Source of the DNA: an uncultured Nitrososphaera sp.
GTDB lineage: Archaea; Thermoproteota; Nitrososphaeria; Nitrososphaerales; Nitrososphaeraceae
Assembly (NCBI GenBank): GCA_946480575.1
Contig: CAMLKF010000018.1
Location: 1-28,929, forward strand
Direction of reading: 5' to 3'
DNA length: 28,929 nucleotides
Shown one piece after another: positions 1 to 28,929 of this stretch. Numbering within the stretch: position 1 is the stretch's first letter; each line of letters begins with the position of its first letter. Made by a program: the position numbers and the translations under genes. The notes beneath the pieces were generated by a model, which saw nothing but the letters and a program-made list of their open reading frames with translations, was not told the DNA's origin and did no database searches.

Positions 1-456
1 TTCTTCAACTAGTTCCTTCAGCGTGTGGATTGCTTCGATTTCTTTTTTGTGCGACCTCGTTAATAATTCTGACTCGATTGTTCCAATGCACATGACAATG
101 TCTGAGTCTATCGACAGCAGGCTGTCAAGCTCATTCTCCCTCACAATTCCGTTTGGCGTCAGGACATCCACATAGCCGCCTGACATCGCAGGAGTAATAA
201 TTGACAACAGTTTAGCAAGGTCGCTTTCTGGCTTGGCATGCGGCCTGAGCGCGTCCACCTTTGACTTGATGTTGTGCTTTGTCAGTCTGTCAAGCGCGCG
301 CATCTCGACGTAGCTTGATCTGCCGGTGCTCATGCACTTCTGGATAATAGACGCGATCCTTACGGTTTCGCCGAGCCGGCTTTCCACTCTTCTTCCTCTT
401 CCTCCTCCTCCTTTCTTCTGATGCCTGCCGGTAAAGTTGTTGTTGTCCTTGTGCAT
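1..456 (-). CDS. Conserved hypothetical protein, C-terminus beyond window edge
   Basis: I do not recognise this protein. An open frame of 152 codons runs from an ATG at 456 to the left edge without a stop, so the gene is cut by the window. The N-terminus is basic and glycine-rich (a GGGGRGRR stretch near residues 17-24), which suggests nucleic-acid contact. A predicted helical region follows (VRIASIIQKCM, YVEMRALDRL), then a section with short hydrophobic strands (GGYVDVLTPNG, DIVMCIGTIE). There is no signal peptide or membrane segment. It lies 86 bases downstream of the aIF1 gene on the same strand and could be co-transcribed with it. The frame is clearly coding by composition; the function is unknown. 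Confidence 0.7.
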   Translation of the reverse strand, partial: MHKDNNNFTGRHQKKGGGGRGRRVESRLGETVRIASIIQKCMSTGRSSYVEMRALDRLTKHNIKSKVDALRPHAKPESDLAKLLSIITPAMSGGYVDVLTPNGIVRENELDSLLSIDSDIVMCIGTIESELLTRSHKKEIEAIHTLKELVEE

Positions 457-542
457 CCAACAAAATCTAGTCCGGCCGCCTTAAATGCCTTCGTATGAAA
501 GTAAATAAATTACGAGATAATTCTGCAAAACGATTACTTACT

Positions 543-851
543 TTACTGGACTTCGATAGCTTCTTCGTTGAATCCCATCTTGACAAGGTAGCCCTTGACG
601 TTGTCCCGGTGGTCGCCCTGCAGCATGATAAAGCCGTCTTTTGCAGTCCCGCCGCAAGCAAAAGTGCTCTTCAGTTCCTTGATGATGCGCTGCATGTCGC
701 TCTGCTTTGGGTTGATGCCTTCAATGAGGGTGGTGGTCTTTGAAAATCTTCTTGTTTCAAGGCGGACGACAATTCGTGCATCTTCTTTGTCAAGTTCTCC
801 ACAGGCACAGAGGTCGTCTGGGAGACCGCATTTTTTGCAGATAACCGCCAT
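543..851 (-). CDS. sui1: Translation initiation factor aIF1 (SUI1 family)
   Basis: This is archaeal aIF1, the homologue of eIF1. It binds the small ribosomal subunit near the P site and helps enforce start-codon selection. The protein begins MAVICKKCGLPDDLC, with the cysteine-rich N-terminus usual in archaeal SUI1 proteins. The SUI1 fold follows, with TTLIEGI, LKSTFACGGTAKDGFIMLQG and a final GYLVKMGFNEEAIEV segment. The length, 102 residues, is normal. I chose the ATG at 851 over one four codons upstream because MAVICKKCGLP is the usual family start and a TATA-like AATAATAAG stretch lies about 30-40 bases before it. Divergent from the zinc-ribbon gene at 957. Housekeeping and intact. Confidence 0.95.
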   Translation of the reverse strand: MAVICKKCGLPDDLCACGELDKEDARIVVRLETRRFSKTTTLIEGINPKQSDMQRIIKELKSTFACGGTAKDGFIMLQGDHRDNVKGYLVKMGFNEEAIEVQ

Positions 852-956
852 CGAGTAACACATTTTTCGTAATTCTTATTATTAAGCCTTGTTGTCTCTC
901 TCATACATATATGATCACAAAGAAAAAATTCGACTGCTGCCAATAACCTTCCATAT

Positions 957-1358
957 ATGTCCGAGGACAGCGCCGCAAGGATAAGGTCTGCTGCTTCGCT
1001 ACTTGTCAAGGGCGGGACCCTGACGAACGAGCCGTGCCCAAAATGCGGAGGGGTACAGGTGAGGCTTGCAGACAAGACCACCTGCATCAACTGCGGCAAC
1101 GAGGTAAAGGCAGGCGCCGCCGCCGATGCTGCTCTTGCCCAACCGCCAAAGGCAGAGGAAAAGGCTGCTCCAGCGCCGCAGGCCCCATCGTCGCCAAACC
1201 TATCGTCGGCGGCGTCTCTAATAGAAGAAAAGATAGCTCTCCTGGCAGCAGAGATAAGGTCTGAGAGCGACATCTCACTCCAGAAGCAAAAGGCCGAGCT
1301 TTTGGAGAGCTACCTCAGGATTCTTGAAAAGACGAAAAGCCTCGCTGCCAGCAGCTAA
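957..1358 (+). CDS. Zinc-ribbon protein, Sjogren/scleroderma autoantigen 1 (UPF0148) family
   Basis: The N-terminal half matches the Sjogren's syndrome/scleroderma autoantigen 1 (p27) family, annotated UPF0148 in archaea. A helix containing SAASLLVKGGTL leads into a zinc ribbon with C27-x2-C30 and C43-x2-C46 (CPKCGG, CINCGN). A low-complexity Ala/Pro linker covers about residues 52-80. A C-terminal helix rich in Glu, Leu and Lys (about 85-130) may form a coiled coil. The molecular role in archaea is not established. An AT-rich stretch near 922-932 could be its TATA box, which would make the mRNA nearly leaderless. The next gene on this strand is Sec61-beta, which has its own promoter-like sequence. 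Identification is good, function is not known. Confidence 0.85.
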   Translation: MSEDSAARIRSAASLLVKGGTLTNEPCPKCGGVQVRLADKTTCINCGNEVKAGAAADAALAQPPKAEEKAAPAPQAPSSPNLSSAASLIEEKIALLAAEIRSESDISLQKQKAELLESYLRILEKTKSLAASS

Positions 1359-1405
1359 CCAGCGGAACGTATTTAAGCGCTTGAAAATAATTGCACTTGG
1401 TAAAT

Positions 1406-1576
1406 ATGAGCAGCAAGAAAAAGAATGCCCCACTGCCGGCCTCAAGCGCTGGCCTGCTTAGGTTCTTTGAAGACGAGACCAGGGGCATCAAGATCAAGCC
1501 CGAGATTGTGCTGAGCATAACCGGCGCAATGATTGCGGCATCAATCCTGATAAGAATCCTGTTTCCCGTCGGTTGA
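1406..1576 (+). CDS. secG: Preprotein translocase subunit Sec61-beta (SecG equivalent)
   Basis: A 56-residue tail-anchored membrane protein that associates with the SecYE channel. The cytoplasmic part has the family signature KKKNAPLPASSAGLLRFFED followed by ETRGIKIKPE. A single C-terminal transmembrane helix follows (IVLSITGAMIAASILIRILF). The ATG at 1406 gives the standard family start MSSKKK; a longer reading from a TTG at 1391 adds five residues without family support. A TATA-like TATTTAA at about 1370-1376 sits some 33 bases upstream. It is followed almost immediately by DUF2070, so the two are probably one transcript. Confidence 0.93.
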   Translation: MSSKKKNAPLPASSAGLLRFFEDETRGIKIKPEIVLSITGAMIAASILIRILFPVG

Positions 1577-1584
1577 GCCCGGGG

Positions 1585-3381
1585 ATGTTTGCAGCCGAGC
1601 AGTACGACGACGATGTATCGAACATTCATAGGCGCTGGTCTTTTACCAGATTAGGCCCGTCATCGTCCAAGGCATCATATGCCATTTCGCTTGCATGCGC
1701 GACCATAATCGTAGTCGTTTCTCACCTTTACTACTTCCAGCAGCAGGACGCCGCGGGGCTCATTATCTTTTTGCTGCTTGGGCTTGGCGCGCTTACCGGT
1801 GCGCACTACCTTGACTACCTTGCGCTGCGTGGCACGCCTGTCAACAAACTCTCCAAGGTGGCCCACGTCTCCGCGTTTGCCAACCTGCTGTGGGCTGTGA
1901 CAGTTCTTTTAGGAGCTGCCGCTGACTTTGTGTTTGCCAAGGCTCCTCCCGGGCTTGACTATATCGTTGCAGGGATGCTGCTTGCGGTGGGCCTGCGCAT
2001 CGGGATTTTCACGTCGGTGTTTGGAGCCGGGACCAGGCGGGCTATAGCGGTGTCGTTCATGCAGCCGGCGATCTTTCTTTTTGCATTTCTGCCTGTTTCC
2101 GCTTACGGCATGCTCGCTGAGGCAAGCTCTGCCGCTGCAGGCTTGGCGTTTGGCGCGGCATTTGTCGCGCTTGGCATTGTCTGGACTGTCGTCGCAGACA
2201 GAGCGGGCAGGCCGGGCCTCTCAAGCACGTTTGCTGTGCTGCAGGCGTTCGTTGCTGCGTGGACCGAGAACAAGACCGACAAGATGGAAGAGTTCACAGA
2301 GGCAAAGGCGCACGAGGATGTCGTGGCGACAAAAATCCTCCGCTTCACCTATGATCAGGGCGGCGGCCGCGCAGCGATAGTCCTGCCTGATGTCCACCCC
2401 GGGCCCTTTAGCACGGTCGGCGGGAGCAACCTTCCCTACGTCTTGTACGAGGCATTTGGCAGGAGCGCCCTTGTCATGCACAGCGTTTCGGATCACTCGC
2501 TCAACATCCCGTCAAAGCGCGAACTAGACAGGTATCTCTGCGGCCTTGCTAATTTAAAGCTGGTGGAAAAGGGCAGCACATGCACCGCGCCATCCCAGAT
2601 CAGGGTTGGCAGATCCACAGCGACAGGGATCGCTTTTGGAGACACTGCGACAGTCATGCTGTCGCTTGCCCCGGCAGGGATGGAGGACGTTCCGCAAAGC
2701 GTGCGGACCGAGCTCGAGTGTCATGGCTCGAGCATCGGCTTTTCAAGCGTGCTCGTGATCGACTGCCACAACGCAATGGGCAGAAACCTGAGCGACTCTG
2801 ACAGAAGCGACATTGTATCGGCTGCAAAGCAGTGCTTAGATCAGTTGAAAAAGCAGCCGCAGCAGGAATTCAAGGTCGGGTTTGCCAGCCTCGATGATGA
2901 TGCGTCGTGCCGGCTCCTCTCCCACGCAGGCGAGCTTGGACAGGCAGGTCTTGCAGTCATTGTGATAAGCGTCAGCGGCCAGGACTATGCCATCGGGTGG
3001 GCCGACTCTAACAACATGGAAAATGGGCTGCACGACCACATCGTCTCCAAGGTGGGCGGCGCTATTACTACCATGCTTGAGGTCTGCACGTCTGACACCC
3101 ATTCCACTTCTGGCAAGAGGACGAGAGAAGGATATTTTGCGCTTGGCAGCATCAGCAGTCCCTGCGACATCGTCGCAGCGTACGACGAAATGTGCCGCAA
3201 GGCCGCCGGGCGCGCAGCCAGGTCTACTTTTGAGCTTGCACACGCGCAATCGACCGTCAAGGTTATGGGCAAGCAGCAGTTTGAAGACTACTCTAGCGCG
3301 CTTGACAGGTCCATGAACGTGACCAAGGTTTTCCTCGGAATCACGGTCGCGACGTACATCGCGATGTTGATCTTTAGCTAG
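1585..3381 (+). CDS. DUF2070 family membrane protein
   Basis: A protein of about 600 residues in the archaeal DUF2070 family, function unknown. The first ~210 residues hold about six or seven hydrophobic segments (for example ISLACATIIVVVSHLYYF, AGLIIFLLLGLGALTGAHYL, FMQPAIFLFAFLPVSAYG). The rest is a large soluble domain with the family hallmarks VLPDVHPGPFSTVGGSNLP and VLVIDCHNAMG; the invariant His/Asp residues suggest a metal or phosphoryl site. A last hydrophobic helix (VFLGITVATYIAMLIF) anchors the C-terminus. I prefer the ATG at 1585; a TTG at 1573 overlapping the Sec61-beta stop is also possible and would couple the two genes. Its TAG stop overlaps the stop of the convergent nuclease gene by four bases (CTAG). 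Confidence 0.9.
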   Translation: MFAAEQYDDDVSNIHRRWSFTRLGPSSSKASYAISLACATIIVVVSHLYYFQQQDAAGLIIFLLLGLGALTGAHYLDYLALRGTPVNKLSKVAHVSAFANLLWAVTVLLGAAADFVFAKAPPGLDYIVAGMLLAVGLRIGIFTSVFGAGTRRAIAVSFMQPAIFLFAFLPVSAYGMLAEASSAAAGLAFGAAFVALGIVWTVVADRAGRPGLSSTFAVLQAFVAAWTENKTDKMEEFTEAKAHEDVVATKILRFTYDQGGGRAAIVLPDVHPGPFSTVGGSNLPYVLYEAFGRSALVMHSVSDHSLNIPSKRELDRYLCGLANLKLVEKGSTCTAPSQIRVGRSTATGIAFGDTATVMLSLAPAGMEDVPQSVRTELECHGSSIGFSSVLVIDCHNAMGRNLSDSDRSDIVSAAKQCLDQLKKQPQQEFKVGFASLDDDASCRLLSHAGELGQAGLAVIVISVSGQDYAIGWADSNNMENGLHDHIVSKVGGAITTMLEVCTSDTHSTSGKRTREGYFALGSISSPCDIVAAYDEMCRKAAGRAARSTFELAHAQSTVKVMGKQQFEDYSSALDRSMNVTKVFLGITVATYIAMLIFS

Positions 3382-4037
3382 CAACTTCTACATATACACG
3401 TGCATACATAGATTTCAGGCAAAAAGCCCTTTACGTCCATGACAAAGGACCTGAACTGGGCTATCGGCACGACAGGTATGCCGCCGCTGACAAATTTCAC
3501 CGATTCGGCATGCAAGGTAAGGATTACTGGCACCGCCTGCTCAATTGTCCCGTCATGCTTTATCAGACGCTTCGCCTTAGCTGCCTGCCTGCGCGAATAG
3601 CTCAGTATCGACGACAGGCTGCCCCGCTTCCAGTGCTTGCAGTCCACCACAATTGCAAAGCCCGCGCTAACCCCAACGACATCTATCTCCATCCGTGGCC
3701 TTGTAAGCCGGACGTTGGTCCTTGTCTCGTAGCCAAATGACCTCAGCACTTCAGACGCCAGCCCCTCAAAGTCCTTCCACGAAATGTGCTTTGACACCTG
3801 CTCCATCTCGCATCCCATCTGGAGGGCAAGAACTGCTGCCTTTAGCCGATCACCGCCAGCGAACGATATTGCGCCTTTTTTTGAAGAGGTGCCTATGCCA
3901 TTTTCAGCAAGAAAATCCAAGACGCCCTTTGCGACCTGCCTGCTCACTATGCCCGACGCAGCCTGGAACTCGTCGACCATAGTAGTAGTTGCCGGCTCGA
4001 TGGCAGCCAACGCCTTGCAAAGCAGCTCTTGGTGCAC
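3378..4037 (-). CDS. Winged-helix + PD-(D/E)XK nuclease-like protein (Mrr/RecB-like)
   Basis: The N-terminal part (EFQAASGIVSRQVAKGVLDF, then FAGGDRLKAAVLAL) looks like a winged helix. The C-terminal part matches a restriction-endonuclease-like fold: a helix with an acidic residue (WKDFEGLASEVLRSFGY), a strand ending in an Asp (RPRMEIDVVG), and the catalytic strand FAIVVDCKHWKR with D-x-K, all in the correct order for E...D...DxK. Such domains cut DNA in Mrr-type restriction or in repair. I chose the GTG at 4037 because a TATA-like GCTTAAATA at about 4062-4070 lies about 26-30 bases upstream; a TTG at 4076 would place this box inside the gene. No methylase or helicase partner adjoins it, so a housekeeping or repair role is as likely as defence. 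Length about 219 residues. Confidence 0.75.
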   Translation of the reverse strand: MHQELLCKALAAIEPATTTMVDEFQAASGIVSRQVAKGVLDFLAENGIGTSSKKGAISFAGGDRLKAAVLALQMGCEMEQVSKHISWKDFEGLASEVLRSFGYETRTNVRLTRPRMEIDVVGVSAGFAIVVDCKHWKRGSLSSILSYSRRQAAKAKRLIKHDGTIEQAVPVILTLHAESVKFVSGGIPVVPIAQFRSFVMDVKGFLPEIYVCTCICRSC

Positions 4038-4098
4038 ATCGGCTGTTTGGTCCCTGCAGGTATTTAAGCTCAGCAAGTAAAAATAAGGCAGCCTGCAG

Positions 4099-4438
4099 AT
4101 GATTTTTCATGCAATGCTGATGATGATGATGCTGCTTGACTCAAAGGATGTTGCCGTGGTCTTCTGCGTAGCGCTTGTCAGGACAGGCGCAGGGGCGCTT
4201 GCAGTCGCAGCTCAGACCTTCACAAAATAGCCAGAAGCACATGATGCTTGGAAGGGGAGTCGCAATCCTTGACAGGGGCGACGACAGGTCGTGCCCTACA
4301 CAGACCGTCTCTCTGTGTGCCCATTGAAAACGACGACAGGGTCTTCAGAATAGAGCGCGGGACTGTGGTGGTCAAGTATATGCCTTTTCAGACAGCGACT
4401 TCGAGCTTGTCGATGTTAGCTCGGAAGTAGAATTGTAG
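4099..4438 (+). pseudogene. Remnant of a small coding gene broken by frameshifts
   Basis: No intact ORF fills this stretch, but protein-like segments follow one another in changing frames: VVFCVALVRTGAGALAV (to a stop at 4228-4230), then MMLGRGVAILDRGDDRSCP from 4241, then VPIENDDRVFRIERGTVVV from about 4317, and finally YAFSDSDFELVDVSSEVEL to a TAG at 4436-4438. The composition is that of a folded protein rather than random translation. I infer a gene of roughly 110 codons with about three indels. I cannot name the family. A (GAT)n run near 4108-4130 and a (GCA)n run near 4453-4472 flank it. After 4438 up to the cofC stop I see only that trinucleotide repeat and AT-rich sequence. Confidence 0.45.
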
Positions 4439-4519
4439 GTTTTTCCTCTTTTAGCAGCAGCAGCAGCAGCAGGGCAAAGGTTGTAGCTCCTGCCGCCGGG
4501 CTGTTGCAATATAAAATGA

Positions 4520-5176
4520 TTATTTTAACAGGGACTTTAGAAATTCAAGCGTTTCGCTGCCGGGTGGGCCTGTCTCCTTGGCAAGCTGCCTTGCGTCTTC
4601 AGGCGTGTCGACGTCAGACATCACCCTTTTGGAAAAGAACATCTTGACAGGTATTCCGAGCTCGGTTGCAGTCCTGACATGGCTCTCATAGCTGTCACTG
4701 TCGTATAAAGTCTTCATCACCTCAGGAGGCTTGCGGAGAAGAAGGTTCGTACCGTCGTAGCGAAGCGATGGCGTTATCACGACGCACCTGTCCTCTTTCT
4801 CTGCCAGCTCGCACGCCATTGAAATGTCGGCTGCGTCCAGAAGGGGCAGATCCTGCGGGATGACTACTGTCGCGTCTGCGCTTGCCCTTGCGCTGTAGCT
4901 GTCCGCAAGCATGACTGCAGAATTGACCTCGCTTTCCTTTTCTTCGCGCAGAAATTTTGCACTGTGCTTTTCCGCTATTTCGCCTGCGCGCCTGTCGCCT
5001 GAAACCACGACTATTTGCTGGAGAGACGGCACGGCTGCCAGTACCTTCAGTGTGTGTGCAAGCATGAGCGAGGACAGGCGGACACGCTCATCTGGTCTGA
5101 GCACCGGCGACAGCCGCGTCTTGGCGTTTTCAAACTTTTTCACAGGGACTATTGCAAACGTCTTCATCATCATCAA
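4520..5176 (-). CDS. cofC: 2-phospho-L-lactate guanylyltransferase CofC
   Basis: CofC activates 2-phospholactate (or phosphoenolpyruvate in some lineages) with GTP to give the PP-linked guanosine donor for coenzyme F420 synthesis. The N-terminus FAIVPVKKFENAKTRLSPVL is the classic nucleotidyltransferase signature of the family. Later landmarks are VVIPQDLPLLDAADI and DGTNLLLRKPP, with a C-terminal MSDVDTPEDARQL, all as in CofC/CobY-like enzymes. The length of about 215 residues is normal. The frame opens with four ATG codons in a row; the last (5167) gives the family start MKTFAIVPVK, and the first overlaps the cofD stop (ATGA). It is translationally coupled to cofD, its pathway partner. Confidence 0.92.
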   Translation of the reverse strand: MMMMKTFAIVPVKKFENAKTRLSPVLRPDERVRLSSLMLAHTLKVLAAVPSLQQIVVVSGDRRAGEIAEKHSAKFLREEKESEVNSAVMLADSYSARASADATVVIPQDLPLLDAADISMACELAEKEDRCVVITPSLRYDGTNLLLRKPPEVMKTLYDSDSYESHVRTATELGIPVKMFFSKRVMSDVDTPEDARQLAKETGPPGSETLEFLKSLLK

Positions 5177-6108
5177 TTGTTCCCAACCCTTATTTCTAGC
5201 AGGTACCGGCCAAGCCTGATCTCGTCCCGCCTATTTTTCATTGTTATGTTTGTTTCAAAGACACGCATGCCCAAAATTTGTATCCTGGGCGCCATGCGAT
5301 GATCACTTGAAGACATGACAAAATTGCCGGCAAAATCGCGATAGTGAAGGGCGACGCCGGCAGGCGAGTTCTCCAAGCCAAGTGCCTTCATGTATTTTAC
5401 CGCCGGCCCGCTTACTGCCTGCTCGCCGATCAAGGGCGACACTGCGATCACATTTTTCCTTTTTTTCTGAAGTTCCTTTCTCAAGCCAGCAAGAGCGACT
5501 ATTGGGCCGATGCTAGAGATCGGGTTTGCAGGGGCAATTACCACCGCGTCTGACCGCCTTATGGCATCGATGGCCCGGCGGCTTGCATGCGCGCGCATGG
5601 CGCCTTCGTACCTTACGCCTGTTACCCTTGGGCTCCCACTGCTCTTTACCCAGAACTCCTGCAGGTGCATCTCTTTTCCAGTGCCAGTCGCTATCTTTGT
5701 AGTGACCTGCTGGTCAGTTGCCGGGATGACTTGTGCTGCTATCGAATGGCGCTTTCTCAGCCATTCGGTTACTTCTGACAGGCTCCTACCCTCCTGCACC
5801 ATCATCCTTGTCCGCACCAGATGCGTCGCCAGGTCCCTGTCGCCCAGGCCAAACCAATCATCTGGAGCGCCGAGCTCTTTCAGCAGCGACAGGCATTCAA
5901 ATGAATCGCCCTTGACGCCCCAGCCGCGTTTTTCGTCAAGCAGGCCGGCTAGCCCGTATGTTATGGTGTCGATGTCTGGGCAGACGTACAGGCCGTGGAG
6001 CCATATGTTGTCGCCGACATTGCAGACAACTGCTATGTCCTCCGTTAGCGCGGCAAGGCCCCTGACCAGCTTGACAGAGCCCGTTCCGCCGGCAAGAACT
6101 GTAATCAA
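5173..6108 (-). CDS. cofD: 2-phospho-L-lactate transferase CofD
   Basis: CofD transfers the phospholactyl group from the CofC product to 7,8-didemethyl-8-hydroxy-5-deazariboflavin (FO), forming F420-0. The start ITVLAGGTGSVKLVRGLA is the family's substrate-binding loop. Other landmarks are VVCNVGDNIWLHGLYVCPD, DTITYGLAG, WFGLGDRDLATHLVRT and the VVIAPANPISSIGPIVALAG segment, in the expected order. The length of 311 residues is typical. The start is a TTG at 6108; there is no ATG that would keep the essential N-terminal loop. First gene of the cofD-cofC unit, with a four-base overlap to cofC. The FO synthase and CofE genes are not in this window. Confidence 0.95.
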   Translation of the reverse strand: MITVLAGGTGSVKLVRGLAALTEDIAVVCNVGDNIWLHGLYVCPDIDTITYGLAGLLDEKRGWGVKGDSFECLSLLKELGAPDDWFGLGDRDLATHLVRTRMMVQEGRSLSEVTEWLRKRHSIAAQVIPATDQQVTTKIATGTGKEMHLQEFWVKSSGSPRVTGVRYEGAMRAHASRRAIDAIRRSDAVVIAPANPISSIGPIVALAGLRKELQKKRKNVIAVSPLIGEQAVSGPAVKYMKALGLENSPAGVALHYRDFAGNFVMSSSDHRMAPRIQILGMRVFETNITMKNRRDEIRLGRYLLEIRVGNN

Positions 6109-6181
6109 ATAATATGGTAGATAGATGCTGTCGTTCTATTATGTTTGCCGGAGCCGGACGCTGCTAGCCAATTGCGCCGAG

Positions 6182-7276
6182 ATGATAAAGATTATAAACG
6201 AGATAAAGGCAATTCCTCTCGTGAAGTATTACGCAGCGTTCTCTGGAATACCTGTTGCGGCGCTTTTGATTTCGAGTTTTATTCCACAGGCATTCGCTGC
6301 AGACCTGGCGGCGTTTCTTGTTCCCGATCGCGACAGATCCGAGGCATCCTTCATGGGCGTTAGAACCATTACGCTTAGCTATCCTGAGGGCAGCGCTATA
6401 GCTCAGGAATTGAATGGCAAGAACGAGCGCCTCACCTTTACGCTAAATGGAACTGCAGGCGGCGAAAACAATACCGGCATGAATGAAGTCATTGCTTCAA
6501 TAAACAAGGCATTGATAGAAGCAAAGAGCCCGGTCCAAGTTTCCCAAGCCGGCATGTCATACAGCGCAGTCCTGAGGGGCGGCCCGACCAGTGCGACTGT
6601 TTCCTACAAGGTCGAGCTTGACCCGACGCTTGAAAGGTTCGTCCTCCAGAGAGGAGAGGGCGGCCAATCCGGACACATCGTCGACTTGGAATGGAGGGGA
6701 ATAGACATCACGGACCCACTCGTCGTCAGTTCTCCGCAGAATGGCAAAATAGCTATCAACCAGCCAATAGGATTTTTCCAGGCGCTCCATCCTGATCTTG
6801 CAGAAAAGTTACTGAATTCAGAAGCAAGGGAAATAATGACAGACCCGATCCTGAACTTTAAGGACTTTGATACCCCCATGAGCTCGTGGCACCGCCTGTT
6901 TGACCCAGTCGGAAGCTACGGCACAGCCGTCGGTATGCAGGGGACTGAAGGAGCCAAGGCATTATCGGTATATTCGCTTGGCGAGAGCAGCCTCAGAGAA
7001 GGCACACACGCAGTGACAGAGAAGGACGCAACTGCTAACATCGATGGCGCCAATGTGAACATCCACTCTCAGAACCCGCCACCAAGCGCACAGATAACCA
7101 TTGCAGGTTACGCAAACCACCAGGAAAATGCAGGGACAGAGTTTGCCGTAGTCACTGCCGAAGCTCCAGAAGGGGTGCAGACTTCAACAGGAGGATTTCC
7201 GATTCAGGTGCTTCTTGTGCTCGGCGGCATGATGGGAGCAATAGCCATATTCATCCTCTTCAAGGCGAGAAAGTAG
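6182..7276 (+). CDS. Secreted, C-terminally membrane-anchored protein of unknown function
   Basis: I do not recognise this family beyond its general design. The N-terminus (from the ATG at 6182) has a charged start, a hydrophobic stretch (FSGIPVAALLISSFIPQAFA) and a plausible signal-peptidase site after AFA. About 290 extracellular residues of predominantly beta character follow, with Asn/Thr glycosylation-like sites (LNGTAGG). A C-terminal transmembrane helix (VLLVLGGMMGAIAIFILF) ends in the basic tail KARK. An earlier ATG at 6125 is in frame, but a signal peptide starting at 6182 is more natural and the upstream residues look untranslated. Divergent from cofD. The layout suggests a surface protein facing the pseudoperiplasm. 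Confidence 0.8.
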   Translation: MIKIINEIKAIPLVKYYAAFSGIPVAALLISSFIPQAFAADLAAFLVPDRDRSEASFMGVRTITLSYPEGSAIAQELNGKNERLTFTLNGTAGGENNTGMNEVIASINKALIEAKSPVQVSQAGMSYSAVLRGGPTSATVSYKVELDPTLERFVLQRGEGGQSGHIVDLEWRGIDITDPLVVSSPQNGKIAINQPIGFFQALHPDLAEKLLNSEAREIMTDPILNFKDFDTPMSSWHRLFDPVGSYGTAVGMQGTEGAKALSVYSLGESSLREGTHAVTEKDATANIDGANVNIHSQNPPPSAQITIAGYANHQENAGTEFAVVTAEAPEGVQTSTGGFPIQVLLVLGGMMGAIAIFILFKARK

Positions 7277-7412
7277 AGTCAGTCATCAATAGCAGTAGTA
7301 ATAATAGCAGTAGTAGTACTACTGGCAGGAGCTGCTGTCCGCTGGCTCCACTCAATTCTATTTCATAAGCTGGTGCATACACAATCTAAATCACAATGCC
7401 TATTATCCAAAA

Positions 7413-7426
7413 TTGGGCATGCCCAA
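7413..7426. promoter_or_regulatory. Perfect 14-base palindrome upstream of small HTH gene
   Basis: TTGGGCATGCCCAA is an exact inverted repeat with no spacer. It lies about 20 bases before the ATG of the HTH-like reading frame at 7447, separated by an (AAT)n run. A palindrome here is what a dimeric HTH repressor operator would look like. It could instead act in 3' end formation of the upstream gene, which stops at 7276. Confidence 0.4.
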
Positions 7427-7446
7427 CTAATAATAATAATAATAAT

Positions 7447-7604
7447 ATGAGGACAGAAGAGGAGGCAAAATACGACCTTAACGAACAGATATTCGAGTTG
7501 TACAACAGGGGCGTGTCCATCCAGAACATCTTGGAACGCCTCAACACGACAGTCGAATATACATAAACTCTGTCCTCGATAATATGCCGGTGGAAACAAG
7601 CTAG
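7447..7604 (+). pseudogene. Small helix-turn-helix protein gene, frameshifted near its end
   Basis: The ATG at 7447 opens a 39-residue frame whose LNEQIFELYNRGVSIQNILE segment, followed by RLNTTVEY, resembles an HTH of the Trp-repressor/sigma-region-4 type (helix, GVSI turn, recognition helix). It stops at TAA 7564-7566 inside the recognition helix. Shifting frame at that point restores a sensible continuation, INSVLDNMPVETS, ending in TAG at 7602-7604, just five bases before the stop of the convergent Nip7 gene. I infer a ~52-residue DNA-binding protein with a small indel, either a real mutation or a sequence error. If the short form is translated it would lack part of the DNA-binding unit. 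Confidence 0.5.
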
Positions 7605-7608
7605 TTAG

Positions 7609-8148
7609 TTAGCCTTCCCCTCTCAGGTAGTACCCCGCGTCTGCAAGAGTAGTCACGGTTATCTTTCCCTTTTGCAGCAGCGACTTACCACCAAACCTAG
7701 TCCGGCCGATCCCGATTGCCTCCTGCTTTGCGTTGAGCAGGATGACGACCTCATTCTCGCCCAGCCTGTCTGACGCCTCCACTATCGAATCGCCCATGAC
7801 ATCCCTACCGTACAGAACTAGTTGCTCAGCATTTTTATTCACTGTGACATAGTACTCGTTTCGCCTGCCGACCCTTGCAAAGAGGTCGGCTCCCTGCATC
7901 GAGGGCATGAACTGCTTTTTCAGCTGGCCAAGGACAAGACCGGCAAAATAAGGCTGCCGCTGGACTATGGCAGTTTCAATAATAATCCCCTTCGGCACAA
8001 GGCAGACCTGCCTCGATCCCTTGTTGCTGTCTCCCACAAGAATTACCTTGTCCTGAAAGAAGTCGAAGGCTCCCCACCTGTCAAGCGCCCGGTTTATTAG
8101 CGTCCTTTCTTGCCTCGTTGGCCTGCGATATGTCATCATCATCATCAT
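7609..8148 (-). CDS. Nip7-like PUA-domain ribosome biogenesis protein
   Basis: This matches the archaeal Nip7 family (UPF0113 pre-PUA domain plus C-terminal PUA domain), RNA-binding proteins involved in ribosome maturation. The N-terminal region TLINRALDRWGAFDFFQDKV and QVCLVPKGIIIETAIVQRQP belong to the pre-PUA fold. The PUA part runs from about residue 100 (VLYGRDVMGDSI, NEVVILLNAKQEAIGIGRT) to TLADAGYYLRGEG. The length of 179 is normal. The frame begins with five ATG codons, the first overlapping the stop of the NSUN gene (ATGA), so the exact start is ambiguous by a few residues. Co-transcribed with the RNA methyltransferase, consistent with a shared role in RNA maturation. Confidence 0.85.
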   Translation of the reverse strand: MMMMMTYRRPTRQERTLINRALDRWGAFDFFQDKVILVGDSNKGSRQVCLVPKGIIIETAIVQRQPYFAGLVLGQLKKQFMPSMQGADLFARVGRRNEYYVTVNKNAEQLVLYGRDVMGDSIVEASDRLGENEVVILLNAKQEAIGIGRTRFGGKSLLQKGKITVTTLADAGYYLRGEG

Positions 8149-9104
8149 CTCATCCTCAGCCGGGCTATGAAAAAGCCGATCGTGTCGTGCAGGTGCGGGT
8201 AGAACCGCCTCGCTTTTTTCAGCTGCCCGTCAAATTCAATGCCGCCGAAATTTGTCAGGCCCCTGATGCCGTGCCCAAAGGGCTCGACTGCGATGTTTTC
8301 GTGCCTGTGCAGCATCCCGTCTATCACCATTTCGTTTTCTTCAGGGGCAAACGAGCATGTTGAATAAACGAGGATACCTCCCGGCCTGACCATCCTGGCC
8401 GCCACCTCTATGAGCTTGTCCTGCCTGTTTGAGCAGTAGTCGACATCTTCTGGCGTGTGGCTCGTCTTCCTCGTTGCATCCCTTGCTATTACGCCTTCGC
8501 AGCTGCATGGGGCATCAAGAAGCACCCTATCGAATTTCATTTCAAGCTTTTCCGCCTGCGTTCCGTTCATCCGGAAGATGCATGTATTGTAAACTCCACA
8601 CCGCGCCAAATTGAACGACATCGACCTAGCCCTCCGCTCGCTCGGCTCAAGAGCGACTATCGAGCCGGCATTTTTCATGCGCTGGGCCATGAACGTGGTC
8701 TTGCCGCCCGGCGCAGCGGCTATGTCCAGAACAGCTTGGCCCTCGGTGATGTCTAGCGCCTCGACTGCCATGCACGAGCTGAGGTCCTGTATGTAATAAT
8801 GCCCAAGCAGGTATTCGGTCGTCGCCCCTATTGCAATTGGCGCGTTTTCCACCGCAAGCACTTCCGGGATCGCGGTACCTTTGAGCAGAAACCCCTTGGA
8901 CTCGAGCCGGCCTGCAAGTTCCACCCTGCTCGTCTTGAGTGTGTTGACACGGATGTACCGCGTCGGCGGCCTGTCCATCTTGTCCAAGAATTCCCGGACC
9001 TCAGGCATGTATTCCATGAACCTACTGACAAGCCAGCGATCATAGCCGTACCTGACTGCAAGGCTTGTAGATTCTGCCGACTCTGGGAATGCCAGCGTCT
9101 TCAA
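8145..9104 (-). CDS. RNA (cytosine-5) methyltransferase, NOL1/NOP2/NSUN family
   Basis: An S-adenosylmethionine-dependent m5C methyltransferase acting on tRNA or rRNA. A N-terminal RNA-binding part has PPTRYIRVNTLKTS. The Rossmann-fold core has HYYIQDLSSCMAVEALD, SAM-binding DIAAAPGGKTTFMAQ, and both catalytic cysteines: motif IV DAPCSCEGV and motif VI YSTCSFAPEENE. The C-terminus DTIGFFIARLRM is also typical. 319 residues, within the family range. Archaeal relatives include Trm4-type tRNA enzymes and rRNA enzymes; the substrate cannot be told from sequence. A TATA-like AATATAAAAA near 9134-9143 lies about 30 bases before the ATG. It overlaps the Nip7 gene by four bases. Confidence 0.93.
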   Translation of the reverse strand: MKTLAFPESAESTSLAVRYGYDRWLVSRFMEYMPEVREFLDKMDRPPTRYIRVNTLKTSRVELAGRLESKGFLLKGTAIPEVLAVENAPIAIGATTEYLLGHYYIQDLSSCMAVEALDITEGQAVLDIAAAPGGKTTFMAQRMKNAGSIVALEPSERRARSMSFNLARCGVYNTCIFRMNGTQAEKLEMKFDRVLLDAPCSCEGVIARDATRKTSHTPEDVDYCSNRQDKLIEVAARMVRPGGILVYSTCSFAPEENEMVIDGMLHRHENIAVEPFGHGIRGLTNFGGIEFDGQLKKARRFYPHLHDTIGFFIARLRMR

Positions 9105-9143
9105 TCTTGTGATGTGCAGCCGGCGCTTCTGATTTTTATATTA

Positions 9144-9521
9144 TTATCTGCCTGCTCCCGGCAGGCCAAGCACCTTGGTCGGCGACCTATAGTCGCTTTC
9201 GATCTGTATTCCCTCATTTGTCCAGACCTTGACTCTCGAGACCTCGGTCTCTGGCTCGGGGTAGAAATAGTACGACTGGCCAGGATCTAAGAGATGCCAT
9301 TGCTGCACGTCATTTGCCCCTAATTGGACTATAATGCCCGTCAGTTGTTGCGTGCCGACATTTGTTACCCTTATGCGGTATTGGATGCCAGAGATATCGG
9401 TCGTGTCCCTTGTTGCGTCGACTTCAAGCGCGTATGGTGGCCTGGTAGCCTGCTGGTACGCAAAGTACCCTGCAATGGCAATGGCTGCAGCGATGCCGGC
9501 GACAAGTATCCAGCGTGACAT
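9144..9521 (-). CDS. Small membrane-anchored extracytoplasmic protein
   Basis: Unknown function. A single N-terminal hydrophobic helix (WILVAGIAAAIAIAGYFAY) probably serves as an uncleaved anchor. About 100 residues follow with a beta-sandwich look (IQYRIRVTNVGTQQLTGIIV, SYYFYPEPETEVSRVKVW), reminiscent of FxLYD/CARDB-like domains that often decorate archaeal surface proteins. It ends LGLPGAGR. It precedes the NSUN gene by 39 bases on the same strand, but the latter seems to have its own TATA box. No cysteines or catalytic motifs are visible. Confidence 0.75.
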   Translation of the reverse strand: MSRWILVAGIAAAIAIAGYFAYQQATRPPYALEVDATRDTTDISGIQYRIRVTNVGTQQLTGIIVQLGANDVQQWHLLDPGQSYYFYPEPETEVSRVKVWTNEGIQIESDYRSPTKVLGLPGAGR

Positions 9522-9567
9522 GTATATGAATATAGTTGTTACAGCAGAGAATGGTATTAAGATTATT

Positions 9568-9654
9568 TTACAGCGGCACGTCGCCTTGCATTATCCCGCG
9601 GTTTTTGGATATGTTCTTGAGCAGCGAGTCAGAGTTTGTTTTCCTGAACGGCAT
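9568..9654 (-). CDS. Possible 28-residue protein
   Basis: A very short frame, MPFRKTNSDSLLKNISKN followed by RGIMQGDVPL, sits inside an otherwise gene-free interval between 9522 and 9941. The peptide is amphipathic, without low complexity, and has a sensible start and end. A TATA-like CTATATG lies about 40 bases upstream on this strand. The evidence is only compositional. In the remainder of 9522-9941 I see a T-rich run near 9705-9725, but no other gene. Confidence 0.3.
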   Translation of the reverse strand: MPFRKTNSDSLLKNISKNRGIMQGDVPL

Positions 9655-9941
9655 AATAAGGCACAATATTTTCGATTGTTTCGCCGTCATATAGAGTGGG
9701 TTGTGCTTTTTGTTATTGTTGTTGTTCCTCTCAGGAGGGGACGCTTTCCAATACCTCCCTACTCAGTCCGGATAAAGCAATAGCTGGTTGATAAACTTTT
9801 ACGAGGACGGCGACAGGACGACAGTTCCACAAGCTGGCCGCTGTATGCCTGCAGCCGTCAACGCAACCAGAGGCAAACTCCAAATAAAACGAATATGAAA
9901 TCTGTGTCTAGCCTTTAAATTCGCGGATTGCCCGGCAGCAT

Positions 9942-10349
9942 ATGATACAACAGATGCATCCAGAGGATCTGAAGACGATATGGCAGTGCGGAGAATGCGG
10001 GCGGAACTTTGCCTTCTACTCTGACGTCGAGTTCCACAAGGCAGAGTTCAACCACTCGAAAATGATATCGTTAGATTTTCCTGCCCGCAGAGGCAGCAAG
10101 GCGCCGGTGGGGTTTACGCGCGGCCAGACCACGCTCGCATTCAGGCTTGCCGACGGTGCCATGGCAAGGGTCATGATCGAGTACAAGTACTACCCATCAA
10201 GTGACGACATAAGCTATGTCGAGGTGACCTACTCTGACAAGAGGCTGGAGTACATGATTGAAGGCAATCCTCGGATTATAAGAAACATCGACAGCTATCT
10301 CCGCCATAGGCTCGTCCGCCAGTCTGACAGATCAGTTGGAGTCAAGTAA
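9942..10349 (+). CDS. C2H2-like zinc-finger protein of unknown function
   Basis: The N-terminus carries a zinc-finger-like pattern: CGECGRNFAFYSDVEFHKAEFNH (split as CGECGRNFAFYSD and VEFHKAEFNH), that is C-x2-C-x12-H-x5-H. About 90 residues follow with alternating strands (TLAFRLADGAMARVMIEYKY, ISYVEVTYSDKRLEYMIEGN) and a basic helical tail (SYLRHRLVRQSDR). A TATA-like TTTAAAT at 9914-9920 is 22-28 bases before the ATG, so the message is probably leaderless. A small DNA- or RNA-binding role is plausible but not shown. Its last 18 bases overlap the 3' end of the decayed receiver gene on the other strand. Confidence 0.75.
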   Translation: MIQQMHPEDLKTIWQCGECGRNFAFYSDVEFHKAEFNHSKMISLDFPARRGSKAPVGFTRGQTTLAFRLADGAMARVMIEYKYYPSSDDISYVEVTYSDKRLEYMIEGNPRIIRNIDSYLRHRLVRQSDRSVGVK

Positions 10350-10708
10350 AGCGCCCAGCCTCTTGACTAAGTCATCCATCGCGATCGGCTTTTTAAGAAA
10401 GCACTTGACTTCGTTGAACATCGGGAATAAGACAGTAAATTCCTTGCGACGCGTTTCAAATGTAGCAGTCAGGAAGCAGACCTTGGCATTTCCGTCAATC
10501 TGCCGTATTTTCTTGTCAGCTCAAAGCCAGTCATTCCTGGCATCCGAACATCCAGCAGCAAAAAAGATCATAATTGCCCGGCCGAAATTCGCGTAGCACT
10601 TTTTGCGGGTCATTGTATGTGTCAACCTTAAAGCCGCTGCGCTCAAGGCCTGCCTTGAATATCGTCGTCGTAATATCCTGTTCGTCATCGACAGCAAGGA
10701 CGCGCCAT
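10332..10708 (-). pseudogene. Response-regulator receiver domain, frameshifted
   Basis: Read on the minus strand, the interval encodes a CheY-like receiver in two frames. The first part reads WRVLAVDDEQDITTTIFKAG, then YNDPQKVLREFRPGNYDLF, with the acidic DDE pocket. At a run of six A at about 10560-10565 the frame breaks. The next frame continues with LLLDVRMPGMTGFELTRKI, holding the phosphoacceptor Asp, then CFLTATFE with the conserved Thr and CFLKKPIAMDD with the conserved Lys, ending in TGA at 10332-10334. The 5' end also lacks an in-frame start: the ATG at 10708 is out of frame with VLAVDDE. Two separate lesions favour a true pseudogene. An intact relative lies at 12312. Confidence 0.8.
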
Positions 10709-10813
10709 TTCCTTGACGCTCTGTTAGAATTAATTATTTAAGATCGACGGTGCCATATATATATATACATGCTGGCAAAAGTTAAATAAAATTGTGCCAT
10801 CCACGGTAACTGG

Positions 10814-11677
10814 ATGCGGCTGCGCCAAGCCCTGTCGTCAAGAACTCCCGCCGCGGCGCCTTTTGTCAAGTGGGCCGGCGGCAAGACGCAGCTACTGCAT
10901 GAGCTCGACGCACACGTCCCTGAGCAATTTGAAAGGTATTTTGAGCCGTTCCTTGGCGGAGGCGCGTTTTTCTTTCGCCTTGCTTCAACGCGCAGATTCT
11001 CCGCCTATCTTTCTGACGCAAATCCCGAGCTTGTCAACGCGTACAGGGTCGTCAAGTCCGACGTTGGAGCGCTGATATGGATCCTCGAAAAGCACGAGCG
11101 AGGATACAGAAAGGACCCAACCTCGTTCTATTACGGGCTCAGGTCTTCTAGGCCCGGCGGCAGTGTGGGAAGGGCAGCCAGGCTCATTGCGCTCAACAAG
11201 ACCTGCTACAACGGCCTCTACAGGGTGAATAGGAGCGGCGAGTTCAATGTGCCGATGGGCAGGTACAGAAACCCGAAGATATGCGACGTTGAGCAGCTAA
11301 GAAGCTGTAGCGCCGCGCTCAATTACACAAACGCGCAAATCATTGCATGCGACTACAAGCAGGCGCTGAGAAAGGCGCGGCAGGGAGACGTTATCTACCT
11401 TGACCCGCCGTTCCATCCACTGAATCCGACTGCCAGCTTTGTAGACTATACCCCGAACGGCTTTGGTCAAAAAGACCAGGCCGAGCTTGCAAGAGTGTTC
11501 AAGGACCTTGATAGGAAAAAGTGCAGGGTGCTGCTTAGCAATTCAGACACAAACCTGACAAGGGACCTCTACTTGGGGTTTCCGAGGCGCTCAGTCACGG
11601 TCAACCGCGCCATCAGCTGCAAGGGGTCTTTGCGCACCGGCTACAGCGAGCTTCTAGTGCGCAACTTTGAAAAGTAG
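10814..11677 (+). CDS. dam: DNA adenine-N6 methyltransferase, Dam (D12 class) family
   Basis: A 287-residue D12-class enzyme that methylates adenine in a short DNA site. Motif X is FVKWAGGKTQLL (residues 17-28); motif I is FEPFLGGGAFFF (43-54). RLIALNKTCYNGLYRVNRSG and FNVPMGRY are typical of the Dam target-recognition region. The catalytic motif IV is DPPF at 197-200, a conservative change from the usual DPPY, followed by HPLNPTASFVDYT as in Dam. Motif VIII-like LLSNSDT is present. A TATA-like TTAAATAAAA about 28 bases upstream supports the ATG at 10814. No restriction endonuclease adjoins it, so it appears to be an orphan methylase, possibly acquired horizontally. Confidence 0.92.
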   Translation: MRLRQALSSRTPAAAPFVKWAGGKTQLLHELDAHVPEQFERYFEPFLGGGAFFFRLASTRRFSAYLSDANPELVNAYRVVKSDVGALIWILEKHERGYRKDPTSFYYGLRSSRPGGSVGRAARLIALNKTCYNGLYRVNRSGEFNVPMGRYRNPKICDVEQLRSCSAALNYTNAQIIACDYKQALRKARQGDVIYLDPPFHPLNPTASFVDYTPNGFGQKDQAELARVFKDLDRKKCRVLLSNSDTNLTRDLYLGFPRRSVTVNRAISCKGSLRTGYSELLVRNFEK

Positions 11678-11724
11678 AACTCTTTTCTTTAATCTTTAAG
11701 GCAGATATTTTGCAGCGGTACAGC

Positions 11725-12138
11725 ATGTCAGGCAGCAGCGAAGGCCCGAGGATGCTGTGGGAGCAACTCAAGGGCAAGAAGGTAAAGGCAAACGATGGCA
11801 AGGAGCTTGGCGAGATAAAAGAGATATCGCAGAACTACCTCCGCCTAGAAAAAGGCATTGTAAACAAGGACAAGTTCTGGATCCCTAAGTACGTCGCCGA
11901 TGCGTACGACGGCAAGGTGCTCTGGCTTTTGGCCAATAGCGACGATGTCATAAAGAGCTACGTGCACGGAACCCAGCCGGAAGCCCAGCAGTATACCCGC
12001 GACTTTGAAACATTCAAATCAACGCCGTACGGCAAAAAAGGGGTCTATCTGCCGGACTTTGACCAGAACATACGTGTTACCGAGGAAAGGACGGCCGCAG
12101 GCTCTGGCGAGTACAAGAACATACGCGACCTAGAATAA
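11725..12138 (+). CDS. PRC-barrel domain protein
   Basis: A small soluble protein whose N-terminal part has the PRC-barrel pattern: LWEQLKGKKVKANDGKELG, EIKEISQNYLRLEKG and a KFWIPKYVADAYDGKVLWL strand pair. PRC-barrels occur in RNA-processing (RimM) and photosynthetic reaction-centre proteins and as stand-alone archaeal proteins of unclear role. The C-terminal ~60 residues (FETFKSTPYGKKGVYLPDFD onward) are probably disordered. I use the ATG at 11725 because a TATA-like TCTTTAAGG lies about 29 bases upstream; a TTG at 11710 is the other option. Same strand as dam, 47 bases after it, but with its own promoter. Confidence 0.75.
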   Translation: MSGSSEGPRMLWEQLKGKKVKANDGKELGEIKEISQNYLRLEKGIVNKDKFWIPKYVADAYDGKVLWLLANSDDVIKSYVHGTQPEAQQYTRDFETFKSTPYGKKGVYLPDFDQNIRVTEERTAAGSGEYKNIRDLE

Positions 12139-12311
12139 AAAGCGCCTTGAGCATATAAGAGACAGTTAGCCTAAATTGCAAAGCCATAATAAGCCAATTA
12201 TATTTGCCGCATTGGATAGGCAACAGCTATAGGTAGCTTATAATGATATTTTCTAGTATAATTATCGGTTTCTTTTAACTACCGGAAGCAAAATTCAGAT
12301 CAGCAGTACCT

Positions 12312-12731
12312 TTGGCTAGCATCCTGATAACGGACGATGAAGACGACGTTATGCAAGTGATGCGAAAAGGCTTCGAGATGCCCGGTTTCGAGATAGACGC
12401 GAAATGCAATCCTCCCGATGCGCTTGCAGGCTTCGAGGCTGGCGTGCACGACATGGTGCTTCTGGACGTCAAAATGCGCCAGATGAACGGCTTTGAGTTG
12501 TATGAAAAATTGTCCCTCATAGATGACACGGTCAAGCTTTGCTTTTTGACGGCGTATGATATGGGCTATTTTGAAAAATTCAAGGAAAGGCTTTCGCATG
12601 TTCCCACTCGCTGCCTTATCAATCAAAAACCAATTTCGATGAAGAATCTGCTGGTTGGGACGGTCAGGACGGAGCTGGGCATTTCGCAGCCAAAAGATAA
12701 CCTTAACTCATCTTCTCGATCGGCGTCCTGA
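12312..12731 (+). CDS. Stand-alone response-regulator receiver protein
   Basis: A CheY-like single-domain protein. The acidic pocket is D8, D9 and E10 (SILITDDEDD), the phosphoacceptor is D52 (VLLDVKMRQMNGFELY), the switch Thr is T80 (CFLTAYD) and the conserved Lys is K106 (INQKPIS). The tail after about residue 120 is Ser/Asn-rich. There is no output domain, so it would act by protein contact after phosphorylation by a histidine kinase encoded elsewhere. The start is a TTG at 12312; a TTTTAAC box near 12272-12280 is about 35 bases upstream. It resembles the decayed receiver at 10332, so the two may be paralogues. Confidence 0.85.
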   Translation: MASILITDDEDDVMQVMRKGFEMPGFEIDAKCNPPDALAGFEAGVHDMVLLDVKMRQMNGFELYEKLSLIDDTVKLCFLTAYDMGYFEKFKERLSHVPTRCLINQKPISMKNLLVGTVRTELGISQPKDNLNSSSRSAS

Positions 12732-13337
12732 TGTCATTGTCATTAATAATAATAGTGCGTGCCAGCAGTAACCCTCCTTCTGTTCTAGGCGGGATTCCGC
12801 TGAGCAGCCAACCTGAGCTAGTGCAGGACCTTGCGCTCCATTTGGCCTTGCTCCACCCGGGTCGGCAGTTTCATTCCAGTATCAGGAACCTCAGGCTATT
12901 CGCCATCACCGTATTATTGCCCTGACTGGATTTCTTGTCTGTTCCGTCGCCAGCCGTCTCCGGCTAATTATCGCTAATTCGGGTGCCTGCAGCGAGGGAG
13001 GAGTTTCCTCTCCTTTGTTTTAGAGTAACCCGCCCACTGGCTCGCGGCATTTATTTGCAGAATTAGTATTAAAACCTGCTTAAGATATGTAGCAATTCAA
13101 TGACATTCGTAGCATGTCACTTAGAAATGAAGGTCTTAGGGGTTGAAAGGTTCGATAGTACAATGCGCAACAGGGAAAAGTAATGCGTGGAATGCACTCT
13201 CAGGAATCAGCACAGAAGATAATAATCGAAGCATGTAAAACCATGGCAGAAGTATCGATGTTTAACGATAAAGCTAAGACTGCAGTAGATAAAGCAAAAA
13301 GATATCATAACAGTAAAAAAAATAGGAGGATTGAAGG
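12732..13337. other. Gene-poor interval, no confident gene
   Basis: No ORF here convinces me. A 64-codon frame at 12731-12925 has unbalanced composition, and no second-strand frame extends past a few dozen codons. On the minus strand around 12740-12810 a short run (EGGLLLARTI) faintly recalls the end of a histidine-kinase ATPase domain, but no supporting motifs follow. A plus-strand frame from 13183 begins with a lysine-rich, helical-looking stretch (SAQKIIIEACKTMAEVS, DKAKTAVDKAKRYHNSKKN), yet it runs into the antisense of the gene at 13338 and loses coding character. The second half is clearly AT-rich compared with neighbouring genes. Confidence 0.5.
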
Positions 13338-13682
13338 TCAGCTAGTCTTTGCTACAGTTTCAGTCTTGCGGGCGGTGGTGGTGGCTCCCTTTTCTCCTTC
13401 TTCTTCTACCACTACCTGTGCTTCGCTTTTCATTTTTTTTACCGTGCCTTTTTCTTCTTCATTTTCTTCTTCATTTTCTTTTTCTTCCTCCCTCTCTTTC
13501 TTTCCTTTGACAGCTTTTATCGCTTCAATGCAAGTCGCCTTTATGTCTTCATGAGCAGTAACATTCAAGATTTCCTCTAGTACAGGAAGCGCTATTTCGC
13601 CACGAGCAGCTAATTCATTGATGGCTGTCTTCATTTCCTGCTGGCTGCGTGACCATTTTGCCATTTCCTTTAGTTCATGCAT
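13338..13682 (-). CDS. HEAT-like protein with highly charged tail
   Basis: The first ~55 residues look like one or two HEAT-type helical repeats (AKWSRSQQEMKTAINELAAR, then ALPVLEEILNVTAH and IKATCIEAIKAVKGKK). The rest is low-complexity: a Glu/Lys/Asn-rich run (KEREEEKENEEENEEEKG), an acidic VVVEEEGE patch and a Thr/Ala/Lys end, as expected for a disordered tail. A TATA-like GCATATATATTC on this strand at about 13728-13740 is some 50 bases upstream of the ATG. No known function. The antisense frame over this gene is Ser/Phe-rich because of the repeats and is not real. Confidence 0.6.
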   Translation of the reverse strand: MHELKEMAKWSRSQQEMKTAINELAARGEIALPVLEEILNVTAHEDIKATCIEAIKAVKGKKEREEEKENEEENEEEKGTVKKMKSEAQVVVEEEGEKGATTTARKTETVAKTS

Positions 13683-14013
13683 CGTTTTTTCTTCTTTTCC
13701 TTCTTTAGACAGATGCGATCACCTTGCAGAATATATATGCAATTACGTTGTATTTAGGCTATAGCTTGCAATCGGACTAGGTTCATTAACTTTATAAGGT
13801 ATCAGACTCGCACTTCAAAATTTACCACTTGGGACTGAACCACAAAATTAGCAAGCAATTTCTTTTGTTTTAGAACCCATTAACGACACTGGTAATTTGA
13901 AGAGCGAGATATCATGATACACAATTCCTTTGTACAATTCGCAGCTCTCTCCCAAAGTCACCAAAACTATCAAATTAGTTCATTTTATGCATCTCGCCAA
14001 AGATATTTGGAGT
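13683..14013. other. AT-rich intergenic stretch
   Basis: Between the charged-tail protein and Tsr3 I see no gene. The promoter of the 13338-13682 gene lies at its left end, and a TATA-like ACTTTATAAGG is found near 13789-13799 on the plus strand with no recognisable gene after it. The remainder is AT-rich with stops in all frames. Confidence 0.5.
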
Positions 14014-14520
14014 TTAGCCCAATTGCGGAAAGTATTCCTTTTCTAGCTGCACGACATGCTCCTCAGTCTCGGCTTTTGCATAGTCGTCGAGCAAGTTGCT
14101 GTTCAGCTCTAGAAACGTATGTCCCCACTTGAACTTTTCCATCATTTCTGCCGCAAGCGCCTTTTCGCCGAGAATATGGAGAGCGCCTGCCAGTGCTTCT
14201 GCGCTTGACAGCTTGCCCAGCTTGGCATAGCTGGCAGGATTGGCCGCGAGCATCGCCGGAAGCCTTCTGCCGATGCCGTGCGACGCCAGCCGCTGGTGAT
14301 TCAACACCTCGTCTGCACGCTCCCAGGAGCAGTCGATTGCGCACACCGAATCAGCGATTTCTGTATCCTTTTTCAAGACAGGCTCTGCGGAAAAAGGGTT
14401 GAGCACTATGCTTGTCTTGCGTATGAACTTAACAGGCTCTGCGAGATGGAATTTCGCCAGTTTAGCTGCCGTGCACTTGAATGGGTCGTCCTGCCTGAGC
14501 ATGTATACCAGAGGTTTCAA
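14014..14520 (-). CDS. tsr3: Tsr3-type rRNA aminocarboxypropyltransferase (DUF367)
   Basis: Tsr3 transfers the 3-amino-3-carboxypropyl group of SAM to a small-subunit rRNA pseudouridine during late ribosome maturation. The N-terminus KPLVYMLRQDDPFKCTAAKL is the family's metal/RLI-like signature. SIVLNPFSAEPVL, AIDCSWERADEVL, GRRLPAMLAANPASYAKLGK and LSSAEALAGALHILGE are all landmarks of DUF367. The C-terminus FKWGHTFLELNSNLLDDYA fits as well. The start is a TTG: an AT-rich box centred near 14552 is about 30 bases upstream of TTG codons at 14523/14520, and the nearest ATG (14502) would cut the first strand. It shares a compact divergent promoter with the helicase. Confidence 0.92.
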   Translation of the reverse strand: MKPLVYMLRQDDPFKCTAAKLAKFHLAEPVKFIRKTSIVLNPFSAEPVLKKDTEIADSVCAIDCSWERADEVLNHQRLASHGIGRRLPAMLAANPASYAKLGKLSSAEALAGALHILGEKALAAEMMEKFKWGHTFLELNSNLLDDYAKAETEEHVVQLEKEYFPQLG

Positions 14521-14548
14521 CAACGCAATAGCTTACCGCAAGAGATCA

Positions 14549-14566
14549 TTAAAGTTTTTATTCGCT
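14549..14566. promoter_or_regulatory. Shared divergent promoter of tsr3 and the XPB-like helicase
   Basis: The AT-rich stretch TTAAAGTTTTTATTC lies about 20-30 bases from both the TTG start of tsr3 (minus strand) and the ATG of the helicase (plus strand). The spacing suits overlapping TATA boxes and leaderless messages in both directions. Confidence 0.45.
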
Positions 14567-14579
14567 TTGTATCCAGTTC

Positions 14580-15893
14580 ATGCGACACATGCCACCGGTT
14601 ATATCGAGCCTCAGATTCCCTTTTGAGCTGAAAAAAGACCAAATTGAAGCAGCCGAGGCGTGGATACAGAACAGCTGCCGCGGCTCTGTCATCTTTAGCA
14701 CGGGGACCGGCAAGACAGAGATTGCGTTCGAGTGCGCAAGGAGGGCGGCCGGGCTATCTGGCAAGGAGTGCTTTACGATACTGTTCCTCGTGCCAAGGAT
14801 AGTGCTTATTGGGCAGAATGTAGCCCGGCTGCAGAACTATGGAATCTCTGAAGGCCATGTCGGCGTCTATTACGGCGAGCGCAAGGACATCAGGGAAATT
14901 ACGATAAGCACCTACCAGAGCGCAATCAACAACTTTGAGCTTATACGCAGGGCAGATATGGTGGTGCTCGACGAGGTCCACCTAGTAAGTGAGACCGCGG
15001 TTGAATACGACAGGATTTTCGACATCATTGTCGAGGACTCGAAAAAGGCGATACTCGGTCTCACCGCAACCATCAACGAAAAGGACCCCAAGTACCAGAC
15101 CATCCTGACTGTCGCCCCGCCGGTAAAGAGGTACATGATAAAGGACGCTGTGACTGACGGCCGGCTTGCCAAGCCCGTCGTGATGCCGGTCGAGGTCGCC
15201 TTTACGCCCGAGGAGCAAAAGAGCTACGACGAGGCAAGCAAGGCGATAAAGGATATTTCAAGAAAGCTCCAGACATATGACCCGGCCAAGATGACCAAGA
15301 TACTGATGCGCGGAGGCCTGCGGGCGTCGCTTGCCAAGATGTGGTTCGCGCAGGTGCGCAAGCGCAAGCAACTGCTGAGCGCAACGAAGCAAAAGCTGCT
15401 CAAGGCAGTCGAGATTGTCAAGAGGCACCCCGGCGAGCGGATAATGATCTTTAGCGAGACCATCGACTCTATTCAGCAATTAAGGGACCTGCTTGAGGCT
15501 GACGGGGTGCCGGCGCAGACGATACATAACGGCATCAAGCCAAGGGAGCGAAAGGAAATCCTCGACAGCTGGGGCGATAGCTACTTTCCATTACTGTCGG
15601 TGCACACACTTGAGCTCGGGTATGACGTGCCGCAGGTAGGAATTGCCATCATTATCGCAAGCACGTCTAACATCAACCAAGTCGCGCAGAGAATAGGCCG
15701 TGTCGTCAGGAAGGCAGAAGGAAAGGAGCAGGCGCTTGTCTACATCGTCTACGTCGGCAAGACCAAGGATGACAACGTGCTAACAGTCGTCAAGGCTGCA
15801 GTCGAAAAGGAAAGCGAAAGGGCTGCACGGGCCCTGTCAAGAGGCAACAAAAGGCCGACGCAGGGACAAAAGACGATTACAAAATTTTCATAA
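14580..15893 (+). CDS. XPB/ERCC3-like SF2 helicase with C-terminal PIP-box-like motif
   Basis: A superfamily-2 DNA helicase of 437 residues. A Q-motif-like start (FELKKDQIEAAEAW) leads to Walker A STGTGKT (residues 40-46), motif Ia FLVPRIVLIGQN, motif II DEVH (131-134), motif III GLTAT, motif IV-like RIMIFSETIDSIQQLRDLL, motif V ELGYDVPQVG and motif VI QRIGRVVR. This architecture resembles archaeal XPB-type helicases involved in repair or transcription-coupled processes. The protein ends QKTITKFS, which fits the PCNA-interacting pattern Q-x2-I-x2-F apart from the second aromatic. That would tie it to the sliding clamp. It converges on the 15888 gene with a six-base overlap. Confidence 0.85.
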   Translation: MRHMPPVISSLRFPFELKKDQIEAAEAWIQNSCRGSVIFSTGTGKTEIAFECARRAAGLSGKECFTILFLVPRIVLIGQNVARLQNYGISEGHVGVYYGERKDIREITISTYQSAINNFELIRRADMVVLDEVHLVSETAVEYDRIFDIIVEDSKKAILGLTATINEKDPKYQTILTVAPPVKRYMIKDAVTDGRLAKPVVMPVEVAFTPEEQKSYDEASKAIKDISRKLQTYDPAKMTKILMRGGLRASLAKMWFAQVRKRKQLLSATKQKLLKAVEIVKRHPGERIMIFSETIDSIQQLRDLLEADGVPAQTIHNGIKPRERKEILDSWGDSYFPLLSVHTLELGYDVPQVGIAIIIASTSNINQVAQRIGRVVRKAEGKEQALVYIVYVGKTKDDNVLTVVKAAVEKESERAARALSRGNKRPTQGQKTITKFS

Positions 15894-16541
15894 CATGCCT
15901 GTCGAAAGCATATCGCCGACTTGCTCAAAGTACGACTCGACGTCCATCTCGACCACCTTGCCGGCGTCGATGTTTATGAGGTAAATGATATGGAGCCGGC
16001 CGTTTAGGATCTCGTCTTCTGTTACAGGCGGGTTCCTGTAATACTTGTCGCAGAGGGCCTTGACTTCTTTTATCTCCATTGGGCGCCTGTCGCGCGGTGG
16101 CCGGCGGAACAGCTCCGGTATAGGAAGGACGCTCACTGGCGGGGTCGCAAGGACGAACTGGTTCGCGTGTTTGCTATAGCGCGCTACCTTGCTTGCAATC
16201 CTTGCAGAATAATACGACAGTGGGTCTAGCGCGTGCTCGGGCGGGATAAAGCCAGTTTCAATTTCAACTATCGCTGCGCCATCGCCTTTTTCAGCATAGA
16301 CGTCGCATATCAAAATATCAGTGAGTTGCTTTTCCACATCGACATAGTAGCCGTAGCGCACCAAGTGCTTTGCACAGACAAGCTCCATCACTGAGTGGTT
16401 TATCTTGACAAGGTTTCGCCGGTACAGGTCTATGAGCCTGTTCTTGACAAAGTTCATCCTCTCCACAATGTCCTTGGGCTCGCCGGTAGACATCCTGTCA
16501 GAGAGCGACGTCACATCCGCCGTGAAACGCTCCAGATCCAA
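15888..16541 (-). CDS. Conserved protein, possible PD-(D/E)XK-like fold
   Basis: Not recognised by name. The middle part has a restriction-endonuclease-like order: a helix (MELVCAKHLVRYGYYVDVEK), an Asp-bearing strand (TDILICDVYAEKGDG), a strand with E-x-E (AAIVEIETGFIPP), then a helix with Lys (ARIASKVARYSKHANQF). The usual D/E-x-K lysine is replaced by Glu, with Lys possibly supplied from the helix. A strand FVLATPPVSV follows. I chose the TTG at 16541: a TATA-like TTTTAAA at 16566-16572 lies about 28 bases upstream, and the ORF upstream of this box would overlap the divergent dehydrogenase promoter. Convergent with the helicase; nuclease function is inference only. Confidence 0.65.
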   Translation of the reverse strand: MDLERFTADVTSLSDRMSTGEPKDIVERMNFVKNRLIDLYRRNLVKINHSVMELVCAKHLVRYGYYVDVEKQLTDILICDVYAEKGDGAAIVEIETGFIPPEHALDPLSYYSARIASKVARYSKHANQFVLATPPVSVLPIPELFRRPPRDRRPMEIKEVKALCDKYYRNPPVTEDEILNGRLHIIYLINIDAGKVVEMDVESYFEQVGDMLSTGML

Positions 16542-16642
16542 CCAGAAAATATAGCCCAGATCTAGTTTTAAAGGTGATGTTTGATGATGATTATTAATAG
16601 TAACATTAAAAATTCCCCGTCGCCTGATCGCCTCATAGCAAC

Positions 16643-17800
16643 ATGTCGATCTCAACTACCATTAACAGGATAGCTGTCCTTGGCTCAGGCATCATGGGTC
16701 ACGGGATCGCGCAGGTCTCGGCGATGGCCGGCTACAGCGTGGTCCTCCGCGACATTGAGCAATCATTCCTTGACAAGGCGATGGAAAAGATAAAGTGGTC
16801 GCTCAACAAGCTCGTCGAAAAAGAAAAGCTGACACAGGCTGACGCCGACAGGATATTTGCGCGAATTACTCCGGTAATTGACCTGAAGCAGGCGCTCAGT
16901 GGCGCAGACCTGCTGATTGAAGCCGTGCCAGAGGACATGAACGTGAAAAAGAAGGTGTACGCAGAGGTAGACAGCGTGGCAGATAGCAAAATGCTTTACG
17001 CGTCAAACACTAGCACGCTTCCCATAACAGAAATGGCGGCGCTCACCAATAGGCCAGATCGCTTTATCGGCCTGCACTTCTTCAACCCGCCCCAGCTAAT
17101 GCCGCTTGTCGAGGTCATACCTGGTGGCAGGACAAACGACAGCATGGTCGCAATGGCGATGGAGTTTGTGAAAAAGGTGGGCAAGCAGCCGGTGCTCTGC
17201 AAAAAGGACGTCGCGGGCTTTATCGTCAACCGCGTCTTTATTCCGCTTGTGCACGAGGCAGTCTACTGCCAAGAGCGGGATAATGTGCCAATGAGCACTA
17301 TCGACTCGGCAGTCAAATTCAAGATGTCGTTTCCCATGGGGATATTTGAGCTTGCCGACTATACCGGCCTTGATGTGATACACAAGGCGACTGTAGAGAT
17401 GCACTCCCGTGACAGCAAGGTCATCAATCCCCATCCCAAGGTAAAGCAGCTGTTTGACGAAAAGAACCTCGGCCAAAAGACCGGCAAGGGCTTTTACGAG
17501 TACAAGGGCGACAAGTATGAGCGTGTAAACCTGACAGAGCAAGAGGCTGCGAAATATGACCCTATCAAGCTCCTTGCAGTTGCGGCCAACAACGCCGCAT
17601 GGCTCATTTCAAACGGCGTATGCAGCAGGGAGGACCTAGAGAAGGCATTAACGCTGGGCATGGGACTGAAGAAAGAGCTGTTTGCAACGGTCGAAGAATT
17701 TGGCGCGGGAAACGTTGTCCAGACGCTGAAAGAGCTCGCAGCAAAGCACGGCTCATTCTACGAGCCTGACTCGTATCTCGTCAACTATCGGGATCATTAG
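16643..17800 (+). CDS. 3-hydroxyacyl-CoA / 3-hydroxybutyryl-CoA dehydrogenase
   Basis: An NAD-dependent dehydrogenase oxidising (S)-3-hydroxyacyl-CoA. The Rossmann fold has AVLGSGIMGHGIAQVSAMAG (residues 11-30). LLIEAVPEDMNVKKKV, ASNTSTLPITEMA and the catalytic His/Glu segment GLHFFNPPQLMPLVEVIPG follow, then GFIVNRVFIPLVHEA. The C-terminal domain has LADYTGLDV and GQKTGKGFYEY. 385 residues is slightly longer than the simple bacterial enzyme because of an additional C-terminal segment. In ammonia-oxidising archaea this activity converts 3-hydroxybutyryl-CoA to acetoacetyl-CoA late in the 3HP/4HB carbon-fixation cycle, which is the likely role; fatty-acid breakdown is the alternative. Divergent from the 15888 gene. 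Confidence 0.93.
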   Translation: MSISTTINRIAVLGSGIMGHGIAQVSAMAGYSVVLRDIEQSFLDKAMEKIKWSLNKLVEKEKLTQADADRIFARITPVIDLKQALSGADLLIEAVPEDMNVKKKVYAEVDSVADSKMLYASNTSTLPITEMAALTNRPDRFIGLHFFNPPQLMPLVEVIPGGRTNDSMVAMAMEFVKKVGKQPVLCKKDVAGFIVNRVFIPLVHEAVYCQERDNVPMSTIDSAVKFKMSFPMGIFELADYTGLDVIHKATVEMHSRDSKVINPHPKVKQLFDEKNLGQKTGKGFYEYKGDKYERVNLTEQEAAKYDPIKLLAVAANNAAWLISNGVCSREDLEKALTLGMGLKKELFATVEEFGAGNVVQTLKELAAKHGSFYEPDSYLVNYRDH

Positions 17801-17845
17801 CTGCAATGCTAGAAGCAGAAGCATTTACGGAAAATCTTTAATCTG

Positions 17846-17853
17846 TTATATAT
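17846..17853 (+). promoter_or_regulatory. TATA box of the structured RNA candidate
   Basis: TTATATAT lies about 25 bases before GACUGGC at 17871, the 5' arm of the terminal helix of the predicted RNA. This is the normal archaeal distance from TATA box to transcription start. No open reading frame begins at a suitable distance. Confidence 0.55.
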
Positions 17854-17870
17854 GCGTATGACGGGGTCTC

Positions 17871-18107
17871 GACTGGCCAAAAGAGAGGAACGATGTGCCA
17901 CGCAGAATCTGTGCAGCGGGTAAAGGCTCGCTGCGTCCAAAGACGCAAGCAGTTGCCATCTCTCTTAGGCGCACAGGTAAAAACCGCGTGTTCCACGGAA
18001 CACGTGAGCGAGTCTAAACCTGGAATGGCAAGGGCTAACCACGGAGTTGCCACGGAACCTGTGATGGCGACCTTGACGGGAAAGCCGCATCTGTTCGAGC
18101 GCCAGTC
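17871..18107 (+). ncRNA. Structured non-coding RNA of about 240 nt, identity unresolved
   Basis: The 313-base gap between the dehydrogenase and the convergent SLOG-like gene contains dense RNA-like pairing. Ends: GACUGGC 17871-17877 with GCCAGUC 18101-18107. Internal pairs: AAGAGA 17881-17886 with UCUCUU 17961-17966 and GAUG 17892-17895 with CAUC 17957-17960; GCAGCG 17913-17918 with CGCUGC 17929-17934; CACAGGU 17972-17978 with ACCUGUG 18057-18063; CGUGUUC 17987-17993 with GAACACG 17998-18004; UGGCAA 18026-18031 with UUGCCA 18047-18052. An alternative pairing GAUGUG 17892-17897 with CGCAUC 18086-18091 next to GAGGAA (17885-17890) recalls the CR-I/P4 region of RNase P RNA. However, P3 and the 3' CR-V box are not evident, and the SRP RNA GGAAG-type loop is missing. 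The true ends may extend a few bases. Confidence 0.6.
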
Positions 18108-18113
18108 CGGCTT

Positions 18114-18629
18114 TCACTTCTCCTTATTTGTGACGGCGTCCAGAATTGCCTGCACCGCCGCCTTTGGATCCTTGGCCACTATTATGGGCACGCGGTTTCG
18201 CTCGTCCAGGTACTTGCCTCCGTACATGTCTGCGACCCCGCCGCTGCCAGCTATTGCCACTATGGTCTTATACGTCATGTAGCCGACTCCCATTTCAATA
18301 AGGGTACCGACTCCCCCTCCTATCGCGATTATCCCATCTGCCGAAGAGCCGACTACAAAGTTCCTTGCATGGCCGATACCAGTGCAAATGACGATGTCAC
18401 AGAACTCGTTTGCGTACGAGAACTCTTCCTGTGGTATTATCCCAACCGTCGTGCCGCCGTTCTCCTTTGCGCCCTTGCAGGCAGACTCCATGACGCCACC
18501 AAGCCCGCCGCACATCAAAATTGCGCCGGCGCATGCGATCTCTTTGCCAATTTCATACGCTATCCTTCTTGCTTCGTCTGTGCACCTGTCGTTGTTGTAG
18601 CCAATGACTGCGATCTGTAGCTTGCGCAC
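18114..18629 (-). CDS. TIGR00725-like SLOG/Rossmann nucleotide-binding protein
   Basis: Related to the TIGR00725/lysine-decarboxylase-like (LOG/SLOG) fold, Rossmann proteins that bind nucleotides or their ribosyl derivatives. The pattern is clear: LQIAVIGYNNDRCTDEARRI at the start, then ILMCGGLGGVMESACKGAKE (residues about 38-57), TTVGIIPQEE, ICTGIGHARNFVVGSSADG and IIAIGGGVGTLIEMG. LOG enzymes release cytokinin bases by phosphoribohydrolase activity through a PGGxGTxxE motif; here it is GGGVGTLIE, so activity is uncertain. Start is a GTG at 18629 with a CTATAAT box about 26 bases upstream. Divergent from the phosphoribosyltransferase. 171 residues. Confidence 0.85.
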   Translation of the reverse strand: MRKLQIAVIGYNNDRCTDEARRIAYEIGKEIACAGAILMCGGLGGVMESACKGAKENGGTTVGIIPQEEFSYANEFCDIVICTGIGHARNFVVGSSADGIIAIGGGVGTLIEMGVGYMTYKTIVAIAGSGGVADMYGGKYLDERNRVPIIVAKDPKAAVQAILDAVTNKEK

Positions 18630-18717
18630 AGGCGAGCTGTCTGTGATCGGAATTATAGAGCTTTTGCAACCATACCGTACAACACTTTAAAAAGAGTGAC
18701 TGAGAAATAGTAGCATT

Positions 18718-19362
18718 GTGAAGTTTCGTAACAGAATCGACGCGGGCGAAATTCTTGCAGAAAGGCTGGCCCGGGAAGGGTACGGCAACTCTTCTACCAT
18801 AGTGCTCGGCATCCCGCGCGGGGGCGTGATACTTGCTGACATTGTCGCCAAAAAGCTGGGTGCGGACTTTGATATCGTGATACCGAGGAAGCTGGGCGCG
18901 CCGGAAAATGAGGAGCTCGCCATCGGCGCGGTGACGGAGGACGGCACGTCTTACATCAATAGATACATCGTCGACGCGCTGCGTATACCGCCTAATTACG
19001 TCGAAAGCGAAAAAGCACGCCAGGCCGCAGAGATCAGGCGCAGGTCGGCGGCTTACAGGAAGCCGAGCGCTCCTTACAGCATCAGTGGCAGGATCGCAAT
19101 CTTGGTAGACGACGGCATTGCCACCGGCGCCACGGTAATTGCCTCTGCGAGGTGGCTGAAAAAGCACAGGCCTGCAAGCGTCACAATAGCAGTGCCGGTC
19201 GCGCCCCACCAGTCAGTCGAGCTGCTCGAGCAGGAGTCCGACTCGGTGATAGTGATGGCGACTCCCCGAGACTTTTCGTCAGTCGGGCAATTTTATGAAG
19301 AGTTTGGACACGTCACTGACGATCAAGTGGCAGACATCATGCGCGCAAGGAACCTGCTGTAG
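18718..19362 (+). CDS. Phosphoribosyltransferase-domain protein
   Basis: A type I PRTase fold with the PRPP-binding loop ILVDDGIATGAT (about residues 128-139), preceded by the conserved VLGIPRGGVILADIVAKKLG and IVIPRKLGAPENEELAIGAV segments. This ordering matches the group of PRTases resembling those fused to dienelactone-hydrolase-like domains in bacteria, whose substrate is unknown; no hydrolase domain is present here. The C-terminus (VIVMATPRDFSSVGQFYEEF) is also family-like. GTG start at 18718 with a TTTAAAAA box at 18686-18693 about 28 bases upstream. Possible roles are in nucleobase salvage, not established. Confidence 0.88.
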   Translation: MKFRNRIDAGEILAERLAREGYGNSSTIVLGIPRGGVILADIVAKKLGADFDIVIPRKLGAPENEELAIGAVTEDGTSYINRYIVDALRIPPNYVESEKARQAAEIRRRSAAYRKPSAPYSISGRIAILVDDGIATGATVIASARWLKKHRPASVTIAVPVAPHQSVELLEQESDSVIVMATPRDFSSVGQFYEEFGHVTDDQVADIMRARNLL

Positions 19363-19410
19363 AAAGCTAATATATTATATGTGGCATGCCTGCTGTCTCG
19401 ATTATATAAA

Positions 19411-20658
19411 ATGGAGTTCCGCGTCAAAGACACCACCCTCGCCAGAGAAGGCAAGAGGCGCATCGACTGGGCAGAGGCCCACATGCCCGTTCTGGTTGCG
19501 CTGCGCCAGAAATGCGAAAAGAGCAAGCCGCTAAAGGGCTTCAGGGTCGCTGGGTGCCTGCACGTGACAAAGGAAACAGGCGTTTTGGTAAGGACGCTAA
19601 AGGCTGCTGGCGCTGAACTGTCGTGGTGCGGCTGCAACCCATTGAGCACGCAGGACGATGTCGCCGCGTCCTTGGCCAAAGATGAGGGCATTTCGGTATT
19701 TGCAAGAAGGGGCCTGACTTCTCAGGAATACTATGAAGACATCCGCTCCTCGATGAAGATAGACCCGCACATCACCATTGATGACGGCGCGGACCTGACG
19801 GTGGAGATGCATAAGGGCAGGCGCAAGTCGATAAGGGGCGGCACTGAAGAAACGACTACAGGCATCGTGAGGCTTCGAGCCATGCAAAAGGCAGGTAAGC
19901 TGATTTACCCCATTATCGCAGTCAACGACGCGGAGACAAAGCACGACTTTGACAACGTCTATGGCACTGGCCAGTCTGCGCTTGACGGCATCATACGCGC
20001 AACAAACATCCTGCTGTCAGGCAAGAATGTAGTCGTTGCAGGCTATGGCCACGTCGGCAAAGGCATTGCCAGAAGAGCCGCCGGCCTTGGCGCAAACGTG
20101 ATGGTCACCGAAGTCGACCCCATTGCGGCGCTAAAGGCCAAGATGGACGGCTACAATGTCGCCAAGATGAACAAGGCCGCCGAGGTGGGCGATGTGTTCA
20201 TCACCACCACCGGGTGCAAGGACGTGATTGTCGACAATGACATTGCCAAGATGAAGGATGGCGCGATTTTGGCGAACGCCGGCCACTTTAATGTCGAGAT
20301 ATCGATACCGGGAATTGAAAAGCAGTCTACTGGCAAAAAGAAGGTCAGCGACAGCACGATGCAGTACACGCTGAAGAGCGGCAGGCGGGTATACCTTCTT
20401 GGCGAAGGCAGACTCGTCAACCTTGCTGCAGCAGAGGGCCACCCATCCGAGGTCATGGACATGAGCTTTGCCAACCAGTTTCTTGCAGTCCTGAAGCTTG
20501 CGCAGCAGGGTCAGACCATGAAGCCGCTCGTCTACAACATCGACAGGGCGCAGGATCAGGAAATCGCACTAGCCAAGCTCCAATCGATGGGAGTCGAGAT
20601 CGACGCGCTGACGCCGGCGCAGAAAGCGTACCTCGATGGCTTTAGCGAAGGGACATAG
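19411..20658 (+). CDS. ahcY: S-adenosylhomocysteine hydrolase
   Basis: Hydrolyses S-adenosylhomocysteine to adenosine and homocysteine, removing the product inhibitor of all SAM-dependent methyltransferases (Dam, NSUN and others in this window). The signature segments are RVAGCLHVTKETGVLVRTLK, LSWCGCNPLSTQDDVAASL, GGTEETTTGIVRL, NDAETKHDFDNVYGTGQSAL and the NAD loop VVVAGYGHVGKGIARRAAGL. NAGHFNVEI, LLGEGRLVNLAAAEGHPSEV and MDMSFANQFLAV follow. I use the ATG at 19411: it gives MEFRVKD and a TATA-like TAATATATTATA at about 19368-19379 lies 30-40 bases upstream. The archaeal form has the shorter C-terminus (LDGFSEGT) without the usual bacterial/eukaryotic KxxHYRY ending. Confidence 0.95.
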   Translation: MEFRVKDTTLAREGKRRIDWAEAHMPVLVALRQKCEKSKPLKGFRVAGCLHVTKETGVLVRTLKAAGAELSWCGCNPLSTQDDVAASLAKDEGISVFARRGLTSQEYYEDIRSSMKIDPHITIDDGADLTVEMHKGRRKSIRGGTEETTTGIVRLRAMQKAGKLIYPIIAVNDAETKHDFDNVYGTGQSALDGIIRATNILLSGKNVVVAGYGHVGKGIARRAAGLGANVMVTEVDPIAALKAKMDGYNVAKMNKAAEVGDVFITTTGCKDVIVDNDIAKMKDGAILANAGHFNVEISIPGIEKQSTGKKKVSDSTMQYTLKSGRRVYLLGEGRLVNLAAAEGHPSEVMDMSFANQFLAVLKLAQQGQTMKPLVYNIDRAQDQEIALAKLQSMGVEIDALTPAQKAYLDGFSEGT

Positions 20659-20718
20659 ATAGGCAAGTAATAGTATTAATTATCGTAGTGCCGAAAACAC
20701 AGAAGAAAGGCAGAAGAT

Positions 20719-20793
20719 GGATGGGTAGTCTAGCCTGGTTATGATACCTGTCTCACACACAGGTGGTCGAGAGTTCGAATCTCTCCCCATCCA
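20719..20793 (+). tRNA. tRNA-Val (anticodon CAC)
   Basis: A full cloverleaf can be drawn: acceptor GGATGGG (20719-20725) with CCCATCC (20786-20792) and discriminator A at 20793; anticodon stem CCTGT/ACAGG around loop CTCACAC, giving anticodon CAC at 20754-20756; variable loop TGGTC; T-arm GAGAG-TTCGAAT-CTCTC. The D-stem starts GTCT after T8-A9. CCA is not encoded. A short T run (CTTTT) follows at 20794-20798. No intron is visible. It reads the valine codon GUG. Confidence 0.95.
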
Positions 20794-20837
20794 CTTTTAC
20801 ACAAGATTAGAAAAAGGCGCTGGAGAGAAAATTATTA

Positions 20838-21005
20838 TTACTTCTTGGCTCCCAGCGTCCTGTTCTTTAACCTCATCTGGCTGCCGCCGCACTTCCTGCA
20901 CCTTGTGGCAGAGATCGGGTTCTTGCCCCCGCACTTGAAGCATATCCTGAAGAACAGCCTGCGCTGCTGGGCTATCTGTTTCTTGGTGGCGTCCGTAATT
21001 GGCAT
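20838..21005 (-). CDS. rpl40e: 50S ribosomal protein L40e
   Basis: A 55-residue zinc-binding protein of the large subunit. Its core is QRRLFFRICFKCGGKNPISA then TRCRKCGGSQMRLKNR, with four zinc-ligand cysteines (CxxC...CxxC) and the usual basic end LGAKK. The internal ATG at 21005 gives MPITDATKKQIAQQ, the normal archaeal start; the longer frame upstream has no family support. A TATA-like GATATATAAC near 21056-21065 precedes it. Confidence 0.93.
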   Translation of the reverse strand: MPITDATKKQIAQQRRLFFRICFKCGGKNPISATRCRKCGGSQMRLKNRTLGAKK

Positions 21006-21064
21006 ATTTGTTGCTCTTCTTTGATGCTGGCAAAGTCTCTTTTCTACCTTTCTATTGTTATATA

Positions 21065-21382
21065 TCATTCTGCAAACATGTAGAGGACTACCAGCTCGTC
21101 CTTGTTGCCGTAGAACCTGTGGTGCATCTTGGCAGGCACAAATATTATCGAGCCTTTTTTCACAGGCCTAGTTGTTTTGCCGAGCTCGATAAATCCGCTT
21201 CCTTCTATGATGTAATACAATTCGTCGGCCGAGTGCGGCTCCTGTGTGTCCTTTTCGCCGGAGTGCAAGCGGAGGACCCCGGCTTCAAGATCGCGTATTT
21301 TCAAAAAGTCGATAAAGTAGCCGCCTTCCTTATCGAGCTCTGACAGCAGGTCTGACAATTCAAAGACCCTCTCTTCGCCCAT
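21065..21382 (-). CDS. Cupin-domain protein
   Basis: A small single cupin barrel. Motif 1 is represented by EPHSADELYYIIEGSGFIEL and motif 2 by GSIIFVPAKMHHRFYG; the metal-ligand histidines (H in motif 1, HH in motif 2) and a glutamate are present. Stand-alone cupins of this type serve as isomerases, oxygenases or ligand sensors; nothing here tells which. I use the ATG at 21382 because the longer frame from 21415 overlaps the upstream paralogue gene. It follows that gene by seven bases and is likely co-transcribed. Confidence 0.85.
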   Translation of the reverse strand: MGEERVFELSDLLSELDKEGGYFIDFLKIRDLEAGVLRLHSGEKDTQEPHSADELYYIIEGSGFIELGKTTRPVKKGSIIFVPAKMHHRFYGNKDELVVLYMFAE

Positions 21383-21389
21383 TATAGCA

Positions 21390-21734
21390 TCAGCTCCGGT
21401 ACTTGCTCCTATCAACGATGGACATGACCAACTTTAACAGCGCGGCGCGCGTCTGCTCGTCGCGCTTTCTCACATAGTAATACAGCTCTTCGGTGGCAGC
21501 GTGATAGTCAATGCCAAGATTCTGCGCGATTTCAAGCGCTATGTACGACATTATGAGTTTGCGAAAGACGACGTCGACTCTGTAGTTTGCAATGTCGGCA
21601 AAGAGCTTATCCAGCGCGTTCTTGAACTGTGAGTCAAGGTACCTGCCCTTCGCTTCTCTGCTCTTGATTGCAAAGGTTACGCCCATCATCTTTTGCATCA
21701 TATAGATGTTTTCCATACTCTTGACGATTTTCAT
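21390..21734 (-). CDS. Short paralogue of the CxxCH protein upstream
   Basis: Unknown function. The protein is all-helical by composition and matches the C-terminal ~110 residues of the 21751-22308 product: both share MMGVTFAIKSR(E/D)AK, RYLD, FRKL/LRKL and the nearly identical IAQNLGIDYHAATEELYYY. It lacks the N-terminal CAACH-containing part. The two genes are in tandem, 16 bases apart, so they arose by duplication followed by loss, or gain, of the N-terminal half. No catalytic motif or membrane segment is visible. Confidence 0.7.
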   Translation of the reverse strand: MKIVKSMENIYMMQKMMGVTFAIKSREAKGRYLDSQFKNALDKLFADIANYRVDVVFRKLIMSYIALEIAQNLGIDYHAATEELYYYVRKRDEQTRAALLKLVMSIVDRSKYRS

Positions 21735-21750
21735 ATAAATGTCACCGTCG

Positions 21751-22308
21751 TTAAGGCTTCTCGACCCCTCTCTTGGTCAGCAATGACCTAATAGACTGCA
21801 TCATCTCGTCATGCGTTTGCATGTCGTTCTTCCTCATGTAATAATAAAGCTCTTCTGTTGCGGCATGATAGTCAATGCCTAGGTTCTGGGCTATGTTGAG
21901 AGCAATATGCGACAAAAACAGCTTCCTCAGTGCTATCTCGGTGCCGTAAACGGAAGCATCGGATACAAGTTCGCTTAGCGTGTTTTTGAAGTTAGCATCG
22001 AGATACCGGTCTTTGGCGTCTCTGCTCTTGATTGCAAAGGTTACTCCCATCATGCGGGCTTTCATGTGGATCTGCTCGACCATCGAAATGAACTCATCAT
22101 TTAGAGGCTGATTGTCCAGCAGAACCTCTGAAAGGAGGTCTGCCGCATCCTGCTCGCTTACCTGCATGGCTTCTTTGACCCTGAACAGCACATGACACGC
22201 AGCGCAGCCGTTGCCTTTGACAATAGAAGGGTTATCTGCCACTCTAGTAATTTCAGCTCTTATTATCTGCTCAGCGCTTGAGCGTGCCCCATCGTCTAGA
22301 TTGGCCAA
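21751..22308 (-). CDS. Helical protein with an N-terminal CxxCH motif
   Basis: Unknown function. The N-terminal half carries GNGCAACHVLFRVKEAM, with C35-A-A-C38-H39, the classical haem c attachment pattern, but there is no signal peptide, so zinc or iron-sulphur ligation is equally possible. The C-terminal half is the domain shared with the next gene (MMGVTFAIKSRDAKDRYLD, IAQNLGIDYHAATEELYYY). The start is a TTG at 22308 giving MANLDDGARSS. Tandem with its short paralogue and a cupin gene in an apparent three-gene unit. Predicted soluble and cytoplasmic. Confidence 0.7.
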   Translation of the reverse strand: MANLDDGARSSAEQIIRAEITRVADNPSIVKGNGCAACHVLFRVKEAMQVSEQDAADLLSEVLLDNQPLNDEFISMVEQIHMKARMMGVTFAIKSRDAKDRYLDANFKNTLSELVSDASVYGTEIALRKLFLSHIALNIAQNLGIDYHAATEELYYYMRKNDMQTHDEMMQSIRSLLTKRGVEKP

Positions 22309-23077
22309 CGAAGAAGGAGCACAGTTTCAAGGCTAAAAAGTCTTGCACCTTGACAGATGAGCAAGAGTGGCAGGACTCAACTTCCCGCTATTAGTGTGCG
22401 TGTCATCGTGGCACGGTCGGTCAGATGCCTCCATAAAGGGCAATAGAACTGTTATGGGCTCACAGAATATGACTTTAACCATCGCTTCGCCGAATACTTG
22501 CCAGAATGGTGGATAGCCGGTGTAATCCCACTAGAGAAATATGCTGTTTGTGATAGGTCCACTAGGCATAAGTGATGATTAGAGATCAAGAGCTGTAAGC
22601 TGCCTAGAACACTAGAAAAGAAGAAATGCTGCACATACCAGACACCACCATTATTGGATAGACACAAAGCTAGTTATGCAGCAGAGGGATTTGACAGAAT
22701 TGACAGAGATTGTGGCATGTGAAATTGCAATTGCTGATAGCCAACACGATAGTAAAACTAGAAGCAACGGCGCAAGCATCGTTGTCAGTGAGCACTACTA
22801 GAAAACTGAGAAAAATCGTTTCAATGATTGAAATTCCCTGATGTTTGACGTCGAGTTTGCATAGATTCCATAATGATTGAAGTGGTGGCAAGACTTTTTA
22901 TATATGCATATCAATCATAAGAAATTAGGTACAGACAACGACTAATTGTTTACTCTAGAGACTGCACCCAATTAGATGTCTTAAAAAAAGCATTTCCTAA
23001 GTATGTAACCTGCCATGGTTAATCAATCAATAAATCCTGTGCTTTTTATGTCTTGCACACTGATGTCAAAAGAAAAA
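22309..23077. other. AT-rich gene-free stretch
   Basis: No frame in either strand has a convincing coding composition. Short runs such as RFAEYLPEWWIAGVIPLEKY (plus strand, near 22480-22540) look protein-like but are quickly interrupted, so a very old remnant cannot be excluded. A strong TATA-like TTTTTATATATGC sits at about 22893-22905 without an obvious gene at leaderless distance. The base composition is visibly more AT-rich than the housekeeping genes, as often seen in transferred or decaying DNA. Confidence 0.5.
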
Positions 23078-23236
23078 ATGAAACACACCATTCAAAACAG
23101 GCTTCTTGCAGTAGGTATCGCCAGCATATTGGCACTTGGTCTGACAACAATAGCAGTCCCGGCAGCATTTGCAACCGACAACAATCATGACAATCATGAC
23201 AATCATGACAACGGCGACGACAAACATGATGATTAA
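23078..23236 (+). CDS. Tiny exported His/Asp-rich protein
   Basis: From the ATG at 23078 a signal peptide is clear: basic MKHTIQNR, hydrophobic LLAVGIASILALGLTTIAV and the cleavage-like PAAFA. The mature part is only about 20 residues, built of NHD repeats and DDKHDD, a likely metal-binding peptide. A TTTTTATG box near 23044-23050 lies about 30 bases upstream; earlier in-frame ATGs at 23015 and 23063 are less well placed. After the TAA the same frame continues with similar residues (NDDGHNYERSVTT) for about 48 codons, so the gene may have been truncated by a nonsense mutation. Confidence 0.55.
   Translation: MKHTIQNRLLAVGIASILALGLTTIAVPAAFATDNNHDNHDNHDNGDDKHDD
23182..23208 (+). repeat. Three exact copies of a 9-base repeat
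   Basis: CAATCATGA is repeated three times head to tail and encodes the NHD repeats of the exported peptide. In-frame 9-base units can expand or contract without breaking the frame. Confidence 0.85.
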
Positions 23237-23253
23237 AACGATGATGGCCACAA

Positions 23254-23517
23254 TTACGAGCGCAGCGTCACAACAAAAAACATGAGAGAGGAAGAAGCAG
23301 CATATGCAATAGGCAAGATCGGTATGGTTGAAAGATCATCATGCCAAACCATTCTCTCCTTTTTTGACTCCGTCATAACTTGATTTAATATTATCAATGG
23401 AAAAAGCAAGATGAACAAGTAGATAGTAGTAGGCAGCCACATCAGGCGAATTGCAATATAATAGAAAATCAGTCGATTTTGCAACAGAACTTGCGGATAA
23501 GTTTGCGCTGCAAACAC
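23254..23517 (-). CDS. Doubtful small membrane protein
   Basis: A frame of up to 87 codons from a GTG at 23517 contains two hydrophobic stretches (TIYLFILLFPLIILNQV, and IPILPIAYAASSSLMFFVV) around a charged loop (TESKKERMVWHDD). An internal ATG at 23445 would give 63 residues. It overlaps the possible read-through extension of the exported His/Asp-rich protein on the other strand, and AT-rich DNA tends to give hydrophobic frames by chance, so this may be spurious. The remaining DNA from 23518 to 23628 shows no gene. Confidence 0.25.
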   Translation of the reverse strand: MFAAQTYPQVLLQNRLIFYYIAIRLMWLPTTIYLFILLFPLIILNQVMTESKKERMVWHDDLSTIPILPIAYAASSSLMFFVVTLRS

Positions 23518-23628
23518 GGTTTTTAGGAGGATGACCTACTGTAAGCCGGTTGCTTTTGCTGCATCGCGGTTGCTGTCAATAGTTTCTAATCTTCATTGTG
23601 TCCAGCTAAGGTAATTACAAACGCAATC

Positions 23629-23952
23629 TCAATTACCAATCCTGCTATAACTGGTCTGCTGTCTTCCGATGCTACTATCTATCTCCCATGTTTCTAGAAG
23701 GATCGTGTAGCAGACGCGCTCGCCTTCGACAGAGATCAGCAGGAGGCCGCTCTTTACCTCGAGCTCGCGTTCGGTGGTGACGTTGCTCTGCTGTTGCGTT
23801 ACCACCTGAATGCGGTCGTCCTAAGGTTCTCGCCAGTCTCGCTGTCTGTCACAATGCCAGCTCCCCTTGCCAACTTGAATCCCATCAGCCTATGCGGCAG
23901 AGTCCAGCTCTATGACAATTGCACGCGTTCCTTGACTAAGAAGATTCTCCAC
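23629..23952 (-). pseudogene. Small conserved-looking gene with two frameshifts
   Basis: On the minus strand three segments in successive frames make one sensible protein. A GTG at 23952 opens VENLLSQGTRAIVIELDSAA up to a stop at 23890. The next frame gives LMGFKLARGAGIVTDSETGE and NLRTT. The third gives RIQVVTQQQSNVTTERELEV, then KSGLLLISVEGERVCYTILL and ETWEID, ending in TGA at 23629-23631. A TATA-like GTATATCATTATA lies just upstream. About 108 codons in all. I do not know the family, but the alternating hydrophobic/charged pattern is that of a beta-rich soluble protein. Two indels suggest decay. Confidence 0.7.
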
Positions 23953-24166
23953 CCGCCTAGGCGCTATAATGATATACGTCTGGCTAACGAGAAAATGAGA
24001 ATATACATAGGTGCAAGCGATGTAAAATTCGATCTTCTTCTTTCCTTTGCGACGTTGAAGAGTATGCATACTAATGCAACAGGCCACGGCGACACCTAGG
24101 TCGTATCAGATGGCGCGTAAGGGCCGGAAAACTGCTGACCTGACCGACCCTGCATCAATCATCTAC

Positions 24167-24934
24167 TCACACGAAATAGCCCGCGTACCTGGCCTTGCCT
24201 ATCATCCTGCCGTTTTCCTTATCGCGAAAGATGGCAGTAGAGTCCTTTGGCACCAGACCTTCCGGCCTCACGAGGTGGGGCGTGCCGTAGATGCTGGCAA
24301 GGACGTACTCGTAGCGCCACAGCAAATACCGGTCTTGATCAGTCATCAGGCCCTTAACCGGCACCGATGGCTCAGAGTGGCCACCTTCAAGCAGGGGGTT
24401 GTCGTGCCACACCGGGTACTTGGACCATTCCGAGTCGAGCGACTCGGGCCTGTTTCTGGCAAAGAGCAGCGACGGCCTGTATGCCACTATTATGCTAAAT
24501 GCCACCATAGACGCTCCGAGGAAAAAGTGCATATTGGCAGCTGTTGCCACTGTCCCCGGCGAATACAGCATCCACGTAATCCGGGTATCTCCAAAGTATG
24601 CCTCGCCCGGCTCGGGAGTCGAGTAATACGGCAGAATTATCGAGTTGTGGATTAGGACAATGCCCAGTACACATATGATAAGGGGCATCAGTCCCTTCGA
24701 TACCACCGACAGGGCAATAAATGCGACGAGCACTATCGCGCTTGCCTGAACGACGTTTACGATTATTGGGTTGACGACTTGGAAGGTCGAGGTGAAAAGG
24801 TACATGAAGAACAAGAGCGTGATGCAAACGATGTCAAGCGCAAACAGCCTTGACTGGTTGCGGTAGAACCAAGGATACATTCTGCTCAAAGCTGCTTTCC
24901 TTGTGCCCTGTGGAGCAGAAAATCCTGTTGCCAT
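24167..24934 (-). CDS. Four-helix membrane protein with C-terminal soluble domain
   Basis: Unknown function. Hydrophobic helices lie at about residues 29-52, 57-78, 82-102 and 133-152 (for example RLFALDIVCITLLFFMYLF, GLMPLIICVLGIVLIHNSII). About 100 mostly polar residues follow, with SEWSKYPVWHDNPLLEGGHS and TDQDRYLLWRYEYVLASIYG. The pattern suggests a conserved archaeal membrane protein; no transport or catalytic motif is evident. The ATG at 24934 is used, but an AT-rich TATA-like box only 8-18 bases before it suggests that the real start could be the ATG at 24880 (MYPWFYRNQ). Divergent from the coiled-coil gene. Confidence 0.75.
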   Translation of the reverse strand: MATGFSAPQGTRKAALSRMYPWFYRNQSRLFALDIVCITLLFFMYLFTSTFQVVNPIIVNVVQASAIVLVAFIALSVVSKGLMPLIICVLGIVLIHNSIILPYYSTPEPGEAYFGDTRITWMLYSPGTVATAANMHFFLGASMVAFSIIVAYRPSLLFARNRPESLDSEWSKYPVWHDNPLLEGGHSEPSVPVKGLMTDQDRYLLWRYEYVLASIYGTPHLVRPEGLVPKDSTAIFRDKENGRMIGKARYAGYFV

Positions 24935-25019
24935 GGCACAATATATAATGAGTAGCTGCGCATTAAGCGTTACGCGATCGGAAGGTTTTTTGAGTCAGTC
25001 GGCGAGAAACTATACCATA

Positions 25020-26312
25020 GTGCCTCCGTTCGGGCTTTTCAAGAAGAAGGAAGGCAATGCGCCGCCAGACGTGCAGGCGGTTTCTGCGCCTGCTGCAGGT
25101 GCTCTATCCATACAGCAGGCCCAGGAGCTTTTGCGGCAGATCGAATCGGCAAGAGCAAAAGAGCTGGCGGCCCGCCTTGTGAAGGTAAAAGAGTCCGCTG
25201 CGCAGTCCCTCAGAATTATAGACAAGATAGCAGGCGACATGGAGCGTGAAAAGATCAAGCTGGAGGGCCTCGAGCAGAGGCTCAAGTCGGTGGTTGAAAA
25301 CTCCAGAAGGACGGTGGTGGCGTCGCTCAGGCGCGAAGTGTCGTCCGAGCTTCCACTGCCCCAGTCCGCAAATGACGCCAGAAAGTTCAAGGAAAGGTTT
25401 GAAACGATGATGAAGCGCTTTGGAGAGGTCAGCGGCTCGCACGGCAGGACGCTCAACAGCTTTATGAAAAAGCACGCCAGCAGGATGAAGGACGAGTTTG
25501 AAGCGCTGACGAAACTGCTGAACGAAACAAAGGAGATAATGTCAGGGTTCGATCAAAAGCGTGAGCCGCTTGTGAAATGCAGCGGCATACTGAACACGGC
25601 CTCGCAAAAGGCGTCGTCCATCAAGTCTAGCGAGGCGTACCTGCAGAGCGCGGAAAAAGAGGCTGTAGGTGTTGAAGGTGAGCTCGAAAGGCTAAAGGGC
25701 GAACTGGCCGCGCTGAAGGAGTCGGCGGAATTTGGACAGGCGTCTGCAATTGCGCAAAAGGTTGCCGAGGCCGAAAGGCAGCAGGAGCAGCTTCGCTCCG
25801 AAGTGCACGACCTCTTTTCCCACGCCTCCCGGGCGTTTACAAAGTATTCGTATGGCGTTTCGAGAGAAACTGAAGCGCGCCTGCGGATGATGTCTGACGA
25901 GCCCTGGAAGGTGCTATACGAAAACGACATATTGCTGTACTCTTCGCTCCTGCTTGAGATCCGCAAGTCGATAGGCTCTGGCAACATCCAGCTGAAAGAT
26001 TCTGACAGAATGCTGCAATACCTTGACGCCATAGTGGAGTCGTTGCCGGAGCTTCATGGAAGGGCGCAGCACATAAAGGAACAGATCGATTCCCTGCGGC
26101 AGGGCGACAGCAGCGGCAGCGCCGTGCTCCTGGCCGCAGAGATGGAAGAAAAGGCCGTTCAGCTTGCCGAAGAGCTGGGAAGGATCAGGCAGGTTCAGGA
26201 GCAGCAGAGGCGCCAGATAGCAGAAAAAAGCGCAGAGGTGGACTCGCTGCTAAAGGAAGCCAGCGGGATCCTATACGAGCTAACAGGCCAGAGGTATTCA
26301 ATCCAGTACTAG
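25020..26312 (+). CDS. Large coiled-coil protein
   Basis: About 430 residues, nearly all helical. It begins PPFGLFKKKEG, followed by a short Ala/Pro linker and long heptad-like stretches (ELLRQIESARAKELAARLVK, DMEREKIKLEGLEQRLKSVV, EAVGVEGELERLKGELAALK, MEEKAVQLAEELGRIRQVQE). A less regular centre (EPWKVLYENDILLYSSLLLE) may be a globular hinge. No membrane helix, no ATPase motifs, so not an SMC protein. Roles in cell shape, division or chromosome structure are possible but not shown. The GTG at 25020 is chosen because FGLFKKKEG just after it looks like a native N-terminus, and the preceding 39 codons overlap the divergent gene's start and promoter. Confidence 0.75.
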   Translation: MPPFGLFKKKEGNAPPDVQAVSAPAAGALSIQQAQELLRQIESARAKELAARLVKVKESAAQSLRIIDKIAGDMEREKIKLEGLEQRLKSVVENSRRTVVASLRREVSSELPLPQSANDARKFKERFETMMKRFGEVSGSHGRTLNSFMKKHASRMKDEFEALTKLLNETKEIMSGFDQKREPLVKCSGILNTASQKASSIKSSEAYLQSAEKEAVGVEGELERLKGELAALKESAEFGQASAIAQKVAEAERQQEQLRSEVHDLFSHASRAFTKYSYGVSRETEARLRMMSDEPWKVLYENDILLYSSLLLEIRKSIGSGNIQLKDSDRMLQYLDAIVESLPELHGRAQHIKEQIDSLRQGDSSGSAVLLAAEMEEKAVQLAEELGRIRQVQEQQRRQIAEKSAEVDSLLKEASGILYELTGQRYSIQY

Positions 26313-27082
26313 CTAGCTGGCTGCATCATAAGCCTCGTCTATGACCCGATCAAAAGTCAAGTACGGGTGGGCACCTCTGAGGAATTTTGGAGTCTCACCT
26401 TCCGTCAGGACGATAAAGCTGGAAGGCGCGTCAAACCCTATCTGTCGGGCAAGGTTGTAGCTGTCCACAACAAGGCCGGCGTACCTGCCCAAATCCACGC
26501 ACCTGGGAAAGCTGTCCATGTCGGCTGTGCCACTGTCAGCGGCAAAAACTGCTTTATATGCTGTCTTTGTTTAACCAGCTGGCGGTGTCTTGTCTTCCAG
26601 ATGGTTATTGTAAAGGTAACCGATGGTGCTGTACACATACTTTGTTATTATACTCCCAGTATTTGCCCTGGTCGGCTGCACAGTAAGATGCCTCCGCGGC
26701 TATTAAAGAAGCCCTGTCGCTAAGGTCATTTATAGGATAGTCCTTGAACAAGAACCTGACCTTTCCCGTGTCCACATAGTTGGCAATAGCTGGTCCTTGG
26801 TATTTTCATGGAATCTTATCCACTAGGTGCACTGGTAATGGCGAAATTCCACTATCGTTACCTTGGCGTCAGAGCTTCCAAGTGCAGGAGCGCTCTAGAA
26901 CGCGAGAGGAACTTCATAGTTATTTCTTCAGCGCTGTCGTCTTCTTGGCTCGCAGTGGCAGCAGGAGGTTGGGGCGTCATTGCGTTGGTAGAATAGAGAT
27001 CTGCCGCGCTTCCGGCCGCAAGGATTGCTGCCGCAACGACGGCAATGATGCCGATTTTCTTGCTGCTGTTATTTTTTGGCAT
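26313..27082 (-). pseudogene. DsbA-like thiol-disulfide oxidoreductase, multiply broken
   Basis: On the minus strand a DsbA/thioredoxin-fold protein can be followed through several frames. Signal anchor: KKIGIIAVVAAAILAAGSA. Thioredoxin start: SDAKVTIVEFRHYQC, after which the active-site CxxC is ruined by an in-frame TAG (C-T-stop-W). Then IANYVDTGKVRFLFKDYPIN, RASLIAAEASYCAADQGKYW and EYNNKV in another frame, a further shift through YSTIGYLYNNHLEDKTPP, and finally DMDSFPRCVDLGRYAGLVVD, NLARQIGFDAPSSFIVLTEG and FLRGAHPYLTFDRVIDEAYD to the stop. The cis-Pro region is FDAPSS rather than the expected TPS. At least three frameshifts plus a stop. It lies eight bases after the 57-residue membrane protein, as if once co-transcribed. 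Confidence 0.88.
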
Positions 27083-27090
27083 GATTTAAT

Positions 27091-27264
27091 TTATCTCCAA
27101 AAGACTGAAACGACGCCTAGGCCGGCTATGCACAGCCCGCCGTATGCCACAAACGGGATCCCGAGAAAGTAGCCAAGCACCGTGACGCCAATGCCGCTTG
27201 CAATGGTTATTGCTTCGCCAACTCTTCTCTGGTTTTTCAGGAAGCGCCTCTGGTTCCTCCGCAT
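27091..27264 (-). CDS. 57-residue membrane protein
   Basis: A short but convincing gene. A basic N-terminus MRRNQRRFLKNQRR precedes two hydrophobic helices, AITIASGIGVTVLGYFLG and VAYGGLCIAGLGVVSVF, joined by a tight IPF turn and ending in WR. The basic end should stay in the cytoplasm (positive-inside rule). It sits between the tandem membrane paralogues and the DsbA-like pseudogene on the same strand. A TTTTATAA box at about 27287-27294 lies some 27 bases upstream. Function unknown; it could be an accessory subunit or chaperone-like helper of a membrane complex. Confidence 0.7.
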   Translation of the reverse strand: MRRNQRRFLKNQRRVGEAITIASGIGVTVLGYFLGIPFVAYGGLCIAGLGVVSVFWR

Positions 27265-27289
27265 CAACACTGTTGAATTAGCAATAGTT

Positions 27290-27898
27290 TTATAAAATTA
27301 CCTGTTGATGCCTGCGCATATATGCTTCAGAGAGCAACCTTGTCAGAATGAGCACCAAGAGCCCGTAGAACATGTTAAACGCCAGCGAGCCGGCAATCAC
27401 CCTGTCCATTATGGACAAAAGCTCGTCTGTCGCAATCGACGATACTTCGCCGGTCGGCACTTGCTGCCTGATAAGCTCACTGTCAAGCGAGTTGAGCAGC
27501 GGAAGCATCACCCCGAAAGTGATCGGGAGGAAGAGCGCAAGCCACAGGGCAAACCCCGCCGCAAGGCCATACAGAGGTGCGTACCTAACAGCAGATGCAA
27601 GCGACCTTTTGGACACGACGAATGGTATCGAGATGACAAGGCCGATCACGCTGCCTGCAGCAAGGTGCATCAGCAAGCCAAGCGCGATTGTGTCAACAGT
27701 GTGAGCCTCTGTTTGCAGCGCCACCGATGCAAGCACGAGGTAAAATGTGCCCACCGGCAGGTCTGCGAGCTTTTCCGCGAGCAGGATGAGGGCGCTTATC
27801 GCAAGCGATGAGATCAGACCGGCTGCAAGCCCCGAGCCGGCCACTGCAAGCCGCGGCTTGATCCTCTGCAGCATGCCCACGCTGTCTTTCACTTTCAT
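27290..27898 (-). CDS. Four-helix membrane protein, paralogue A
   Basis: Unknown function, 202 residues. Hydrophobic helices at about 18-42, 69-95, 107-135 and 166-190. It is clearly paralogous to the upstream gene: both have LP(V/I)(G/S)TFY after helix 1, GL(L/H)xHL(A/L)(A/T)G in helix 2, the Y-x-A-(x)n-AG(F/I)A(L/V)WL(A/V)LF(L/V)P(I/V)T motif in helix 3 and F(N/H)M(F/V)(Y/W)G in helix 4. The ATG at 27898 overlaps the stop of paralogue B (ATGA), so the pair is translationally coupled, as expected for subunits of a hetero-oligomer. The longer upstream frame is antisense to the paralogue and is not used. Confidence 0.8.
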   Translation of the reverse strand: MKVKDSVGMLQRIKPRLAVAGSGLAAGLISSLAISALILLAEKLADLPVGTFYLVLASVALQTEAHTVDTIALGLLMHLAAGSVIGLVISIPFVVSKRSLASAVRYAPLYGLAAGFALWLALFLPITFGVMLPLLNSLDSELIRQQVPTGEVSSIATDELLSIMDRVIAGSLAFNMFYGLLVLILTRLLSEAYMRRHQQVIL

Positions 27899-28479
27899 CG
27901 CGGCATGTCTCTTCCTGTTGCGGCCTTGGCGGCACGGAGTGCGCTGATTCTCATGAGCGAGCTTGCGATGTACCCGAATATTGCGCCCCACACCATGTGG
28001 AAGACTATTGCGCTTGTCGCTATCCCTGCGACGAACTGGCTGACGTTTTCAGACAGCATTGTTTCTTGCAGGTTCCCTGGCATCAGCGCGACGACGCGCT
28101 CCAGCGATGGCTGGACCAGCAGTACTGTGACTGGCACAAACAGCACCAGCCACACTGCAATCCCGGCCACTACGCCGGCCGCTGTGGCCTTGTACGGGTT
28201 GGTCATTATCTTCATCCACCGGGCGGAGGTCAGACCAATGATGGCACCCAGCAGAGTACCAGTCAGCAAATGCAGCCCGAAGCCCAGATAAGCAGCAGCG
28301 ATGAAATCTTCGTACCCAAGGCTCATACCCATTATCGAATAAAACGTGCTTATCGGCAGACCCAGTTCAACTTCCGAGGCTGCTATTGCAGTCGAGATCG
28401 ACCACGTGGCGATTATTCCGGCAATTGCTCCGTACTTGACCCCCCTGTATCTTACAGGATCGTAAGATTGCGGTAGCAT
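27895..28479 (-). CDS. Four-helix membrane protein, paralogue B
   Basis: Unknown function, about 194 residues. Helices at about 18-38, 62-86, 99-125 and 150-178 (MGMLPQ numbering), with GFGLHLLTGTLLGAIIGL and AGVVAGIAVWLVLFVPVTV as the most characteristic stretches. Paralogous to the following gene, with conserved His in helices 2 and 4 (LHLL, FHMV) that might bind a metal or haem within the membrane. I prefer the ATG at 28479: a TATA-like AAAATATTAC at 28498-28508 is about 24 bases before it, giving a leaderless message; a GTG at 28485 is the alternative. First gene of the unit. Confidence 0.8.
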   Translation of the reverse strand: MLPQSYDPVRYRGVKYGAIAGIIATWSISTAIAASEVELGLPISTFYSIMGMSLGYEDFIAAAYLGFGLHLLTGTLLGAIIGLTSARWMKIMTNPYKATAAGVVAGIAVWLVLFVPVTVLLVQPSLERVVALMPGNLQETMLSENVSQFVAGIATSAIVFHMVWGAIFGYIASSLMRISALRAAKAATGRDMPR

Positions 28480-28497
28480 ACCCACTATACTGCAATG

Positions 28498-28508
28498 TAA
28501 TATTTTTG
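28498..28508 (-). promoter_or_regulatory. TATA box of the tandem membrane-protein unit
   Basis: AAAAATATTAC on the minus strand, centred about 24 bases from the ATG at 28479. The stretch 28509-28617 is very AT-rich and carries no gene that I can see. Confidence 0.5.
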
Positions 28509-28617
28509 CTTTTCAGTTATTGCTGTTGTATGATGTATCTTTAATGTTAAAGAAGCTAAATAAAATATTAAAAAATTCTAAAAACATTCAAATTTATCTA
28601 TCTGTGGGAGGTATATA

Positions 28618-28929
28618 CTATACTTTGCTTTCATAATCTTCAAGCGTTGGCTTTTCCTCTTCGCTCATGCCCATACTTGAGCTGCATGTTTTTTGCAGTT
28701 ACACGCGCTTGGCGATATAACCACGGCATCCTCGGCCTTGAAGTCCGCCAAGACAGACTTGCGGATGAGAGTCAGCGTTTCGTGCGCCTTGTCCAAGGTC
28801 ATGATCCTGTCAAGCTCGATGGGCACTTGGGCTGAACAGCTCTGCCCAAGCGGCCTGAGCAGGATCTTTCCCCAGCACCTTGAACTTGCCTTCTATGTGC
28901 TGTGTCATCTCATGCTGGAGCTCTGGATT
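28618..28929 (-). pseudogene. Frameshifted gene running off the window
   Basis: Three minus-strand frames join into one protein. NPELQHEMTQHIEGKFKVLG then KDPAQAAWAELFSPS enters from the right edge; the next frame continues QVPIELDRIMTLDKAHETLT, LIRKSVLADFKAEDAVVISP and SACNCKKHA; a last frame gives CSSSMGMSEEEKPTLEDYES ending KV and TAG at 28618-28620. The original end would have been SACNCKKHACSSSMGMSEEE, a cysteine-rich segment that could bind metal. I do not recognise the family. At least two indels near 28830 and 28690. Confidence 0.65.

Follow-up and report, generated by a model that had tools for sequence, protein, structure and literature searches.

A free-standing structured RNA gene of Nitrososphaeria that belongs to no Rfam family

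Introduction

What occupies the gap between two convergent genes in an uncultured Nitrososphaera? To our knowledge, few large structured RNAs have been described in archaea outside the universal ones. A preliminary description of a 28,929-nt stretch of DNA (assembly GCA_946480575.1, contig CAMLKF010000018.1, positions 1–28,929; hereafter the window) placed in this gap a structured RNA gene of ~240 nt with its own promoter, either a highly divergent RNase P RNA or a thaumarchaeal non-coding RNA (ncRNA) class outside the standard ones. Here we compare the locus with its relatives and with known RNAs. As judged by sequence comparison, positions 17869–18111 (+) are a free-standing structured RNA gene without an Rfam family, and our best guess is that it encodes a ribonucleoprotein (RNP)-type RNA with a variable recognition arm.

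Results

The locus and its relatives

The gap lies between a 3-hydroxyacyl-CoA dehydrogenase gene (16643–17800 +, Pfam 3HCDH) and a SLOG/TIGR00725 gene (18114–18629 −). A search based on the neighbouring dehydrogenase yielded 80 loci. The preliminary description had proposed aligning the same gap in related genomes, and the RNA is indeed found there, downstream of the dehydrogenase, in the Nitrososphaera loci L001 and L002 (83–85% identity). Loci L003–L006 have only a short gap at the corresponding place. In L007, the same gene place (7190–7395) retains only the RNA ends and the loop of the P2b hairpin, much decayed and giving a partial match. This is probably a decaying copy, which indicates that the RNA can decay or be lost; L007 entered no model.

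Covariance models were built from 12 (R1), 30 (R2) and 32 (R3) sequences. The window copy, a member of the training sets of both R1 and R2, matches these two models over its full length (17869–18111 +), scoring 218.7 bits with R1 and 180.7 bits with R2.

Conserved fold

Folding of the window copy by itself gave a z-score of −2.55 on the plus strand (4 of 200 shuffles as stable) and −1.43 on the minus strand (16 of 200). Stability of a single sequence is only suggestive, and the comparison of relatives decides. RNAalifold predicted 49 pairs from 12 sequences, 21 of them with compensatory change, and 39 pairs from 37 sequences, 35 with compensatory change. The minimum-energy fold of the window copy contains only 7 of 39 consensus pairs; the internal helices of the preliminary description were thus mostly not the conserved ones. 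A covariation scan placed eight of its ten top column pairs in the helices named below when standard pairing of 75% or more was required, and six of ten when it was not; equally high scores were also reached by some column pairs that lack standard pairing.

The revised fold has 46 pairs. In 30 sequences, 42 of them show double-sided changes and 90.6% of cells are paired, compared with 33–45% in controls with slid partners; none of 500 shuffles reached as high a value. In 19 deep sequences outside the R2 training set, 41 of 46 pairs show double-sided changes and 92.8% of cells are paired, and a combined set of 32 sequences has such changes at 43 of 46 pairs. The alignments were fitted to the models and are therefore biased towards the models' fold. 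Despite this, the fold is hardly in doubt because of the slid-partner controls and the size of the effect. Relatives both conserve and compensate the structure, so that the ~240-nt structured RNA claimed for this gap is borne out.

There is little doubt that the predicted fold is a four-way junction formed by an end helix (P1/P1b) and the P2, P3 and P4 arms. P1 pairs 17871–17877 with 18101–18107, a seven-pair helix that had been described exactly right from the single sequence: 203 of 210 cells are paired in 30 sequences, all seven pairs are intact in 22 of 29 relatives, and double-sided changes occur at all seven. P1b pairs 17878–17881 with 18094–18097 and has one A·C mismatch in the window copy. 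P2 (17896–17902 with 17944–17950) is mostly broken in the window copy but good in distant relatives; it is the weakest helix in the 30 sequences (74.8% paired) and reaches 96.0% in the 19 deep ones. The P2b hairpin (17911–17936, strands 17911–17921 and 17926–17936) has an apex, GUAAAGGC, that is strongly conserved in close relatives. P3 pairs 17953–17959 with 18025–18031, and the apical part of its arm (17960–18024) is variable, showing the greatest divergence between copies within one genome. The P4 arm (18043–18074, strands 18043–18052 and 18065–18074) is marked by covariation. Mismatches at 7 of the 46 consensus pairs (five in P2, one in P1b and one in P4) suggest that the window copy may be drifting, although it still attains its R2 score as one of the training sequences.

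When 24,531 possible five-pair helices were scanned in 29 sequences, 39 reached 85% pairing or more. Among these, seven or more double-change cells occurred in P1, P2b, P4 and P3, the last with an extension, and in three weaker helices: GAAGA/UCUUC, AUAGGU/ACCUAU and GGCUG/UAGUC, of which the last would link strands of P4 and P1. The GAAGA/UCUUC helix belonged to the first fold from 12 sequences but gave way to P1b, the pairs of which were prominent in the covariation scan. It too is supported, by double changes at four of five pairs, and an exchange between this helix and P1b is possible. AUAGGU/ACCUAU corresponds in the window to a tentative, modestly supported loop–loop contact found in the pairing scan, in which ACAGGU (17973–17978) would pair with ACCUGU (18057–18062); two of its six pairs have double changes, a value that 343 of 500 shuffles reach.

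A switch or pseudoknot had also been envisaged, in which AGGCUCGCU pairs with AGCGAGUCU (18007–18015). The former lies at 17924–17932 rather than at 17922–17930, and the full pairing occurs in 0 of 27 relatives, which leaves the switch unsupported.

Near-invariant core and palindromic loop

At the base of the P4 arm lies a core, GGGCAAACC ... GGAAAGCCACAU, that is nearly invariant in 32 diverse sequences. The window copy has GGGCUAACC (18032–18040) and GGGAAAGCCGCAUC (18078–18091) where most relatives have GGGCAAACC and GGAAAGCCACAU, respectively. The two strands can pair around an A-rich 3×3 internal loop; the five possible pairs are formed in 97.5% of cases, with one covarying position, the other positions being uninformative.

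Separately, the internal loop of P2 contains a self-complementary stretch (17903–17911 and its counterparts in relatives) that changes yet stays palindromic in several relatives, with the variants CAGAAUCUG, CAGAUCUG and CGGCGCCG (seen by eye, together with one covarying column pair). This palindrome could be a dimer contact or a mini-hairpin.

Gene signals and genomic neighbourhood

The 54-locus and 55-locus counts below, as well as A6, exclude L137, L149 and L150, which are cut by contig ends, and L143, L144 and L118, which are weak; A6 also excludes L141, and A10 comprises 32 of the copies. Upstream of the RNA, the AT fraction over 54 loci peaks at 0.82 (positions −30 to −25) and 0.83 (−12 to −7), and an exact TTWAWA starts at −40 to −23 in 17 of the 54, compared with 5 and 1 in two control stretches. 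Downstream, TTTT occurs within 30 nt in 29 of 54 loci, compared with 10 in the next 30 nt, and the T fraction of the first 15 nt is 0.51. Over the 54 loci, the sequence thus carries statistical signals of a promoter and a terminator of its own.

In the window, the TATA-like box TTTAAT (17837–17842 +), ~32 nt upstream of the RNA start, aligns with TTAAAT in L001 and L002. A promoter-like element shared with relatives is thus present, but the box originally named, TTATATAT (17846–17853 +), has no counterpart in L001 and L002. The shared position of TTTAAT agrees with a putative transcript start near 17871. At the other end, the convergent SLOG gene reaches with its 3' end into a T-rich stretch (18112–18130 +) that is a likely terminator.

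A protein-coding gene was rejected, as had been proposed from the lack of a coding ORF: in each frame, just 1–8 of 54 sequences are free of stops across the RNA. The nearest downstream ORF (at least 90 aa, within 600 nt) lies on the same strand in 20 of 55 loci and on the opposite strand in 25, and none is present in 10. We scanned 118 of 128 flanking ORFs (at least 120 aa; loci other than the window), and no Pfam family was found in more than four of the 118. Varied neighbours and the lack of a fixed downstream gene make a role in cis unlikely, and the RNA probably acts in trans. In the Nitrososphaera loci, the RNA often stays beside the dehydrogenase or the SLOG gene.

One neighbour recurs among the deep loci. 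The gene at 15891–16541 (−) encodes an uncharacterised conserved archaeal protein without a Pfam, NCBIfam or PDB sequence match, and in 11 of 20 such loci it is found no more than ~1.5 kb away from the RNA. Its predicted structure (pLDDT 92.1) shows, in our reading, a PD-(D/E)XK-like order of elements. Its closest structural match is an entry for a toxin/immunity complex (E 6.5e-4), and XPB–Bax1 (best E 0.085) is among the weak ones. We considered this protein as a partner of the RNA. It is more likely a repair nuclease, since its gene adjoins an XPB-like helicase gene (14580–15893 +), and perhaps the Bax1-like nuclease of the lineage. We attribute its recurrent proximity to the RNA to an old gene order and do not take it to prove a partnership. 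Elsewhere in the window, two ORFs are without a Pfam match at E 0.001, 24903–26312 (+; 469 aa) and 13183–13554 (+; 123 aa).

Distribution and copies within genomes

Against 70 genomes of the host's taxonomic family, BLAST matches were strong for G001, G002 and G036 but weaker for G040, G033 and G044, the last two having several each. R1 matched 24 of these 70 genomes, six of which had supplied its training copies, with up to eight matches in one genome; it also matched 4 of 398 genomes of a phylum sample in which only five candidates were scored per genome. Of 41 genomes of the order, R2 matched 16, two of which had supplied training sequences and 14 of which had not; it also matched 5 of 37 genomes behind other dehydrogenase loci. 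Among 39 genomes of the host's family, R2 matched four, all previously matched by R1, and the remaining 35, which were R1-negative, again gave no match.

R3 matched 2 of 81 genomes of a phylum sample, G404 (training) and G089 (new), and 10 of 120 genomes of a class sample, six of them from training; G521 and, at only E 0.004, G336 had not been seen before. Among 39 genomes without an earlier R2 match, R3 matched three, weakly (22.6–24.9 bits). All three are Nitrosotalea, including Ca. N. devanaterra (L038/G159), and the RNA has neighbours common to all of them; the two further Nitrosotalea genomes in this set (L033/G506 and L036/G508) gave no R3 match. No match was obtained in the Nitrosopumilus, Nitrosopelagicus, Nitrosomarinus or marine group I genomes of the sets searched, nor with R3 in eight small genomes for which every candidate was scored. 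The genome samples overlap and the first-look filter scores part of the candidates only, so that absences are not firm. The family is spread patchily over the class Nitrososphaeria.

Some larger genomes (3.8–4.0 Mb) hold several copies of the RNA in different places. G044 has eight R1 matches, two of them weak or partial and six full copies. Among five of the six full copies, identity is 0.90–0.96 in P1, the P2 arm, the P3 stem and the core junctions, 0.75 in the P4 arm and 0.56 in the P3 tip. The copies in G033 follow the same order less markedly (tip 0.55, other regions 0.63–0.88).

Two copies have unusual neighbours. In L114 (4005–4478 −), a G044 copy directly adjoins a pstB-like gene that breaks off after ~78 of the 248 model positions. 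G044 has two complete pstB genes elsewhere, and the truncation possibly reflects rearrangement, insertion or misassembly. In L177, a copy (1501–1728 −) lies 150 nt downstream of a same-strand TnpB-type gene (1881–3047 −; PF07282, 1.2e-22). Transposon guide RNAs sit in such places; the proximity is probably due to chance.

Known RNAs and rival explanations

An Rfam 15 scan of the window located a tRNA (20719–20793) and, at 12757–13045 (−), a full-length RNase P RNA of the ordinary archaeal type (RF00373, 184.4 bits). Against all 4227 Rfam families at E up to 10, the candidate had no credible match; its sole hit, at 16 bits against a gathering score of 51, was a fragment of a miRNA model. When the loci of 12 distant relatives were scanned at E up to 5, the RNA matched neither RNase P nor SRP models; L160 alone gave a match on it, to part of an lncRNA model (21.1 bits; gathering score 80), and a distinct gene accounts for the SRP match in that locus. 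Ten loci had no matches at the Rfam gathering thresholds.

A very divergent housekeeping RNA, either RNase P or SRP RNA, is hardly credible in view of these data. The candidate does recall archaeal RNase P RNA in its size, its closing helix and the GAGGAA at 17885–17890, near the 5' end, which is present as the preliminary description had noted. However, the possible pairing likened there to the CR-I/P4 core, GAUGUG (17892–17897) with CGCAUC (18086–18091), is complete in 0 of 29 relatives, and a separate normal RNase P RNA gene in the window and the absence of any RNase P model match at E up to 10 led us to reject this identity. With archaeal SRP RNA (RF01857) the candidate shares its size and the form of a free-standing stable RNA gene. 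It was rejected as SRP RNA on its lack of a model match at E up to 10 and on another SRP RNA elsewhere in eight of eight genomes tested, seven above the Rfam cut-off. Multiple copies in several genomes likewise speak against a housekeeping RNA. The second suggestion, a thaumarchaeal ncRNA class outside the standard ones, is supported by the missing Rfam match, the many relatives in the lineage and the strong covariation.

That the RNA acts in cis on a neighbouring gene, as a leader or riboswitch, we consider very improbable. A junction fold with a near-invariant core would suit such a role, and the core GGGCAAACC/GGAAAGCC (18032–18040 and 18078–18086) resembles the P2 base of the c-di-GMP-I (GEMM-I) riboswitch: in both, GGGCAAACC ... 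AAAGCC surrounds an A-rich internal loop where an arm begins. This is perhaps a shared structural motif; the overall junction of that riboswitch differs from that of the candidate. Unlike a leader, the candidate has no fixed gene downstream: only 20 of the 55 loci have their nearest downstream ORF on the strand of the RNA, and the kind of ORF varies. The gene that follows the window copy is convergent, and the RNA is succeeded by a T-rich end. No Rfam riboswitch model matches, and c-di-GMP-I in particular was rejected for want of a GEMM-I match among the 4227 families at E up to 10. RNase P RNA, SRP RNA and a riboswitch are not live alternatives; a mobile RNA or a ribozyme is. That a mobile or amplifying element (SINE-like, or associated with a retron or transposon) has spread the copies is unlikely in our estimation, although some genomes have several dispersed copies, several matches lie at contig ends, as repeats would give, one G044 copy adjoins the truncated pstB-like gene, and in L177 a same-strand TnpB-type gene (PF07282) precedes the RNA by 150 nt. 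Of the families that at least two of the 118 flanking ORFs match, none is a transposase or reverse-transcriptase family; this covers the 25 families listed, with further single-member families, such as that of the L177 TnpB-type gene, lying beyond them. Moreover, the flanks differ between copies and, by eye, have no evident ends in common outside the RNA, several Nitrososphaera copies lie beside the same genes, and the constraint on the fold over deep lineages exceeds a parasite's needs. We also give a low probability to a trans-acting ribozyme with the near-invariant, unpaired core as its active site. The little-changed GGGCAAACC/GGAAAGCCACAU in 32 diverse sequences and a junction architecture with a possible loop–loop contact would fit a catalyst. 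Yet no context of self-cleavage or splicing is apparent, and a core that binds a ligand or protein would look alike.

Two further comparisons concern archaeal RNAs. Like archaeal H/ACA guide RNAs, the candidate has an ACA directly after a stem (GCC-ACA), 3' of the P4 base, but it lacks an Rfam match and has a conserved 3×3 A-rich loop in place of variable guide pockets. Tan1 is an abundant, 229-nt ncRNA of marine group II Euryarchaeota with unknown function, for which the accessible part of the report describes a complex conserved secondary structure based on six homologues (PMC5069720). Compared by description alone, it shares with the candidate the nature of an archaeal structured ncRNA of similar size, but that part of the report gives it only from Ca. 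Thalassoarchaea. The literature searched, which includes the accessible parts of PMC2864571 and PMC5069720, few subscription journals and no preprints, contains no description of the candidate RNA. On this basis the RNA family is new, although Tan1 may be a distant relative and the function of the RNA may prove to be of a known kind.

Discussion

Our full account of the locus is the following. It is the gene of a ~240-nt structured ncRNA, with a predicted archaeal promoter of its own and a T-rich 3' side, and the RNA would be transcribed and act in trans. The RNA folds into a four-way junction comprising the end helix P1/P1b, P2 with its conserved hairpin loop, P3 with its variable tip and P4 with the core at its base. 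Less certainly, the conserved core and the junction would serve as the docking site for one or more shared proteins in an RNP, and the P3 tip would recognise a target or partner. The tip is proposed as the recognition part because it diverges most between copies of one genome; alternatively, it could simply be unconstrained. We hold this account, as a whole, tentatively and at somewhat short of an even chance.

A broader reading is that of an ancient RNA class of Nitrososphaeria with the core of an unrecognised RNP or ribozyme, paralogues that carry exchangeable recognition arms in some lineages, loss or change beyond recognition in marine ones and a possible counterpart (Tan1) in marine Euryarchaeota. 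This is conceivable, but we would sooner expect it to fail than to hold.

A 240-nt RNA that compensatory changes preserve in several lineages of a single archaeal class presents a concrete and testable gap, and the RNA models can be used to annotate further genomes. If the reading of an ancient RNP or ribozyme core is true, the RNA would be about as complex as RNase P RNA or SRP RNA. It would then add a basic cellular component to archaea among which are ammonia oxidizers important for the nitrogen cycle.
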